DNA of 64,000 nt from Candidatus Chloroploca sp. Khr17 (GTDB lineage: Bacteria > Chloroflexota > Chloroflexia > Chloroflexales > Chloroflexaceae). The DNA lies in contig NZ_RYFF01000027.1 of NCBI RefSeq assembly GCF_004138165.1, positions 1 to 64,000 on the forward strand, written 5' to 3'. Position 1 is the stretch's first letter, and every line of letters starts with the position of its first letter. The translations under genes and the position numbers were made by a program. Below, piece by piece: positions 1 to 64,000 of the stretch. The notes under the pieces were generated by a model. It saw nothing but the letters and a program-made list of their open reading frames with translations. It had not been told where the DNA came from and did no database searches.

Positions 1-64
1 GCGCGGCCCCCCCCTGTTGGCGACCCCGTTTGGCCTTTGCTCGGCAGATGGCAGCCCCTATTCT

Positions 65-758
65 GCACCACTCTCCTTCAAAGCGGGGCTTTTTTTGTGT
101 CTATGAGTGGGCCTATCGGCTTGTGAACGCCGGCATCGTTTCAAACCCCTTCAAAGCGGGGCTTTTTTTGTGTCGGCATCAGCGGTCGCTGTATCGAGTG
201 CCGCCGCGAAGTTTCAAACCCCTTCAAAGCGGGGCTTTTTTTGTGTCCTTTATGAGTGGGATATTGTTGTGGCTCGGTGGAGTTTCAAACCCCTTCAAAG
301 CGGGGCTTTTTTTGTGTCTTGACTGTCGATTACGCCGTACGATCTCACGTTCGGTTTCAAACCCCTTCAAAGCGGGGCTTTTTTTGTGTCGGAGGTGTCA
401 GGGCACACCCCCGATGAGTTTAACGAGTTTCAAACCCCTTCAAAGCGGGGCTTTTTTTGTGTCTTGTCGACGACTCGGCGAATGGCGGTTCAGGTGACTA
501 CGTTTCAAACCCCTTCAAAGCGGGGCTTTTTTTGTGTCTACCCTGAAGCGGCCAAGCTCTACCGTACGCAGAAGCGTTTCAAACCCCTTCAAAGCGGGGC
601 TTTTTTTGTGTCGCATTCAATCTGTTCCGCCAGCTTCCAACAGATGAAGTTTCAAACCCCTTCAAAGCGGGGCTTTTTTTGTGTCTTTTGCTGGTTTCAC
701 ATCCGTCTATGTCGCGCGCTTGTTTCAAACCCCTTCAAAGCGGGGCTTTTTTTGTGTC
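65..758 (-). CRISPR. CRISPR array, 9 full repeats plus 1 degenerate repeat, 9 spacers
   Basis: Nine identical 37-bp repeats start at 138, 211, 282, 354, 427, 502, 576, 649 and 722, separated by spacers of 34-38 bp. A tenth copy at 65-101 has a divergent first ten bases. Each repeat carries a CCCC/GGGG stem. On the minus strand the repeat ends in TTTGAAAC, resembling the common ATTGAAAC-type 8-nt crRNA 5' handle. That end and the degenerate repeat at the left both indicate minus-strand transcription with the leader to the right of 758. The adjacent cas genes make this the array of the type III-B system. Orientation is inferred; the repeats themselves are certain. Confidence 0.98.
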
Positions 759-919
759 TGGGTCGCGTCCCGGGCTGGGGCGATAGAGTTGATTGCAGTG
801 CGTCATTTGACGTGCAACCAGGAGCAGGTGAAACTGTATGCAATGTTATTCATGTGGTATCCTGCAGGGTGTATACTTACTCTGACTACATTTTAGCAGG
901 TGACTGGTTGGAGTGCAAG
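759..919 (-). promoter_or_regulatory. Probable CRISPR leader
   Basis: This 160-bp stretch separates the last full repeat from the WYL gene and holds no convincing gene. Its right half is richer in A and T than its surroundings. If the array is transcribed on the minus strand, this is the leader, containing the array promoter and the site for new spacer insertion. It would also hold the promoter of the divergent WYL gene, so the two could be co-regulated. No specific promoter boxes are claimed. Confidence 0.55.
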
Positions 920-3124
920 ATGCAAGCCTGGGTTTCGTATCTGGCAGATGTTCCGGTGGCGCTGTTACGACTCATTGCGGCATCGCAGCGGGTGTCGTTG
1001 TCGCGCCGTGGCTCGCGTGATGAGTGTTTGCTTCGCGTCCGACGGGCACTGTGTCGCCCTGCGGCGGTGCGTGCGGTCTATTTTTCGTTGTCGGCTGAGG
1101 CGCAGGCTGCCGCTCAGATGCTCCGGGCCGAGCCACGTACGTTGTCGATGCAGGCAGTGACATCACGGTATGGCCCTCTTCGCTCGCTCGCTGCACTCCG
1201 TCAGGATCGGAAACCTCGTTCATTGGCCGAGTTGTTTGTGCTGGCAGGATGGTTGTTGCCGCGTCCGGCGAGCCGTCAGCATCCGTGTCGCTATGTGGTG
1301 CCGCCTGAAGTGCGCGCCTGGTTGCCTCGGCCTCTGCGCATTGATGATGTGAGGTGTATGCCTGAGGCCTCGCTCAATGCTGCGCCAGTTTCTCCGTCAG
1401 ATCTGCTCGCGGTACGTGCTGCGACGCTGGTATTGCTTGCCGCAGCGCAACACCCGGTGGTCGTAGTGCGGAATGGCTGTCCGTCGCGCGCTACATTGCA
1501 CCGGCTCCGCGTAGGCTTGCTCCCGCTTCCTGCGCTAGAGGCTGAGGCACTGCTGCGCTGGGTGACGCCTCTGCTGGCCGATCTTGCGCTGCTTGCACCC
1601 CATGGTCGTGCAGCTGTCCCTGCTCCTGCGGCGGCGGCTTGGCTCGCCGCACCACATGCCACGCGTGTGCAAACTCTGGTTGAAGCCTGGATGCGGGCAC
1701 CACGACCAGAGGTTGCCTTGCTCCCGCCACGAGCAGCGCAGTCCGGGGTCGATTGGTCGGCGTTGCGCCGTCGTCTGCTCGCGTGGGCAGCGTATGTGCC
1801 GGTTACGGTGGTGCCTGATGAGGCGTTTGTTGCGCTGACGGCAGCGTTTGGTCCGCTGGCTGATGCAACCACGCATCCATTTCGTACCAAGCGGCGACCG
1901 CCCTGGAATCGCCAGACGATGCGCGAGGTCTGGGGGCGATCCCTCGAGGGGCCATTACGGTGGCTGGGCGCACTGCGTGGTCAGGTCGAAGCGCAAGCCG
2001 TGCCAGGGTGCTGGGAGTATCAGGCACCTGGTGAGCTGCGGGTGGCTCATGCTGCGGTTGGGCCTGAGTTGTTGGCCGTGATGCCGTTTGCGCAGGTTGT
2101 CGGTGGCGATGAAGCTGGCTTGCTGCTGCGTTTTGAGCAGTCGGTCATCGCACGAGCTGTTGGCCGTGGGTGTCATCTGGGGCGCGCTCGAGCAGTCCTC
2201 GAGCAGCAGGCCGGGTCATTGCCACCAGCATGGGAGCCACTGTTTGCCCTGGCTGGCTCGGTACGCGTAGTGCAACGGACGGTCGTGATTGGCGATCAGC
2301 CACAGGTGCTTCAGGATCTGCAGCGCTATCGTGCGGTCCATCGTCTGCTTGAGACAATCCTTGCTCCCGGCGTCGCGCTGGTACATCCCGGTCAGGAGGA
2401 GCTTCTGGTTGCGCAGCTTGCGCGGCTGGGCTATGCGGCTCAGGTGCTTCCGTCACGACACGAGTCTGTGCCGCTGCCGGATCTGACCCCGGCAGAAACG
2501 GCCACATTGCTGCTTGCCAGTCAGTATTATCAGGCGACTGCGCCAGCGCATGCGCCTCTAGGCCCGCACGATGCGTTGCTGGAACGGTTGCGTGCGGCGT
2601 TGCCAGCTGCGCTGCGCAACGCGACTGACACGGCCCTGGCTCATCTGCTGGCAACCCATCACGCGACCACAGAGCCTTCGGCGACGCCGCCTCTCGATGA
2701 GCCGCCACCTGATCACGCGGCACAGCTGCATCGCTGGCTTCAGGCATTGCGTGAAGCGATTCAGAAGCGACGTGTTGTTGCTGTCCTGTATCAAGGCGTG
2801 CTTGATCCGTATCCTCAAGAGCGAGTCTTGCAACCGGTGCGCCTGGAACGGCACGGCGCTGTCTGGTATGCCTATGCGTATTGTTTTCTTGCCCACGGTG
2901 AGCGCTGTTTTCGGTTAGATCGGGTCTGGAAGCTTGAGGTGCTGGATCTGACGCAGACCGAAGAACATGCACGCTCGTTACCAACTGCTCCTGCTGATGA
3001 ACAAGGCCACGATGATAGTGCAAAGCGCGGGAAGCGCGTGCCACGGACTGGCTTTTTTGCGTCACCACCGCCACCTTCCGAGCATCACCCCCTGGTACGG
3101 GTCTGGTTACAGGAAGAGGAGTGA
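920..3124 (+). CDS. WYL-domain protein, probable CRISPR-linked regulator
   Basis: A 734-residue protein. The open frame continues upstream into the CRISPR array, but the ATG at 920 preceded by GGAG is the first sensible start. The C-terminal part (about residues 607-680) is a WYL domain, with conserved VVAVLYQG, an RVLQPVRL strand and WYAYAYC followed by CFRLDRVWKLEVL. WYL domains bind ligands and often control CRISPR and other defence loci. The first 600 residues are Ala/Leu/Arg-rich and helical, and I do not recognise them. The protein is larger than the usual WYL regulators (about 320 residues). It lies directly beside the array leader and converges on cas2. A role in controlling the array or the cas operon is inference. 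Confidence 0.75.
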   Translation: MQAWVSYLADVPVALLRLIAASQRVSLSRRGSRDECLLRVRRALCRPAAVRAVYFSLSAEAQAAAQMLRAEPRTLSMQAVTSRYGPLRSLAALRQDRKPRSLAELFVLAGWLLPRPASRQHPCRYVVPPEVRAWLPRPLRIDDVRCMPEASLNAAPVSPSDLLAVRAATLVLLAAAQHPVVVVRNGCPSRATLHRLRVGLLPLPALEAEALLRWVTPLLADLALLAPHGRAAVPAPAAAAWLAAPHATRVQTLVEAWMRAPRPEVALLPPRAAQSGVDWSALRRRLLAWAAYVPVTVVPDEAFVALTAAFGPLADATTHPFRTKRRPPWNRQTMREVWGRSLEGPLRWLGALRGQVEAQAVPGCWEYQAPGELRVAHAAVGPELLAVMPFAQVVGGDEAGLLLRFEQSVIARAVGRGCHLGRARAVLEQQAGSLPPAWEPLFALAGSVRVVQRTVVIGDQPQVLQDLQRYRAVHRLLETILAPGVALVHPGQEELLVAQLARLGYAAQVLPSRHESVPLPDLTPAETATLLLASQYYQATAPAHAPLGPHDALLERLRAALPAALRNATDTALAHLLATHHATTEPSATPPLDEPPPDHAAQLHRWLQALREAIQKRRVVAVLYQGVLDPYPQERVLQPVRLERHGAVWYAYAYCFLAHGERCFRLDRVWKLEVLDLTQTEEHARSLPTAPADEQGHDDSAKRGKRVPRTGFFASPPPPSEHHPLVRVWLQEEE

Positions 3125-3128
3125 CAAC

Positions 3129-3162
3129 GTTTTGCAGGGAGGGCTGGCCCTCCCTGCAAAAC
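3129..3162. terminator. Bidirectional hairpin terminator between WYL gene and cas2
   Basis: Perfect inverted repeat with 16-bp arms (3129-3144 and 3147-3162), GC-rich in the middle with AAAA/TTTT at the outer ends. It lies between the stop codons of two convergent genes, so it can end transcription from both sides. Confidence 0.85.
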
Positions 3163-3164
3163 TT

Positions 3165-3440
3165 TCAGATCAGGTAATAGCCCGGATCAGTGGTAACCCG
3201 GCCAATGCCGAGAATGGCAATGCGCTGAACAGCATCAGCATCCAGGCGATAGCAACGCACGCTGTCGGTATTGGTGTCAATAATTGTTCGTAGTTCTTTC
3301 CCAATAGTGGCAAACTCCTGCGTAGTCAGTTCGCACTCAAAGACGCTGTATTGCACCCGTGTCCCATAGCCTTTGAGCAGATTCATCACTTTGGTGCGCC
3401 GTTTGTCTTCCACAATGTCGTAGCTGATGATCGTAAACAT
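3165..3440 (-). CDS. cas2: CRISPR-associated endonuclease Cas2
   Basis: A 91-residue protein of normal Cas2 length. The N-terminus MFTIISYDIVEDKRR matches the Cas2 beta strand carrying the conserved aspartate (Asp8), followed by VMNLLKGYGTRVQYSVFEC, the typical helix and second strand. Cas2 forms the central dimer of the Cas1-Cas2 spacer-integration complex. It is the last gene of the minus-strand adaptation operon, 9 bp after cas1, and ends at the shared terminator. Confidence 0.97.
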   Translation of the reverse strand: MFTIISYDIVEDKRRTKVMNLLKGYGTRVQYSVFECELTTQEFATIGKELRTIIDTNTDSVRCYRLDADAVQRIAILGIGRVTTDPGYYLI

Positions 3441-3449
3441 AGCTGCTCC

Positions 3450-4442
3450 TCAGGGCGTATAGCCACGATACCGCTCTTGCTCGCCCCGCACGACGCGCGC
3501 CACCGCCTGAGCTTGCAGCAAAATCATGCGCCGCATGGGGGTCTGTTCACCGGTAGGCAAACGGGTTGCCGCCTGCATCACGGTTTCGTAGCGCTCGACC
3601 AACAGCGCCCGGCCTGTGGCGTCAAGATAGACGGCGTCAGGACGTTGCGCCGGTCGCTCGAACTGGTCACGCCGCATCGCGCCTGTCCCTACCAGTTCAA
3701 GCACCAGGCGATCGACGACCAGTGGGCGAAATTCTTCCATCAGGTCAAGCGCAAGCGATGGTCGCCCGGCTTCGATCACATGAAAGACGCCCAGGTAGGG
3801 GTCAAGCCCAGTGAACTGGACGGCATTGAGCACGTCGTGCATCAAGAGGGTGTAGCCAAACGAGAGCATGGCGTTGACGGGGTCGGGTGGTGGATAGAAG
3901 GCGCGCCCCTGAAACCCCCATGCCTGTTGCAGCGCGGTGCGCCATGCCCCAAAATAGGCCGCTGCACCTGCTCCTTCATAGCCGCGCACGGCGTCTACGT
4001 CAACCGCATGTTCCAGCGAGCCAAGCGCAGTCGTAATCTGGGCAACCGCGGTTGGTGCCGCCGACCAGCCACTCGCCGCCAGCATGGTGCGTTGATTGCT
4101 CAGCTTTGCCGCAACGATGGCTCGCGCCAGTTCCAGCGTCCAGGCTGGATCAATCACCCGCTGCATATGCTGCAAACGCAATGCCCCAAAGCGCGAAGGC
4201 CCTGCCGTCAAGGTGGCATAATGGCGACTGCCGCGCTGATTCGTGAGCATCACGGGCACGCCGCGTCCAATCAGGTCAACGAGCAAGGCCGTTGACATCT
4301 GCACCCCGCGCCCCATCAAGACAACCTGATCGATCTTGTTGAGCGGGATCTCTTGCAGGATCTGCCCCTGCTTGCTGATAATGACCCGCTGCGCCTCTTT
4401 ACGTACCATAGCCCCTTGTTCTTGCACATAGAGCGTTGCCAT
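3450..4442 (-). CDS. cas1: CRISPR-associated endonuclease Cas1 (integrase)
   Basis: A 330-residue Cas1. The ATG at 4442 is chosen because it follows a GAGGAGGGATG ribosome-binding region and lies one base past the stop of the reverse-transcriptase gene. The metal-binding residues are visible: Glu156 in RGYEGAGA, His221 in GVFHVIEAGRPSLALDLMEEFRP, and the acidic residues of LDLMEEF. Cas1 with Cas2 inserts new spacers into the array. Close coupling to the reverse transcriptase upstream implies that the two act together, as in known RT-Cas1 systems that can acquire spacers from RNA. Here the RT is a separate protein rather than a fusion. Confidence 0.97.
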   Translation of the reverse strand: MATLYVQEQGAMVRKEAQRVIISKQGQILQEIPLNKIDQVVLMGRGVQMSTALLVDLIGRGVPVMLTNQRGSRHYATLTAGPSRFGALRLQHMQRVIDPAWTLELARAIVAAKLSNQRTMLAASGWSAAPTAVAQITTALGSLEHAVDVDAVRGYEGAGAAAYFGAWRTALQQAWGFQGRAFYPPPDPVNAMLSFGYTLLMHDVLNAVQFTGLDPYLGVFHVIEAGRPSLALDLMEEFRPLVVDRLVLELVGTGAMRRDQFERPAQRPDAVYLDATGRALLVERYETVMQAATRLPTGEQTPMRRMILLQAQAVARVVRGEQERYRGYTP

Positions 4443-4443
4443 C

Positions 4444-5856
4444 TCATCCCTCCTCTTCAGGTTTGCGCTGCATCCGCCGTCGTACCTGATTGGCTTGCGC
4501 CCGCATCCGGTCAGCCCCATCACGCATCTGCTTGCCCGCCTGACGCGATGCCTCGCGTAAGGCCTGTTCTGCCTCTTCAAAATTGGCCAACCCCTGCCAG
4601 TGAGCTGAACCTTTTGACCGTGGGGCCAGGGCCTGGCCCAGGAATTCAAGCCCATCGGCATACGCCACAATCGAGGTCTTGGCTTCGTTGAGTTGGAGAT
4701 GGAGCGTTGCCAGTTGACGCTGCATCAGGATCAGCGCCCGTTCCGCCTCGTCACGCGAGGCACACATCACAACCAGGTCGTCCAGGTAGCGCACCAGACG
4801 GAGCCCGTGGCTCGTCATGGCCAGGTCAAACGGGTGCAAGTAGATATTGGCGAGCAGTGGCGAGAGTGCGCCACCCTGGGGGGCACCACGAGTCGCGCTG
4901 GCTGCGTGGGCCCGTAACGCCAGTTCGCTCACAGCGACCGCGCCTGCTGCCAGCGCCCCACCAAGCAACAGACGCTGCGGGCCAATCCGTTGCAGGTGGG
5001 GGGCCAGTTGGCGTGCCCCGTTCAAGGCTGGTTGCACCAGGCTCAGCGCCGCGAGCAGGCCACCGGTATCCAAGCCGGGACGCCGCGCCGCACCCCATCC
5101 GTTGAAATCCGGTTGTTCCCACGAGGCGGCGGCGTACAGATCGCTCACCCCCGGCGGCATAGCAGGCAGCGGCGGTGGCGGCGGCTCGGTTAACATCCCT
5201 CGCAACGCTGTGCCACCTTGCTGCAACAGGCGCGCCAGACCTGTTGGCTCAGAACCATCAGGCGCATCTTCGGGCTGATGCAGCGTTCCGACCTGAAGCC
5301 ACTGGCTGATCAGATGCAGAATCGCCGGCTCATCAATGCGTTGTCGCAACAGACCCATTAAAATCCGATGATCAATCGTATCAAAATAGCTGGCAATATC
5401 GGCATCAACAGCCCACAGCAACCCCTGATCGGCATAACGCGCCACGCGGGTCACCGCCTCGGGCACCCCAACAAAGAGCCGACAGCCATACGAGCAGTCG
5501 AGCAAGAGGGGTTCAAAGAGCGGCTGCAACACCTGCTGCACCGCCCGCTGGGCCACGCGATCACGGATTGCCAGGATCGCAATCGCACGTTCACCGCCAC
5601 TTGCTTTCGGAATCGTCACCCGGCGTGCAGGCAAGGGGCGATAGGTGCCCATGCGCAACTCCTCAGCGAGCCGCGTCATTTGACTCGTCCAGTCCGCCTC
5701 AAAATCGCGGAGCGTCACCAGATCACCCCCGGCACTGCGACCACGCCGCACCACCTCGATATTGCTCCGCACCCGCCGCCACGCCAACGTCAGATTCTCG
5801 ACCCCCACGACCTGTTCCAGCAAGGCTGGACCACGATACATTGGAAACACAGGCAT
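4444..5856 (-). CDS. CRISPR-associated reverse transcriptase, group II intron-like
   Basis: A 470-residue reverse transcriptase. It shows the expected RT blocks: RVTIPKASGGERAIAI (RT2-like), DADIASYFDTIDH with catalytic Asp (residues about 151-163), GAPQGGALSPLLANIYL (about 325-340), and the active-site box RYLDDLVV (about 356-363), YLDD where many have YADD. Between blocks 3 and 4 (residues about 191-322) lies an unusual ~130-residue insertion rich in proline, glycine and alanine. No maturase or endonuclease domain is seen, so this is not a group II intron protein. It is placed between RNase HI and cas1 with spacings of 7 bp and 1 bp, supporting reverse transcription of RNA-derived spacers. 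Confidence 0.95.
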   Translation of the reverse strand: MPVFPMYRGPALLEQVVGVENLTLAWRRVRSNIEVVRRGRSAGGDLVTLRDFEADWTSQMTRLAEELRMGTYRPLPARRVTIPKASGGERAIAILAIRDRVAQRAVQQVLQPLFEPLLLDCSYGCRLFVGVPEAVTRVARYADQGLLWAVDADIASYFDTIDHRILMGLLRQRIDEPAILHLISQWLQVGTLHQPEDAPDGSEPTGLARLLQQGGTALRGMLTEPPPPPLPAMPPGVSDLYAAASWEQPDFNGWGAARRPGLDTGGLLAALSLVQPALNGARQLAPHLQRIGPQRLLLGGALAAGAVAVSELALRAHAASATRGAPQGGALSPLLANIYLHPFDLAMTSHGLRLVRYLDDLVVMCASRDEAERALILMQRQLATLHLQLNEAKTSIVAYADGLEFLGQALAPRSKGSAHWQGLANFEEAEQALREASRQAGKQMRDGADRMRAQANQVRRRMQRKPEEEG

Positions 5857-5863
5857 AACGCAC

Positions 5864-6310
5864 CTACCCTCCTTGAAAACGGATTAACGCCATCCGGCCC
5901 CCCAGGGCCTCCCAGGCCAAGGCATCAGCCAGACGATTCAATTCCCGTGGAATCGCCACCAGTTCAAGCTGCCCAAACTGTTGGCACAGCGCCTGCGCCT
6001 GGACATACAAGGCCCGCAACGCCTCCTCACGGACAGCGGCGCGGCCAGTCAGTTGATCAATCACCAGTCGACTATCACTCAAACAGCGCACCGGCGTACC
6101 TGGATACAACCGGAGCATCAACGTCAACCCGGCGATCACCGCCTGATACTCGGCCGCATTGCAACTCGCTGCAGCGGCGCGCAGACAACGCGTACGGAGA
6201 ACATCCCCGCGCGGGCTGCGCACCACAACACCGAGGCCAACCGTTCCTGTTGGCACATGGCCAGGTGTGCCATCCACCTGCAGAATCAGCGAAGGTTTTA
6301 CTGGAACCAT
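5864..6310 (-). CDS. RNase HI in the CRISPR adaptation operon
   Basis: A 148-residue RNase H fold protein. The four catalytic acids are all in place: Asp13 in LQVDGT, Glu54 in CNAAEYQAV, Asp79 in CLSDSRLVIDQL and Asp129 in LNRLADALA. RNase HI cuts RNA in RNA:DNA hybrids. It is encoded 7 bp upstream of the reverse transcriptase, so its likely job is to remove the RNA template after first-strand synthesis during spacer capture; this role is inferred. The start at ATG 6310 is within the last codons of the preceding membrane-protein gene (13-base overlap). A longer frame to 6376 exists but would overlap that gene heavily. Confidence 0.88.
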   Translation of the reverse strand: MVPVKPSLILQVDGTPGHVPTGTVGLGVVVRSPRGDVLRTRCLRAAAASCNAAEYQAVIAGLTLMLRLYPGTPVRCLSDSRLVIDQLTGRAAVREEALRALYVQAQALCQQFGQLELVAIPRELNRLADALAWEALGGRMALIRFQGG

Positions 6311-6495
6311 GACGACACCACCATCGCGAGGAGCACGAGCACCCCGGCCCCCGCAAGCAAAGAACTCGCCAGACATCCACGCACGACCCGTCCCAACGAC
6401 ATTGGTGACCCAAAGATCCCCCGTGGATCAACCGTGAGCGCCATCAAACCCAACAAGGCCAGGACTGTTGCCAGCGTCAAGACACACCAGATCAT
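6298..6495 (-). CDS. Small two-helix membrane protein heading the CRISPR adaptation operon
   Basis: A 65-residue protein beginning MIWCVLTLATVLALLGLM. The ATG at 6495 follows an AAAGGGGGA ribosome-binding site; an upstream ATG (6513) would place that site inside the gene. Two hydrophobic segments (about residues 2-22 and 43-62) flank a short Arg-containing loop. The gene overlaps the start of the RNase HI gene by 13 bases, so it is probably the first gene of the operon with RNase HI, RT, cas1 and cas2. I do not recognise the family. It could tether the adaptation proteins to the membrane, but nothing in the sequence proves it. Confidence 0.6.
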   Translation of the reverse strand: MIWCVLTLATVLALLGLMALTVDPRGIFGSPMSLGRVVRGCLASSLLAGAGVLVLLAMVVSSWFQ

Positions 6496-6658
6496 CACCG
6501 TCCCCCTTTCCATCCAGCTTGCTCGCTACAAGCCTTGCCAGAGAAGAGCAAAACGAAGGCAAAACGTAACAGGCAAATTGGGTGATACGTTTTTTGTTTG
6601 ATCTGCTCTTTTTTTACTGACCGGATAGGTACCGCTCACTTTCAGCATAGTCTTTTGT

Positions 6659-6701
6659 GCGTCACAAATGTGTTCATTTTTTATGAACACATTTGTGACG
6701 C
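6659..6701. repeat. Perfect 19-bp inverted repeat with 5-nt loop in the divergent cas promoter region
   Basis: Arms at 6659-6677 and 6683-6701 are perfectly complementary; the left arm begins GCGTCACAAATGTG and the loop is TTTTT. It lies in the ~520-bp gap between the two divergent cas transcription units. It contains TGTGAC half-sites of the sort bound by CRP/FNR-family or other dimeric regulators. It could be an operator, a terminator or a transcribed hairpin; I cannot decide from sequence. Confidence 0.7.
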
Positions 6702-6788
6702 TCTGACAAGCTATGCTGGGGTTGTCGCGGCGACCTGCCAGGTGTGCGCCGCAGGGAGCCTGGAAGTCGAATTGCAACGCCTCCGCGG

Positions 6789-6870
6789 TCATTCCGAACG
6801 AAGCCGCAGGCGCAGTGAGGAATCTTCACGGATCTGCATGGAAGACCCCTCACGTTCGTTCGGGGTGACA
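6789..6870. repeat. Imperfect long inverted repeat in the divergent cas region
   Basis: GTCATTCCGAACGAA at 6789-6803 faces TTCGTTCGGGGTGAC at 6856-6870, with further partial complementarity inside. It resembles the dispersed intergenic palindromes common in Chloroflexi genomes. It lies upstream of the SPFH gene; no gene is supported between 6496 and 7013. Confidence 0.55.
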
Positions 6871-7013
6871 TGGGCGGGCCGGTGCATCAACCTGGTTGCG
6901 CACGGCACCACTGGACCCACCGGCCATTTGATACTCAGGGTGACAATGCGACCAACTCAACGGGAATTGGCATGAGAGCAACAGCGCTACAGGGAATGAG
7001 CAAGGAGAAGATC

Positions 7014-8456
7014 ATGAGCACGCAAATCAGCACGACGGTTCACGATGCGGTAGGTGGGGCGGTGATCGAAGGGCTTGCGCTGGCGAAGGGCGAGATGCCG
7101 ACTCAGTCGGCGGCAAACCAGGTGCCGATGCCAGGCTTTCATACGGGCCTGGCCACGATGCCTCAGCATTTGCCCCGTCAGGTCTTTGGGCTTGCGGCCC
7201 AACTGGTTGTGCCCCCAGGAACATGGGCAGTTGTTCACCTGCCTGGCGGCGAGGCGACGATGTATACGCCGGGGAGCTACTGGCTCTGGTGTGCGCCGGG
7301 TGCGATCCTTGTCCAGTGGGTTGATGCACGTCGTCAGCAGGTGGTCATTGGCCCGATTGAAGGGTGGAGCGCCGACAAATGGCGGTTTCGGCTCTGGATG
7401 AGCGTGGATCTTGCGGTTGCTGATCCCTTGATCATTGCCGCCCACCGCGAACCAATCGTCGCAACGATTGCTGCGGCCCGGGCTGCGGTGCTCGCCTATA
7501 TCGAGCGGTATCCGCACGCGGCGCTGACCGGCTGTCAGGATGAACACGGAGGCATGGATGGGCCGGCCGCGTTTGTCCAGGCTCGTCTGTGCAACGATCC
7601 GGCGCTGGCTGGCCTCGAGATCATCAGTGTGCGCGTGCTTGATCGTCAGGGTGACGAACGCCAGATCGAGGCAGCTACGGCCGCAACAGTTGCCGCCGCC
7701 CAAATTGATGAAGAGCTACGGGTCGATGCGGCTCGCCACCGTGCACGGCTCCAGGAATTAGCCGCCAGGGCGACCGAATCTGAACGTGAGCATAGCCTGC
7801 GGATGAGCGCCGGGGCCGCTGAAGCCCGCGAGCGTCTCTTGCGGCAACAGGCCGAGGTGCAACAGGCAACCCTGGCCGCGCAGTTGGAGATCACGATGGC
7901 GCAGATCAAGGCCCATGTGGCCGAAATTGCGCACGATGAGCAGTCCTGGCAGAAGGATCAGGCTCGGTATCATCTGGAGTGGGAGCGGTTGCAGCAGCAG
8001 CAGGCCGAGGCTCATCGTACCGAGCAAGAGGTACGGCTGCTCGAAGTGCAACACGGCCTGGTACGTACCGAGGGTGAGCTTGCGCTGGCGGCGCAGGAAC
8101 GCCAGCATGCCCAGTTGCTCGCGCTGGCCGATTTGCAACAGAGTCTCACCGAGCAACGCGATCTCCGCGCCCAGGCGGTCGCCGAACGCCGTGAACAACA
8201 CGAGCGTGCGTTGCTCGACCTCCGTCTGCGGCACGATGCCTTGGTCGCCGAACAGATGACGCGCCTGGAACAGTGGCGCGTCGAGCATCGTGACCTTACC
8301 GTTGCCCAGCAGCGCCAGCACGACCGTCAACTGGCTGGCATCGCCGGTGCCGCCCGCATTGCCGCCGCTGCTGCCCATAGCAGCCCGACGATCGCCAGCG
8401 AAGGTCCGACTGTCGCTGACGCTGGCTTGAAATTGCTCCAGGATATGACTGAGTAA
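7014..8456 (+). CDS. SPFH/band-7-like protein with long coiled coil
   Basis: A 480-residue protein. The ATG at 7014 is preceded by AAGGAGAAG; an upstream in-frame extension lacks a good start. Residues about 60-220 look like an SPFH (stomatin/flotillin) domain: VVPPGTWAVVHLPGG, YTPGSYWLWCAPG, then RLWMSVDLAVADP and a helical stretch. Residues about 220-450 are a charged Glu/Gln/Arg/Ala-rich coiled coil, ending in an alanine-rich tail. No transmembrane helix is visible. SPFH proteins form oligomeric scaffolds, usually at membranes. The gene lies between the two cas operons on the Cmr strand, but has its own terminator, so its link to CRISPR rests on position only. Confidence 0.65.
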   Translation: MSTQISTTVHDAVGGAVIEGLALAKGEMPTQSAANQVPMPGFHTGLATMPQHLPRQVFGLAAQLVVPPGTWAVVHLPGGEATMYTPGSYWLWCAPGAILVQWVDARRQQVVIGPIEGWSADKWRFRLWMSVDLAVADPLIIAAHREPIVATIAAARAAVLAYIERYPHAALTGCQDEHGGMDGPAAFVQARLCNDPALAGLEIISVRVLDRQGDERQIEAATAATVAAAQIDEELRVDAARHRARLQELAARATESEREHSLRMSAGAAEARERLLRQQAEVQQATLAAQLEITMAQIKAHVAEIAHDEQSWQKDQARYHLEWERLQQQQAEAHRTEQEVRLLEVQHGLVRTEGELALAAQERQHAQLLALADLQQSLTEQRDLRAQAVAERREQHERALLDLRLRHDALVAEQMTRLEQWRVEHRDLTVAQQRQHDRQLAGIAGAARIAAAAAHSSPTIASEGPTVADAGLKLLQDMTE

Positions 8457-8465
8457 CGAAGATTT

Positions 8466-8510
8466 TCTCGCTGGCAAAAAGCAAGCTTTGCTTGCCTTTT
8501 GCCAGCGAGA
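8466..8510 (+). terminator. Rho-independent-type hairpin after the SPFH gene
   Basis: Arms of 20 bp (8466-8485 and 8491-8510) with one mismatch and a CTTTG loop, 9 bp after the stop codon. It separates the SPFH gene from the cas6-cmr operon, whose promoter overlaps its right arm. Confidence 0.8.
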
Positions 8511-8527
8511 CAAAAAAGGGTTATACT
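8499..8527 (+). promoter_or_regulatory. Candidate sigma-70 promoter of the cas6-cmr operon
   Basis: TTGCCA at 8499-8504 and TATACT at 8522-8527 are separated by exactly 17 bp, close to the primary sigma consensus. The cas6 start follows about 20 bp later, giving a very short leader. The -35 box lies in the right arm of the preceding terminator. Confidence 0.6.
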
Positions 8528-8548
8528 TGCCCCTATGAGGAATGAGCT

Positions 8549-9559
8549 ATGACCATGGATCAGAACTGGTCGACCAATGCGACGCTCACTCTCCCTCCCC
8601 TCTCGCTCATGCGCGTTCGTGTGGTCTATCGCATGCTTGCAGCAACAATGCTGCCCGCATACAAGGGTGCGCTCTTGCGGGGCGGTTTTGGCTATGCCTT
8701 TCAGCGTGCGACCTCAGCCTGCCCCCCGGCGTGTTGGGGCCATTCGGCGACCTGTCCGCACACGTTGATCTGTCCCTACCGCCAGGTCTTTGAACCAACC
8801 CGCCCTCCTGGTCGCAGCGGTGCCCTCCATAATCTCCACGACATTCCTCGCCCCTTTGTGATTGAACCACCGCTGGAACAGAAACGTGAATATAGGGCTG
8901 GTGATGCCCTTGAATTCGGTCTCGTTCTTATTGGCAGTGCCCTTGATCTTTTGCCCAACTTTCTCTACGGTTTTGCCGAGCTTGGACAGGCCGGACTTGG
9001 GCGCGATTACGTCCGTGCCCACCTTGAACGTGCGGATGTCTTGCGGCCCTTTCAACAACTGGGGGTCAATGTCTATACCAATGGCGAAGTGGATGTCCCG
9101 GTCGAACCACCAACCCACAACCTGGCCGAACTTCCCATGCATGCCGCAGAGTTGCCCGCTGATCTCCAACTGACCTTGCATACCCCGCTGCGCATCAAAG
9201 CAGGCGGGGCCTTCATCGAGCACGTTGACCTCGGGGCCATCGTGCAGGCGACCTGCTGGCGGCTCGCTGCCCTGACCAGTTTTTATGGCCTCGTTCCGTG
9301 GGACGACGACTACCGACCGATCGTCAGTGCCGCACGCCAAGTGCGGGTGGAACGCACCGCAATCCGCTGGGTTGATTGGGAACGCACCAGTACGCGCGGC
9401 GGTGAACGCCGCTCAATGAAGCTTGGCGGTCTGGTTGGCAGCGCCAGTCTGCGCAACGTGCCCCCCGATGTGCGCACCATCCTGCTCGCCGCAAGCCTCA
9501 TGCATACCGGCAAAGCGTGTGTTTTTGGGCATGGTCGCCTCGAAGTTTCACATATGTGA
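8549..9559 (+). CDS. cas6: pre-crRNA processing endoribonuclease Cas6
   Basis: A 336-residue RAMP protein. It resembles the Cas6 C-terminal family with an N-terminal cysteine cluster (CPPACWGHSATCPHTLICPY, about residues 58-77) that may bind zinc. The conserved end HTGKACVFGHGRLEV carries the glycine-rich RAMP loop. Cas6 cleaves the array transcript within each repeat to make crRNAs for the Cmr complex. The start at 8549 has a GAGGAATGAG site upstream; a second in-frame ATG occurs two codons later. It is first in the effector operon but separated from cas10 by 295 bp of palindromic repeats. Confidence 0.92.
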   Translation: MTMDQNWSTNATLTLPPLSLMRVRVVYRMLAATMLPAYKGALLRGGFGYAFQRATSACPPACWGHSATCPHTLICPYRQVFEPTRPPGRSGALHNLHDIPRPFVIEPPLEQKREYRAGDALEFGLVLIGSALDLLPNFLYGFAELGQAGLGRDYVRAHLERADVLRPFQQLGVNVYTNGEVDVPVEPPTHNLAELPMHAAELPADLQLTLHTPLRIKAGGAFIEHVDLGAIVQATCWRLAALTSFYGLVPWDDDYRPIVSAARQVRVERTAIRWVDWERTSTRGGERRSMKLGGLVGSASLRNVPPDVRTILLAASLMHTGKACVFGHGRLEVSHM

Positions 9560-9854
9560 CGAGGTGATATGGTGTAATACCAGTGTCAGCCTTCGCTTCG
9601 CTCCGAAGACACGGCTTCAGAATGGGGTATGCTTGCTTGACAGTTTGGAGTGCCGGCTTCAGCCGGCTGAGCTGGAAGCCGACTAAAGTCGGCACTCCAG
9701 CATACCAGGAAACGTCTTTTACAGACGACTCACTCGTCTGGGAACGAAGCTTTCTGACCTTCCTGGGTACGCGGGCGTCTCGTCCGCTTCGGGAGCACAA
9801 GCGGGCGGGACGCCCGCGCACCCAGGCTCGCAAAACACCGATAAGGAACACGCT
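9560..9854. repeat. Palindromic repeat island between cas6 and cas10
   Basis: No gene is visible here. There are at least two distinct elements. One is an inverted repeat around 9646-9698 made of GGAGTGCCG...CGGCACTCC with nested AGCCGACT halves. The other is a GC-rich palindrome at about 9762-9827, whose right side runs into GCACCCAGGCTCGCAAAACA. Near copies of the first occur at 42884, 48092, 52259 and 57926, and of the second at 36265. They could attenuate transcription between cas6 and the cmr genes. Confidence 0.75.
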
Positions 9855-11879
9855 ATGCAGTATCTCTTTCTCGCCAGCATTGGGCCCGTGCAAGAGTTTA
9901 TCGCGAGTGCGCGGCGCAGCCGTGATCTCTGGTTTGGATCATGGCTTTTGAGCGAGCTCTCGAAAGCTGCGGCGCTTGCCATTGTGACGTTCAAGACCGA
10001 CGATCTGGCGCGGCTGATCTTTCCCGCACCCGCTGCCACCGCCTTGCTCTTGCCCGAGACGAGTGAGACCCCGCTCGAGCAGCGCTTCAATGCGGCGAAT
10101 CGGTTGCTCGCGATCATTGAGGTTCCGTCAACCCAGGCTGACAAGGCCGCCGAAGAAGCGGTGCAAAGCCTCGCGAGCGCCCTCAAGACCGCGCTTGATG
10201 ATCGGCTTACGGCGATCCGTGACGCAACCTTTGCTGGAATTCCTGGCCGTCAGATGCTCAACACAACGCTGGCGTGGCAGCAGATCGACGATCTCGTTGA
10301 GTATACCTGGGTCGCGGTGCCGCTCGAGACCCTTGATGGCGCAACCTATGCCTCTGCCCGCCAGCGCCTTGAGGCGATGATGGCTGCGCGCAAGGCAACC
10401 CGCAATTTTGCCCAGGTGACCTGGGGTGAGATGGTGCCAAAATCGTCGCTCGACGGCATCCGTGAATCAGTGATCCCTGAAACAGCCTATCCCCGACGCG
10501 CCGATCAACCCGCCGTCCGCGAGCAGAAAGTGCAGGCGCTCTTCGATAACTATGGTGCCGGGGCCGCCGAGCGTCTGTCGGGCGTCGATCTGCTCAAACG
10601 CCATGGGCAGCGTGGCAAGGAAAACCGCTTTCCCAGTACCTCGCATTTTGCCGCCCTGCCGTTGATGCTGCGTTTGAGTGCCCCCGCGTATAGCGAGCGG
10701 GTGCAACCACTCTGGGCAACCTATCTCAAGGCCCTCCGGGAACTGGGGGTGAATCTGCATGCCGAACAGGTGCCTGAGCAGTTCGCGTTGGCGGGGCCTT
10801 TTGGCGTGTATGATGGTTCGCTGCTCTTCGAGACACGGCTGGTTGATGTTTTGAGTGATGAAACCAAGCTTGCCACAGCCCAGGCGGCCCTGCGGACGTT
10901 CTATCAGGGGCTTGCTTTTGTCGAAGCACCACGCACGCCGCTGCCCTACTATGCCTTGCTGCATGCCGATGGTGATCGTATGGGCCAGGCGATCGATCAC
11001 GAGGCGCAACAAGGCCCGGCACGCCATCGCGCCTTGTCGCAAGCCCTGAATGCGTTTGCCACCGGCGTCCCTGGCATTGTGCAACGCCATCACGGGGCCA
11101 CGGTCTATGCTGGTGGCGACGATGTGATGGCCTTTTTGCCGGTGCATACGGCCCTGGCATGCGCCCGTGAACTGGCCGATCTCTTTGCCGTACAGCTTCA
11201 ACCGTTTCAGAATACGCAGGGCGAAACGCCAACCCTCTCGGTGGGACTCGCGGTCGCCCATCATATCGAGCCGCTCGCCGATACGTTGCGCCTCGCGCGC
11301 AATGCTGAAAAAGCGGCCAAAAAGGTGCCTGGCAAGAATGCCCTGGCGATCACCCTCAGCAAGCGCAGTGGCGTAGATCGCAGCATTGACGGCACCTGGA
11401 GCAACCCCACGCAGCGGGAGGCCCTTCCCTGGGCTGCGATGGATACCCGCCTCACGCAGTGGATCATGCTCCATCGCCACGATGAATTGCCCGATGGGGC
11501 CGCCTATGAATTACGCGATCTGGCGAACCAACTCACCCTCGCTGAGGCAACCGAGGAGGTGGCGATCACGCAGGCCACCCTCGCTGAGGCAACCGAGGAG
11601 GAGGCAAAGATGCAGGCCACCCTGCAGCGGGCGATGCGCACCGATGCGGTGCGCGTGCTTGGCCGGAAGCGTAGTCAGCGGGGACGCGCTGCCTTTGATC
11701 AAGGCCTGAAGGACAGCCTGAAAAGCTTGTTGCATAAACAAAATGCCCCGGGCAAGTACGTTGTCACGCTGGCCGGTGTGGCTGATGAGATCATTCTTGC
11801 CAGGATCTTTGCCGATGCCTGCGATCTGGCTGAAGGTGCGCTGCAGAAAGGAAAAGAGCTTGAAGCTGTGGCTCATTGA
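9855..11879 (+). CDS. cas10: Type III-B Cas10/Cmr2, cyclase-competent and apparently HD-less
   Basis: A 674-residue Cas10 of the Cmr2 type. The N-terminus starts directly with the Cmr2 palm signature MQYLFLASIGPVQEFIASAR. I see no HD-nuclease domain in front of it. The second palm has HADGDRMGQ (about residue 370) and YAGGDDVMAF (about 417-426). The intact GGDD predicts synthesis of cyclic oligoadenylate when target RNA is bound. Near residues 561-588 a 14-residue unit (TLAEATEEVAITQA) is repeated in tandem. It is the largest subunit of the Cmr effector. The start at 9855 follows AAGGAACACGCT. Confidence 0.95.
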   Translation: MQYLFLASIGPVQEFIASARRSRDLWFGSWLLSELSKAAALAIVTFKTDDLARLIFPAPAATALLLPETSETPLEQRFNAANRLLAIIEVPSTQADKAAEEAVQSLASALKTALDDRLTAIRDATFAGIPGRQMLNTTLAWQQIDDLVEYTWVAVPLETLDGATYASARQRLEAMMAARKATRNFAQVTWGEMVPKSSLDGIRESVIPETAYPRRADQPAVREQKVQALFDNYGAGAAERLSGVDLLKRHGQRGKENRFPSTSHFAALPLMLRLSAPAYSERVQPLWATYLKALRELGVNLHAEQVPEQFALAGPFGVYDGSLLFETRLVDVLSDETKLATAQAALRTFYQGLAFVEAPRTPLPYYALLHADGDRMGQAIDHEAQQGPARHRALSQALNAFATGVPGIVQRHHGATVYAGGDDVMAFLPVHTALACARELADLFAVQLQPFQNTQGETPTLSVGLAVAHHIEPLADTLRLARNAEKAAKKVPGKNALAITLSKRSGVDRSIDGTWSNPTQREALPWAAMDTRLTQWIMLHRHDELPDGAAYELRDLANQLTLAEATEEVAITQATLAEATEEEAKMQATLQRAMRTDAVRVLGRKRSQRGRAAFDQGLKDSLKSLLHKQNAPGKYVVTLAGVADEIILARIFADACDLAEGALQKGKELEAVAH

Positions 11880-13110
11880 ACCGCGTGACCCGTTGATCGT
11901 CCGCGATGGCCGACCGTTCGGCCCCGATCCCGGGGCGCGTGCGACCTCGCTGCCGTTTCCGCTGCCTTCCACAACGACTGGGGCCTTTCGCGCACGGCTT
12001 GGGGCCCACCTCGGCGGCGATTTTACCCGCCAGGAGCTGATCGATCAGTTGCGCGCAACCAGGGTGCGTGGACCGTTGCTGGTGGAGCTTGACGACGAAA
12101 GTCGTGTGGTCAACTGGCTCTTGCCTGCCCCTGCCGATGCGCTGCTTTTGAAGCAGGAAACGCCAGCGCAACACGTCTGTCGTCGCTTGCTGCCGCTTGA
12201 ACCCTTTCCGGGTACCTTGACCGATTATGCGGCTGAAAAATTGAGCATGGTCGCGCCCGTCGTCTATGCGCCCGATAAAGTGGCCCCCGATACGCCTACC
12301 TTCTGGTACTGGGAACAGATGCAACCCTGGCTGCACGATCCGCCTGACGAGCAGACGCTTCAACCTACGACCCTCGGTCATCGGGGGCCGTCAGCCGAAC
12401 AGCGGATGCATGTGAGCGTGTATGCCGCGACCGGCACCGCCGACGAGGGCATGCTCTTTCAAACGAGTGGGTTGGTCTTTACGCATCGTTCTGGATCCAG
12501 CGCACAGACCTCCCTGACGAGTTCGCGTCGGCTTGCGCTGGCGCTCTTTGCCGAGGCTGAGTTTGCTCCGCAACTCGCCCCGATGGGCGGCGAACGTCGG
12601 CTGATGCACTGGTATCCGGCGGTTGATGACGCGGCAACGCCGTTGCCCGCGACCTGTCCCGAGCCCATCCGTGCGTTGATCCGCACCAAGCGGGCCTGCC
12701 GCGTGGTGCTCGTGACCCCTGCCATGTTCGAGGCCGGCTTTCGCCCGGCATGGCTGCTCGCTGCTCACGCGGGCCTCACTGCAACCCTTGCCGCTGCCGT
12801 CGTCGCCCGCCCGCAGGTGATGTCAGGGTGGGATCTGCTCGCTGACAACGGCCCTCGTTCACGCGGCAAGCCAAAGCCAACGCGGCGCCTCGCACCTGCC
12901 GGCAGCGTCTATTTTCTCACGCTTCCCGATGCGACGCAGGGCGATGATGCGGCCATTGATGCCTGGATCGATGCGATCTGGTTGCAGTGTGTGAGCGATG
13001 CCGCCCAGGATCGCGCTGATGGCTTTGGCTTGGCGCTGCTCGGTGGCTGGAGTGGAACCTTGCGTACGATGAAGATACAGGAGCAAAGCAATGCGGACAC
13101 CTCCTCCTGA
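11860..13110 (+). CDS. cmr3: Type III-B RAMP protein Cmr3
   Basis: A 416-residue protein. The frame has no good ATG, and a TTG at 11860, about 10 bp after AAAGGA, gives the typical Cmr3 start LKLWLIEPRDPLIVRDGRPFG. It thus overlaps cas10 by 20 bp. Cmr3 has a double ferredoxin-like RAMP fold, binds the crRNA 5' handle and contacts Cas10 in the Cmr complex. The conserved region LPFPLPSTTTGAFRARLG is the Cmr3 motif near the N-terminus. The choice of start is moderately sure; the family is clear. Confidence 0.92.
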   Translation: MKLWLIEPRDPLIVRDGRPFGPDPGARATSLPFPLPSTTTGAFRARLGAHLGGDFTRQELIDQLRATRVRGPLLVELDDESRVVNWLLPAPADALLLKQETPAQHVCRRLLPLEPFPGTLTDYAAEKLSMVAPVVYAPDKVAPDTPTFWYWEQMQPWLHDPPDEQTLQPTTLGHRGPSAEQRMHVSVYAATGTADEGMLFQTSGLVFTHRSGSSAQTSLTSSRRLALALFAEAEFAPQLAPMGGERRLMHWYPAVDDAATPLPATCPEPIRALIRTKRACRVVLVTPAMFEAGFRPAWLLAAHAGLTATLAAAVVARPQVMSGWDLLADNGPRSRGKPKPTRRLAPAGSVYFLTLPDATQGDDAAIDAWIDAIWLQCVSDAAQDRADGFGLALLGGWSGTLRTMKIQEQSNADTSS

Positions 13111-14374
13111 CGCGCCAGCAAACATCAGCAAAAAGGCCACGCCTGACCTGGTGACCCAGGTGCGCGCGTACCGCCTGCTCACCCCACTCTTTGGCGGCGG
13201 CGCGATCCCACAGCAGGCCGATGAAGTGACGGTGGTGCGTGGCACCGAGGTACGTGGGCACCTGCGCTTCTGGTGGCGTGCGACGCGCGGCGGCCAGGCC
13301 AATGGCGATCTCAAGCGGCTCAAAGAGGCCGAAGATCGCCTCTGGGGGGCACCGAGTGACCCTGCGAAGCGCAGTGGCCCGTCGAAGATCCAGGTGGTCG
13401 TCGAGCCAACCAGTCGGGGGGAGGTCTTTCAGGTCAAGGATGGCCGCGGGCAGTCGGTTGCCGTTGGTCATTTCCGCTCACCCTACAGCTATGTGGCCTT
13501 TCCGCTGCAACAGACCGAAGGCACGGTACGTGCCAACGTTGGTTTTACGCTGACCATCACCTACGCGGCCCAGGATGCCGCCGACGTCGAGGCCGCGCTC
13601 TGGGCCTGGGAGACGTTTGGTGGCCTGGGTGCCCGCACGCGCCGCGGGTTTGGGGCATTGCAACGGGTGGATCAGCCTGGCGCACCCGCAGGCGATCTGC
13701 TCGCCCTCGTGCGCCAAGGGCTGAAGGATCATGTCGTCAACGGAACCTGGCCCAGCCATGTGCCCCATCTGACGCCAACAATGCCCATCGTGGTCACCCG
13801 TTCGTATCAAGATAGCCTCGCCGCGTGGCGCTTCCTCTTTGAACGCCTGAAAGAGTTTCGCCAGGCCCGCACAAAACGCCTCGGACGGAGCAATTGGCCT
13901 GAACCAGAGGCGATCCGCAACCTGACGGGCTATCGCTCGAAGGCCCATCAACCCATGCCCACTAGTGGCAAATTTCCGCGGGCTGCGTTTGGCTTGCCAA
14001 TCATTTTTCAGTTCAAACGTGATGATCAACGTGAAGGCGATCCTCGTGGCAATAATACGCTGCTTGGCGAGACAAAAGATGGTCAGATCCGTGATCGCCT
14101 GGCGAGTCCCCTGATCCTGCGCCCGCTTGCCGATGGGGGCGCAGCGTATGGTCTGGCGGCCGTGCTGCAAGGGGTCGCGCTGCCTGACCGCCTGATCATC
14201 AAATATGGTCAGCGCCTCCGCAACGGACGGGATCACGACCAGGTTGACGCAATCCTGACCCCCGACGAAGCACGTGAACTGCGTGGCCCCAACAATCAGG
14301 GGACGCTGCTTGGCCCCGAGACGGATGTTGTGCAAGCCTTCTTAACCTTCCTCGAAAGGAACAACAATGCCTGA
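13091..14374 (+). CDS. cmr1: Type III-B RAMP protein Cmr1
   Basis: A 427-residue protein. The N-terminal RAMP signature is plain: YRLLTPLFGGG, then VRGTEVRGHLRFWWRATRGG (about residues 53-72). A glycine-rich loop follows in GGLGARTRRGFGAL. Cmr1 sits at the 3' end of the crRNA at the head of the effector. The gene overlaps cmr3 by 20 bp and cmr4 by 8 bp, so the genes are probably translated together. Confidence 0.95.
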   Translation: MRTPPPDAPANISKKATPDLVTQVRAYRLLTPLFGGGAIPQQADEVTVVRGTEVRGHLRFWWRATRGGQANGDLKRLKEAEDRLWGAPSDPAKRSGPSKIQVVVEPTSRGEVFQVKDGRGQSVAVGHFRSPYSYVAFPLQQTEGTVRANVGFTLTITYAAQDAADVEAALWAWETFGGLGARTRRGFGALQRVDQPGAPAGDLLALVRQGLKDHVVNGTWPSHVPHLTPTMPIVVTRSYQDSLAAWRFLFERLKEFRQARTKRLGRSNWPEPEAIRNLTGYRSKAHQPMPTSGKFPRAAFGLPIIFQFKRDDQREGDPRGNNTLLGETKDGQIRDRLASPLILRPLADGGAAYGLAAVLQGVALPDRLIIKYGQRLRNGRDHDQVDAILTPDEARELRGPNNQGTLLGPETDVVQAFLTFLERNNNA

Positions 14375-15305
14375 TACGTCGTCGGTAAGCGTGGTTTTGC
14401 TCCACGCCCTCTCGCCCTTGCACGCCGGAACAGGCCAGGGCATCGGCGTGATTGATCTGCCGATTGCCCGCGAGAAGGCCACCGGACTCCCGTTTCTGCC
14501 TGGTTCATCGTTCAAAGGAACCCTGCGCGATTGGTGCGAAACGCAGAAAGATAAGCCAGCGTGCGAAAAGGTCTTTGGGCCGCCCACCGACCGGGCCGAT
14601 GAACACGCCGGAGCAGCGCAGTTTGCCGATCTGCGGTTGCTCTTGCTGCCGGTGCGCAGTTTCCGTGGCACCTTTGCCTGGGTCACCTCGCCATATCTGC
14701 TGCGCCGTTTTGCCCGCGAAGCACGCGAGGCCGGGTTGCCCGCCCTTCCGACCGTCATTCCTGAACCGGCCGATGCCGCGCCAACCGCGCAGGCCGATGC
14801 GGCTGAGGCGCTGGTCACCGCAACATCAACGCTTGGTCTTCAACAGGGCAACGCGACCTATGTCTACCTGGAAGATCTTGACCTTGCCTTCAAGGACGAT
14901 ACGCAGGCAACGCTCTGGGCGAGTTGGCTTGGCCAACAACTCTTTCCGAACGGTGGCGATCATGCCGCGTGGCAAACGATGCTGCAAGAACGCTTCTGTC
15001 TTGTCCACGATAATATCATGAGCTTTCTGCTCGAAACCGCGCTTGAAATTACTGCCCGCGTACGGCTTGAAGATAGCAGCAAAACCGTTGCCCAAGGCGG
15101 TCTCTGGTACGAAGAAGCGCTGCCTGCCGAGACCGTGCTGACCGGATTGGTGCTTGCCAGCCCGATCAGCGCCAGTGGTGCGACCACTCAGGATGTCGAA
15201 GGCGTCTTGCTTGCCGCAAGTCGAAGCACGCACCAGTTTGGGGGCAAGGCCACGGTTGGGCGCGGTCTCTGCCGCTTTACCGTCGCACGAAAGGGGAAAG
15301 CGTGA
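14367..15305 (+). CDS. cmr4: Type III-B RAMP protein Cmr4 (backbone, target-RNA cleavage)
   Basis: A 312-residue Cmr4/Cas7-type protein. Motifs seen are LHALSPLHAGTGQGIGVIDLPI at the start, GLPFLPGSSFKGTLRDWC (about residues 46-63) and the C-terminal glycine-rich FGGKATVGRGLCRF. Cmr4 polymerises along the crRNA, and in characterised complexes a loop aspartate cuts target RNA every six nucleotides. A ribosome-binding AAAGGAAC precedes the start. It overlaps cmr1 and cmr5. Confidence 0.95.
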   Translation: MPDTSSVSVVLLHALSPLHAGTGQGIGVIDLPIAREKATGLPFLPGSSFKGTLRDWCETQKDKPACEKVFGPPTDRADEHAGAAQFADLRLLLLPVRSFRGTFAWVTSPYLLRRFAREAREAGLPALPTVIPEPADAAPTAQADAAEALVTATSTLGLQQGNATYVYLEDLDLAFKDDTQATLWASWLGQQLFPNGGDHAAWQTMLQERFCLVHDNIMSFLLETALEITARVRLEDSSKTVAQGGLWYEEALPAETVLTGLVLASPISASGATTQDVEGVLLAASRSTHQFGGKATVGRGLCRFTVARKGKA

Positions 15306-15706
15306 TGCAAACGCGCAATCAACGCCTGGCCGCAACCATCTATGCCCAGGTTGTCCCACTAAAGGATCATCCTGAAAAGACAAAGTATGGCTCGATGGCG
15401 CATCAACTGCCGGTGCTGATCCACACCGCCGGGCTGGCGCAGGCGCTCACCTTTGTTGCGGCCAAGGGCAACGCGAAGAAGAAGGAAGACGAGGACGCCT
15501 ATTTTCGGCTGCTGCGCGATCTCGCCCAGGTCGTGCTTGATGGGCCAGACGAGCAGCGCACGCGGGCGGCTCTCTTGCAGCGCACCCGCGAAGTACCGCT
15601 GGGGGGCTATATGCTGCTCACGCGGCGCACCCTGGAAGCGTTGCTCTGGTATAAGCGGTTTGCCCAAGCAGAACTGGATGTCGAGGGGCCGGAGGTATCT
15701 TCATGA
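15305..15706 (+). CDS. cmr5: Type III-B small subunit Cmr5
   Basis: A 133-residue helical protein with the Cmr5 start MQTRNQRLAATIYAQV and the conserved tail GGYMLLTRRTLEALLWYKRFAQAEL. Cmr5 is the small subunit lining the target RNA in the Cmr complex. The ATG at 15305 overlaps the cmr4 stop (TGATG); a GTG one codon earlier is an alternative. Confidence 0.92.
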   Translation: MQTRNQRLAATIYAQVVPLKDHPEKTKYGSMAHQLPVLIHTAGLAQALTFVAAKGNAKKKEDEDAYFRLLRDLAQVVLDGPDEQRTRAALLQRTREVPLGGYMLLTRRTLEALLWYKRFAQAELDVEGPEVSS

Positions 15707-16800
15707 TGCTGAGTCGTCGCAAAGCACTCCAAGAATGCGGCTGGGCAAGCGACCATGCTGGCCTGCTGCTCGACCGCTATCTCTATCGTGCCGGCAGTGC
15801 AAGTGGTGAGAGCGACTCGCCGCAGGCCGAGCTCGTGAAGCAGGTCACCAACGTCCGCGAACCAAAAGCCTACAAGCTCTTTTTCACGCAGTGGCAAGAC
15901 GCCCTGACCAACCGTGGAGCCGTGCAACGGGTCGCTCGCACCAAGGGCCGTCTGATCCTCAACCTTGGGGCCGAAAGCGTCATTGAGACCTCGCTCGCGC
16001 TGCACCGCACCTATGGCATGCCCTACCTTCCTGGCAGCGCCCTCAAAGGCCTTGCTGCCGCGTATGCCCGCCAATATCTCGAAGGCGAAGCATGGCAGGC
16101 AACGCGTGACGTCAACCAACCCAGCTACGGCGAGCACTACAAAACCATCTTTGGCACCCCCAAAGAGGCTGGCTACATCACCTTCTTTGACGCCCTCTAC
16201 CTGCCCGGAAGCGGCCTCAAGGGCCAGGCGCTCTACCAGGACATCATCACGGTTCACCACCCCGACTACTACCAGGGCCAGGGCAGCCCGCCCGCCGACT
16301 GGGACAGCCCAACGCCAGTGCCCTTTGTCAGTGCCACCGGACACTACCTGATCGCTCTGCACGGCCCGCCTGCGTGGGTCAACCTCACCTTCGAGATCCT
16401 AGCCCTAGCCCTCGACGAACTGGGCATCGGGGCCAAAACCTCAAGCGGCTACGGGCGCATGGCCTTGCTTGAACCACCAGCACAGGCGCAAGCGGCGGTA
16501 AGCAGCAGCAGCGCAGCAACCGCCAGCAGCAGCACCCCAACCACCGGCAGTCGCACCTACGACCTAAGCCGCTACCAACCAGGGCACAGCTTTGCCGGCG
16601 AAGTGAGTGCCGTCAGCGACGACGAATTTCAGATCCAGCTCCCCAACATCCCCTTCGAGGTCGCCATCGGCGTCATCGCCCGCGGCCCCGACGTACCGAA
16701 CTGGACCGTGCGCGCCAAAGCCCGCGTCGAAATCGTCCGCCGCCACGAACGCCCTGACGGCATGGTCATCTTTGAGCTCAAGCGAGCGCCGAAGAAGTAG
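15703..16800 (+). CDS. cmr6: Type III-B RAMP protein Cmr6 with an extra C-terminal domain
   Basis: A 365-residue protein. Residues about 1-255 are a typical Cmr6, with TYGMPYLPGSALKGLAAAYAR (about 106-126), FDALYLP and the glycine-rich GIGAKTSSGYGRM. A Ser/Thr/Ala linker (about 259-282) leads to a further ~80-residue domain (about 286-365) beginning YDLSRYQPGHSFAGEV. This region looks like a small beta-barrel and is not part of ordinary Cmr6. Cmr6 caps the 3' side of the crRNA next to Cmr1. The start overlaps the cmr5 stop by ATGA. Confidence 0.92.
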   Translation: MMLSRRKALQECGWASDHAGLLLDRYLYRAGSASGESDSPQAELVKQVTNVREPKAYKLFFTQWQDALTNRGAVQRVARTKGRLILNLGAESVIETSLALHRTYGMPYLPGSALKGLAAAYARQYLEGEAWQATRDVNQPSYGEHYKTIFGTPKEAGYITFFDALYLPGSGLKGQALYQDIITVHHPDYYQGQGSPPADWDSPTPVPFVSATGHYLIALHGPPAWVNLTFEILALALDELGIGAKTSSGYGRMALLEPPAQAQAAVSSSSAATASSSTPTTGSRTYDLSRYQPGHSFAGEVSAVSDDEFQIQLPNIPFEVAIGVIARGPDVPNWTVRAKARVEIVRRHERPDGMVIFELKRAPKK

Positions 16801-16814
16801 GAAAGGCTTCACGT

Positions 16815-18038
16815 ATGCCGCTCAAAGCCATCACCTTTCTCGGCAACCCGCCAAAAACAAAAGAACGACCGTTTGGCTACGACCAAAAATGCTATCAAGC
16901 CACTGATGGCTCTGGGGCAACGTGCGAGTCACCATTTGTCGCCAGAGCTATCTGTCAGTTCTATCAGCCTGATGAGTTGTATGTGCTGTCAACAGCCGAA
17001 AGCTTTGCGAACCATTGGACAAACCTTGTGGCGCACCTGGAGGATCAGATTGTCCCTGTGCCGATTGAAATTCCGACGCCGACCAATGATGAGCAGATCT
17101 GGCAATTCTTTCAGAAGATAACGGCGCTTATCCAGGCTGATGACGACCTTATCTTTGATGTCACGCTGGCCTTTCGCTCGATCCCGATCCTTGCCTTGCT
17201 CGCTGCAAACTTGCTGCGGGTCGTCCGTGGCACAACGGTGCGTGCCCTGACCTACGCCGAGGTCAATTATGGCGTCGATGAAGCCCCGATCCATGATCTG
17301 CGCCGTCTGGTGCAATTGATGGATTGGACAACGGCGACCGATGCGTTCCTGAAATATGGCCGTGCTGATGATCTCATTGCCCTTGCGCGGCATGATGCAG
17401 GTGATGCGCTTACGCGGCTTGCGGATAGCTTGCAGACGTTGACGATTGGGTTGCAAACGTCGCGTCCGACCGAAGTTCAGGTGACCGCAGCAACCCTTGA
17501 AGCCCACCTTCAAGCGGTACGCGCGAACCCGGCTACGCCCGCACCAATTGGTCTGTTGCTTGACCGCATTAGCGCCGAATACACCCCGCTCGGGCACGAG
17601 GTGCCGACCGAACCATCCCAGGCGGAAGAGGTGCTGCGCGGTCAGGCCGCGATCATGGCATGGTATGTCACCAAAGGCATGTATGTGCAGGCGATCACCC
17701 TGGCACGTGAATGGCTTGTTTCGTGGGTTGTTGCCCGTGCGCAAGGCAATCTCTTTGCCGAGGAAGAGCGCGCCCTGGCCGAGAGTGCGATTAACAAGCC
17801 ACATAACCATACGGCACGCATCTATGATCGCCAGCAACGGAAAGAGCGTCAGGTTGTAGTGCCCCCTGCGATGCGCGCCGCAGCACAACATCGGCTCGTA
17901 GCATCGTTATGGAAGCGTACACGCGATCTGCGCAACGACCTGGGCCACACCGGTATGCGGATCAACCCACGCCTGGCCGCAGATGTCGAGCATCAGGTAA
18001 AAGAAGTCTGTCGTCGTATTCCCGAGCTGCTCACATGA
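16815..18038 (+). CDS. CARF-HEPN ribonuclease of the Csx1/TM1812 family
   Basis: A 407-residue protein 14 bp after cmr6. The N-terminal half is a CARF-type domain, with AITFLGNPPKT at the start and DVTLAFRSIPILALLAANLL (about residues 113-132), equivalent to the DxTHGFR-type motif of the TM1812 Csx1 family. The C-terminus has the HEPN RNase signature R-x4-H as RNDLGH (Arg373-His378). In known type III systems such proteins are switched on by cyclic oligoadenylate from Cas10 and degrade RNA non-specifically. With an HD-less Cas10 here, this is the probable main executor. Its stop overlaps the next start by ATGA. Confidence 0.9.
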   Translation: MPLKAITFLGNPPKTKERPFGYDQKCYQATDGSGATCESPFVARAICQFYQPDELYVLSTAESFANHWTNLVAHLEDQIVPVPIEIPTPTNDEQIWQFFQKITALIQADDDLIFDVTLAFRSIPILALLAANLLRVVRGTTVRALTYAEVNYGVDEAPIHDLRRLVQLMDWTTATDAFLKYGRADDLIALARHDAGDALTRLADSLQTLTIGLQTSRPTEVQVTAATLEAHLQAVRANPATPAPIGLLLDRISAEYTPLGHEVPTEPSQAEEVLRGQAAIMAWYVTKGMYVQAITLAREWLVSWVVARAQGNLFAEEERALAESAINKPHNHTARIYDRQQRKERQVVVPPAMRAAAQHRLVASLWKRTRDLRNDLGHTGMRINPRLAADVEHQVKEVCRRIPELLT

Positions 18039-19072
18039 ACAATCATTCTTCCCCCCGCCGTGGTGGCGGTACCAAACGTAGTTCCTGGCTGACCTTTCAT
18101 CGGCGGCTCTTTCTTGTGCGCCGACTGGTGCGCGGGGCGGCTGACGCGCAAACCCTGATTGCTGATGCACGGGCCTTTTTCCCCGACGACGAGATCTATC
18201 CGCAGGATGCGGCAGCGGCATTGCGCCACGATCTGGCCGCGTTGCGCACTGAATTCGAGTGTGTGATTGACCGCATTGATGGTCGTTATACGTTGACATC
18301 CCTTGGCCGTCTGGCGCTGCTCGATCTCCCCGATGAAGATCTAGAGGCGCTCGCTTTTCTGGTGAGCAATTTTAGCGCCAGCAGCCTGCCCAATGCCAAT
18401 CGGGTGGATGCCTTGCTTGACCGGATTCTCTCCTTATTGCCGGATGAACGTCGCCGTGGCCTGTCCCGTTCTGGTCGCGATGTGTACCTTGATTATCCTA
18501 ACCCGTCACGCTCGGTGAACCAACCTACGCTGGATCGCATCCGGCGTGCGTTGAAGTTCCAGGAACTCAGTTTTGCCTATCGTTCGGCCTATGTCCCCGA
18601 TGAAGAGACCGTTGTCTTGCACCGTGTTGCCCCCTACGGCCTGATCTTTCGCGATGGGCACCACTATCTTGATGCGTACTGCTACGACTGTGGCGACGCA
18701 ACGATCCCGGCGCGCTATCGCCTCTATCGCCTTGATCGCATCGTTGACGACAGCGTGCGGATTCTCCATAGCACCCTACCCCCAGTGCCGCCGCCACGCC
18801 CGGTCTTCCGCCTTCGCTATACACTCGATACGGTTGTCGCGCGGCAACGCGATGTTGCCCTCTGGTTTCCGCGGAGCAGCGTTACCTTCCACGCTGATGG
18901 CTCAGCCGATGTCTCCGCAGACACCCATGATCTCTGGCAGGCCCGCCAGATCCTTGTGCGGTATCGTGAACACTGCATCGTGCACGAACCCCCTGAACTC
19001 GTCACCATGATGCGTGAAGCAAGCAGCGCCATGGCTGCGCGGTATGCATACGGCGATGGCACAGGATCGTGA
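18035..19072 (+). CDS. WYL-domain transcriptional regulator closing the cmr operon
   Basis: A 345-residue protein. An N-terminal winged-helix-like part (about residues 15-90) is followed by a WYL domain (about 165-240: ALKFQELSFAYRSAY, VAPYGLIFRDGHHYLDAYCYD, RLYRLDRI). A C-terminal WCX-like region ends FPRSSVTFHADGSADVSADT. WYL regulators are often repressors or activators of defence genes. It overlaps the csx1-like gene by 4 bp, so it is co-transcribed and may autoregulate the locus. The larger WYL protein at 920-3124 is not a close copy. Confidence 0.88.
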   Translation: MNNHSSPRRGGGTKRSSWLTFHRRLFLVRRLVRGAADAQTLIADARAFFPDDEIYPQDAAAALRHDLAALRTEFECVIDRIDGRYTLTSLGRLALLDLPDEDLEALAFLVSNFSASSLPNANRVDALLDRILSLLPDERRRGLSRSGRDVYLDYPNPSRSVNQPTLDRIRRALKFQELSFAYRSAYVPDEETVVLHRVAPYGLIFRDGHHYLDAYCYDCGDATIPARYRLYRLDRIVDDSVRILHSTLPPVPPPRPVFRLRYTLDTVVARQRDVALWFPRSSVTFHADGSADVSADTHDLWQARQILVRYREHCIVHEPPELVTMMREASSAMAARYAYGDGTGS

Positions 19073-19107
19073 CAAGGTCGCCAGCCACGAACGGGGTAGA
19101 CCGCACG

Positions 19108-19216
19108 TTTTAACGCAGAGCCGCAGAGACGGGGAGACACGGAGTTTTCATATTCCCCTCTGCGCCTCTGCGCCTTTGCGCCTCTGCGTTAAAACAACCA
19201 GTCTTTTTTGCAGCCA
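19108..19216. repeat. GCGTTAA/GCGTCAA-type palindromic repeat, copy 1
   Basis: About 109 bp with TTTTAACGCAGAG on the left and CTCTGCGTTAAAA on the right, enclosing GCGCC-rich tandem units. One of at least nine related elements in the window. The gap from 19073 to 19294 holds nothing else recognisable. Confidence 0.7.
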
Positions 19217-19294
19217 AACGCCGCGCCGCTCACGCGCAGCACTGCTTCCTGCTCCAGAACCGCAATGGTTGCGTTGATCAGCGAGCGATCACAG

Positions 19295-19441
19295 CTACGC
19301 GCCACCTTCGCCGAGCGGATCTTCGTCGGCCGCACGCAGGGCCTCACGATAAAGCGCTGGGCTGATCCGCTGCAAGAGGTCGAGGTGCCCCACCCCGGCC
19401 AGGTTCATCAGCGGGCTTGTGTTGGATACGACTGGCCTCAA
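19295..19441 (-). pseudogene. Internally deleted DUF3368 PIN-domain toxin
   Basis: Reading from a TTG at 19441, the frame gives PVVSNTSPLMNLAGVGHLDLL, the unmistakable N-terminus of DUF3368 PIN toxins with the first metal-binding Asp/Asn motif. It jumps directly to ISPALYREALRAADED, which is the C-terminal helix of the same family. About 100-110 central residues, including the other catalytic acids, are missing. The remnant is 48 residues. It overlaps the 3' end of the UPF0175 antitoxin gene, the normal gene order for this pair. The toxin is certainly inactive if this reading is right. Confidence 0.8.
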
Positions 19442-19688
19442 GCGCAACCTTCGCTTCCGCTAGAACATCCTGGGTGTCATCAAAAGCAGCTACGCCATAG
19501 GTGCCCAGGAGATCAAGGAACTCGCGCCGCGAGACGCCGAGCAGATCTGCCGCCTTGCCCGCCGAGAGCTTACCGAGGTCATAGAGGCGGACGAACAGTG
19601 CCTCGCGGGCCAACCCTTCCAACTCCTGCCGAGACTGCTCCGCTTGCGCTAACAGCTCTTCGGGGTACTCTATCTGAAGCGTTGTCAT
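19344..19688 (-). CDS. UPF0175-family antitoxin
   Basis: A 114-residue frame; the start at 19688 gives MTTLQIEYPEELLAQAEQSR. The helix-turn-helix region KLSAGKAADLLGVSRREFLDLLGTYGV (about residues 41-67) matches UPF0175. The usual family length is about 85-95 residues. The last ~25 residues here (RIQHKPADEPGRGG...) run through the remains of the adjacent toxin and may be read-through. Normally it would neutralise the DUF3368 PIN toxin that is deleted here. Confidence 0.8.
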   Translation of the reverse strand: MTTLQIEYPEELLAQAEQSRQELEGLAREALFVRLYDLGKLSAGKAADLLGVSRREFLDLLGTYGVAAFDDTQDVLAEAKVALEASRIQHKPADEPGRGGAPRPLAADQPSALS

Positions 19689-19761
19689 TTCCGCATGCCC
19701 CGAACGCAGGGGCGCCCGCCGCATTGATCGGGGTTGGTCGTGATGCGATCCAATAGGTTGA

Positions 19762-19968
19762 TCATTGCCCTCCACCAGGCGCTTCAGGTGTCTGCATCAG
19801 TCGGCTCAGCAGCTCCTTCGGTGTCAAAATGAGCATGGGTGCGTCGGTGTAGTCGGCACCATTGCGGGTGACGATAACGTCGATCCCGGCGGCCTGCGCC
19901 GCTGCAACCTGAACCGCGTCCTCGAAGTCGGCCATAGACGAGCTATAGGCTGTCGTGAGGACGTACGC
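19762..19968 (-). pseudogene. C-terminal fragment of a VapC-like PIN toxin
   Basis: The frame reads SSSMADFEDAVQVAAAQAAGIDVIVTRNGADYTDAP, the second half of a PIN-domain toxin with its conserved DFEDA and TRN-D motifs, then a normal C-terminus LTPKELLSRL. The N-terminal ~70 residues with the first catalytic Asp are absent; the fragment begins right after the stop of the upstream antitoxin. The longer open frame upstream is out of frame with that antitoxin and is not real. Inactive toxin remnant. Confidence 0.75.
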
Positions 19969-19969
19969 A

Positions 19970-20164
19970 TTAGCGAATACGTTCAACATCCTCGTCAGTG
20001 AGTTCCTCATCCGTCGTGATAATGCCCAGTAAACGCTCCGCCGATCCGTGCATATCATACGCATCGAGATCCGCTCGCAACGAGCGACTGACTGCCTCTA
20101 ACAGCAGCAACTGCTCACGCGTCGTAAGGCGAGGGATCGCTCTCAGCATCTCTTGCAGGGTCAT
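19970..20164 (-). CDS. Small antitoxin-like protein
   Basis: A 64-residue protein, MTLQEMLRAIPRLTTREQLLLLEAV..., with a predicted helical core and an acidic tail ending EELTDEDVERIR. Preceded by AAGGAGGCAAATC, a good ribosome-binding site. It lies immediately upstream of the PIN fragment, the normal position of the antitoxin in a VapBC-like pair. The family is not named with confidence. With the toxin broken it no longer has its obvious partner. Confidence 0.65.
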   Translation of the reverse strand: MTLQEMLRAIPRLTTREQLLLLEAVSRSLRADLDAYDMHGSAERLLGIITTDEELTDEDVERIR

Positions 20165-20177
20165 GATTTGCCTCCTT

Positions 20178-20340
20178 GAAACGTACCGTGGGAGAGCGGT
20201 TGCTCGCGGCTAGTATACCCATGTTGACGCAAAGACGCAACGCTGCATATACAGATCCGTATTGACGCAAAGGCGCAAAGGCGCAAAGATATAAAACTCC
20301 TCTGCGCCTCCGCGTCTCTGCGTTAAACAACCGGCCTTCT
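20178..20340. repeat. Direct-repeat unit A with GCGTCAA palindrome, copy 2
   Basis: Begins AACGTACCGTGGGAGAGCGG and contains GACGCAAAGACGCAACGCTG followed by a GGCGCAAAGGCGCAAAG / CTCTGCG-type palindrome. Almost the same sequence recurs at 20791-20957, so the two are a duplicated block of about 160 bp flanking the hsdM remnant. Confidence 0.75.
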
Positions 20341-20344
20341 TTCG

Positions 20345-20465
20345 CGATGCTTAACGCAGAGCCGCTGAGCCGGGGAGACGCGGAGGTTCTATATTCCCCT
20401 CTGCGCCTTTGCGCTTTACCGCTTCACCGCTTTACCGCTTTACCGCTTTACCGCTTCAACGCTTC
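20345..20465. repeat. Palindromic repeat copy 3 fused to an 8-bp tandem repeat
   Basis: The left part (20350-20415) is another GCAGAG...CTCTGCGCC palindrome. From about 20412 to 20460 the unit CGCTTTAC and its variant CGCTTCAC repeat six to seven times. The tandem array starts in the stop codon of the hsdM remnant. Confidence 0.75.
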
Positions 20466-20690
20466 CACCACTCGTGCCAACTCTGCATCGGCCCGCTCGC
20501 GCGCAACACGGACCCCTGCGATGTCGGCGAGAATGGCGTCGAGCGGGCGGTGCTGGGCGCGGTCGGTCACAGTGACAAACTGGGAAAGGCTGAGGTTGTA
20601 GTCGGCAGCGCGAGCTTGCTCCAGCGTGATAGTCAACTGCTGACCATGCGAGGACACCTGATCGAGCCCACTGGCCGGAGGGAGACCATT
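20448..20690 (-). pseudogene. C-terminal remnant of type I restriction-modification methylase HsdM
   Basis: The frame ending at 20448 contains EQARAADYNLSLSQFVTV, then HRPLDAILADIAGVRVARERADAELARVVEAL. This is the usual end of HsdM subunits: an xADYNLSxxRYV motif followed by a coiled coil. Only about 75 residues remain; the catalytic NPPF-type part is gone. The open frame continues upstream through repeat sequence and is not meaningful there. The remnant marks a lost restriction-modification system. Confidence 0.7.
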
Positions 20691-20790
20691 GGAGGGCAGC
20701 GACGATTTTTTGGAGCGTCCACGCGACACGGTCATCATCCTTCGCCCAATCCAGGCACTATGGGGAGCCCACAGCGACGAGCCAGACCCG

Positions 20791-20957
20791 CAACGTACCG
20801 TGGGAGAGCGGTTGCTAGCGGCTAGTATACCCATGTTGACGCAAAGACGCAACGCTGCCCATACCGATCCGTATTGACGCAAAGACGCAAAGGCGCAAAG
20901 AGATGTAAATCCTCTGCGCCTCTGCGCCTTTGCGTCAAAACAACCAGTCTTTTTTGC
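20791..20957. repeat. Direct-repeat unit A, second copy, with GCGTCAA palindrome copy 4
   Basis: Near-identical to 20178-20340 over its first ~70 bp (AACGTACCGTGGGAGAGCGG onwards) and similar afterwards. Ends CGTCAAAACAACCAGTC, as does copy 1. Upstream of it, 20691-20790 holds only degraded coding-like sequence. Confidence 0.75.
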
Positions 20958-21019
20958 GGCGAAATACCCTTGTAGCAATCCCGATGGTGTTGGCGAAAAC
21001 AGAGCCATCAATGCGTATG

Positions 21020-21038
21020 TGTGACACTCGTTGTCACA
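21020..21038. promoter_or_regulatory. Candidate dimeric operator TGTGACA-N5-TGTCACA
   Basis: Perfect 7-bp half-sites separated by CTCGT, about 140 bp upstream of the Pro/Thr/Ser-rich membrane-anchored protein. The half-site resembles that of CRP/FNR-family regulators, but the spacing differs from the classic TGTGA-N6-TCACA. No regulator is assigned. Confidence 0.4.
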
Positions 21039-21179
21039 TAGTCGTGCCATACTCAGAAGAGGAGCGATCTGAGGTGGTTTCATAGATGCACTTCTCAGCC
21101 CCTGTGTCAGGATCCAGTGTCATCTCCCTATGGCGCGAGTCTTCTCATCGCAGCAGCGCCCCAGCCCAAGGAGGTTCTT

Positions 21180-22040
21180 ATGCGTCGCTCATCACCGCTT
21201 GAGTTCATCGTGGTCTTGCTGGCCCTCGGATTGCTGATCGCACTCAGCATGTTTGTCGGCTTTCAGCTAGGTCAGCGAACGGCAGGCGGAACGAACACCA
21301 TCACCGTGAACGATGCCCAGGCTCCGACAAGTGTGCCGGTGTCTGTCGTAAGCATGGAGGCACGCCAAGCACCAGCCGAACCAACGAATGCACCCGTACC
21401 TACCAGCACCCCTGTACCCACCAGCACCCCCGCGTCTACTAGCACCCCCGCGCCTACTAGCACCCCTGCACCCACCAGCACCCCCGCACCCACCAGCACG
21501 CCGACCAGCATCCCGACCCCCATCCCACCGCAAGAATTCACCGGGACTGGCTCGCGGGTCTTGGTGCTCACCGTGCCCATGCTCTCACGCATCTATCTCG
21601 GCCACGAAGGACGGAGCAACTTTGCCGTACTGGCCTATGACGAACAGGATGAGCGCGAACTGCTCGTGAATGAGATCGGATATTATGCAGGCCATCGCTA
21701 TCTTCCGGCTGGTACCTACGATCTCGAGATCAATGCCGATGGGCCGTGGCTCATCCGGGTGACACCGCTCACCTGGGACGAAACGGCCCGGGATGCGCTT
21801 GAAGGGCAGGGCGATGACATCCGTGGTTGGTTCACACCTGCAGTATCGCGACAAACCTATCACTTTACACACCAGGGTGGCAGCAACTTCGCCGTGTTCC
21901 TGCGCTGTGATACGGACGATGATCTGCTCGTCAATGCCATTGGCATCGTTGACAGCGAGCACATGGTCGTCTTTGGATCGGCCTCGCGGTGTTTTTGGGA
22001 CATCACAGCCGATGGAGCCTGGACGATCACACCGCGATGA
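21180..22040 (+). CDS. Membrane-anchored protein with Pro-Thr-Ser stalk and two beta repeats
   Basis: A 286-residue protein; ATG 21180 follows CCAAGGAGGTTCTT. A hydrophobic N-terminal helix (about residues 8-29) anchors or exports it. Residues about 68-120 are a low-complexity stalk built from PTSTPA units. The outer part has two related segments, each with a GGSNFAV-type motif (GRSNFAVLAY and GGSNFAVFLR), followed by DLEINADGPW / DITADGAWTI strands, suggesting a duplicated beta-sandwich. Probably a cell-surface protein; function unknown. Unrelated to its neighbours as far as can be seen. Confidence 0.75.
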   Translation: MRRSSPLEFIVVLLALGLLIALSMFVGFQLGQRTAGGTNTITVNDAQAPTSVPVSVVSMEARQAPAEPTNAPVPTSTPVPTSTPASTSTPAPTSTPAPTSTPAPTSTPTSIPTPIPPQEFTGTGSRVLVLTVPMLSRIYLGHEGRSNFAVLAYDEQDERELLVNEIGYYAGHRYLPAGTYDLEINADGPWLIRVTPLTWDETARDALEGQGDDIRGWFTPAVSRQTYHFTHQGGSNFAVFLRCDTDDDLLVNAIGIVDSEHMVVFGSASRCFWDITADGAWTITPR

Positions 22041-22394
22041 GGCGGGCGACCTGGCGAGCCTGCGCTTGCGGCGGACGCCGCTCACCGCAGCGGGCGAACG
22101 AGGTCGGCCTATGACGGGTGAGGCTCAGGTTCGTGTGACAGGATCCCGGCGAGCGCCCACCCACCGCGCCATCCATGCTGCGCTGTGGCTGAAATCGGCA
22201 ACAAAGGCCCATGCCTGGCAGCGCAAGCAGCGGACTCGCGGGAGATGATGGACAAATCATGCGTTGTGCCTCCGTTGACGATCCAAATCCAGTAGGCTTT
22301 GTGCTGAATTGGTAATACACAACTGCTACTCTAGTTAGAGCACTGTTTTCACTACGTTCTTGATGAGTACATCTCTGACGAGAAAGTCTAGATT
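22041..22394. other. Intergenic region upstream of the sigma-fusion gene
   Basis: About 350 bp with no supported gene; short frames here lack ribosome-binding sites and protein-like composition. The last ~120 bp are A/T-richer than the flanks and presumably contain the promoter of the 22395 cassette. I see no strong consensus promoter. Confidence 0.5.
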
Positions 22395-25300
22395 ATGCCG
22401 ACGGTGATACGAGCTCCTATCACGACGCTGGATGCGCTTGAGCGTCAGTTCCATTCACAGATTCAAACCGTTAGCTTGATCGGCGAGTTGCCACTTACCC
22501 TAGAGTTGCTCGATGAACTGGGCGCGGCGCTAGCTGAACTCATCCAGCGCCATGACTTCACGCAGGCCTCGCGGATCATCCGCACCCGCTACCCGCACTG
22601 TCTGGCCGTATTCCTGGTGCTCCAGGGGGTCTTTCACTACGATCAGGGCAGCTACTGGCCCTCGGTTCACGAACGGCTCTTCGCAACAGGTACGCGAGCC
22701 GGGCCGCTTGAAGCTGAGTGGGGTCAGTTTTTTCTGGAATTTCTGGCCCAGCAGGGTCTGGCTAACTTTGCTACGCTGGAGCGTTCGCTGCGTTACGTCA
22801 CCCCGATTTTGCTTCACGGTGGCATTCCGCAGTACTGCCTCAATGACTACTTTCAATTGATCTTTGTCCGGTTTGATGATCTGCTGCACGAGGCACGCGT
22901 ACCGCTCGATGCTGCCACCCTCGAAACCTTGGCAGCGGTGGCAGCGCATTCGGCAACTGATCGCCCGGTCGCCCGGTTGATCCGCTATGGTGGCGACTAT
23001 GCCCGCGATCTGTTGGCGCGCACCCTTGCGTTGGCCCAGTTGACCAATGACCGACAGCAGTTGCCCGATCCGATAGAGGTTGGCCTCCCGCAGCGCGTGC
23101 TTGATCAGTATGCTGTCTGGCACGCAACGCGTCGACAGCGCTCCCAGGAGCGCGATCCTGCCTGGCGACCCCGGCGTCCCGAGCTCTGGTTTGACCCCTG
23201 GGGGGAAGGCCTCTCCGTTGAACTGCCCGCCCAGCAATTGCCCCACGGTGAGCGCCCGCAATCAGCCTGGGAGATATGCTATCAGCAGCGGGTGGTACGC
23301 TATCCGGTGGGGGCACGCTTTACGGCCTCGCGCTGGGAGACGAGTCCCGAGCGCGTGACGCTTCCACCTGAGCCGATGGGCTACACGGTGCGCTTCACCG
23401 ACGGGCGTGAACTGAAGCACGAATGGTCATTCCCTGGCTTTGATCCACACCATCCGCTCCTGGCCTTTGAGCCAGAGAGTGGCACCCTCTTACGTACCCC
23501 TGCTGGTCTCCCTGCGCGTGAGCTCTGGCTGCTCTGCGCGGCAGAGGCCCCGCTTACGGTTGTGGGCGGGCGTCAGATGGCCGCGTTGCCACCACTCAGC
23601 GGGGTATGGCAGGGCTTCCGGATGGAGCATTGGGATCTGCGGCAGGCTCGCTCACTCAGCGTTGGGACGCAACGGGTAGCAATTTTGCCCGGTGAGCAGA
23701 CCCAGCGTCCATACCTCACCGGCCTCTCACCGCTTGACCTAGGTGAGGCCCATCCTGACCTTCCGCTCTCCGTTGGTGGGCTCCCGCATCTCAGCATTCC
23801 GCGAACCTCTCGCCGTACGCTCAAGCAGGAACTCGCGGGTTGGCGTGTGAGCATCATGGCGGCAGGCCAGGCATGGTTTACTGCAGTGCCGTTGGATGAG
23901 GCCCCCGTGCAACCATTCGTTGGCGTGAACCCTGAACAGATCGTCATCGATCTGGGGGCACTGGTGCAAGCGCGAGGCTTCAATTTTGGTTTGCTCGAAA
24001 TCAGTGTGCGTGGCCCACTCGGACGCGATAATCGGTTCAAGCTTGGTCTGGTGCCAGAACTCGCGGTGGAGGGCCATATGAATCTAGCCCCCTCTAGCAA
24101 AAGGGGCCTAAGCGCCGAGCGCCGGAGTACGCTGCGCACCAGTACTGAGCTGGATATAGCCTGTAGTGACCCATCGGTGCGTATCATCGCCGAGGCACCC
24201 GGGGTCTTTACGCTGATCAGTTCTGAGGGCCGCACGATGCTCCCACTGATCCTCCAACGCATGGATATGGATCAGTTGATCCGTCTACCCTTGAACCTCC
24301 CCACGCCCCAGTTGACCTGGACGCTCAACGATGGGGCTCATATCTGGCAGCAGGGTAGCCTCACCTGCCCGCTCGCCTGGATCGAGCAGACTGACGATCC
24401 ACGCCTGATGCTCCAACTGACCCCGGCTATGGACATAGCTGATCTACCTCGTCCGCAACTCTGGTTGCACGACGAAACGGGGCATGCGTTGCAAACGCTC
24501 GCAGCTCAGGGCAACGCGAGTCACGGCTGGAGTTTTCGTCTCCGCGATGCGTTGGATACCCTCCGCGCCTCGCGATCCGCTCATCTGACGGCCTCCGTTG
24601 TCCTGGAAGCGGCTACACCTATGCCATGGGCACCAACGGGGCGCGTGGTCTGCCCGGCTCTCCAGCTTTCTCAGGCGCTCGATCTCGGCAAGATCGAGGC
24701 CACAGTGACCACCGACGCCAAAGAGTGGCATGTGCACGTCTGCTGGCAACGAGGCCGTCCCTTGCGCAACCGGGTGATGCGCCTCTGGCCGCTTTGGCAG
24801 CCCTGGGAGGCCCCGTTGACCCAGCGGATCCCTGATACGGCTGAGCACAACTACGCGTGGAGCATCGACCGTGACGATGTCCCACCGGGGCGTTATCGGC
24901 TGCAACTTGCGATCGAGACAGGCTGGAGCATGAGCACACCGATCCGCCCCGGCCCCGAGGCGGATGCGACGCTCGACCTGATGTTGGGCAGTGGCGTGCC
25001 TACGCCGACGTCGGCCCGTAGCGCCCTCAGTGCGCTGCTTGCCGGGGCCGAAGGGCCAGATCTACGGGCCGTGCAGGGCATTCTTACGCACGAGGAACTC
25101 CCCGAGGGCAGTGATCTGATCCAAACCCTCGCTATCCTGAGTGAACCTGAGGCGACCTACGCAGCATTGCGCACAGGCACCTGGCCCGGACGCCTGATCC
25201 TCCGCGAGGTAACGCGGCAACGGCAGGGGCTCTTACCACTGGGGTACCTCGCGTGCCACGAGACACTCAATGAACCAAGCCGTGAACGGGTAGCGGCCCT

Positions 25301-26432
25301 GATCGTGGCCTGGCAACCCAGTCTAGTCCACCTGCTGCAAGCGCTTGAGCAGAGTGGCAGCATCACGCTTGACGCCTTGCAGCAGCAGACCGATTCGCAT
25401 GAAGACGACTGGCAACTTGTTGAACAGCTCCAGCAACTGGGCGTGCAGATCATCGACGAACGCCTGATGTACGCCGAGGCAGATCAGGTTCACGATCCCA
25501 ACTGGCTCACGGTACTCCCACATGGCCTCCTGCAAGACAGCGTGAGCCTCTACTTGCACGAGATCGGGCAATTCAAACTCCTGACGTACGCTGAAGAGCA
25601 AGCCCTGGCCCACAGGATCATCGCCGGGCTGGAAGCCGAGGAGCAAATGCGTGATTGGGGTACGGATCTACGCACCCGGATTGAGTTACAACGCACCATT
25701 GAGCTTGCCCACGAGGCTCGCAACTGCCTTGCGCTTAGCAACCTGCGGCTGGTTGTGAGTATTGCGCGGCGTTACCAAAACCGTGGTCTGGAGATCCTTG
25801 ATCTGATTCAGGAGGGCAATCTTGGCCTCCTCCGAGCGATTGACAAGTTCGATCCCCAACGTGGCTACAAATTTTCGACCTACGCGACGTGGTGGGTCAA
25901 ACAGGCGATTTCACGTGCGCTGGCCGACCAGAGTCGGGTTATTCGCTTGCCCGTTCACCTGAGCGAGACCTTGGCGCGCATCAATCGTGCTCATCGCCAA
26001 CTCACCCAGAGCCTGGGACGCGAAGCAACTGATGACGAGTTGGCCAATTTTCTCAATCTGAGTAAAGAGAAGCTGCGTCATCTCCGCTACACCACGCAAC
26101 CGCCCGTCTCTTTGGCAACGCCGGTTGGTGAAGAGGACGGGAGTACGCTGGCCGACTTAATCCCGGATGGCAAGGCTTTTGAGATCGATGATGCCGCTAC
26201 GCAAAAGATGCTTCGCGACGAGCTTATCAAAGCCTTTGAGCATATCACGGAACGTGAGCGGGACGTCCTTGAGTTGCGTTATGGCTTTAACGACGGACGC
26301 GAGCGGACGCTTGAGGAGGTTGGCAAGGTCTTTGATGTCACTCGGGAGCGCATACGCCAGATCGAAGTCAAAGCGTTGCGAAAGCTCCGGCATCCGCACG
26401 CCGGCAAGGCACTCAGAAGCTATCTGGATTAA
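22395..26432 (+). CDS. Large unknown protein fused to a complete primary-type sigma-70 factor
   Basis: A 1345-residue single frame. Residues 1-~970 match no family I can name. An early part has FHYDQGSYWPSV and YVTPILLHGGIPQYCLNDYF, and the middle is beta-rich (for example YRLQLAIETGWSM). From about residue 976 it becomes a sigma factor. A region 1.1-like helical segment (LEQSGSITLDALQQ...LGVQIID) is followed by region 1.2 (DSVSLYLHEIGQ), region 2 (NLRLVVSIARRYQNRGLEILDLIQEGN, YKFSTYATWWVKQAISRALAD), region 3, and region 4.2 (RTLEEVGKVFDVTRERIRQIEVKALRKLR). All core- and promoter-binding parts look intact. It is 18 bp upstream of the DUF1998 helicase, so co-transcribed. Confidence 0.93.
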   Translation: MPTVIRAPITTLDALERQFHSQIQTVSLIGELPLTLELLDELGAALAELIQRHDFTQASRIIRTRYPHCLAVFLVLQGVFHYDQGSYWPSVHERLFATGTRAGPLEAEWGQFFLEFLAQQGLANFATLERSLRYVTPILLHGGIPQYCLNDYFQLIFVRFDDLLHEARVPLDAATLETLAAVAAHSATDRPVARLIRYGGDYARDLLARTLALAQLTNDRQQLPDPIEVGLPQRVLDQYAVWHATRRQRSQERDPAWRPRRPELWFDPWGEGLSVELPAQQLPHGERPQSAWEICYQQRVVRYPVGARFTASRWETSPERVTLPPEPMGYTVRFTDGRELKHEWSFPGFDPHHPLLAFEPESGTLLRTPAGLPARELWLLCAAEAPLTVVGGRQMAALPPLSGVWQGFRMEHWDLRQARSLSVGTQRVAILPGEQTQRPYLTGLSPLDLGEAHPDLPLSVGGLPHLSIPRTSRRTLKQELAGWRVSIMAAGQAWFTAVPLDEAPVQPFVGVNPEQIVIDLGALVQARGFNFGLLEISVRGPLGRDNRFKLGLVPELAVEGHMNLAPSSKRGLSAERRSTLRTSTELDIACSDPSVRIIAEAPGVFTLISSEGRTMLPLILQRMDMDQLIRLPLNLPTPQLTWTLNDGAHIWQQGSLTCPLAWIEQTDDPRLMLQLTPAMDIADLPRPQLWLHDETGHALQTLAAQGNASHGWSFRLRDALDTLRASRSAHLTASVVLEAATPMPWAPTGRVVCPALQLSQALDLGKIEATVTTDAKEWHVHVCWQRGRPLRNRVMRLWPLWQPWEAPLTQRIPDTAEHNYAWSIDRDDVPPGRYRLQLAIETGWSMSTPIRPGPEADATLDLMLGSGVPTPTSARSALSALLAGAEGPDLRAVQGILTHEELPEGSDLIQTLAILSEPEATYAALRTGTWPGRLILREVTRQRQGLLPLGYLACHETLNEPSRERVAALIVAWQPSLVHLLQALEQSGSITLDALQQQTDSHEDDWQLVEQLQQLGVQIIDERLMYAEADQVHDPNWLTVLPHGLLQDSVSLYLHEIGQFKLLTYAEEQALAHRIIAGLEAEEQMRDWGTDLRTRIELQRTIELAHEARNCLALSNLRLVVSIARRYQNRGLEILDLIQEGNLGLLRAIDKFDPQRGYKFSTYATWWVKQAISRALADQSRVIRLPVHLSETLARINRAHRQLTQSLGREATDDELANFLNLSKEKLRHLRYTTQPPVSLATPVGEEDGSTLADLIPDGKAFEIDDAATQKMLRDELIKAFEHITERERDVLELRYGFNDGRERTLEEVGKVFDVTRERIRQIEVKALRKLRHPHAGKALRSYLD

Positions 26433-26450
26433 CAGAAAAAGGTAGGCGCC

Positions 26451-29400
26451 ATGCAACTGCTCCACCCGCTTCATACAACGGATCATCTTCGCGCAACGTA
26501 CCTGCGCTATCTCAAGACGATCTATCCCTTTCGTGACCCGCAGTTGCGGTCGGCCTTTGCTCAGGCGCTTGATACACCAGAACGCCTGGTGAAAGGCCCC
26601 CTGATTGAAGCCGCACCGCCCTTCCAGCAGGGACGCACGCTGGAACAACTGGTTGCCGATGGGGTGCTACACGCTGGGTTTGGTACGCTCTGCTCTCCTC
26701 CCGCCTTGCCCTGGGATCGTCCGCTCCATCTGCACCAGGAGCAAGCGGTGCTGCATGCCGTGCAGCATCAGCGGAATGTGATTGTGGCGACCGGCACCGG
26801 TTCAGGCAAAACAGAGAGTTTCCTCATCCCGGTTCTCGATCACCTGTTGCGTGAGCAGGCCTCCGGGACGTTGGCCGAACCGGGGGTGCGGGCGTTGCTG
26901 CTCTACCCAATGAACGCGCTCGCCAACGACCAACTGAAACGGCTGCGGCGCATCCTGGCGAACTTTCCGGCGATCACCTTTGGGCGCTATACGGGGGAGA
27001 CCGAGGAGCGGCGTGATCGGGCTGAAGACCGTTTCTACGATCAGTTTCCGGGTGAGATGCTGCATCCGAATGAACTCATTGACCGTGAGCATTTGCGGGA
27101 AAAGCCCCCGCACCTGTTGCTTACCAACTACGCGATGCTCGAGTATCTGCTGCTGCGGCCCGAGGACTGTTCATTCTTTGATGGCGCTACCGGGCAGCAC
27201 TGGCGTTTCATCGTGCTCGACGAAGCGCATATCTACGATGGGGCCAATGGCATTGAAATTGCGATGCTGTTACGGCGGCTCAAGGAACGGGTGGTTGGGG
27301 GCGCTACCGGCCACGTACGTTGCATTGCCACCAGTGCCACCCTGGGACGTGGGCGGCCCGACTTTCCAGCAGCGGTGCAGTACGCCACGAATCTGTTTGG
27401 CGAGCCCTTTGCCTGGAACGCTGACGATCCTGCGCACCAGGATGTGATCGAGGCTTCGCGGGTGCCAGTGAGCGAGCTTGGATCCATCTGGGGCGAGCCT
27501 GAGCCGAGTTGCTACGAGGCGCTCCGCCAGGCGGTTGGTGCAGCCCAGGTTTGCACTGATCTGATCACGGCGCTCGATCAGCTTGAGCATGCGACGACAG
27601 GCTACCTAGCGCATGCGCAGCAGCGGGAGGCCCGTCAGATGGCTCAGCAGCGTTGGCAGCAAGCGCTTGTCAACGAGCCTCCGTTGACGGTACCGCAGGG
27701 GCTTGCCCAGAGCATTGATGTCTGGTGCTATGCGATCCTGCGTGGTGATGGCCGCCTGCACCGCTTGCGTGAATTGCTCGCGCAACAACCGCTGCTGCTT
27801 GCTAGAGCGGCGGAACAGCTCTTCCCCGCCACACCTGCCGCGACCGACATACTCGTCGATCTGATCGATCTGGCGGTGCGGGCACGGCCTGATCCCGAGA
27901 GTCTGGCCCTTTTGCCAGCTCGCTACCACGTCTTTGCGCGTTCGCTCGAAGGTGCCTTTGCCTGTTTCAACCACCAGGAACATGCGGATGGCAAGCCACA
28001 TATCTTGCTCAGTCGCCACGAAAGCTGTCCGGAGTGTGCCGCCCGCGTCGTTGAGTTGGCGAGTTGCTCCCGCTGTGGTGCAACCTACCTCGTGGGGCGC
28101 GAACAACCTGGGCCAACAGGAGCGCGGACGTTTGATCAACTTACGGCGAGCGATGCCCTCTTCGAAGGCAACAAGGCCTATTTCTTGCTCAGTTCGGAGG
28201 CTGCGGACGATGATGAAGATGAGCGTGCTGCGGTCGGTGATGATCTCGATGAGCAGCCCGGCGAGGTCGGGCACGTATGCGGTTGTCTGCGCTGCGGGAC
28301 CCTGACGGCGGGCACGCAACCCGGTTGCAGCTGCGGCTCCCAGGCGTTGCCCATCGCACTTAGCGAGGTGCCGTTGAACGATGCCGGCGAACCCAAGGCA
28401 TGCATCGAGTGTGGCGCACGCACGGGGAATACGCTCATCTACCGGTTCCTCACTGGACAAGATGCGCCCGTCAGCGTCCTCGCCACGGCGCTCTACCAGC
28501 ACCTGCCCCCTGCCCGTGATGAACAAGCCCAGGCGTTGCCGGGTGAGGGGCGCAAGCTGCTCATCTTCTCGGATAGTCGCCAGGATGCCGCCTTCTTCGC
28601 CCCCTACCTCGAACGCACCTACAGCCATGTGCTGCAACGACGCTTACTCTTGAAGACCCTGCAGGAGCATCGTGATGGCCCAGCCGGGCTCTTGCGCCTC
28701 CAGGACGTGATCGTCCCACTGCGCAAGCAGGCCGAAGCAGCTCAGGTCTTTCGCCAGCACCAGAGTAGCATCGAACGCCGTAGCATTGTCGCAACCTGGC
28801 TGCAGCAGGAGTTCATGGCCACCGACCGTCGTATGAGCCTCGAAGGGCTCGGCTTGCTCGCTATTCGTCTGGTGCAGCCCGCACAGTGGCGGGCACCTCA
28901 GGCGCTGTTAGAAGCACCCTGGAACCTCAGCAGCGATGAGAGTTGGATCCTGCTGGCCCTGCTGCTTGATACGCTCCGTCAGCAGGGCGTGCTCACCATT
29001 CACGAAGATGTAGACATCACGTCCGAGCATTTTGCCCCTCGCAACTATGAGCTCGCTGTGCGCGGCCATGGCTCGAGCGGACGTCAACGCGTCCTGAGTT
29101 GGGTCCCTGTGCGTGGTCGTAACAAGCGCCTCGACCTGCTTGATCGACTGCTCGGCCAGCTTCAACCAGATATGGATACCGCCACCCGTGATGGAATCGC
29201 ACGCGCGACTCTCAGCGGAATCTGGACGCACCTGACCGAGCCGCGCTCCTGCTGGCAAGCCCACCTTGTTGCCAAGCGCGACAAAGTTGCCGGGATCATC
29301 TACCAGTTGAGTCACGAATTTTGGGAGTATGTCCCAGCACCTGGAGCAAGCTTCGCCCGTTGCCCGACCTGTGGCAGTGTAACCGCCTTGAACCTCCGCG

Positions 29401-31430
29401 GTCTCTGCCCCACGCATCGCTGTGCGGGAACCCTGATACCCCTCACCGAGGACGATGTCTCCCTGGCACACAATCACTACCGCACCCTGTATCAACGCAT
29501 GGTGCCGATCCCCCTATCAGCTGAAGAGCATACGGCGCAGTGGATCAGCGAAGAGGCGGGGAAGATCCAGGAGCGCTTCATCAATGGGGCGATCAACGTC
29601 CTGAGTTGCTCAACCACCTTTGAACTAGGCGTGGATGTCGGCGATCTCCAGACCGTCTTGATGCGCAACGTCCCACCAACGACGGCCAACTACGTGCAGC
29701 GCGCTGGCCGGGCCGGGCGGCGCACGGACACGGCGGCCTTCGTCGTAACCTATGCGCAGCGGCGCTCGCACGACCTGACTCATTATAGCGAACCGGTGCG
29801 CATTGTCGCGGGGCGGGTCAACCCACCACGCATTACCCTGAGCAACCCCAAAATCGCACGCCGTCATATGCAAGCCGTGCTCATCGCCGCCTTCTTCCGT
29901 GAGATGCACCAGACGCACGGCCGGATCTTTAAGCAGGTAGGCGACTTCTTTCAGCCCGATGACGGACAGACCTCGGGCAGTGACCTGTTACGCACGTTTG
30001 CTGAAACCCACCCTCAGGCAGTGCAAGCAAGCCTGAGGCGAATTGTCCCCAGCGCAGTGCAGGCAGAACTTGGCGTGGAAACGTGGGCTTGGTTACGCAC
30101 TGACGAAGGCGATGGTCTGCTCGACCTGGTGGATCTGGTCACGGTGGAACTCGTCGAGGAACTGGAGCGCTACCAGGTGCTCGAGCAAGAGGCTGCAGCG
30201 GCGCAAAAGTACAACCTGAGCAAGCACTACTTGCACGTACGCAACACGATTCGCTGGCGCTCCCTGCTCGGCTTCCTTGGCTCACGCAACATTCTCCCCA
30301 AGTATGGCTTCCCGACCGATCTGGTCGAATTGAAGACCAACCACCTCAGCATTCCCGAGGCCAGCAAGGTCGAACTCCAGCGTGACCTCCGCATTGCCAT
30401 TGCCGAATACGCCCCCGGTGCCGAACTCGTCGCGGCGAAGCGCATCTGGGTGGGGGCCGGGCTCTACAAGCAGCCGCAGAAGGAGTGGCGTAGCTTCAAT
30501 TACGCCATCTGCGCACAGTGTGGTCGATTCCATCTTGGCACTGGCAATCAGGCAAACTTGACCACATGTGCGGCCTGTGGACAGCAACTCCAGACATCAT
30601 CCCGTTTCCATGGCACCTTCATCAAACCAGAGTTTGGCTTTGTTGCTGCTGATAAGCCAAAGGCGTCTGGCGAGAGCCGTCCGCGACGGAGTTACGCCTC
30701 GCGGGTCTACTTCGCAGAGTATGCCCCTGGCTCCAACGGAGTGAGGAGCGAGACTGAGCTGACGATCGTGCCCGAACTATCTGGGCCACATGGCATAGTG
30801 CAACAACGTTACTCACGCTTTGGCCGTCTCGTGCTGGTCAATGCCGGGCCACAGGGACGCGGCTTCCAGATCTGCCAGAGTTGCGGCTACGCCCAGCCTG
30901 CTCCGGAGGCACCCCCAGTAGGGAAGCGCACCCGCAGCAAAGCGAAACAGCCAACCCACAGCCACCTGCTGAAAGGCCACGAGTGTTCGGGCATGCTTCA
31001 AACCTATCACCTTGGTCATGATTTCCTCACCGATGTGGTTGAGTTACGCTTCTTAGGCACACGGGCAACCCCCACTCATGACATCCTCTGGCGGTCGCTC
31101 GTCTACGCGCTCCTCGAAGGAGCGTCTCAGGGCCTTGGTATCCGGCGTGACGATCTTGATGGCACACTCTACCGGTATACGGCGGGCGCAGCCCCAGCAC
31201 TGATCCTCTACGATAATGTCCCAGGCGGAGCGGGCCATGTCCAATACATCGCGCAGGAACTCCCTCTCGTGCTCACGAGCGCCTTCCAGCGTGTTCAGCA
31301 CGCCTGTTGCGGCCCTGAGACGAGTTGTTACGAGTGTCTGCGCAACTTCCGTAACCAGCCGTACCACGATCTGCTCCAGCGCGGGGTCGTACGTGACTTC
31401 CTCGCTGAGTTGATCGAACATCGTTCATGA
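26451..31430 (+). CDS. DEAH-box helicase with C-terminal DUF1998 (DruE/MrfA-like)
   Basis: A 1659-residue superfamily 2 helicase. Motifs in order: Walker A ATGTGSGKTES (about 113-123), LLYPMNALANDQ, DEAH in VLDEAHIYDG (about 255-264), SAT (about 296), and motif V/VI STTFELGVDVGDLQ with QRAGRAGRR (about 1082-1090). Several zinc-ribbon-like cysteine pairs occur (about 525-680, 965-990 and 1360-1390). The C-terminal DUF1998 segment has YDNVPGGAGHVQ and CCGPETSCYECLRNF (about 1618-1632). Proteins of this size and layout are the giant helicases of Druantia and relatives of DISARM and MrfA. ATG 26451 follows AAAAAGG. A nucleic-acid translocase role is secure; defence is inferred. Confidence 0.9.
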   Translation: MQLLHPLHTTDHLRATYLRYLKTIYPFRDPQLRSAFAQALDTPERLVKGPLIEAAPPFQQGRTLEQLVADGVLHAGFGTLCSPPALPWDRPLHLHQEQAVLHAVQHQRNVIVATGTGSGKTESFLIPVLDHLLREQASGTLAEPGVRALLLYPMNALANDQLKRLRRILANFPAITFGRYTGETEERRDRAEDRFYDQFPGEMLHPNELIDREHLREKPPHLLLTNYAMLEYLLLRPEDCSFFDGATGQHWRFIVLDEAHIYDGANGIEIAMLLRRLKERVVGGATGHVRCIATSATLGRGRPDFPAAVQYATNLFGEPFAWNADDPAHQDVIEASRVPVSELGSIWGEPEPSCYEALRQAVGAAQVCTDLITALDQLEHATTGYLAHAQQREARQMAQQRWQQALVNEPPLTVPQGLAQSIDVWCYAILRGDGRLHRLRELLAQQPLLLARAAEQLFPATPAATDILVDLIDLAVRARPDPESLALLPARYHVFARSLEGAFACFNHQEHADGKPHILLSRHESCPECAARVVELASCSRCGATYLVGREQPGPTGARTFDQLTASDALFEGNKAYFLLSSEAADDDEDERAAVGDDLDEQPGEVGHVCGCLRCGTLTAGTQPGCSCGSQALPIALSEVPLNDAGEPKACIECGARTGNTLIYRFLTGQDAPVSVLATALYQHLPPARDEQAQALPGEGRKLLIFSDSRQDAAFFAPYLERTYSHVLQRRLLLKTLQEHRDGPAGLLRLQDVIVPLRKQAEAAQVFRQHQSSIERRSIVATWLQQEFMATDRRMSLEGLGLLAIRLVQPAQWRAPQALLEAPWNLSSDESWILLALLLDTLRQQGVLTIHEDVDITSEHFAPRNYELAVRGHGSSGRQRVLSWVPVRGRNKRLDLLDRLLGQLQPDMDTATRDGIARATLSGIWTHLTEPRSCWQAHLVAKRDKVAGIIYQLSHEFWEYVPAPGASFARCPTCGSVTALNLRGLCPTHRCAGTLIPLTEDDVSLAHNHYRTLYQRMVPIPLSAEEHTAQWISEEAGKIQERFINGAINVLSCSTTFELGVDVGDLQTVLMRNVPPTTANYVQRAGRAGRRTDTAAFVVTYAQRRSHDLTHYSEPVRIVAGRVNPPRITLSNPKIARRHMQAVLIAAFFREMHQTHGRIFKQVGDFFQPDDGQTSGSDLLRTFAETHPQAVQASLRRIVPSAVQAELGVETWAWLRTDEGDGLLDLVDLVTVELVEELERYQVLEQEAAAAQKYNLSKHYLHVRNTIRWRSLLGFLGSRNILPKYGFPTDLVELKTNHLSIPEASKVELQRDLRIAIAEYAPGAELVAAKRIWVGAGLYKQPQKEWRSFNYAICAQCGRFHLGTGNQANLTTCAACGQQLQTSSRFHGTFIKPEFGFVAADKPKASGESRPRRSYASRVYFAEYAPGSNGVRSETELTIVPELSGPHGIVQQRYSRFGRLVLVNAGPQGRGFQICQSCGYAQPAPEAPPVGKRTRSKAKQPTHSHLLKGHECSGMLQTYHLGHDFLTDVVELRFLGTRATPTHDILWRSLVYALLEGASQGLGIRRDDLDGTLYRYTAGAAPALILYDNVPGGAGHVQYIAQELPLVLTSAFQRVQHACCGPETSCYECLRNFRNQPYHDLLQRGVVRDFLAELIEHRS

Positions 31431-31569
31431 GGGAGGCCGTTTCCAGGCATGAGGTGAAGGCAATGAAATCGCTATCAAACAACATCGGCAACGCTCTCGC
31501 TTTCGTCATTTGGGTCATCGCACCTATGCGTTGCAGGTTGTCGCAAACAATCTAGAAGGATCTCATCGC

Positions 31570-32373
31570 ATGAAACCCCAGGAACCAACCCCGCCTCAGC
31601 AAGAGGCTAGCGCTGATCTGCCCAGGCATAGGGCTCCTGCCGAACAACCTCGCCGAGAGGTGACGGCACATCTTTCGAGTGACTACGGTGTGGTTGAGTC
31701 ACGGGTTCGGCAGATCTTGACCGACCTCGAACAAGTTCGCGAAGCACTGCTGGCGCTCTCCGATGACATCTGGCTGAATATTGACCACAACGATCTCCAG
31801 GCCTTAGAGGAAGGGGTAGCTTTTAAACGCACCTATAACGAGCGTATGGCGGAATTTAATCTACATGCCTCTGAACTTTCGTCGCTCATTCAGCAGTTTA
31901 CCCATGTGCTGGTTGAAACGCCGATGCCTGCCGAGAAAGGCCGAAATGATGCGGCTGAGAACGAGCGTATCATCCGCGAGCTTGATCGGGAGACACCCCA
32001 CGCGCTGGATGAGCAGTTCAGCTACAAACGACCCTATGGCTTCGTGCTGCAAGGGCACGCTTATAAAGACATCGTCACCTGGCAGAGTGTGTATAAATTG
32101 GTTTGTCTCCTGTTAGCCAAACTTGATCCCGAACACTTTCGTCAACTCCCTGATACCGAAACCTTTATCACACGACGTGGCAACCGCGACTTCTCGCGCA
32201 ACCCCAAAGAACTCCGGATGCCCCTGGCACTTGTGCATGGTATCTATGCAGAGTCAAATTACTCGGCCAATGAGATCGCCAAACGCATTGGCCGGTTACT
32301 TGACACATTTGGAATTGAACGACACGAGTTTGTGATTTATTTGCGTCAGGATCGGGATGCGGGATTGGAGTAA
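31570..32373 (+). CDS. Unknown 267-residue protein, third gene of the sigma-helicase cassette
   Basis: ATG 31570 follows CTAGAAGGATC; it lies 139 bp after the helicase on the same strand. The first ~40 residues are Pro/Gln/Glu-rich and probably disordered. Residues about 45-125 are helical (VVESRVRQILTDLEQVREALLAL). The C-terminal half has compact motifs FSYKRPYGFVLQGHAY, FITRRGNRDFSRNP and HGIYAESNYSANEIAKRIGRLLD. I do not recognise the family. Adjacency suggests a third component of the cassette, but the gap is larger than elsewhere in it. Confidence 0.75.
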   Translation: MKPQEPTPPQQEASADLPRHRAPAEQPRREVTAHLSSDYGVVESRVRQILTDLEQVREALLALSDDIWLNIDHNDLQALEEGVAFKRTYNERMAEFNLHASELSSLIQQFTHVLVETPMPAEKGRNDAAENERIIRELDRETPHALDEQFSYKRPYGFVLQGHAYKDIVTWQSVYKLVCLLLAKLDPEHFRQLPDTETFITRRGNRDFSRNPKELRMPLALVHGIYAESNYSANEIAKRIGRLLDTFGIERHEFVIYLRQDRDAGLE

Positions 32374-32868
32374 GCCAACAACCGCATTGGGGGCGCGCTC
32401 TGACATATCAACGGGCCCCCGAGAGAAATGGAACGGAATCTAACGCCCGGGCGCGGTTTCGATGATCAGCCCTGATCGTCCCCAACACTCCGACCGCACC
32501 GCAGGCAACGCGAACGAAGAGGGCGGGATCAGGCATCCTCAATGATCACAGGTGCGCCGAACGGCCCTGCACGCGCTATCGACGCCCAGGGCCGCACCAC
32601 AGGCGAGCGCGGGTACGCCGAACGGCCCTGCTCGTCCATCGCCCCCCAGACCACACGAGCGCGGAGCCACCAACCGGATCCTCGCCCCCGATGTCCAGGC
32701 ACAGGGTCGTCGCGCCGCCCTGCGTCGCCCGACGATTCGACCACCCACCCGTGTGTCCGCTGCCCTTCCCCGCAGCGACGCACGGGTGTGCGGGCTGGGG
32801 GCGGGCGAGGTGGTAAAATAGGTCGTGAGAATGACGATTCTCACAACCTATTGTCCACGGAGGCCCCC
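32374..32868. other. GC-rich intergenic region with an inverted repeat before the integrase remnant
   Basis: About 495 bp, no gene supported; open frames here are GC-driven shadows. A 17-bp motif ending CGCCGAACGGCCCTGC occurs twice (near 32556 and 32616). At about 32817-32850 there is an inverted repeat with 15-bp arms, ATAGGTCGTGAGAAT and its near complement (one mismatch), 19 bp before the next start. It may be an operator or hairpin controlling the integrase gene. Confidence 0.6.
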
Positions 32869-33309
32869 ATGACCCATCCGGCCCCGCCGACCCCACCAGC
32901 TGACCGGGAACCACCCTGCGAGGGCGACCTGATCGCCCGTGACTCGGACACCGGTCGCCCGAACGCCGCTGCCCTCTACCTCGCCAGCCTCGGCCCCGGC
33001 TCGCAGCGTACCATGCGCGAAGCCTTGAACACCGTGGCCGCCTTGCTCGGCGTGGCCGAGGTGCGCACGACCGACGGCCAGGACGTGCGCTGCCTCCACA
33101 CCCCCTGGGGAGCCGTGCGCTACGCCCACACCATTGCCCTCCGCGCCACCCTCGTCGAACGCTACGCCCCGGCCACGGCGAACAAGATCCTCTCTGCCCT
33201 GCGCCGGGTCTTGCAGGAAGCCTTCCGGCTGGGCGAGTTGCCCGCCGAGGAGTATCAACGCGCCGTTTGGTATTACTCGTCCGAATACGTTGAGATGATC
33301 AACATATAA
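32869..33309 (+). pseudogene. Tyrosine recombinase, N-terminal core-binding domain only
   Basis: A 146-residue frame from ATG 32869 (GGAGGCC upstream). Residues about 35-135 form a SAM-like core-binding domain: LASLGPGSQRTMREALNTVAALLG and LVERYAPATANKILSALRRVLQEAFRLGELPAEEYQRA. After this the sequence turns abruptly into AT-rich unrelated DNA and the frame stops. The catalytic domain is missing here but a matching C-terminal piece appears at about 33460. It is best seen as a disrupted integrase of an old mobile element. Confidence 0.75.
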
Positions 33310-33450
33310 TAAAAGATACCCGAGACTCTAAAGTCAGTAATCGCCTGGTTTGTCCCTTCCAGTTCAGGTAATACCGTTTCAAACACGACGTCAATCCCGA
33401 GCGCCTCATAGCTTTCGAGGCTTTGTTCAACGATCAAGGAGCCTTTTGAG
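33310..33450 (-). other. Foreign-looking insert between integrase halves
   Basis: About 140 bp of lower GC separate the two integrase parts. On the minus strand it reads protein-like text (EQSLESYEALGIDVVFETVLPE followed by LEGTNQAITDFRVSG), which I cannot assign. It may be a fragment of another gene captured during rearrangement. Confidence 0.4.
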
Positions 33451-33720
33451 TTGATGATGTTCGAGATGGAGATCCTGGGCCATTCCCAAATCTCGACCAC
33501 GATGAACACCTATGGGCACGTGCTCCCCGAGGTCCAGCGCGAGGCGGTCAACCTCCTCGACGGGCTGTTCACTGAGGGAGACCCTGGCGCTGCGGCAACG
33601 AAGCCCCCGCCGAATGCGAATGGGGCAACGCTTTCGGCATTGGAAACAGACAACGAAGAGCAACGGCAGCACGCGGTCGATCGCCTCCGCACGATCGAGG
33701 ACGACGATGAGGAAGATTGA
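33451..33720 (+). pseudogene. Tyrosine recombinase, C-terminal catalytic fragment
   Basis: The frame contains MEILGHSQISTTMNTYGHVLPEVQREAVNLLDGLF, the last conserved block of tyrosine recombinases (LGHSxIxTTxxxYxHV with the nucleophilic Tyr). A variable acidic tail follows. The catalytic Arg and first His are missing. With the N-terminal piece at 32869-33309 it probably derives from one integrase interrupted and partly deleted. Confidence 0.75.
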
Positions 33721-33940
33721 GGTCAGGCCAGGTTCAACGTGGGCTCGGCCGCCGCACAAGAGAGCACCAGGTAGTCGGCGCGGGAGTGGAGCATTTCCAC
33801 GCCGATTTCATCATCGCTGACGAAAAGCCATGACGAAATTGGCCGGCGGAAGTCAACGTGGTGCTCGCATCCCGGGCAAGAAGCGGTGATCGTGCCCCAC
33901 ACGCGCCATCACACCTATCGTAAACATCAGATTTCGTCAC

Positions 33941-33968
33941 ACCATTTCGTCATGCATGACGAAATGGT
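33941..33968. promoter_or_regulatory. 28-bp perfect palindrome with clustered TGACGAAA motifs
   Basis: The half ACCATTTCGTCATG is followed directly by its complement. Further TGACGAAA or TTTCGTCA copies lie near 33819, 33830 and 33931, so five half-sites sit within 150 bp. It is 20 bp beyond the 3' end of the AlbA_2 regulator gene. It may be a binding site for a dimeric regulator or an element end. Confidence 0.55.
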
Positions 33969-33987
33969 ATGGCGAAAAACGAGCCAC

Positions 33988-35379
33988 TCAGGGCAGATAG
34001 AAGCGCTTGGCCCGGCGCTTTCCACGGGCGACGAGCAGCCCGTGCGCGGCAAGTTCGGTCAAGTCACGCAGGCCGGTGCTTGGCGAGACCCCCGTCGCAG
34101 CGCAGTACTCGCTGGTGCTGATGCTTCCGGCCACCCGCACCATCTCCAGCGCCTTCAATTGGCGCTCGTTCAGCCCGTCCGGCTCCACCGCCTTCCCCCT
34201 GTTGCGGAAGGTCACGACAAAGTCGAAATGCTCGGAGAACTCCGGCGGCGGGAGGCCCAGGGCTTCCATCTCGCGAAGCATCAAGCGGATCCCGGAGCCG
34301 ATACGCTCCATGTACCCGGGCAGATCGCGGAGCAACCCAGCCAGCACGGGGTTGCGCGGTACTGAGGTGACCCGGAGCGCGACCAGGTCGTCGAGCGAGA
34401 CGCCGGGCAGTAAAGCCCCTGGGCTGCGGATCTCAACGCGGTCGGAGTACAGAAAGACGCGCACCGTCTCGCCAGAGCGGGCGTAGTCGCGGTGAACCAC
34501 CGCGTTGACCACTGCCTCGCGGAGGGCTTCATAGGGATATTCGGGCTCGTCCTCGCGGTAAAAGCCGCGGATCGTTGCCCCCACGCGGATATACTGCCGC
34601 AGAAAGCTGCTCGCCTTGTCGATCAGTTCAGGCATCGTTCCCACGAAGTTTTTGCGGTCGATGTAGGTGCGGATGCCCTGGGTGTCGGCGTACTTAATGC
34701 AGACGACCTCGCTCTGCGGCAGGTAAAGCTGCGGGTCGTAGCCGAACATCAGGAGGCCGGCATGCGTGGGGCGAGCCTCGCCAGTCTGCGGGTCGTCGGC
34801 CACCGCCTTGAGGCCGATGAGCATCTCGGTTTCAGAGCTATGGCGCTGGCGTGCCCGGCTCTCGGGCGACCGGCTTGCGAAGTAGCGGTCGAGCGCCTCG
34901 GGATCAAGATCCTCGACGGCCGTGTTTCGGGCAATCGACAGCTCCCAGCGTGACGGCTCATACGCATTGAGGAAGGCATTGATCTCCTCGATCGACAAGG
35001 GCACGGTCGTCGTGCCGCGGCGAACGAAGCACGCGCCGTTGTACTGATAGAGCCGACCAGAGTTTCCAGGCACCTCGACGCTCACCAGGGTGTGCCCGTC
35101 AAGCAGCCACGTCTGCACACTCGTTTCTGCGAGCGAGACGGGCGGCTTGATCATCCGCGAAGCACGCAGGATGTGGTCCTGGGTGAGGCTTGGTTGACGG
35201 ACGCCGACGATCGCCCGCGTGGCGTCCTCAATCCCAAAGATGATCATCCCGCCGGCGCGGTTGTTGGCCATCCCACACATGCGCTCAGCGATGTCGATCG
35301 GGCGAGCAGCACTGCTCTTGAACTCGACCGTCGGGGTTTCGCCTCCGGCAATCAATTGGCGGAGCGTAGCTTCATCCAT
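33988..35379 (-). CDS. AlbA_2/Schlafen-type ATP-binding regulator with C-terminal HTH
   Basis: A 463-residue COG2865-type protein. The start at 35379 gives MDEATLRQLIAGGETPTVEFK. The N-terminal AlbA_2 domain (about residues 10-120) includes TVEFKSSAARP and NNRAGGMIIFGI. The middle part has the typical EALREAVVNAVVHRDY and SPGALLPGV motifs, and the end has a winged helix (NERQLKALEMVRVAGSISTSEYCAATGVSPSTGLRDL). Such proteins act as transcription regulators or as parts of defence systems; the exact role is unknown. It is single in its orientation, with no operon partner. Confidence 0.88.
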   Translation of the reverse strand: MDEATLRQLIAGGETPTVEFKSSAARPIDIAERMCGMANNRAGGMIIFGIEDATRAIVGVRQPSLTQDHILRASRMIKPPVSLAETSVQTWLLDGHTLVSVEVPGNSGRLYQYNGACFVRRGTTTVPLSIEEINAFLNAYEPSRWELSIARNTAVEDLDPEALDRYFASRSPESRARQRHSSETEMLIGLKAVADDPQTGEARPTHAGLLMFGYDPQLYLPQSEVVCIKYADTQGIRTYIDRKNFVGTMPELIDKASSFLRQYIRVGATIRGFYREDEPEYPYEALREAVVNAVVHRDYARSGETVRVFLYSDRVEIRSPGALLPGVSLDDLVALRVTSVPRNPVLAGLLRDLPGYMERIGSGIRLMLREMEALGLPPPEFSEHFDFVVTFRNRGKAVEPDGLNERQLKALEMVRVAGSISTSEYCAATGVSPSTGLRDLTELAAHGLLVARGKRRAKRFYLP

Positions 35380-35442
35380 AGCCGTTACCCCAGGAGACCT
35401 AGGCGTCGAGTTGATGCCTAGAGCCAGAATATCATAGAACAA

Positions 35443-35858
35443 ATGCGCTCACCTGTCAAACGAATCGTACCCATTTACGTAATGAGCGAGTGTGACCTCT
35501 ACAGCGCCTCGACGCCGTATCTCCCAAGAGAGCACCTGTGATGTTTGCGGTTCAAGCATTGACACCCTACGGCTTGCTGACAGGGTCAGGTATGCCACCT
35601 GGGCGGCTCGTAGACGGCCTGAGCGCCCGCCAAAGAGCGTGCCTGTTCCAACGTCTCCTGTCTCCTGGGAGCCCGGGCGGCCCGCCCACACTCCCAGCGG
35701 CAACGCTGCCCCCAGGTGTGAAGCAGGACCAATGAGTGTTCTTTGCGTTCTTTGTGTTCTTTTGTGGCTGAAAGAATCAACCAATGGGTGTTCTTTACGT
35801 TCTTTCGTGGCTGAAAGAATCAACCATCTCGTTCGAGAACAAGCGGCCCGCCTATCCC
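35443..35858. repeat. Repeat-rich intergenic region
   Basis: No gene supported. It holds a GC-rich palindrome around 35655-35715 (CTGGGAGCCCGGGCGGCC...). A tandem repeat at about 35733-35826 has two copies of a unit ending GTGGCTGAAAGAATCAACCA, preceded by GTTCTTT-type blocks. Similar GC palindromes occur at 9762, 36265 and 39727. Confidence 0.6.
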
Positions 35859-36056
35859 TCAGAAGCGGATCACGCCCAACAGCACCAGCATCACCAGAGC
35901 GGTCATGATCAGAGGCAGGCAACCGCCACCCGATGCGGCCGGCTCGGGCTGGGGCACCGGAATGTAGATGACCTGCGGCGCTGGCGGGGTGCGAAAGAAT
36001 CCGCCAAACAGGGCCATAAGGGCGACGACCAGAGCAATCAGTGATACGATCTCCAT
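35859..36056 (-). CDS. Small two-helix membrane protein
   Basis: A 65-residue protein preceded by AGAGGAGGCCCCCA, a strong ribosome-binding site. Two hydrophobic segments (about residues 3-20 and 46-63) are joined by a proline-rich linker (PPAPQVIYIPVPQPEP). The family is not recognised. It is divergent from the STAND gene downstream. Confidence 0.65.
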   Translation of the reverse strand: MEIVSLIALVVALMALFGGFFRTPPAPQVIYIPVPQPEPAASGGGCLPLIMTALVMLVLLGVIRF

Positions 36057-36264
36057 TGGGGGCCTCCTCTCGGCGTGTACACTGTTCCTGGCTGTAGTAA
36101 ACTACAAACCAGCACCGATGTAGCCCCCAGGCCACGCGGATCTTTCCACCAGGGCGATACCGAAATTTCCGCGTGCCTGCGCCGACATCTCCGCGTGCCG
36201 ACAAGGCAAGATGGTCAGGTGGGGTCATAGTTTGTCAACGAAGGGTTCTGATATGCGCCTGGGT

Positions 36265-36333
36265 GCGCGGGCGGCCCGCCCGCTTGTGCTCCCGAAGCGG
36301 GCAGGCCGCCCGCGCACCCAGGCTCGCAAAACA
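36265..36333. repeat. GC-rich palindrome before the STAND gene
   Basis: CCTGGGTGCGCGGGCGGCC on the left pairs with a complementary right arm that ends in GCACCCAGG, followed by CTCGCAAAACACC. The same element, including the trailing CTCGCAAAACACC, precedes cas10 at 9762-9840. Both copies sit just upstream of a gene start. Confidence 0.7.
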
Positions 36334-36373
36334 CCAGGATCGCCTCGTTCATGCGCCTGCCAGGAGAACGACG

Positions 36374-38641
36374 ATGCGTAACCGTAGCGAGACCTTTGGC
36401 CGCCTGCTCAAGGGCGCCATCAACAGTATTGCCACCTATGAAGGCAAGACCGCGCCGATCATCGAGGAGGAACTGGCCGAGCAGGTTGGCCTGGCCGGCT
36501 CAGCGATCCAGCGCTACAAGGCTGGTTTCCTGCCCCCCGACCCGCGCACCATCGAAATCATCGCCGAAGCTGCCGTTCGGCGCGGCCTCTTCTCGCGTGA
36601 GTGGCTGCAGCGCTTCCTGCACGCCGCACGGTACCACCAGGCCGACCAGTTGCTCGACCGCCTCTGTCCCCTCGGCCCGGCGCGCCCGCGGCCACCACGG
36701 GTCTACCAGAACCTGCCGGCCCCAACCTATAGCCAGTTTGTGATGCGTGCCGAAGCCTTTGCTGAGGTGCTGGACGGCCTGAGCAAACGCTCGGCGGCGG
36801 TAATCATCGTCGGCCTGGGCGGCAACGGCAAGACCAGTCTCGCTCGCGAAGTTGCCGACGCCTGCCTGAAAGACGAGAACAGCCCGGCACGGTTCGATGC
36901 AGCGGTCTGGGTCAGCGACAAAGACCGCCCAGGCACGACCAACCTCAGCATCGTGCTCGACGAGATCGCCCGCACGCTCGACTACCCCGGCTTCACCCAG
37001 TTCGAGCACGACGAAAAACGCCGCGAGGTCGAGCAACTGTTGCGCCGCCAGCGGGTGCTCGTCTGCCTCGACAACGTCGAGACCATCACCGACGGCGCCC
37101 TGATCGCCTGGCTCCTGAACCTACCCGAACCGAGCAAAACCCTGATCACCACCCGCGAATACCGCCGCGAATATCGGCGCGGCGGCTGGCCGGTGGAGTT
37201 GCGCGGGATGAGTGACAGCGAGGCGTGGCAATTGATCCACGAACGTGCCCGCCTGCTCAAGATCGATCAACTCATTGGCGCACCAGACCAGGTGGAACCC
37301 TTGCTCGCGGCTACGGGCGGCAACCCCAAAGCCTTGACCATCACCCTGGGGCTGCTCAAATACGAACGGCGCCCCTTGCAGCAGGTGGTTGATGATCTGT
37401 ACGCAGCCCGTGGCGAGCTTTTCGCTGACCTCTTTGATCGTGCCTGGTCACTCCTTGACGAAGCCGCTCGACGCGTACTCCTAGTTGCCACATTCTTCCC
37501 AACCAACGCGAGTGCCGAAGCACTCAGTGCCAGCGCTGATGTCCAGGGGTTTGCCTTCGACCGAGCAGTAGAGCGTCTCGCGGATCTTGCGCTGCTTGAT
37601 GTGCAGCACTTGCATGTTAATACGGAGCCACGATACACGCTCCATCCTCTCGTGCGATCATTTGGTCTTGTACAACTTCGGCAGTTTGAGAATTTCGAAG
37701 AAGACGCAAGAATCAGGTGGATCGCCTGGTATTCGAGGTTAGTTGAAAATGTAGGCTATTGCTGGGATAATTTGGATGCGTTAAATGTGCTAGATTCAGA
37801 ACAGGAGAATATAAGACATGTAATTTCTTGGGCTTTTGACAGCAGGAAATACACAGAAACCCTGCGTCTATGTAAAGGATCGAGTTACTACTTTCACCAA
37901 AGAGGACTTTGGGATGCTAGCGCTCAGGTTTACTCGCTACAAGCTATGGCTGCACAGCATACCCAAAATCTCGAGGCAGAACTTAATGGACTCGCGTTTA
38001 TGGTTCATTTAAAAAGCAAGCAAGGTAACTTAGAGGAAGCACGGGAAGCATTAGAGCAACTGAGTCGATTGTGCAAACCGTTAGATGCAAAAGGAGACAG
38101 TGTTTTCGAATACTTCCATGCAATAGCTCTCTATTCACGAGCTTGTGCGGATCTAGGCACAGCAAAAGATGCTTGGGAGGAAGGATTGGCACAAGCTCAT
38201 AAGTACTCGCGCAATTGTATGTTTTCAAACAGGCTGTGGTTGGGGTATTGTCATTATGAGCGGGGCGAATATGATGTCGCCCAAGACTACTTCGAGCAAT
38301 CACTGGCAGAAGTCACATTTCACGACCATCAAAGGTATATTGTAACAAATATGGCATGGCTAGCTTTTGTTGATCTAGCCAAGGGCACGGTAGAGCGTCC
38401 TACTATTTTGTTAGCAGAAGCTCAAAGGCGCGCAGAACAGTATCAAGATCGCGTAAGCCTAGCATTTATCTACCAAGGACTGTCGAGACTACATTCTCGC
38501 CAAAACGAGACCTCTGCCGCTCGCGCCGCTCTCGCCGAAGCCATCGACCTCTTCGAGCGCCTTGGCATGCGCCGCGAGCTCGCCGAGGCCCGCGAGGAAC
38601 TGCGCCGACTCGACGAGATGGGCGAGGCGCCAGCGGCCTGA
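36374..38641 (+). CDS. STAND ATPase (HTH, NB-ARC, TPR), NLR-like
   Basis: A 755-residue protein; ATG 36374 follows CAGGAGAACGACG. An N-terminal helix-turn-helix-like part (about residues 1-70: EELAEQVGLAGSAIQRYKAG) is followed by an NB-ARC ATPase. This has the P-loop IVGLGGNGKTSLA (about 144-156), Walker B VLVCLDNVE (about 225-233), LITTREYRREYRRGG and a winged-helix region. Residues about 470-750 are helical TPR-like repeats. STAND proteins sense a ligand through the repeats and oligomerise; some are phage-defence proteins, others transcription regulators. The DNA from about 37640 to 38500 is clearly AT-richer than the rest of the gene, suggesting replacement of the sensor region. Confidence 0.88.
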   Translation: MRNRSETFGRLLKGAINSIATYEGKTAPIIEEELAEQVGLAGSAIQRYKAGFLPPDPRTIEIIAEAAVRRGLFSREWLQRFLHAARYHQADQLLDRLCPLGPARPRPPRVYQNLPAPTYSQFVMRAEAFAEVLDGLSKRSAAVIIVGLGGNGKTSLAREVADACLKDENSPARFDAAVWVSDKDRPGTTNLSIVLDEIARTLDYPGFTQFEHDEKRREVEQLLRRQRVLVCLDNVETITDGALIAWLLNLPEPSKTLITTREYRREYRRGGWPVELRGMSDSEAWQLIHERARLLKIDQLIGAPDQVEPLLAATGGNPKALTITLGLLKYERRPLQQVVDDLYAARGELFADLFDRAWSLLDEAARRVLLVATFFPTNASAEALSASADVQGFAFDRAVERLADLALLDVQHLHVNTEPRYTLHPLVRSFGLVQLRQFENFEEDARIRWIAWYSRLVENVGYCWDNLDALNVLDSEQENIRHVISWAFDSRKYTETLRLCKGSSYYFHQRGLWDASAQVYSLQAMAAQHTQNLEAELNGLAFMVHLKSKQGNLEEAREALEQLSRLCKPLDAKGDSVFEYFHAIALYSRACADLGTAKDAWEEGLAQAHKYSRNCMFSNRLWLGYCHYERGEYDVAQDYFEQSLAEVTFHDHQRYIVTNMAWLAFVDLAKGTVERPTILLAEAQRRAEQYQDRVSLAFIYQGLSRLHSRQNETSAARAALAEAIDLFERLGMRRELAEAREELRRLDEMGEAPAA

Positions 38642-38663
38642 CGCTTCGCCCACCTTCGCGCGC

Positions 38664-38843
38664 TCAGCCCCCGTCCAGCGCCCGCAGCGCGACGCGCAGC
38701 AACTCGATCAGCGCCGGCAGCGTCGGCAGCAGTGGGATAGCACCGGGGGCCAGCAGCGCGGCGAGCAGCACAAAGGCAAACAGGACGAAGGCGGCCAGGG
38801 CGAGCGTCGCTCGGTAGTCGCGGGCGGTGCGGTTGCTGTTCAT
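38664..38843 (-). CDS. Small membrane protein, 59 residues
   Basis: ATG 38843 is preceded by CCAGGAGGTTAGAG, a near-perfect ribosome-binding site. The sequence MNSNRTARDYRATLALAAFV begins a basic head, followed by one long or two short hydrophobic segments (about residues 12-45). Convergent with the STAND gene, ending 22 bp from its stop. The family is not recognised. Similar in style to the 65-residue membrane protein at 35859. Confidence 0.6.
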   Translation of the reverse strand: MNSNRTARDYRATLALAAFVLFAFVLLAALLAPGAIPLLPTLPALIELLRVALRALDGG

Positions 38844-39070
38844 CTCTAACCTCCTGGGCTATCATTGCTTGGGCCGATGGTTAGAGTATCGCGTGAAATC
38901 GCTCGGATGTGCGGGATACGTTATGGGGCAAACTTCAGTGTCGGGGTGGCCGGAGCAGGCTCGAAGTTGTAAGGAATTTCCGAGCACCTCATCAACGCAC
39001 ACCTGGCGTATGGCTACATACCGCCGTGGACGGCTACAGACGCTCTGACGTTGGCTACATGCTTGGCTGC

Positions 39071-39119
39071 ATAAAACGCCTCCGGGCCGATCTTGGCGAC
39101 CGACCCGGAGGCGTTTTAT
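39071..39119 (-). terminator. Terminator of tRNA-Leu
   Basis: Perfect 16-bp arms (39071-39086 and 39104-39119), GC-rich with AAAA/TTTT ends, starting 14 bp downstream of the tRNA on its strand. Confidence 0.85.
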
Positions 39120-39132
39120 GGCTTTGCAATGC

Positions 39133-39218
39133 TGGTGCCGGAGACGGGACTCGAACCCGTAAGGGGTTGCCCCCAGCGGTTTTTAAGACCGCAGCGTTTG
39201 CCTTTTCGCCACTCCGGC
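39133..39218 (-). tRNA. tRNA-Leu (anticodon TAA)
   Basis: On the minus strand the acceptor arm GCCGGAG pairs with CTCCGGC at the 3' side, and GGTTCGAGTCC is a canonical T-arm. The anticodon loop reads CTTAAAA, giving anticodon TAA. A long variable arm, as expected for leucine tRNA, lies between. The CCA end is encoded (39133-39135). tRNA genes are common integration sites, and integrase debris lies about 5.5 kb away. Confidence 0.93.
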
Positions 39219-39272
39219 TGACGTTCCCCTGATTATACCATGCGATCAACCATGTGCTTCTTTGCCATGGCT

Positions 39273-39309
39273 GCCGCAACCGGTTCAGCAAAGCTGAACC
39301 GGTTGTGGC
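39273..39309. terminator. Hairpin between sugE and tRNA-Leu
   Basis: 17-bp arms with one mismatch and an AAA loop (CAACCGGTTCAGC and complement), 6 bp after the sugE stop on its strand. No T-tract follows, so it may be a 3'-end stabiliser rather than a strict terminator. Confidence 0.6.
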
Positions 39310-39314
39310 AGAAT

Positions 39315-39635
39315 CTACTCCCCGGCGCTCAGCCGTAAGCCGATGATGCCGCCGATCAGCATGGCTAACGAGATGAGCTTTAACGCGTCCCGTGGTTCGC
39401 CAAGCCAGATCATGCCGACAATGGCGGTGCCCGCTGCGCCAATGCCTGTCCAGACGGCGTACGCGGTGCCCACCGGTAGCGTGCGCAAGGCGTAGCCGAG
39501 CAGTCCCATGCTCAGGCTCAGGGTGATGATGAAGCCAATGGTTGGAACCATTTGGGTGAACCCTTGCGTCTGTTTTAAGAGCAAAGCCCACGCCATTTCC
39601 ATCAGGCCCGCGATGATGAGGACAATCCATGCCAT
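39315..39635 (-). CDS. sugE: Small multidrug resistance family exporter, SugE/Gdx-like
   Basis: A 106-residue four-helix SMR protein starting MAWIVLIIAGLMEMAWALLL, with the conserved membrane-embedded Glu13 that couples export to protons. GYALRTLPVGTAYAVWTGIGAAGTAIVG is the diagnostic SMR core. The SugE/Gdx subgroup exports guanidinium, sometimes quaternary ammonium compounds. The assignment to SugE rather than EmrE rests on WTGIGAAGT and the overall feel of the sequence. RBS AAGGAAG precedes ATG 39635. I saw no convincing guanidine riboswitch upstream. Confidence 0.9.
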   Translation of the reverse strand: MAWIVLIIAGLMEMAWALLLKQTQGFTQMVPTIGFIITLSLSMGLLGYALRTLPVGTAYAVWTGIGAAGTAIVGMIWLGEPRDALKLISLAMLIGGIIGLRLSAGE

Positions 39636-39726
39636 TTCGTTCTTCCTTACTCGTCATTAATATTCGGTGAACTTGGGTTACACCCCAAAACCCTCCGCAG
39701 ACGCTGCCGCAGCACGAGCAAGTGTT

Positions 39727-39950
39727 CACACTTCTCCTGGGAAGGAGGGCGCCCCGCCCTCGGGATGCCCCTTCAAGGGCGGGACGCCCTCGCTCCCAGA
39801 CTTGCCTGTTAGCCAAACGTGAACACGTACCAGCACAACACCCTTTTACAAACCCGTTCAGGTTGCTATATAATACCCCAGGATAATACGTTCAAGCCGA
39901 CGGTTGACGCAAAGACGCTAGGGCACAACGCTGCGCTCGGCTATTTCCTA
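39727..39950. repeat. GC palindrome and partial GCGTCAA-type repeat upstream of the VOC gene
   Basis: 39727-39806 is an inverted repeat (CTGGGAAGGAGGGCG with a complementary right arm), cousin of the elements at 9762 and 36265. At 39902 a fragment GACGCAAAGACGC of the dispersed palindrome family appears without its right half. Between them, about 39848-39880, is A/T-richer DNA that may hold the promoter. Confidence 0.55.
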
Positions 39951-39988
39951 TTTCCTATTTCCTTGCCTTAACCCCAAGGACACACGCT

Positions 39989-40354
39989 ATGTTTGACAGC
40001 CACATCCTCTTCTTTCCGGTCATCGATCTTGCGCGTAGTTATCAGTTTTATAGTCAGATTTTGGGGCTAAAGCTGGTGCTCGATCAGGGCGGTATTCAGA
40101 TCTATCAGGTTGCGCCCGGTGCGTTTGTTGGCCTCTGTCAGCACGAGCAGGGGCCGCTCGCGGCTGATGATCGTTTGATCCTGACCCTCGTGACCACCGA
40201 GGTTGATCAGTGGTATGAGCGCCTCGCCACTGGCGGGGTTTCCGTCGATGCGCCGCCCCGCGAAAATCCGCGCTATCGGATCTATCATTTCTTTGCCCGC
40301 GATCCCGATGGCTATCGCGTCGAAATCCAACGCTTTCTCCATCCGTTTCCGTAA
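39989..40354 (+). CDS. VOC (glyoxalase/bleomycin resistance-fold) protein
   Basis: A 121-residue protein with the paired beta-alpha-beta-beta-beta fold: FFPVIDLARSYQFYSQILGLKL in the first half, and FFARDPDGYRVEIQRF at the end with the usual metal-ligand Glu. Members are metalloenzymes such as glyoxalase I or dioxygenases, or drug-binding proteins; substrate unknown. ATG 39989 follows CCCCAAGGACACACG. Confidence 0.85.
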   Translation: MFDSHILFFPVIDLARSYQFYSQILGLKLVLDQGGIQIYQVAPGAFVGLCQHEQGPLAADDRLILTLVTTEVDQWYERLATGGVSVDAPPRENPRYRIYHFFARDPDGYRVEIQRFLHPFP

Positions 40355-40370
40355 GTAAAGGCTCGGAGAA

Positions 40371-40452
40371 TTTGACGCAAAGGCGCAAAGGCGCTAAGGT
40401 TTGATCTAGCTCCATCCATAGCTTTGCGCCTTTGCGTCTTTGCGTCAACACG
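40371..40452. repeat. GCGTCAA-type palindromic repeat, copy 5
   Basis: TTTGACGCAAAGGCGCAAAG on the left and GCGCCTTTGCGTCTTTGCG on the right form an imperfect inverted repeat of about 80 bp between the VOC and patatin genes. Confidence 0.75.
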
Positions 40453-40490
40453 GGTCAACCTTTTGCGCTTACAGAATTGAGGAAACTGTT

Positions 40491-41549
40491 ATGTCTAGCC
40501 AAACAAGTCCACGCCGGGTCGCGATTGCCTGTCAGGGCGGGGGCAGCCATACGGCCTTTACCGCCGGGGTGCTGAAGTCGTTGCTGCGTGATGAGGCCCA
40601 TGGCCGCTATCAGATCTGTGCGTTGACTGGTACCTCCGGTGGGGCAATCTGCGCCGCCCTCGCCTGGTATGGCTTGATCAAGGTGGAACGTGGCGAATGG
40701 CAGCGTGAGCAGGTTAGTGCGAACCTCCAAGATTTCTGGCTCGATAATGCGCCTCAGTTGCCATGGGAACGCCTGTGGAATGATTGGACGATGACGCTGC
40801 TGAATATGCAAGTGCGCGGCAAGCTTCCAGCCCTAAAGTCGAGTCCGTATACGCCTCAGATGATGCTGGCAAATGACTTGCTGAAGCAATTCGCGCCCCG
40901 CCCCGAGTTTCTCGATCTGCGGATGTTGCTTGAGAAGTATTTTCATGTCGATGAAATACAACAGCCAGTCAATCAGCCCCGTTTGTTGCTTGGTGCGATT
41001 GCGGTTCTGGCTGGTACGTTTAAAGCCTTCGATTCGATGAAGGCTGAGATTAGTACCGATGCGGTGCTTGCCTCAACAACCCTGCCAACCCTGTTCCAGG
41101 CGATCAAGATCGATGATGAGTTCTACTGGGACGGGCTCTTTTCGCAGAATCCGCCGGTGCGCCAGCTTGTGGTGGGCATTGATCCGGCGCTCAAGCCGGA
41201 TGAGATCTGGGTGGTGCGCATTAATTCGCAGCGCATTAGCCAGGAACCAACGAGCATTGAGGAGATCGAGGATCGCCGCAATGCGCTTGCTGGCAATCTT
41301 TCGCTCAACCACGAACTCGATGTGATTAACAAGGTTTCAAAATGGGTACGCCAGGGGCAACTCAAGGATCTCGGGTTGAAAGCAGTGGATATTCACTCGA
41401 TTGGGATGAGCCCGGAATTGAATGCACGCCTCAGTTATATCTCGAAACTGAACCGTGATCGCGATTTTCTGCTGAATCTGATCGCCGATGGCGAGGCTCA
41501 GGCTGATGCGTTTCTTGCGGACTGGAATGCCAATGTCGCTACAACCTGA
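40491..41549 (+). CDS. Patatin-like phospholipase
   Basis: A 352-residue protein; ATG 40491 follows TTGAGGAAACTGTT. The oxyanion motif GGGSHTAFTAGVL, nucleophile elbow GTSGGA (Ser at about residue 49) and catalytic Asp in YWDGLFSQNPP are all present, so it should be active on acyl esters of lipids. The C-terminal part is helical. Patatins turn over membrane lipids and some act in defence or virulence. It overlaps the next gene by 17 bp, suggesting one transcription unit with the YihY protein. Confidence 0.9.
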   Translation: MSSQTSPRRVAIACQGGGSHTAFTAGVLKSLLRDEAHGRYQICALTGTSGGAICAALAWYGLIKVERGEWQREQVSANLQDFWLDNAPQLPWERLWNDWTMTLLNMQVRGKLPALKSSPYTPQMMLANDLLKQFAPRPEFLDLRMLLEKYFHVDEIQQPVNQPRLLLGAIAVLAGTFKAFDSMKAEISTDAVLASTTLPTLFQAIKIDDEFYWDGLFSQNPPVRQLVVGIDPALKPDEIWVVRINSQRISQEPTSIEEIEDRRNALAGNLSLNHELDVINKVSKWVRQGQLKDLGLKAVDIHSIGMSPELNARLSYISKLNRDRDFLLNLIADGEAQADAFLADWNANVATT

Positions 41550-42471
41550 GCACCGTTCCTCGTCGATGCTCGGTTCAGTAGGTGAGAAAATCCGCCATGA
41601 CCTCGCCCGCCTGCTGGTACTGGTGTGGGGCACCTACGCTGCCTTCAAAGACGATGGCGGCCGTGCCCTCAGCGCGGCGCTCGTCTACTATGGTACGCTC
41701 TCAACGGTGCCGCTGCTGATCTTGATCATTTCGCTGCCGGGCCTCGTGCTGGGCATCGTTGATGTAGCTGCGGCTGATCGTTTTGTCCGTCAGCTTACAG
41801 GTTTTGCTGGCCCGACCTTCGCCGATATCCTGACGACGTTTCTGGAACGGGTGCAGAATCAGTCGCTGCTGGTCGCCGGGGTGAGTGTGGGGATGCTGCT
41901 CTTTAGCGCTTCGTCGGGCTTTCGTTTTCTTCGCTATGCCTTTCGCTGGATCTGGCGCAACGAGCAGCCTGTCCGTCCCGCAACTTCTTTGCTCGGGCGT
42001 CTCCGCGCAACGCTGCCGGGACGCATCATTGATGCCTTGATCGCGTTTGGCATCGTCTTTCTCGCCCCGGTCATCGTAACCGTTGGCTTGCTCATCTATC
42101 TTGTGCTTAATCTTGCCCGTGCGTTGCTCAACGATCTGCCTCTGATCGGCAGTACCCTGAGTTCGCTGCTCGCTCCGTTGATCTTGCTCTTTCTCTATAG
42201 CCTGATCTTTATGCTTTTGCTCTGGGTGATGCCTCCTGTCCTCCTGCGCCTGCGCGATATTGTTGTGCCCGGTCTGGTCTGCGCCGTCGCGGTCTTGATC
42301 ACAACCTATGGCCTCGGGCTCTATATCCGGTTTTTTAGTGGCATGAGCATCTATGGCGCGATCGGTACCATCTTTGCGCTGCAGCTCTGGACCTACATCA
42401 ATGCGATGGTGCTCTTTAGCTGCGCCGAGTTGACCAAGTTGCTTGTGCGCAATGCTGCGCCTTCTTCATAA
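41533..42471 (+). CDS. YihY/BrkB-family inner membrane protein
   Basis: A 312-residue protein from ATG 41533; an alternative start is 41566. About six hydrophobic segments are visible, with the family pattern DDGGRALSAALVYYGTLSTVPLLIL near the start and YGAIGTIFALQLWTYINAMVLFSCAEL near the end. It was once called RNase BN, but the family is now regarded as membrane proteins of unclear function. It overlaps the patatin gene. Confidence 0.88.
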   Translation: MSLQPEHRSSSMLGSVGEKIRHDLARLLVLVWGTYAAFKDDGGRALSAALVYYGTLSTVPLLILIISLPGLVLGIVDVAAADRFVRQLTGFAGPTFADILTTFLERVQNQSLLVAGVSVGMLLFSASSGFRFLRYAFRWIWRNEQPVRPATSLLGRLRATLPGRIIDALIAFGIVFLAPVIVTVGLLIYLVLNLARALLNDLPLIGSTLSSLLAPLILLFLYSLIFMLLLWVMPPVLLRLRDIVVPGLVCAVAVLITTYGLGLYIRFFSGMSIYGAIGTIFALQLWTYINAMVLFSCAELTKLLVRNAAPSS

Positions 42472-42977
42472 TTGGCTTTACCAAAATTTTACATAGTTGC
42501 GGTCAGTTTTGTGCTGTTGCCGTTGGTTTTGGCTGCGCAAAACTCAGCGCACGTTCGGGGGTGGCTTGATCCTACGTTGGCTCACATATAGTCACATGCA
42601 GCCCTTTGCAATGCACTCTATGCCCATTTACCCTGGGCGCAGAAGCGGTCGCTTTTATCGTCATGCTGCGATTAGTCATAAAGAAGCGATGTTTTTGAAG
42701 TCTCTTTTTTGTGACTTTTTTTGCTTTTACAAAAACTTTACATGGTTGCCCTCCTTTTGTCCTAATGTAAACTATTCATACCTCACATGGCGTATTTTTC
42801 GTGTATGCTGAGAGCTACATTCTTGCGGTCAAGCAACACCAAGCTTCATATCAGAGAGCAGTTCTAGCCGATTTGTGTCTGAGGAGTGCCGACGTTAGCC
42901 GGCTAAAGCCGACACTCTTGTGTACAACCCAGTTAGGAATGATCTATAAAGTAGTTTCGGCATATAGGAGGGGTACG
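42472..42977. other. AT-rich intergenic region with one palindromic repeat
   Basis: About 505 bp without a supported gene. The block TTTTACATAGTTGC at 42488 has a cousin CTTTACATGGTTGC at 42734. At 42884-42916 is a GTGCCGAC...GTCGGC-type palindrome that belongs to the family also found at 9646 and 52259. The lower GC and lack of coding suggest a regulatory or formerly coding stretch. Confidence 0.5.
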
Positions 42978-43610
42978 ATGTTAACAGGACATGCAGGCAA
43001 ACTGACGGCCAAAGAAACGGCGAAGCCCGCAGCGGCAGTCACGACTCAGATCGAGCAAAAACTTGGGAATCCGGCGGTTGTTGGTCTCGCGGCGTTTGGC
43101 CTTACGACGATGATGTTGCAGTTCCATAATGTTGGTTGGACTGGGATTGGCCCGGTGATCTGGCTCGGTCTGATCTTTGGTGGCCTCGCTCAGTTTATCG
43201 CTGGCCTCCAAGAGCAAAAGACGGGTAATAATTTTGGCTATGCCGCGTTTACTTCCTATGGCTCGTTCTGGATCGCGCTCGGTCTGCTTTTGATTGGCAA
43301 TGAGTTGAAGTTCTTTGCGTCGAGCACCACTGATATCGGCTGGTTTATGGTCGTCTGGGCGCTCTTTACCAGCATTCTCTGGGTTGGTTCGATGCGCGTC
43401 AATGGGGCACTCGCGATGACTTTCACCCTGCTGCTCGCCGGCTTTATTCTGCTCGCCCTTGCTCACTTTGGTTTCCCTGGCCTGACGGTTGTCGCTGGCT
43501 ATGTGCTGATGGTCTGCGCCGCAATGGCATGGTATGTGATGGCCCACCTGATCTTCCAGGATCTCTTTGGCCGCGATGTGCTCCCCGTTGGCAAGCCCTG
43601 GTTGCATTGA
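42978..43610 (+). CDS. satP: SatP/YaaH-family acetate transporter
   Basis: A 210-residue GPR1/FUN34/YaaH protein. The signature NPAVVGLAAFGLTTMMLQFHNVGW starts the first helix, and FGGLAQFIAGLQEQKTGNNFGYAAFTSYGSFW is the second conserved block. Six hydrophobic segments. Members move acetate or succinate with protons or form channels. ATG 42978 follows AGGAGGGGTACG. A phototroph growing photoheterotrophically would use it for acetate uptake; this is inference. Confidence 0.9.
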   Translation: MLTGHAGKLTAKETAKPAAAVTTQIEQKLGNPAVVGLAAFGLTTMMLQFHNVGWTGIGPVIWLGLIFGGLAQFIAGLQEQKTGNNFGYAAFTSYGSFWIALGLLLIGNELKFFASSTTDIGWFMVVWALFTSILWVGSMRVNGALAMTFTLLLAGFILLALAHFGFPGLTVVAGYVLMVCAAMAWYVMAHLIFQDLFGRDVLPVGKPWLH

Positions 43611-43640
43611 TGCTTTGCCCTGCAAATAAGGCGGGATATT

Positions 43641-43722
43641 TGACGCAAAGGCGCAGAGGCGCGAAGGTTTGATGGATCTGCATGCGCCGCTTTGCGCCGT
43701 TGCGTCAACCCGAGTCAACCTT
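43641..43722. repeat. GCGTCAA-type palindromic repeat, copy 6
   Basis: TTTGACGCAAAGGCGCAGAG faces GCGCCGTTGCGTCAACC; about 82 bp, downstream of satP and before the convergent uvsE. It closely resembles copy 5, including GAGTCAACC/GGGTCAACC at the right edge. Confidence 0.75.
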
Positions 43723-43762
43723 ATTTGTAGGGAATTGCTTCCACCCCTACCCGCCCGCTGCC

Positions 43763-44698
43763 TCAGCTAAGCCTCGCAGCAAGATCTGGTGCTGACCGCG
43801 CAAGGTCGTTCCGCAACCGCGCCAGTGCCAGATCACCCCCTTTCGCTTCGAGCATGATGTCAAAAGCCGGCAAGCCACGCGCCGCAACCAAGAGCCGGAT
43901 CAGGTCGCCCGGGGCGATGAAGTCAGCATGTTGCCCCACCCGCGGCGCAACAATGCGCATCGGTGTCCCGGCTCGCCCCGGCAAGAGGTGCGCCTCGGTG
44001 CGCTGCGTGCTCAGATGCACCTCGGGCCGCGTCCCAGGCGGCCAGGTTGCCAGCGCTAACCCGAGCGCCATGGGCAGACTGAAGCCCTCGGGGTTGTGCA
44101 ATTCCCAGTGCAACGTGTCAAAGACAAGCGGTACCCCGCACTGCTCGTGCAAGACCAGCAATTGCCCAAGACTCGGCCCATTGGCTTCATGCTCAAGCGC
44201 CAGTCGCGCCCGCGCCCGCGGCGAGAGCGCTCGGTAACGCAGCGCAAACCGACGGTAACTCAGCGGATCATCCGCCGCCGCCCCAAGATGCGCCACGATG
44301 ATGCCCTCGATTTGCGCTGAACGGCGCTGCCCATCAAGCGCTGCGAGCAGCGCCGCCGCCGCCTCGATCGTCGCCGCACTTCGCTGCGCTAGCTCAGCCT
44401 CAGCGCTCGCCAGCGTGAGCCCATGCTCAAGGTGCAACGTGATGCGGATGCCCGCCTGCGCGACTCGTGCGGCGAGCAGATCGAGTTGATCAGCACACGC
44501 TGCCAGTTGCCCAAAGCCATCGTATGCCGTCAGCGCCAGCGCTGCCCGGTAGTAGCGCACCTGGATCTGCCCCAGATACCCCACCATATCGCCGAGCCGT
44601 GCGAGATCCAGGCTCAAATGTGCCCCTCGCTCACGCCTGCCGCCACTTGCCAACCCCGGGCGCCCAATCGCCCGCACGACAAATCCCAGTCGTACCAT
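43763..44698 (-). CDS. uvsE: UV DNA damage endonuclease UvsE/UVDE
   Basis: A 311-residue TIM-barrel protein. Family marks: MVRLGFVVRA at the start, LEHEANGPSLGQLLVLHEQCGVPLVFDTLHWELH (metal-ligand Glu, Asp and His), VHLSTQR and HADFI, then FDIMLEAKGGDLALARLR near the end. The enzyme nicks 5' of UV photoproducts independently of UvrABC. GGGGAGG precedes ATG 44698. UV repair fits an organism of sunlit mats. It stands alone on its strand. Confidence 0.9.
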   Translation of the reverse strand: MVRLGFVVRAIGRPGLASGGRRERGAHLSLDLARLGDMVGYLGQIQVRYYRAALALTAYDGFGQLAACADQLDLLAARVAQAGIRITLHLEHGLTLASAEAELAQRSAATIEAAAALLAALDGQRRSAQIEGIIVAHLGAAADDPLSYRRFALRYRALSPRARARLALEHEANGPSLGQLLVLHEQCGVPLVFDTLHWELHNPEGFSLPMALGLALATWPPGTRPEVHLSTQRTEAHLLPGRAGTPMRIVAPRVGQHADFIAPGDLIRLLVAARGLPAFDIMLEAKGGDLALARLRNDLARSAPDLAARLS

Positions 44699-44758
44699 GC
44701 CAGGCCTCCCCCGCCGAGAGTTTTATACGTTTCCGTGTACAGTATAACATAGGTGTAT

Positions 44759-44795
44759 CCGTGATGTGGCGCGGCAAAGCCGCGCCACATCACGG
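44759..44795. repeat. Perfect 17-bp hairpin with AAA loop
   Basis: CCGTGATGTGGCGCGGC and its exact complement. It lies between uvsE and the Zur-like region. It could be a terminator or the subterminal hairpin of a small mobile element. From 44796 to 45017 there is no supported gene; a frame ending near 44820 on the minus strand looks vaguely like a TnpB tail but is too weak to call. Confidence 0.7.
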
Positions 44796-45017
44796 ACATA
44801 CCTTTTCCTGCCGTGGCCGTCAACGGCTCGGCTCCTGGACAGCCAAGGCCACCTGCGTGGCCTCATCCAGCCGGCGCAGGCCGGCTTTGCCCTGCGTCGC
44901 CGAGGCGTTGACGCCGACGGTCTGGGCGGACGAGCGTGATCCGCGCGCATGGCGGCACGCACCAACGGAAGATGTAATCGCCCTGCTTGTTTGACGCTCG
45001 CTCCTTGACAGGCACAA

Positions 45018-45032
45018 TGATATATTCTATCA
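45018..45032. promoter_or_regulatory. Metal-regulator-like operator, distal copy
   Basis: TGATATATTCTATCA: perfect TGATA/TATCA half-sites with a 5-bp spacer. A second site of the same form lies 67 bp downstream. Together they precede a zinc-homeostasis operon, so Zur is the natural candidate. Confidence 0.6.
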
Positions 45033-45084
45033 TTACCAGCATAATCGACTCGCCTTGAAGTCGTTCTTTTTTGTTAGAAACCAT

Positions 45085-45099
45085 TGATAGAATGTATCA
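45085..45099. promoter_or_regulatory. Metal-regulator-like operator, proximal copy
   Basis: TGATAGAATGTATCA: same TGATA-N5-TATCA plan. It ends 3 bp before the start codon of the COG0523 gene and contains TAGAAT, a possible -10 box. Binding there would block transcription directly. No ribosome-binding site is seen, so the mRNA may be leaderless. Confidence 0.65.
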
Positions 45100-45102
45100 C
45101 TT

Positions 45103-46389
45103 ATGACAGCAACTCCCGTACCTCCGCATCGCTTGCCCGTGACGGTGCTCTCAGGGTTTCTTGGCTCGGGCAAGACGACGCTGCTCAACCATGTGCTTGC
45201 GAATCGTGAGGACTTGCGGGTCGCGGTGATCGTCAATGATATGAGCGAGGTCAATATTGATGGGCAGCTCGTCCGCGCTGGCGGGGCCGCGCTCAGTCGT
45301 ACCGAAGAGCGTCTCGTCGAGATGTCCAACGGCTGTATTTGCTGTACCCTCCGCGAGGATCTGCTCGTTGAGGTGGCGCGCCTCGCCCGCGAAGGCCGTT
45401 TCAATTATTTGCTGATCGAGTCGACCGGGATCTCCGAGCCGCTCCCGGTCGCCGAGACCTTTACCTTCCCCGGACCTGATGGCGTCAATCTCGGCGATCT
45501 CGCTCGCCTCGATACGATGGTGACGGTGATCGATGCCTTTAACTTTACCCAGGATTTTGCGTCGCTCGATGAACTGCGCGACCGTAACCTCGATGCCGGT
45601 GAAGGCGATGAGCGGAATGTGGTCGATTTGCTGGTCGATCAGATCGAGTTCGCCGATGTCCTGGTATTGAACAAGACCGATCTGGTTGAGCCCGACGAGC
45701 TTGATCAGCTCGAGGCGCTGCTGCACAAGCTCAATCCCGATGCCCAGATCATGCGCTCGCACTTCGGTCAGGTGCCGCTCAACGCGATCCTCAATACCGG
45801 TCGCTTCGACTTTGAACACGCCGCTCAGTCCCCTGGCTGGCTCAAGGAACTGCGTGGCGAGCATGTGCCCGAGACCGAGGAGTACGGGATCACCAGTTTT
45901 GTCTACCGCGCCCGCCGTCCGTTTCATCCTCAGCGTTTCTGGAACCTGATCAACCAGCCCTGGCCCGGTGTGCTCCGCTCCAAGGGTCTCTTCTGGTTGG
46001 CGACGCGTATGGAGTTGAACGGCGTTTGGTCGCAGGCCGGCGGTGCCTGCCGCGTTGAGCCAGGTGGCCGCTGGTGGGCCGCCCTGCCCGAGGATGCCGT
46101 GCCCGAGGATCCTGAGCACGAGTTGTTCCTCGTCAATCGCTGGGACGCAACCTGGGGCGACCGACGCCAGGAGCTAGTCCTGATTGGGCAGGATCTGGAC
46201 GAGGCAGCTCTGCGTGCCGAGCTCGATGCCTGTCTGCTGACCGAGCGCGAAATGGCCCTCGGCCCTGACGAGTGGGCCCACTTCGCTGATCCCTTCGGGT
46301 CATGGGAGTTTCTCGAGGCGTATGACGATGACGACGACGATGATGACGACACGTACGAAAGGAGCGTGAGCAATGGCAAAGCGCTGTGA
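45103..46389 (+). CDS. COG0523 GTPase, zinc metallochaperone-like (ZigA/YciC)
   Basis: A 428-residue G3E GTPase. Walker [10 protein letters not shown] (about residues 17-25), the metal-binding NGCICC motif (about 78-83), [10 protein letters not shown] and the base-recognition NKTDL are present. A C-terminal CobW domain (about 265-400) follows. The tail carries nine consecutive aspartates (about 411-419), a possible extra metal-binding segment. Such proteins are induced by zinc starvation and deliver zinc to client enzymes. The two operators in front and the cysteine-poor L28 behind support control by Zur. Confidence 0.9.
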
Positions 46390-46615
46390 TTTGACGGGCC
46401 GCAAACCATCCTACGGCCACAATGTCTCGTTTTCAAAACGGCGTACCAACCGTCGCTGGGAGCCAAATCTGCACTATCACCGGATCTGGGGGCCCGAAGA
46501 ACAACGCTTTGTGCGCCTGCGCTTATCGGCGGCTGCGCTGCGCGAGATCGAGAAGAAGGGGCTGATGCTCGCGCTGCGTGACCGTGGTCTCAAACTCAAA
46601 GATGTGGAACGGTGA
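46373..46615 (+). CDS. rpmB: Ribosomal protein L28 paralogue, cysteine-poor (zinc-independent form)
   Basis: An 80-residue L28 with [22 protein letters not shown], then [38 protein letters not shown]. Only one cysteine remains, so the zinc ribbon of the C+ form is absent. In many bacteria, Zur-controlled C- paralogues replace zinc-containing ribosomal proteins when zinc is short. The gene overlaps the COG0523 gene by 17 bp and has AAAGGAG in front, exactly that context. A C+ copy elsewhere in the genome is predicted. Confidence 0.92.
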
Positions 46616-46624
46616 GCAACACCA

Positions 46625-47977
46625 ATGCTTGACTGGCTCATCATTGGCGGCGGCCTCCACGGTACTCATCTGGCGCTTGTCCTGACGGCGCGGGCCGGGG
46701 TTCCCGCCGAGCGACTGCGCATCCTCGATCCCCACGCGCATCTGCTGGCCCACTGGGATCGTTGCACCTCGGCCACTGGCATGACCTATCTGCGCTCGAC
46801 GCTGGTGCATCATCTCGCCCTTGACCCGCACGATCTCTGGCATTTTGCCCGACGGCGTGGGCTCCAGGCCACCCAGTTTCGCGGCCCCTATCGCCGCCCC
46901 GCCCTCGGGCTGTTTCGCGACCATTGCCAGGCGCTGATCGAACAGTACGGGCTCGCTCAGCTGCACCTGCGCGGACGTGCTACCGGGCTCAGGCGCATCC
47001 CACATGGCTGGTTGGTCGAGACCAACCAGGGCAGCCTCGCTGCGCGGCACGTGCTGCTCGCGCTAAGCACCGGCGAGCAACCACGCTGGCCGGACTGGGC
47101 GCAAGCGTTGCGAGCCGCTGGCGCAAGTGTGCGCCATCTCTATGAACCCGATGCATGCGATCCTAGCCCCAATACTTTTCAAGTAAGCTCACGCGAAGGC
47201 GCGAAGGCGCGAAGGGTTCGCTCACGTACGCTAAAAACTTTGCGCCTTTGCGCCTTTGCGTCAAAACAATCGCCTTCTTTGCAAGGTATTGATCCTAGCC
47301 CCGTCTCATGTGAAGATGCCGCCTCGTGCGAATTGCTCTGGGCCAACGACAACCCAGGCGATCACACGGTTGTCCTTGGCGGAGGGATAAGCGCCGCCCA
47401 GGTCGCCGTGGCGCTCGCCCAGACAACCCCGGGACGGGTGACGCTGCTCATGCGCCATGCGCTGCGGGTCGAGGCCTTTGATAGTCCACCGGGCTGGGTC
47501 GGGCCAAAGGAATTGCGTGGCTTCCACGATGAGCCCGACGTCTGCCACCGCCGGGCGCTCATCACTGGCGCACGACGGCCCGGGAGCATGCCCGACGATG
47601 TTGCCCGTGCCCTGCGCCGCGCCGAACGCCGCGGCTGCCTGCGCATTGTGCAGGGCGAAGTAGCGCAGGCCAGCATTGAGCCAGATGGCACCACGAGCCT
47701 GGAACTCCCGAACCAGACGCTGCACACGCACCATGTGCTACTGGCAACCGGCTTTGCCCCCCATCGCCCTGGCGGGGCGTGGCTCGACGAGGCGATTGCC
47801 ACCTACGAACTGCCCATCGCCCCTTGTGGCTACCCGATCGTCTCACCATCGCTCATCTGGGCACCCGGCCTCTACGTCACCGGGGCGCTCGCCGAACTCG
47901 AACTCGGGCCAGTCGCTCGCAATATCGCCGGGGCACGCCATGCCGGGGCACGTTTTCTTGGCAAGACAAGGATTTAG
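46625..47977 (+). CDS. FAD/NAD(P)-binding oxidoreductase (SidA-like) carrying an in-frame repeat insertion
   Basis: A 450-residue protein. N-terminal dinucleotide fold IIGGGLHGTHLALVL, then CTSATGMTYLRSTLVHHLALDP. A second nucleotide motif VVLGGGISAAQVAVAL (about residues 249-264) and ATGFAPHRPGGAWLDEA near the end resemble lysine/ornithine N-monooxygenase-type enzymes. Residues about 183-222 come from a 120-bp palindromic repeat inserted in frame, with DPSP on both sides. Without it the protein would be about 406 residues. It is the third gene of the Zur-like operon, 9 bp after L28; the substrate is unknown. The insert falls between the two nucleotide folds and may be tolerated. Confidence 0.85.
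   Translation: MLDWLIIGGGLHGTHLALVLTARAGVPAERLRILDPHAHLLAHWDRCTSATGMTYLRSTLVHHLALDPHDLWHFARRRGLQATQFRGPYRRPALGLFRDHCQALIEQYGLAQLHLRGRATGLRRIPHGWLVETNQGSLAARHVLLALSTGEQPRWPDWAQALRAAGASVRHLYEPDACDPSPNTFQVSSREGAKARRVRSRTLKTLRLCAFASKQSPSLQGIDPSPVSCEDAASCELLWANDNPGDHTVVLGGGISAAQVAVALAQTTPGRVTLLMRHALRVEAFDSPPGWVGPKELRGFHDEPDVCHRRALITGARRPGSMPDDVARALRRAERRGCLRIVQGEVAQASIEPDGTTSLELPNQTLHTHHVLLATGFAPHRPGGAWLDEAIATYELPIAPCGYPIVSPSLIWAPGLYVTGALAELELGPVARNIAGARHAGARFLGKTRI
47171..47290 (+). mobile_element. 120-bp palindromic element inserted in frame, 12-bp target duplication
   Basis: The element is bounded by perfect GATCCTAGCCCC copies at 47159-47170 and 47291-47302. Its ends are imperfect inverted repeats: AATACTTTTCAAGTAAG on the left, and AATACCTTGCAAAGAAG read inward from the right. 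Inside are GGCGCGAAGGCGCGAAGG and TTTGCGCCTTTGCGCC. Element plus one duplication is 132 bp, exactly 44 codons with no stop in the gene's frame. A cousin with the same ends lies at 59426. It encodes nothing itself, so it would need a transposase in trans. Confidence 0.85.
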
Positions 47978-48103
47978 GAGCTAGAAAATAGGAAATAGCC
48001 GAGCGCATCAGGACACGATGGAGGCCTCCAAACTGTAAAGTAACCTGAAACCTTGCCCAAATGTAAATCAGAGAGCGCCGCTGGCATCCGGTAGTGCCGA
48101 CTT

Positions 48104-48219
48104 ATGGCCTTCCAGAAATTAATCCGGTCTAGCCCGCACAGGCGGGCTTCGCTTCCCCTAGCCGAGGGCTTCAGCCCCACGGCATCCGGCGCATAGCGGA
48201 TCATTTACTGGAAGACCAT
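48104..48219. mobile_element. MITE-like element with 23-bp terminal inverted repeats
   Basis: Left end ATGGCCTTCCAGAAATTAAT (48104-48123 shown) continues to 48126; the right end 48197-48219 is its complement with about 4 mismatches in 23. The middle contains GCCCGCACAGGCGGGC and GCCGAGGGCTTCAGCCC stems. It seems inserted into a GTGCCGACT...AGTCGGC repeat, whose halves lie on either side (48092 and 48221). No other gene is seen between 47978 and 48257. Confidence 0.6.
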
Positions 48220-48257
48220 CAGTCGGCTTCCAGCTCAGCCAACTGACATCGGCACTC

Positions 48258-51200
48258 CTATGCCCCTTCAGAGGCAATTGGGTCAAGCGCACCGAGCGCC
48301 GTGCGCAGCGTAATCACAGCCTCCTCCATTGCAAAAGCATCCATCTGCCGAGCAAGGATGGTGGCATACCCACCTAGGGCACTGCGCAACAACGGCTCGT
48401 GGCGACGATAAACCGCGTGGGCCTGCAGATCATCCTGTAAGAGCAAGGCCATCAATTCATCGATCACTGTGCGCAGATGCACAGCGTTGACGTTGTCCAC
48501 CCGCAGGGCCGATGGCGCAGGGATAGCACACACGATAGCGTCGGCAATACGGTGCTGCTCCTCCTCGATCACAAAGGTCAACCCCTGGATTGCCTCGTCG
48601 CCTTGTTCAGCCCGGATCAACGCCTCCAGCTCAGCGGCCAACGCGTGAACCCGGTTGATGCCAAGAGTCGCAGCAGAGCTTTTCAGCGAATGGGCAATGC
48701 GCCGCGCCGCTACCCGATCATCAACGCTCAGGCAAGCTCGTAACTGATCCATATCCTCACGATGCGTCTCGGCGTACTTGCGCAGCAGTCGTGCGTAGGT
48801 CTTCGGCTTGCCATGGACATTCCTGAGCCCCTGGATAGGGTCAAGACCGGGAATAGCTGCCAGAGCCTCACGCAGTGACGCCAAGGCATCGATCGACTCG
48901 GTGGTCTCCATAGCCACAGCTTCGGCTGGCAGCCATGTTGCTAGGGTGGCGTAGAGATCCTCAGGAATAACCGGCTTGGCAACAAAACCGTTCATCCCAG
49001 CCAGCAGACAGCGCTGGCGATCCTCCTCGAAAGCACCGGCAGTGAGAGCCAGGATAGGCGTCTGCTCATAGCCGGGGAGCATACGGATCATGCGCGTCGC
49101 GGCGAGGCCGTCAAGCACCGGCATCTGGATGTCCATGAGGATCAGGTCATAGGTAATCTCGGTCTCCCGCACGCGATCGACTGCGATCTGTCCATTCTGC
49201 GCGAGATCAGCCATAAAGCCAATTTCGCGGAGCAGATCCAGGGCTACTTCCTGATTGATCGGATTGTCCTCGACAAGCAGGATGCGGGCATTGCGACGCA
49301 TCATCAGTGCAAGTTCAGGCGAAGGTGGGCGAGACTCGACCTCGTTCAACTGGCGCCCCTCGAGCACCTCGACCAGCGTATCAAAGAGGATCGAAGCCGT
49401 CACAGGCTTGAGCAGAAAGGCGGCAAAGCCGGCCCGCTCCAGATCTTCTTTGGGCACACGCTGCCCAAAGGCAGTGATCATCAAACAGGTTGGTGCGAGC
49501 GTCAGCGGAAGCAGCCGCATACGACGAGCCGTTTCGACGCCGTCCAGACCAGGCATGTGCCAGTCGATAAACACCATTGCGTAAGGCTCTCCCTTTTGAT
49601 CGGCATGTTGCACCGCAGCCAGGGCGTCAACCCCGGATGCCACCAGATCAACGACAAGGCCCATGGCCCTCAGCATTTCGCCAAGCACATCACGCGCAGC
49701 CTCTAGATCATCCACGATCAGAACGCGCAACCCTTGCAAGTTGGAACCAAGACGGCGGGGCTGCAGGCGACTCGCGCTTTTGCCAAGTGGCACCTCGAAC
49801 CAGAAGCAACTGCCCTGGCCGACCACACTGTTTACCCCCAAGCGTCCGTTCATAAGCTGCACCAGACGTTTGCTGATCGCCAGACCCAGCCCGGTGCCGC
49901 CATATTTGCGCTCGGTCGAACTGTCGGCTTGCTCGAAGACCTCGAAGAGTCGCAGTTGCACGTCGGGGGCGATCCCGATCCCGGTATCTTCGACCTCAAA
50001 GCGCACGAGCAACTTTTGTTCATCCTCCTTGATGATGCGAACTCGCAGCACAATAGTACCCTGATCAGTGAACTTGATCGCATTGCTAGTGAAGTTGAGC
50101 AAGATCTGGCCCAGCCGCAGCGGATCACCGTGGAGCAATGGCGGCAACCGCGCATCCAGGGCATACACAACCTCTAGGCCCTTCGCATGGGCCTTTTCAA
50201 TCACCAGGTCGCTTACATTCCGGATCACCTGGTCAAGCGCAAAGTCGGCAGCTTCGAGACCCAGTTTGCCGGCCTCGATCTTCGAGATATCGAGGATATT
50301 GTTGATAATCGCCAAGAGGTGCTGGGCGGCATCAATGACCCGGTTGAGTTGATCACGCTGGCGAGCATCAGAAGTATTGCGCAGCAGCAGGTGGGTCAGG
50401 CCAACGATTGCATTCATCGGCGTGCGGATTTCGTGGCTCATGTTCGCCAGAAATGAACTCTTGGCACGGCTCGCAGCCTCGGCGGCGGCGCGGGCACGCT
50501 CGAGATCACGCTCGATCTGTCGACGTGCGGTGATGTCCTGGTAATACGAAACAATACCGCGGGTTTCATCGTGGACGCGGTAGGGCGCATTGTGCCGTTC
50601 GATGATCCGTCCATCAAGCAATTCGATCATATCGACACCGTGCTCATCAGGAGACCGAAAGCGTTGCTCGATCTTCGCACGGAAATCTTCCGGATCTCTG
50701 ACCATCTGTTTGATATGCCCGATGAAGCCCATGCGCGTAAAAACGGCAAAGTCTGATGGAAAGTGGAAGAGATCAAGAAAAGCCTGGTTGAAGATGATAC
50801 AGTCGCCGCCCATTCCCATTACCATGATTCCATCGGGAATGGACTCCAGCGTTGCCCGCAGCAGTGCGACCGTTTCGTGCTGCGCGATCTCAGCTTCCTT
50901 GCGCGCCGTGATGTCCCAGTTGACGCCAAGCACCCGGCGCGGTGTGCCTGCCGCATCACGCTCGATCTGGGCATGGGTCGCAATATGGCGAATACGGCCA
51001 TCAGGCAAAACAATGCGAAACTCGGTGACATACTCTTGCTGGTCGCGCATGGCTCGCTCGGTCGCGGCAAGCGCCCGCTCAACATCGTCAGGGTGCAGAC
51101 AGGCTAGCCAGGTTTCAGTGCGACCATCAAACGCTCGCGGGTCAATGCCATAGAGGGTACACATCTGGTCATCCCAGATCAAGAGTTCCCGCTCGCGATC

Positions 51201-52199
51201 ACGTTCCCAGACCCCGATGCCAGCCGAGCCGGTCGCAAGCGCAAGGCGACGAGCACTCTCCTCCAAGAGTCGATACGCTTCTTGCAACTCCTGGGTGCGC
51301 TCTTCAACCAGATCCTGGAGATGTTGCCGGTAGCGATCAAGCTCAGCTTCAGCTTGCTTGCGCTCGGTGATATCAATGAATGCGCCAATGATGCCCGCGC
51401 TGTTGCCCGCCTCGTCACGGAAGACATCTTTCACAAACAGAACGTCACGCCTCTGTCCGTGCTGGTCAATAACCTGCGCCTCGTACGTCTGGGTGCCACC
51501 ATGCTCGATCATCGCGAGATCGTGCGTCTCGTAGACGGTGCTTAGCGACGAAGGCCAGAGCTCTTGCACTGTCTTGCCCTGCAACTGCTCGGGCGTCTTG
51601 CCCACCATTTCGGCAAAGGCCCGGTTGCAGTCAAGGTAGCGGCCTTCGCAGTCTTTTGAAAAGACGGGGACGGGGATCGCGGCAAGAAGCGATTGGCTAA
51701 AGTTCAGCGCCCGGTCACGTTCGGCATTCGCGCGGCGCAATTCCTCTTGCACATTCTGGTACACGACGCCCTGCACCAGGGTCTCGAAAAGGGTGCGGTA
51801 GCGCAGTTCGCTCTCACGCAAGGCCGCCTGGGTTTCGTGGAGAGCGGTGATGTCACGCGCAATGCCATGCACGCCGATCAATCCGCCAGCACGATCGTAC
51901 ATCGGTGTTTTGATCGTCCGAAAGAGGTAGTCTCTCCCGTCGGCAACACAGGTCACCCACGCCTCATTGGTGCTCGGACGACCTGCTGCGATCACCGCCA
52001 TCTCGTTCTCGCGAAAGAAAGCGGCTTGCTCAGCACTGAAGAGCACTGCATCGGTCTTGCCGATCACATCGTCCTTGGGCAACGCCACAAAACGCTCGAA
52101 GGCAGGGTTGCACAGCACATACACCCCTTGCAGATCCTTGAGCCAGACCAGGTCAGGGATAGTCTGAAGGAGCATGCTGAGATAGTCAATCGAGCGCAT
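48258..52199 (-). CDS. Hybrid sensor histidine kinase (multiple PAS, two receivers, Hpt)
   Basis: A 1313-residue protein. Four PAS-like domains occupy about residues 1-125, 170-290, 315-440 and 445-565. The dimerisation/phosphoacceptor helix has FLANMSHEIRTPMNAIVG (His at about 589), followed by an HATPase (GTGLGLAISKRLVQLMNGRLG). Two receiver domains follow (LIVDDLEAARDVL with FIDWHMPGLDG, and LLVEDNPINQEVA with LMDIQMPVLDG). The Hpt domain ends the protein (ARRIAHSLKSSAATLG, about 1163-1178). No membrane helix is seen, so it senses cytoplasmic signals, probably through PAS-bound cofactors. It is followed upstream by an HD-GYP response regulator on the same strand. Confidence 0.95.
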   Translation of the reverse strand: MRSIDYLSMLLQTIPDLVWLKDLQGVYVLCNPAFERFVALPKDDVIGKTDAVLFSAEQAAFFRENEMAVIAAGRPSTNEAWVTCVADGRDYLFRTIKTPMYDRAGGLIGVHGIARDITALHETQAALRESELRYRTLFETLVQGVVYQNVQEELRRANAERDRALNFSQSLLAAIPVPVFSKDCEGRYLDCNRAFAEMVGKTPEQLQGKTVQELWPSSLSTVYETHDLAMIEHGGTQTYEAQVIDQHGQRRDVLFVKDVFRDEAGNSAGIIGAFIDITERKQAEAELDRYRQHLQDLVEERTQELQEAYRLLEESARRLALATGSAGIGVWERDRERELLIWDDQMCTLYGIDPRAFDGRTETWLACLHPDDVERALAATERAMRDQQEYVTEFRIVLPDGRIRHIATHAQIERDAAGTPRRVLGVNWDITARKEAEIAQHETVALLRATLESIPDGIMVMGMGGDCIIFNQAFLDLFHFPSDFAVFTRMGFIGHIKQMVRDPEDFRAKIEQRFRSPDEHGVDMIELLDGRIIERHNAPYRVHDETRGIVSYYQDITARRQIERDLERARAAAEAASRAKSSFLANMSHEIRTPMNAIVGLTHLLLRNTSDARQRDQLNRVIDAAQHLLAIINNILDISKIEAGKLGLEAADFALDQVIRNVSDLVIEKAHAKGLEVVYALDARLPPLLHGDPLRLGQILLNFTSNAIKFTDQGTIVLRVRIIKEDEQKLLVRFEVEDTGIGIAPDVQLRLFEVFEQADSSTERKYGGTGLGLAISKRLVQLMNGRLGVNSVVGQGSCFWFEVPLGKSASRLQPRRLGSNLQGLRVLIVDDLEAARDVLGEMLRAMGLVVDLVASGVDALAAVQHADQKGEPYAMVFIDWHMPGLDGVETARRMRLLPLTLAPTCLMITAFGQRVPKEDLERAGFAAFLLKPVTASILFDTLVEVLEGRQLNEVESRPPSPELALMMRRNARILLVEDNPINQEVALDLLREIGFMADLAQNGQIAVDRVRETEITYDLILMDIQMPVLDGLAATRMIRMLPGYEQTPILALTAGAFEEDRQRCLLAGMNGFVAKPVIPEDLYATLATWLPAEAVAMETTESIDALASLREALAAIPGLDPIQGLRNVHGKPKTYARLLRKYAETHREDMDQLRACLSVDDRVAARRIAHSLKSSAATLGINRVHALAAELEALIRAEQGDEAIQGLTFVIEEEQHRIADAIVCAIPAPSALRVDNVNAVHLRTVIDELMALLLQDDLQAHAVYRRHEPLLRSALGGYATILARQMDAFAMEEAVITLRTALGALDPIASEGA

Positions 52200-52258
52200 G
52201 GGAGCCTCTCACGTTCAGGCCATCGACAAGGTTTCAGAAAGAGCGTTTGAGCGTGACA

Positions 52259-52287
52259 GTGGTAGTGCCGGCTTCAGTCGGCACTAC
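52259..52287. repeat. GTGCCG/CGGCAC palindrome
   Basis: GGTAGTGCCGGCTTCAGTCG followed by GCACTACC forms a short hairpin between the response regulator and kinase genes. Family members at 9646, 42884, 48092 and 57926. Confidence 0.7.
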
Positions 52288-52308
52288 CAGTACGTAGGGC
52301 GCAAACGG

Positions 52309-53565
52309 TCAAGTGCCTACGAATCTTGTCACAGGCTGGCCCTGGATGCTAGCCAATTTGGCGCAAATGTCTGCCTCGCTATCAACATAGTGATCGGCAA
52401 TGGCCTGAAATTCGGTAGACAGGGCGAGAAAAGTATCAACGATGTCGGGGTCAAACTGGCGCCCGCGTTCCTCACGAATAATCGCAACCACCTCGGGCAT
52501 GGGCACGGGCGGCTTGTAGATGCGACGCGAAATCAGCGCATCAAAGGTGTCGGCAAGCGCCATCAGACGCGCCGAGAGCGGAATGGCCTCGTTCGCCAGG
52601 CCCTCTGGGTAGCCCGTGCCATCCCAATGCTCATGATGCGAGAGCGCAATCTCACGGGCTACGTGGAGAAATTCCAGCGGAGCATGGCGGGGCCAGTTGT
52701 ATGCAAGATCAACCTTGTTGGCGCATCCGTGGCTGGGTGTCTCGAGCAGGTGAATTTCTTCGGCCGCAAGCGTGCTATTCATTGCCATTTCGATCGCATT
52801 GCTGCCGATACGACAATGACCCTTCATAATCTCGCGCTCTTCAGGCGTGAGTCTGCCAGGTTTGAGCAGAATGTGATCCGGGATGCCCACCTTGCCAATA
52901 TCGTGCAGTGGGGCCGATTTGACCAGCAGATCACGGCACGGCTGGCTCAGCGCATCGGCAAAGCGGGGATGGGTAGCAAGCGCATTCGCCAGCACTTGCA
53001 CATAGATCTGGGTACGCCGCAGGTGATTGCCAGTATCGGGATCACGTACCTCTGCCAACGCAGCCAGCGCTCTGATGCTTACATCTTCAATCAGTTGGTT
53101 CTCACGCATCCGCCGCGCTACTTCGGCCTCAAGGCAGGCATTCTGGTTGGCGAGCCAGTCACGCGCTTGCTTGAGCTCGAGATGGGTGCGGACACGAGCC
53201 AGCACGATCGCCGGACGGATCGGTTTGGTAATATAATCAACGGCACCAAGCTCAAGGCCGTGCGACTCATCCTCTACTGAGTCCATGGCTGTGACGAAGA
53301 TGACCGGGATAGATCGGGTCGCAGGATGATCGCGTAATCGTGTGAGCACAGCATACCCATCCATCTCGGGCATCATCACATCAAGCAAGAGCAGATCGGG
53401 CTGCGGCGCTGATGCAGCCACCTGCAAGGCGCGTATCCCCGAGCGTGCAACCCGCACCTGGTAGTACGGCATAAGCAATTCGCCCAGAATAGTGAGATTC
53501 TCCGGGGCATCGTCAACGATGAGAATTGTCTGCCTGGTAGATGCTGGCACGAAAGATGAAATCAT
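52309..53565 (-). CDS. Response regulator with HD-GYP phosphodiesterase
   Basis: A 418-residue protein; ATG 53565 follows CGGAGGTGCGT. The receiver domain (about residues 13-125) has ILIVDDAPENL, phosphoacceptor Asp in LLLDVMMPEMDG and Lys in DYITKPI. The output domain has HLRRTQ, HDIGKVGIPDHIL and HHEHWDGTGYPEGL with the GYP triad, so it should degrade cyclic di-GMP. An insertion of about 30 residues (LLETPSHGCANKVDLAYNWP) lies between two conserved HD-GYP blocks, unlike most members. It is upstream of the hybrid kinase on the same strand, a plausible partner. Confidence 0.95.
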   Translation of the reverse strand: MISSFVPASTRQTILIVDDAPENLTILGELLMPYYQVRVARSGIRALQVAASAPQPDLLLLDVMMPEMDGYAVLTRLRDHPATRSIPVIFVTAMDSVEDESHGLELGAVDYITKPIRPAIVLARVRTHLELKQARDWLANQNACLEAEVARRMRENQLIEDVSIRALAALAEVRDPDTGNHLRRTQIYVQVLANALATHPRFADALSQPCRDLLVKSAPLHDIGKVGIPDHILLKPGRLTPEEREIMKGHCRIGSNAIEMAMNSTLAAEEIHLLETPSHGCANKVDLAYNWPRHAPLEFLHVAREIALSHHEHWDGTGYPEGLANEAIPLSARLMALADTFDALISRRIYKPPVPMPEVVAIIREERGRQFDPDIVDTFLALSTEFQAIADHYVDSEADICAKLASIQGQPVTRFVGT

Positions 53566-53648
53566 ACGCACCTCCGCTAGCAACCATCGTAGGGCGCAGC
53601 CTTATGCGTACCACGTGTAGGGCCGACTCCCGTCGGTGGCTTACTTTA

Positions 53649-53685
53649 ATCATTGACGCGGGTGGTGCCCACCCGCGTCAATGAT
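53649..53685. repeat. Perfect 17-bp hairpin between divergent signalling genes
   Basis: ATCATTGACGCGGGTGG, a 3-base loop and the exact complement. Lying between two divergent starts, it cannot be an ordinary terminator. It could be an operator, an attenuator or another dispersed palindrome. Confidence 0.65.
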
Positions 53686-53839
53686 CAAAGGCTTGTCTCA
53701 CCATTATAGGCAGATGATCTCATTTTTATATGTGCAATCTATCGCCCTGTCTGGTACAATTTAGGGCAAATTGAGGGAAAAGAGTGAGCCATCGCAAAGC
53801 AAGAGTTCCTGAAGGCTCTGCTCAAGCTAGGACTCCACT

Positions 53840-56065
53840 ATGGCTGAACCGAAGAGTGTCAGCTGCCCTGAAGCAACAACAGAACTGGCGCTGCTCCGCA
53901 CGCGTGTCGCACAGCTTGAAGCACAACTCGTTACGTATGAAGCAACGCTGCCACCAGCGTTGCGCCGCGATCTTGAGGCCGTTGTAGCACAAATAGGCCA
54001 GGCAATTTTCCGTATCCAGACCACAGAGACCTTGCGCAATAACGAGCAGGAGTGGCTGTCACTGTTCGATGCGCTACAAGACTTTCTCTTTGTGCTGGAT
54101 TACAGTGGCACCATCCTGCACGTGAATCAGGTAGTGCTGCAAAGTCTCGGCTACAGCATCGACGAGATCGTGGATCAGCCCGTGTGGATGGTACATCCAC
54201 CCGACCAACACGCCGAGGCAATCGCGATCCTAGGCGAGATGCTCGTTGGACAACGTGACGTCTGCCCACTTACCCTGGTGACGCGAGAGGGGCGGCAGAT
54301 TCCTGTTGAGACAAGGGTGACCCGTGGGCATTGGTTTGGGCAGAAGGCGCTCTTTGGGATAAGCCGCAATGTCAGTGCGCATCTGCGCATCGAAGCAGCC
54401 TTGCATACCCTGGTGCATAGCTTGCCCACCTGGGCTACCTTGCTCTTTGATCACGATTTGCGCTTCCTGGCAGCCGATGGGTACGAACTGATGCGAACGA
54501 ATCATGCCACGGGAAGCATTGAGGGTCGCACATTTCATGAGGTACTCCCGCCGGATCTCGTGGTTGCGCTCGAGCCAATCTACCGTGCCGCGCTGGCGGG
54601 CGTCACACCAGTAGAAGTCGACCTTGCATTCCGCGACGCGTGGTACCACCTGAGCGGCGTACCCGTTCGTGGCGAAGCCGGTGAAATCGTAGCTGGGCTG
54701 ATCATCGCGATCAATATTAGTGAACAAAAGCGTATCCAGGCAGTGCTTAGCGAGCAGGCTCAGGCAATGGCGGCCTTACGCAAGCGTGAGCAGCAGGCGC
54801 TCGCGTTGCACGACTCGCTCGGCAAGGCGCTCGCACATATGAACCTCCAAGCCCAGACCATTCGCGAGAGCATCTCTACCCAACACCTCGACAAAATCAC
54901 GACCGCCCCGCCTGCACCGTTCACGGTAGCGGACCTAGAGCCTCATCTTGGATCGCTGATGCCACGGAAGACCCGGCTGATCGCGATCATCGAGCAGCAT
55001 CGCCAGTGGGTCGCTGAGTTCTATGGGTTTCAGATCGATCTGCACATCGGCCAGGGCGTCGCTACGCTCTCAATCGCTCCCGATGTTGAGGTGCAGTTGC
55101 TGCGGATGATCCAGGAAGCCATGGCAAATGTGCGTACATCCACCAGCACAAAGCATGTCAGCCTGATACTTGAATTGGTGGAAGATCAGCTGGTTGTGAA
55201 ACTCAGCCATATGGGACTAGCGTTTGATCTCGCCGATACAGGAGAACCTAGCCGCAACCGCAAGGCCTTTGAGTTTCAGAATCTCTGTGAACAAGCAGAA
55301 GTGATCGGCGGCACTCTTGCGATGATCGCGATGCCGGGCTCGGGCATCATCGTGCGACTGGAGGTTCCGCTTGAACGCCTGTCGGGTTACCTTCGTCATC
55401 GGCCAGGCATCCTGCTCGTGGGCAGCAACCCCTTCGATCTGCATATGCTCCAGCAGTCGCTCCAGACCAACGGCTTCGCCATCGTCGGGGTAGTAACCGA
55501 TGGGCTGTCTGCCCTAGACGCAGCACAGACATTACGCCCCGACATTGTGCTGATGGATACCGCGATGCCCGGTATAAGCAGCATCGAAGCGATGCACCTG
55601 ATCCTGGAAAAAATTCCAGAGATGCAAGTGGTACTGTTAACAGCCGTCGAAAATGAACAAGATCTGCTCGAGGCGATCAAGGCCGGTGCTGCCGGTTATC
55701 TCCTGAAGAGCATGGATAGTGACGAGCTTTGCAACCAACTCCTTGGAGTTTTGCGCCGCGAGTTGGCAATCTCTCACGATCTGGCCCTCCGCATCTTGCA
55801 AAATCCAGCAACACAGCCATCTCACGAGTCGCTCACTAGCGAAGATCGCGCCTCGGCTCTCACGCAACAAGAGCTAAAGGTGCTGACCCTGCTGGCCCAG
55901 GGGCATACCTACCGGGCAATCGCCCAACTGCTGGATTATAGCGAGCGAGCCATCAAGTACCAGATGGGCAAAGCGATCAAAAAGCTTGGTATGCCGAGCC
56001 GCAACGCAGCAGTCGCCATGGTACGCCAGCAGATGCAGCGAGGCCTCTGGCCTGAGCCGCACTGA
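53840..56065 (+). CDS. PAS-sensor kinase fused to a LuxR-type response regulator (NarX-NarL-like)
   Basis: A 741-residue protein. After a coiled coil (about residues 14-60) come two PAS domains (about 70-185 and 190-300). A HisKA_3-like helix with LALHDSLGKALAHMNLQ (His at about 326) is followed by an HATPase-like part (about 410-510) whose G1/G2 boxes are degenerate. A receiver (about 523-640) has phosphoacceptor Asp in VLMDTAMPGISS and Lys in YLLKSMD, but lacks the usual N-terminal acidic pair (GSNPFD instead). A LuxR helix-turn-helix ends it (LTQQELKVLTLLAQGHTYRAIAQLLDYSERAIKYQ). The whole two-component path is in one chain; kinase activity is uncertain. Confidence 0.9.
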   Translation: MAEPKSVSCPEATTELALLRTRVAQLEAQLVTYEATLPPALRRDLEAVVAQIGQAIFRIQTTETLRNNEQEWLSLFDALQDFLFVLDYSGTILHVNQVVLQSLGYSIDEIVDQPVWMVHPPDQHAEAIAILGEMLVGQRDVCPLTLVTREGRQIPVETRVTRGHWFGQKALFGISRNVSAHLRIEAALHTLVHSLPTWATLLFDHDLRFLAADGYELMRTNHATGSIEGRTFHEVLPPDLVVALEPIYRAALAGVTPVEVDLAFRDAWYHLSGVPVRGEAGEIVAGLIIAINISEQKRIQAVLSEQAQAMAALRKREQQALALHDSLGKALAHMNLQAQTIRESISTQHLDKITTAPPAPFTVADLEPHLGSLMPRKTRLIAIIEQHRQWVAEFYGFQIDLHIGQGVATLSIAPDVEVQLLRMIQEAMANVRTSTSTKHVSLILELVEDQLVVKLSHMGLAFDLADTGEPSRNRKAFEFQNLCEQAEVIGGTLAMIAMPGSGIIVRLEVPLERLSGYLRHRPGILLVGSNPFDLHMLQQSLQTNGFAIVGVVTDGLSALDAAQTLRPDIVLMDTAMPGISSIEAMHLILEKIPEMQVVLLTAVENEQDLLEAIKAGAAGYLLKSMDSDELCNQLLGVLRRELAISHDLALRILQNPATQPSHESLTSEDRASALTQQELKVLTLLAQGHTYRAIAQLLDYSERAIKYQMGKAIKKLGMPSRNAAVAMVRQQMQRGLWPEPH

Positions 56066-56068
56066 GTT

Positions 56069-56204
56069 CGCTCACCTCAATACATACTGCATTGGCGCGG
56101 CCTGCCGCACCAGGCCTTTCAGTTCAAGCAGGGTCAGCGCCCCCGCCGTCGCTTGAGCCGTCAGGTTCGCTTCGCGGCTCAGTTCATCAATATGGCACGG
56201 TGTG
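56069..56204 (-). pseudogene. Duplicated 3' end of dprA
   Basis: 136 bp closely matching 56748-56883 (about 8 mismatches by eye), which encode the last residues of DprA and its stop. It carries only the C-terminal ~45 codons (LELKGLVRQAAPMQYVLR equivalent). It lies just beyond the hicA stop, so hicAB sits between an intact dprA and a copy of its tail. Confidence 0.85.
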
Positions 56205-56208
56205 GGGC

Positions 56209-56427
56209 TTAGACCTGTTCCCACTCCTCACGGCTCACATCGGCCTGACGAAGTATGGTGGCGAGCAAGCCAACGCCAATATCGCCACGATGCGGATTGG
56301 GAATAGTGATGCGCTTCTCCTCGCGCACCATAAAGGCATGGCGACCAGCGGGATAAGGTCCTTCAAAGCCCAAGGCCCGCAACCCACGAATCAGACGCAC
56401 TCGGCTGATGGGACCAAAGGGTGGCAT
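56209..56427 (-). CDS. hicA: HicA toxin (mRNA interferase)
   Basis: A 72-residue double-stranded RNA-binding-like HicA: RLIRGLRALGFEGPYPAGRHAFM contains the GxH catalytic histidine (about residue 30), followed by ITIPNPHRGDIGVGLLATILRQADVSREEW. HicA cuts mRNAs when not bound by HicB. Translation starts in the last codon of hicB (overlap ATGA). Confidence 0.9.
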   Translation of the reverse strand: MPPFGPISRVRLIRGLRALGFEGPYPAGRHAFMVREEKRITIPNPHRGDIGVGLLATILRQADVSREEWEQV

Positions 56428-56681
56428 CAGGCGGCCTCCTGCGTGCGGATAGGCTGGCTCAAGTCGATCCCATCAAGTGGCGGGATGGCGTGTCCCAAAC
56501 GCAAACCAAGCCAGATCCAATCTTCCAGCGCAGATTGAAGATCCTCGCGACACGCTTCGAGGGTCTCAGCGTGGCCGAGCACGCCTTGCAAGCCGGGGAT
56601 TTCACCAACAAAGCCTTCGTCATCAACCAGTAGTTGGTAGGTGGCGCGACGCATTGCCGCCGCAATGTAGGCACTCAGCAT
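56427..56681 (-). CDS. hicB: HicB antitoxin
   Basis: An 84-residue HicB with the partial RNase H fold: RRATYQLLVDDEGFVGEIPGLQGVLGHAETLEACREDLQSALEDWI. GAGAGGAAGAG precedes ATG 56681. It lacks a long C-terminal DNA-binding domain, like the short HicB class. Here the antitoxin gene comes first. It neutralises HicA and probably represses the operon. Confidence 0.92.
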   Translation of the reverse strand: MLSAYIAAAMRRATYQLLVDDEGFVGEIPGLQGVLGHAETLEACREDLQSALEDWIWLGLRLGHAIPPLDGIDLSQPIRTQEAA

Positions 56682-56750
56682 GGCTCTTCCTCTCGTTGAG
56701 CATGTTCCGCTCGCAGCATCTTCGCTCGCATTGTAGCACGGCCCACTCGC

Positions 56751-57830
56751 TCACCTCAACACATACTGCATCGGGGCTGCCTGCCGCACCAGGCCTTTCA
56801 GTTCAAGCAGGGTCAAGGCCCCCGCCGTCGCCTGAGCCGTCAGGTTTGCTTCGCGGCTCAGTTCATCAATATGGCACGGTGTGTAGCTCAGTAGGCCAAG
56901 CAGTGCCGTTTCGATCGGGTCTATCGGTAATTCGCTGCGTGCTTCGCGCTGCACACTCGCCCTGGTGAGATCGAGGTCAGCGAGCAGATCATCGGCCGAA
57001 CGGACAAGCGTTGCACCGTCGCGGATCAGCCGATGACAGCCAGCACTCTGGCGGGAGAAGATCGGCCCCGGCAACGCAAAAACCTCACGCCCCTGATCGA
57101 GCGCAAAGCCCACGGTAATCAAGGCTCCACTCTTTTCGCCCGCTTCGATCACCAGCGTTGCCCGGCTTAACCCGCTGATGATGCGGTTGCGCGGCGGGAA
57201 ATTCGCTGCTACCGGCATCGTCCCCAACGGATAGTCACTGATCAACGCGCCCTGCTCGATGATGCGCTGCGCCAGACGCTGGTTGCGTTCGGGGTAGGGC
57301 TGATCGACCCCGCTGCCCAGCACCGCAAGCGTGCGCCCACCCGCCTCCAGCGCCGCCTCGTGCGCCAACGTATCCACACCAAGCGCCAAGCCGCTTATAA
57401 TAGAGACACCCGCACGGGTCAGGCCATCAGTCAGGCGCATCGTCGCCTCGCGTCCATAGGTTGTCGGCGCCCGTGTACCAACCAGCGCGATCGCCCAATC
57501 ATCGGCGGGCGTCAACGCGCCGCGCACATAGAGCAGCGGCGGCGCAGCGGGGATATTGCGCAGCAGATGCGGATAGGCCGCATCATCAATCGTCAGCAAC
57601 GTCACCCCCGCCCGTGCCACCCGTTCCAACTCGGCATCGAGGTCAAGCCGTGTACGCACCGCCATCAGCGACGCACTGGTCTTGCCTTCGATCCCGGCGG
57701 CAGCCAACGCAAACGCATCGGCATGCCAGGCCGCCTCCAGTGAGCCACAGTGCTCAACCAGGCGCGCCAGACGGATCGGGCCAATCCCCGGCACAAGATT
57801 GAAACCAAGATAATAACGCGTGTTTGGCAT
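56751..57830 (-). CDS. dprA: DNA-processing protein DprA (Smf)
   Basis: A 359-residue DprA; ATG 57830 follows TTGAGAAGACC. It starts YYLGFNLVPGIGPIRLARLV (SAM-like). The Rossmann-like fold carries VGTRAPTTYGREATMRL, SGLALGVDTLAHEAALEAGGRTLAVLGSGVDQPYP, FPPRNRIISGLS and EAGEKSGALITVGFALDQGREVFALPG. A winged helix ends the protein. DprA loads RecA on incoming single-stranded DNA in natural transformation. Its 3' end is duplicated beyond hicAB. Confidence 0.96.
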   Translation of the reverse strand: MPNTRYYLGFNLVPGIGPIRLARLVEHCGSLEAAWHADAFALAAAGIEGKTSASLMAVRTRLDLDAELERVARAGVTLLTIDDAAYPHLLRNIPAAPPLLYVRGALTPADDWAIALVGTRAPTTYGREATMRLTDGLTRAGVSIISGLALGVDTLAHEAALEAGGRTLAVLGSGVDQPYPERNQRLAQRIIEQGALISDYPLGTMPVAANFPPRNRIISGLSRATLVIEAGEKSGALITVGFALDQGREVFALPGPIFSRQSAGCHRLIRDGATLVRSADDLLADLDLTRASVQREARSELPIDPIETALLGLLSYTPCHIDELSREANLTAQATAGALTLLELKGLVRQAAPMQYVLR

Positions 57831-57925
57831 AGCAGCGGTCTTCTCAAGCAAACAGAAAAACCATCGTCTCCAGAGTTATACCGCTGCCCGCCCGGTTTTG
57901 ATACGGGTGTGAGGGTAATAGTCTT

Positions 57926-57952
57926 TTCAGCCGACTGAAGTCGGCACTACCC
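57926..57952. repeat. AGCCGACT/AGTCGGC palindrome
   Basis: TTCAGCCGACTGAAGTCGGC followed by ACTACC; short member of the GTGCCG palindrome family, between dprA and the 58003 gene. Confidence 0.6.
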
Positions 57953-58002
57953 TCTAAAGCTGATCCGGCCCTTCTGAAACTAGGTCAAAGGAGAACAACA
58001 AG

Positions 58003-58266
58003 ATGTCACACGAAGAAGAGTTCGCTGAACAAGCCCGCTTGATCGCATGGCTCCAGGAGCAACTCGAACATCAGCGCGTCGTCAATGCCGAGCTCCGACG
58101 CGCTGTGGCCGATCTGGCCCGCACGTTTCAAGAGTCGCTCGCCGCCGCATACGAGGCCGGCGAAAGCGGCGATCTCGAAGCGATCCGCCGCATCACCAGG
58201 GCCAATCAACAACACTGGCAGAGCTACCTCCAGCAGATTGTCGCCGCCGCCCGGCGCGAAAAGTGA
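58003..58266 (+). CDS. Small helical protein of unknown function
   Basis: An 87-residue protein with AAAGGAGAACAACAAG before ATG 58003. The whole chain looks helical and coiled-coil-like (LIAWLQEQLEHQRVVNAELRRAVADLARTF). Family not recognised. Single gene, followed at once by a GCGTCAA-type repeat. Confidence 0.7.
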   Translation: MSHEEEFAEQARLIAWLQEQLEHQRVVNAELRRAVADLARTFQESLAAAYEAGESGDLEAIRRITRANQQHWQSYLQQIVAAARREK

Positions 58267-58299
58267 GCCTATTTCCGATTGCAGATGAGGGTTTGCTCA

Positions 58300-58375
58300 C
58301 CTACGCTCAAAACTTTGCGCCTTTGCGTCAAAACAATCGCCCTTTGCGCCTTTGCGTCAACCCAACCGCCCTATT
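58300..58375. repeat. GCGTCAA-type repeat, copy 7 (right half duplicated)
   Basis: CTTTGCGCCTTTGCGTCAA occurs twice in tandem without the left arm, followed by AACCGCC. It lies between two convergent genes. Confidence 0.7.
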
Positions 58376-58379
58376 GTCT

Positions 58380-59207
58380 CTACGGCGCGATCAGGCTTTG
58401 CAACAAGGCGCTCACGCCCTGACGCGCCGCTTCGCCATTCGCCGTGCCATCGGTATAGACAGCCCCGGCGCGTTGCGGGGTCAGTTGTGCGCTAAACGTG
58501 CGAAAGTCAGGGAGGGACGCCAGTTGATTGGTGCTCGCCTCTGGTTCAACAGCAACCATCGCTTCAATCGCCTCAAGCCGATTGCTAAAGACGACGTAGT
58601 GGTCAACGAGCGCAAAAGCGGTGATCGGGCTTGGTGCGCCGCCCTCCTGGGCATAGATCGTCACCTCACCAATGCTTATGGCCTGGAATGTCTCGCCACG
58701 CGCCTCGCGGGCCGTGCGATGCTTTTCAACGAAGGCACTGGCCTGCGGATCATTCTTTGAACCAAAGAGCAAGACCACCTCGGCTTCGTTGAGCAGCGCA
58801 GCCCCATCGTGTGAACCCTGCAGCGACCCTGCCTCCAGATCGCGCACCGCCACGATCATCTCGCTACCGAGCCAAGTGCCAATATTGCCCTCAAGCGGCA
58901 CCGCCACCAGTTCCTCCACCGGCTCCAGCAGCGCCGCTGGATCAGCGATGCCAAAGCCTTCGCTCAGGGCACGCTGCAGCTGATTCACGTCAACCACCCC
59001 ACCAACATTCGGGGCCAGCGCCGCATAAAGCTGCGTATCAACCGGCAACAACTCACCCGCCGAAGGGCCGCGTGTCGCCAGCAGAATCCAGGCAAACAGA
59101 CCACCGCCAATGAGCATCGAAATCAGGGTAATCACCGCTCCACCAGCCACCGCATACCCCAGACTATGCTCACGCGGGGCACGTCCAGGCATTGTTTGAG
59201 AAGACAT
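58380..59207 (-). CDS. Membrane-anchored DUF3352-like protein
   Basis: A 275-residue protein. A cytoplasmic basic head is followed by one transmembrane helix (about residues 17-43) and an extracytoplasmic domain that begins LLPVDTQLYAALAPNVGG. Such LPxDTxxY openings and the repeated VVFSNRLEAIEAM-type segments are typical of DUF3352. Function unknown; probably a surface or envelope protein. Confidence 0.75.
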   Translation of the reverse strand: MSSQTMPGRAPREHSLGYAVAGGAVITLISMLIGGGLFAWILLATRGPSAGELLPVDTQLYAALAPNVGGVVDVNQLQRALSEGFGIADPAALLEPVEELVAVPLEGNIGTWLGSEMIVAVRDLEAGSLQGSHDGAALLNEAEVVLLFGSKNDPQASAFVEKHRTAREARGETFQAISIGEVTIYAQEGGAPSPITAFALVDHYVVFSNRLEAIEAMVAVEPEASTNQLASLPDFRTFSAQLTPQRAGAVYTDGTANGEAARQGVSALLQSLIAP

Positions 59208-59425
59208 AGCGCTCTACTTTCACAGATCCACCAGATAACCAGCTATGGTAAACACTGTAGCGCAGTGCCGTCATTCATGCAAACGGGTGGAGGTGCGTGA
59301 TGCTCTTTGAAGCTATAAACTGACACTCCAGAGCAACCCGTCGACGTTTCAGACAGCCTCTGAGACCGTTCGCTTCGGTCAGGGTTGACCATGCGCCATG
59401 CGCAACGGTACATGGTATTAGGGGC

Positions 59426-59527
59426 AATGCTTTTCAAATAAGCTCACGCGAAGGCGCAAAGAGTGAGCGCACCGACGCGAAAGCCTTTGCGCCTTTGCGT
59501 CAAAACAACAGTATCTTTGCAAGGTAT
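59426..59527. mobile_element. Second copy of the palindromic element with AATRC ends
   Basis: About 102 bp starting AATGCTTTTCAAATAAGCTC and ending TTTGCAAGGTAT, the same termini as the 120-bp element inside the FAD gene. The internal GGCGCAAAG/CTTTGCGCC palindrome is shorter. Flanks GGTATTAGGGGCA and GGTATCAGAGGGCA look like a decayed target duplication. The rest of the intergenic space 59208-59735 holds no gene. Confidence 0.7.
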
Positions 59528-59735
59528 CGGTATCAGAGGGCAAAGCATTCGCCCCTACCATGTTCACGCAACGGGGCCATGCCGTGCTCAAAAACCTGTG
59601 CAAGAGGTAAACACACTGTAAGACCTCGCTTAACGTCCTGTTAGGTAGAATTTAAGGCGCTCCTGTACGATAGGGACAGTCCACCCGATCCAAGACCGTT
59701 CATCTGCAGCGGGCCAACCACCCGCACGTCAAGGT

Positions 59736-60467
59736 ATGCGCCAACAACTTGGGCTCTACATTTCGCGTCAGGCGAGTTCATTACCACAGTATGTCTTCGA
59801 GCAACTGGTTCAGGCGAGCCTGGGCTGGGTGCCGAGCATCGTCGGCGTAGGAGTACGCGCAGTCGCGTACCGGAGCATCCTTGACATGAAGGGCATGGCA
59901 GCCATTGAAGATGGCGTACGGATCAGGTTTGCCTCGGATGTTCGCCTCGGCAAGGGCGTCTATCTCGACCACGGCGTCTATTTGCACGCCTGCCCAGGCG
60001 GGATCACCATCGGTGACGAGAGCCTGGTAATGAAGAACGCGATCCTGCACGTCTACAACTTCCGCGATCTTCCCCATAGTCATATCACCATTGGCGCACG
60101 TTCCCTCATCGGCGAGAGTTGCATTTTGCGCGGGCAGGGTGGCATTCACATTGGCGACGATGTCTACCTTGGCACGCTGGTGCAAGTACTCGCCGTCAAT
60201 CATGTCATCAACGATACAACCCGACCAATCAGCCATCAGGGCATCACGGCCCAGGGCATCACGATTGAAACAGGTGCATGGATTGGCAGCGGGGCCATTG
60301 TGCTCGATGGTGTACGGGTAGGACGCAACAGCGTGGTTGGTGCAGGTGCCGTCGTAACAAAGGACGTTCCCGACTACAGTGTCGCCGTGGGCAATCCAGC
60401 CCGTGTGGTACGGGATCTGCGAACCGATCCACTGCCTCCGCGGCAACCTGAGCTACGTGTCTATTGA
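59736..60467 (+). CDS. Left-handed beta-helix acyltransferase
   Basis: A 243-residue protein. Many hexapeptide repeats run from about residue 65 to 225, for example [33 protein letters not shown] and [46 protein letters not shown]. This C-terminal block is typical of maltose/galactoside- or sugar O-acetyltransferases. A His in LAVNHVIND is a candidate catalytic base. Probably modifies a cell-surface glycan or polysaccharide. It is 58 bp upstream of a glycosyltransferase on the same strand. Confidence 0.9.
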
Positions 60468-60525
60468 TGAAAGCTTATCAGGCCCCGGCGGATCTGCCGG
60501 GCTATGCAGGACAGGAGCACACCCT

Positions 60526-61767
60526 ATGACGACCCTCTCAGTGGTCATCCCGGCCTACAACGAAGAGGACGGCATCGAGGCAATTGTTGACCGTGTACTG
60601 GCAATCGCGCCCCAGCTCGCCGAGGTTGGCGTTGCTGAACTTGAGTGCATTGTGGTTGATGATGGTTCATCCGACCGCACTGCCGAGATTGTTGCAGGGT
60701 ATGGAGAACGTGTCCGGCTGATCCGCCAGCAAAACCGTGGGTACGGCGGTGCCCTCAAGACAGGCTTTGGGGCCGCTACGGGTGAGTTGATCGGCTTCCT
60801 TGATGCCGATAGCACCTATCCACCTGAATACTTCCCCAAAATGTGCCAGGTTGCCATGGACGGGGCCGATATTGTCATCGGCAGCCGCATGGCAGGTGAG
60901 CACAGCGAGATGCCGCTTGTCCGACGGGTAGGCAATACCATCTTTGCCTCGCTGCTTTCGCTCGTCTCAGGCGTACGCATTAGCGATAGCGCCAGTGGGC
61001 AGCGCGTGCTCCGTCGTTCGGTGCTGCCAATGATCTATCCGTTGCCCAATACACTCGACTTCACCCCAGCGATGAGCACCCGTGCGTTGCACGAGCATCT
61101 CAATATCGTTGAAGTGCCCATCCCGTACAAAGAGCGCTCGGGGCGCAGCAAGCTCAGTGTCGTCCGTGATGGCCTGCGTTTCTTCAAGTCAATTGTCTGG
61201 ACCGCGCTCACCTACAATCCCGTGCGCATCTTCGGCGGCATCGGGTTGGCCATGCTGCTCATGGCCCTGATGATTGTTGGGGTGCAACTGGTTGGCAGCC
61301 TCGTTGTCGGCAGCCTCAGCTGGTCCTTCCCGCAACTCTTCGGTGCGCTCGTGCTCGCCGTCGCCGGGGTGACCGCCTATACGACCGGAACCACCTTTAG
61401 CTATGTGGTCGCCCTCTTCCATACGCGCCCGATCCGCCAGGGTCTCTTTGGCCCCTACGGCAACGGACGCAAGATCGAAAAGCATTACTGGTGGCTCGGG
61501 TTGCTCGCCATCCTTGGTGGTATTGGTGTCTATGTCGCCGCCGTTGTCTTTGACCTGACCAATCCCGCCCTCGCCACGTCATGGTTTGCGCCTGTCCTCA
61601 GTGCATTGATGGTGCTCACCGGGGTGCAGTTGATGAGTGCGTGGAGCCTCGCCCGCGTGCTGTCCGAGTTGAGCCGCCGCGATGCCGAGATGGAAGCGGA
61701 TTTGAACTGGACGTATGTTCCTGCCGCTCACCCGGCTCACGCCGATGCCGTCGCTCAGCAGATCTAA
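60526..61767 (+). CDS. Family 2 glycosyltransferase with C-terminal membrane helices
   Basis: A 413-residue protein; ATG 60526 follows AGGACAGGAGCACACC. The GT-A domain shows SVVIPAYNEEDGI, CIVVDDGSSDRT, GFLDADSTYPPEY (DxD) and IVIGSRMAG, as in dolichol-phosphate-mannose-synthase-like enzymes. About four hydrophobic helices follow (from residue about 235). It likely transfers a sugar to a lipid carrier or glycan at the membrane, in the same unit as the acyltransferase. A hairpin terminator follows. Confidence 0.92.
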   Translation: MTTLSVVIPAYNEEDGIEAIVDRVLAIAPQLAEVGVAELECIVVDDGSSDRTAEIVAGYGERVRLIRQQNRGYGGALKTGFGAATGELIGFLDADSTYPPEYFPKMCQVAMDGADIVIGSRMAGEHSEMPLVRRVGNTIFASLLSLVSGVRISDSASGQRVLRRSVLPMIYPLPNTLDFTPAMSTRALHEHLNIVEVPIPYKERSGRSKLSVVRDGLRFFKSIVWTALTYNPVRIFGGIGLAMLLMALMIVGVQLVGSLVVGSLSWSFPQLFGALVLAVAGVTAYTTGTTFSYVVALFHTRPIRQGLFGPYGNGRKIEKHYWWLGLLAILGGIGVYVAAVVFDLTNPALATSWFAPVLSALMVLTGVQLMSAWSLARVLSELSRRDAEMEADLNWTYVPAAHPAHADAVAQQI

Positions 61768-61771
61768 AAAG

Positions 61772-61829
61772 AGACCTCACAGGTCTTGATGATGGCGTCC
61801 CCATGCGGAAGAGCAGACCTGTGAGGTCT
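61772..61829 (+). terminator. Hairpin terminator after the glycosyltransferase
   Basis: AGACCTCACAGGTCT at 61772-61786 pairs perfectly with 61815-61829, a 15-bp stem with a 28-base loop, followed by a T-rich stretch TCTTCTTTG. Each arm is itself nearly palindromic. Confidence 0.7.
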
Positions 61830-61881
61830 TCTTTGAAAAGTGTTGGATCTACGTGAGCATCGTGCGAGGGAAAAGTTCGTC

Positions 61882-62334
61882 ATGGATCAAGGTTTTGAGC
61901 AGTGGAGTGCCGCAAATCTGGGCCAGTGGCACTATGTGTTCGGCTATCTGATAGTGCTAGTCAGTCACAACTGGCCCATCATCCTGGCCGTGCTGCTCTT
62001 GATCATCTTTGGGCTACGCTTGTATGCCCAACCGACCCGCGCACGCGTCGCATGGTTATTCACGGCCTTTCTGCTGGGTCTGGTCTATGAATACGAAAAA
62101 CATATCGCTGGAGAGTTGCATCAAGCAATTGACTTTCTCTTTAGTGTTGAAATCAGTGCATGGAACCGTCCCCTTCATCTGCTGGTGGGGCCAGGAATGA
62201 ATGCTGTGTTGCTGATGGCTTTTTTCGCTATGCTCATCCAGGCGGTGCGACTCAGTTTCTTTTCACCAGAGCGTCAGCGCAAGACCGCACGCCGCCGTTC
62301 TTCCAACGAACATGTTCCCGCCGAAAGGCCATAA
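61882..62334 (+). CDS. Small membrane protein upstream of the BchE-like gene
   Basis: A 150-residue protein with three hydrophobic segments (about residues 15-35, 60-75 and 105-125) and a basic tail (RQRKTARRRSSNEH). ATG 61882 follows GAGGGAAAAG. Family not recognised. It is 64 bp upstream of the radical SAM gene on the same strand. Confidence 0.7.
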   Translation: MDQGFEQWSAANLGQWHYVFGYLIVLVSHNWPIILAVLLLIIFGLRLYAQPTRARVAWLFTAFLLGLVYEYEKHIAGELHQAIDFLFSVEISAWNRPLHLLVGPGMNAVLLMAFFAMLIQAVRLSFFSPERQRKTARRRSSNEHVPAERP

Positions 62335-62398
62335 GCGCTTACATTGTAGCTATGTGATCAGCCGTACCGTCAGGTGCGATAAAAAGGAGTTTGAATTC

Positions 62399-64000
62399 AT
62401 GAGTGAAGAGACGCAGTCGCAATCTGGCGAAAAACGCATGGCTCCAGGAGACAAAGCAACCGGCATCAAACTGGTCGCCCCCGCCCGCGCCAATGAGCGT
62501 TCGGGCGAGATCCGGTTTGTCGAGATGCCCCGCGAGCGCAACCCGCGCCTTGATGTGCTCGTCCTCAATCCGCCCTCACCCGATGGCGACCTCTTCCTGC
62601 GCGATATCGCGCGCGTTGGTCGTCGTACCCGTGATGGCATTATCTGGCCTCAGACCGCCCTGGCCCAGATCGGGGCCGTGGTGCAAGAGGCCGGCTATAG
62701 CGTTGATGTGATCGACGCCATTGGCCTCGGGATGACCTGGGAAGATTTCGAGCGCTATATGTGGAAGCATAAGCCCCGTTATATGGTCATCCACGCCACT
62801 GCGCCAACCCTGACCAATGATATGCGGACAACCTTTGTCGGCAAGGCCGTCGGCACGATCTCGATGGCGATTGGCACCCACGTGACGCCAATGACCCGCG
62901 AGACCCTAGAAACCTATCCGACCCTCGATGTCGTGGTGCGCGGTGAGCCCGAGATGACTATTGTTGATGTCATTCGCACCATTGATCGCCAGGTTGCCAG
63001 CGAGCATGCCGATGAGACCGTACCCGTCGGCAATGCCGATCTGACCGCACCATGGCGCAAGTTGCCCTTCCCTGATGCCTCGTACCTCACCACACGAGGG
63101 CGCTTCCTCGGCGTCTATCCGCAGGTGATCGCCCGTGCCCTCCGTGAGACGCTTGGCATTGGCTTCCGCGATGAGCACGGCGAGATCAAGATCAATCCTG
63201 ACCGCCCGTTTATCGAGAACCTCGATAGCCTGCCTTTGCCCCTTCACCACAAGTTGCCCTGGCAGAAGTATAAGGTGCCGATTATCGGTGGACCCTATAC
63301 CTTTGTGCTCACCAGCCGTGGTTGCCCCGCCGGTTGCCGCTACTGCATCAAGCACGTCACCTACCAGTCGAGCGTCCGCCACCGCAGCCCCGAACATGTG
63401 TTGCAAGAGATGGTGATGCTCAAAGAGATGGGCATGCACCATATTCACTTCGAGGCCGATCTCTTTACCGTCAAGAAGGAATTTGTCTACGATCTCTGCA
63501 ATACCATCATCAAAGAAGGCCTCCAGTTGCGCTGGAGCTGCAATAGTCGCGTTGACTTCGTAGACGAAGAGCAGCTCAAGTTGATGCGCCGCGCAGGCTG
63601 TTTCTTGATTGCCTGGGGGCTCGAAAGTGGCAGCGAGGCGGTGCTCAAGCGGGCACGCAAGGGCACAACCGTCAAGCGCATCCAGGAGTCGATTGCCGCC
63701 AGTCATCGCGCCGGGATCAAGAACTGGGGCTATTTCATCGTCGGCCTCCCCGGTGAAACGGTTGAGACGATCCAGCAGACGATCACGCTCTCCAAGCAGT
63801 TGCCGCTCGACATTGCCCTCTTCCACATCGCGACCCCCTATCCAGGGACGCCCTTCTACTACGAGGCGGTCGAGAATGGCTGGATTGATATGAACCGCTG
63901 GGAAGATTACGATATGTACTCCCACACGGTGCTCAACTATCCGCACCTCAGCTCACAGGATCTCGAATACTGGGCCAAGCGCGCCGCCCGCGAATGGTCG
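62399..64000 (+). CDS. B12-binding radical SAM enzyme, BchE-like (cut by window end)
   Basis: An open frame of 534 codons that runs off the right edge. ATG 62399 follows AAAAAGGAGTTTGAATTC. An N-terminal cobalamin-binding domain (about residues 50-200: LDVLVLNPPSPDGD, QTALAQIGAVVQEAGYSVDVIDAIG) is followed by the radical SAM domain, with the iron-sulphur motif C-x3-C-x2-C in RGCPAGCRYCIKH (about 307-319). Proteins of this build include BchE, the anaerobic Mg-protoporphyrin monomethyl ester cyclase, and methylases acting on tetrapyrroles or hopanoids. BchE fits a phototroph, but its exact role cannot be set here. Confidence 0.88.
   Translation, partial: MSEETQSQSGEKRMAPGDKATGIKLVAPARANERSGEIRFVEMPRERNPRLDVLVLNPPSPDGDLFLRDIARVGRRTRDGIIWPQTALAQIGAVVQEAGYSVDVIDAIGLGMTWEDFERYMWKHKPRYMVIHATAPTLTNDMRTTFVGKAVGTISMAIGTHVTPMTRETLETYPTLDVVVRGEPEMTIVDVIRTIDRQVASEHADETVPVGNADLTAPWRKLPFPDASYLTTRGRFLGVYPQVIARALRETLGIGFRDEHGEIKINPDRPFIENLDSLPLPLHHKLPWQKYKVPIIGGPYTFVLTSRGCPAGCRYCIKHVTYQSSVRHRSPEHVLQEMVMLKEMGMHHIHFEADLFTVKKEFVYDLCNTIIKEGLQLRWSCNSRVDFVDEEQLKLMRRAGCFLIAWGLESGSEAVLKRARKGTTVKRIQESIAASHRAGIKNWGYFIVGLPGETVETIQQTITLSKQLPLDIALFHIATPYPGTPFYYEAVENGWIDMNRWEDYDMYSHTVLNYPHLSSQDLEYWAKRAAREWS

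Follow-up and report, generated by a model that had tools for sequence, protein, structure and literature searches.

The window analysed here is a 64,000-nt stretch of contig C93 of the Candidatus Chloroploca sp. Khr17 genome (G000; a 6.38-Mb draft of 171 contigs). It contains a gene for a predicted FAD/NAD(P)-binding oxidoreductase which is interrupted, without loss of reading frame, by a short palindromic element. The host had been described as phototroph-like from the DNA alone, in agreement with its identity, as Chloroploca species are green, filamentous anoxygenic phototrophs of the Chloroflexota. The relevant features are as follows.

46625 to 47977, plus strand: host gene, 450-aa FAD/NAD(P)-binding oxidoreductase (NAD_binding_9, weak Pyr_redox), based on the ORF, domain matches and orthologues.
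47160 to 47169, no strand: left target-site duplication (TSD) ATCCTAGCCC, with CTAG as the central YTAR, based on the empty site of Candidatus Chloroploca asiatica and family comparison.
47170 to 47291, plus strand: 122-bp MITE, CAATACTTTTCAAGTAAG ... CTTCTTTGCAAGGTATTG, delimited by family comparison.
47170 to 47187, plus strand: left terminal inverted repeat CAATACTTTTCAAGTAAG, IS4-type, based on an end-pattern search and the IS4 ends (-AATR--------WTW-) tabulated in PMC2266710.
47191 to 47261, plus strand: internal palindrome of 8-bp tandem units (GCGCGAAG / CTTTGCGC) with a strong predicted RNA hairpin, based on repeats and RNA folding.
47274 to 47291, minus strand: right terminal inverted repeat, reading CAATACCTTGCAAAGAAG on this strand, based on the end-pattern search.
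47292 to 47301, no strand: right TSD ATCCTAGCCC, based on the asiatica empty site and family comparison.
59425 to 59529, plus strand: second, more degraded member of the same family, with a TSD matching at 8 of 10 positions (GTATTAGGGG/GTATCAGAGG), located outside coding frame according to a coding model.

Exact copies of GATCCTAGCCCC occur at positions 47159-47170 and 47291-47302, both within the 450-aa ORF, which continues through the insert without a stop codon. The segment between the duplications is strongly palindromic, with a predicted RNA fold of -60 kcal/mol versus a mean of -36 for shuffled sequences (z=-6.7); its 18-bp inverted ends are imperfect, the outermost CAATAC/GTATTG being perfect, and enclose a strong internal inverted repeat. 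The orthologue from asiatica strain B7-9 (G002, of which contig C35 is NZ_LYXE01000036.1), 90% identical at the protein level, carries a single uninterrupted GATCCTAGCCCG and lacks exactly the inserted segment, as do the remaining aligned orthologues. Since asiatica retains this uninterrupted site, a clean insertion of 132 bp on the lineage of the window, after its split from asiatica, represents the simplest reading. The orthologue comparison proposed alongside the original prediction thus bore out its central claims, namely that a palindromic sequence had been inserted in frame into a coding gene by genuine transposition with target duplication, the latter being further supported by a second empty site and a family of copies.

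The dimensions of the insertion required adjustment. The original prediction had combined a 120-bp element with a 12-bp duplication, whereas family comparison places the element at 47170-47291 (122 bp, with ends CAATAC/GTATTG) and limits the true duplication to 10 bp. Although the 12-bp sequence is indeed exactly present at both places, a 12-bp duplication was rejected, as left-right identity among family members drops towards background beyond 10 bp; the two extra positions, the outer G and C, arise because each copy of the duplication is bordered by one base of the element and one of the flank, which agree by chance. The net gain remains as originally calculated (122+10=132 bp, or 44 codons, in frame and stop-free).

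The element belongs to a multicopy family. It has 55 BLAST matches in its own genome, where its end pattern was found 235 times, compared with 14 times for a reversed control. Terminal repeats were paired in a non-random 1.95-Mb sample, some contigs of which had been picked for holding element matches, yielding 44 elements, most of them 101, 105-107, 113-115 or 122-123 bp long. Duplication lengths from 2 to 15 bp were tried in turn, with crossed left and right flanks from different copies for comparison, and 10 bp alone stood out, with a mean identity of 0.745 versus 0.435 for crossed pairs; at least 7 of the 10 bases matched in 33 of the 44 elements versus 8% of crossed pairs. The consensus target from these 44 elements is NNNYTARNNN, with YTAR at the centre of the 10-bp duplication. 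A 4-bp YTAR duplication, as in IS701, was rejected, since three bases on each side are duplicated too. The nearest copies to the window element differ from it by 1-3 nt and are located in two other Chloroploca genomes; interspecies horizontal transfer was rejected as an explanation of these near-identical copies, two of which represent one shared insertion. Searches against Rfam returned matches below the gathering score only.

These regularities bear on two other readings of the insert, one as an artefact of sequencing or assembly and the other as an ancestral segment of the genus since lost from asiatica. Repeats are easily misassembled in a draft of 171 contigs; nevertheless, the duplication obeys the family rule exactly and dozens of copies share the same architecture, while an ancestral segment, being absent from all other orthologues, would require repeated clean loss. 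Either reading is considered extremely unlikely.

The 8-bp units of the internal palindrome also occur elsewhere. Octamer repeats, (GCGCAAAG)n, are present in the window at 19080-19260, 20200-20470, 40360-40450, 43640-43730 and 58300-58360, where several form palindromic pairs and clear IS4-type ends are lacking. The octamer motif yielded 463 matches in the genome versus 235 for the ends, i.e. about twice as many, and it therefore also persists or spreads apart from the IS4-type MITE; no match to the octamer sequences was found in the literature searched. As a separate observation, four loci in other Chloroflexota (L205, L206, L207 and L208, from G035, G027, G028 and G051, respectively) carry like ends around quite different inverted cores (of the CCCTCTCCC/GGGAGAGGG type), as if the ends capture differing palindromes.

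To place the element, its ends were compared with those of autonomous insertion sequences (IS). The end pattern is present in 30 of 400 sampled Chloroflexota genomes, two of which hold a complete IS between such ends. The first (L196; 1482 bp) has ends CAATACCATTCAAATAAG, a perfect 10-bp TSD (TCTTTACGAC, 10/10) and a 483-aa transposase with Nterm_IS4 and DDE_Tnp_1 domains and a match to the NCBIfam model transpos_IS4_1 at 2e-58. The second (L197; 1510 bp) encodes a 501-aa transposase which is 43% identical to the L196 protein in the matched part and matches the same three models. Of the YREK motif, as read by eye, Y, R and E are present in both proteins, while K is present in L197 and replaced by A in L196. 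The IS4 subgroup, as tabulated by De Palmenaer et al. 2008 (PMC2266710), has ends of the form -AATR--------WTW----, a size of 1400-1650 bp and duplications of 10-13 bp. With regard to these tabulated properties, L196 and L197 fit in their ends, size, 10-bp duplication and transposase domains; the K-to-A replacement in L196 departs from the subgroup, and a YTAR-centred target is not among the properties tabulated. The window copy itself encodes no transposase. It has AATA at both ends and GTA and AGA at positions 14-16, hence no WTW, for which other copies have ATA.

In its own genome, the end-pattern part of the search originally proposed was productive (the 235 matches above), but the transposase part was not: searches with PF13006 and the L196 protein detected no IS4 transposase bounded by such ends in the G000 draft, an assembly type from which insertion sequences are frequently lost at contig ends. 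Eleven DDE_Tnp_1 loci were rejected as autonomous copies in the absence of a matching end pair, as was an end pair at C169:113823-116150, whose ORF list, inspected by eye, holds no recognisable transposase. The sister Chloroploca genome G001 contains a degraded transposase remnant with a stop, ending in CTTATTTGAATTATTG.

The window element thus combines the properties of a MITE: it is short (122 bp), transposase-free and multicopy (235 end matches), it has 18-bp imperfect terminal inverted repeats, a TSD and an empty orthologous site (here and at the second, PAS-gene locus described below), and autonomous elements with matching ends (L196 and L197) occur in other Chloroflexota genomes, though not in its own. 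Because these other Chloroflexota harbour full IS4-family elements whose ends are nearly identical and whose duplications are likewise 10 bp long, we infer from the shared ends and target rule that it is an IS4-type MITE mobilised in trans.

The original prediction had likened the element to the Rickettsia palindromic elements (RPEs), and this likeness holds for the outcome, a palindrome of similar size (about 150 bp for RPEs; PMC10969869) lying in frame in a protein-coding gene. Nearly half of the RPEs of R. conorii are located in genes (PMC10969869). When a dicodon coding model trained on the Chloroploca genome was applied to the 44 elements and to random YTAR-centred sites, just one element, the window copy, fell in coding frame, versus 34% of the random sites (P about 3e-7), so that in-gene insertions are removed or avoided. 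If each of the 44 elements is taken in every orientation and phase, 17% of the cases would have a length divisible by three and no stop; an open frame therefore requires no special design, and the window insertion can be a chance survivor. Most copies of the family have stops in most frames.

A second in-frame locus was identified in the sister genomes. G001 carries at C136:13808-13929 (L286:2501-2622) an element differing from the window copy by three bases, and G002 carries at the same site (C188:4272-4393; L290:2501-2622) a copy identical to that of G001. Both are in frame, with the same orientation and phase as in the window, within the linker preceding the first PAS domain of a PAS/GAF sensor-type gene that exceeds 1000 codons and whose orthologue in G000 has an empty site (...QQASSSSPQPSE...). 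Between G001 and G002, this gene has a dS of 0.067 and a dN/dS of 0.22, with zero differences in the 132-bp insert; as the near flanks also differ little (about 2%), the unchanged insert is suggestive at most. Compared with G001, this G000 orthologue (C92, about 225.6-225.9 kb; L158) is also missing some 270 bp from its PAS region, and as far as the junction was read the sequence stays in frame. Separately, a copy within locus L283 of G001 (C118:24359-26479) supplies a C-terminal tail of about 25 new residues to an ArsR-type HTH regulator gene. Among fifteen stretches with frames through the element-derived peptide, as assessed with the coding model, no further convincing internal in-frame fusion was found. 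L289 was rejected as a gene-disrupting insertion, as its site falls between two genes.

A protein-coding palindrome system of the RPE kind, in which elements are selected for an open frame and prefer proteins, would accommodate the second, near-identical 122-bp element in the PAS linker and its invariance despite a flanking dS of 0.067. It is nonetheless regarded as highly improbable, given the depletion of elements in genes relative to YTAR sites, the proportion of random insertions that are in frame and open without selection, the stops in most copies, and the lack of further internal fusions among the long frames read. In-frame location in protein genes, frequent for RPEs, amounts here to one of 44 sampled elements plus one locus in two sister genomes; the ends are IS4-type, the duplications are 10 bp and the host belongs to another phylum, indicating that the resemblance to RPEs does not extend to family.

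The host gene was examined for signs of tolerance. The NAD_binding_9 domain lies in the first part of the protein and weak pyridine-nucleotide-reductase matches in the second; Foldseek placed the fold among two-dinucleotide-domain flavoproteins, e.g. N-hydroxylating monooxygenases, with little information beyond domain class. The insert is situated within residues 175-244, a segment that is gapped or nearly absent in other orthologues, and coincides with the lowest pLDDT (about 25) of an AlphaFold2 model that is poor overall (mean 56), tentatively suggesting a variable, predicted-disordered, flexible linker. The dN/dS of the host gene against asiatica is 0.20, although most of this divergence may predate the insertion; post-insertion constraint was tested weakly by relative-rate counts with 13 outgroups, which revealed no consistent excess of unique residues or amino-acid changes on the window branch compared with the asiatica branch. 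The gene still looks constrained on this evidence. A young pseudogene, in which the insert inactivated the enzyme and the frame is open by accident alone, would be compatible with a possibly dispensable role in the genus, as no copy of the host gene was detected in sister genome G001, and with the very stable hairpin that the mRNA would bear. Against this, the rest of the gene contains no stop or frameshift and the insert lies outside the conserved blocks, and the branch comparison lends no support; a pseudogene is therefore deemed unlikely.

Taken together, the locus is very probably explained by an IS4-family MITE that was moved in trans by a DDE transposase, generated a 10-bp duplication, remained open by virtue of length and phase, and is tolerated in a linker. 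By analogy with the IS4 family, the transposase would recognise the CAATACYTTKCAARKAAG ends of the non-autonomous element and join them to staggered cuts made 10 bp apart around the palindromic YTAR centre, repair of which would produce the duplication. The gene would have been extended rather than truncated because element plus duplication is a multiple of three and this copy has no stop in its orientation and phase, and the insert would be tolerated because it occupies a poorly conserved linker of an accessory enzyme, between its two nucleotide-binding halves. Judged from sequence, the 44 residues are presumably translated and tolerated without a function of their own.

In-frame, protein-extending MITEs are already known in bacteria. 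Coxiella QMITE1 and QMITE2 and the enterobacterial ERIC elements (PMC5896051, PMC10969869) likewise alter or extend ORFs, including by C-terminal tails as at L283, but have other ends and duplications; moreover, where QMITEs have entered functional annotated genes, they lie at the 3' ends (PMC5896051, PMC10969869), whereas both in-frame cases described here are internal. The BrickBuilt MITE of Porphyromonas gingivalis (PMC4596501) similarly contains a tandem repeat within short inverted ends, although its unit is 23 bp long rather than an 8-bp unit forming a palindrome. No earlier description of a Chloroflexota IS4-type MITE group with a YTAR-centred 10-bp target was found in a literature search of incomplete coverage.

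The value of the present case is that an empty site, a target duplication and a likely transposase family are all available for it. Within one genus, two separate loci carry internal in-frame insertions that can both be polarised, which makes it testable whether such segments are tolerated or used. There is a slim chance that the 122-bp subtype repeatedly adds the same basic, predicted-disordered segment of ~44 residues to linkers between domains in unrelated Chloroploca proteins and that selection keeps it; if true, palindromes that invade proteins would have originated a second time, outside the Rickettsiales. The family as a whole defines a Chloroflexota group of probable IS4-type MITEs with a YTAR-centred 10-bp target.
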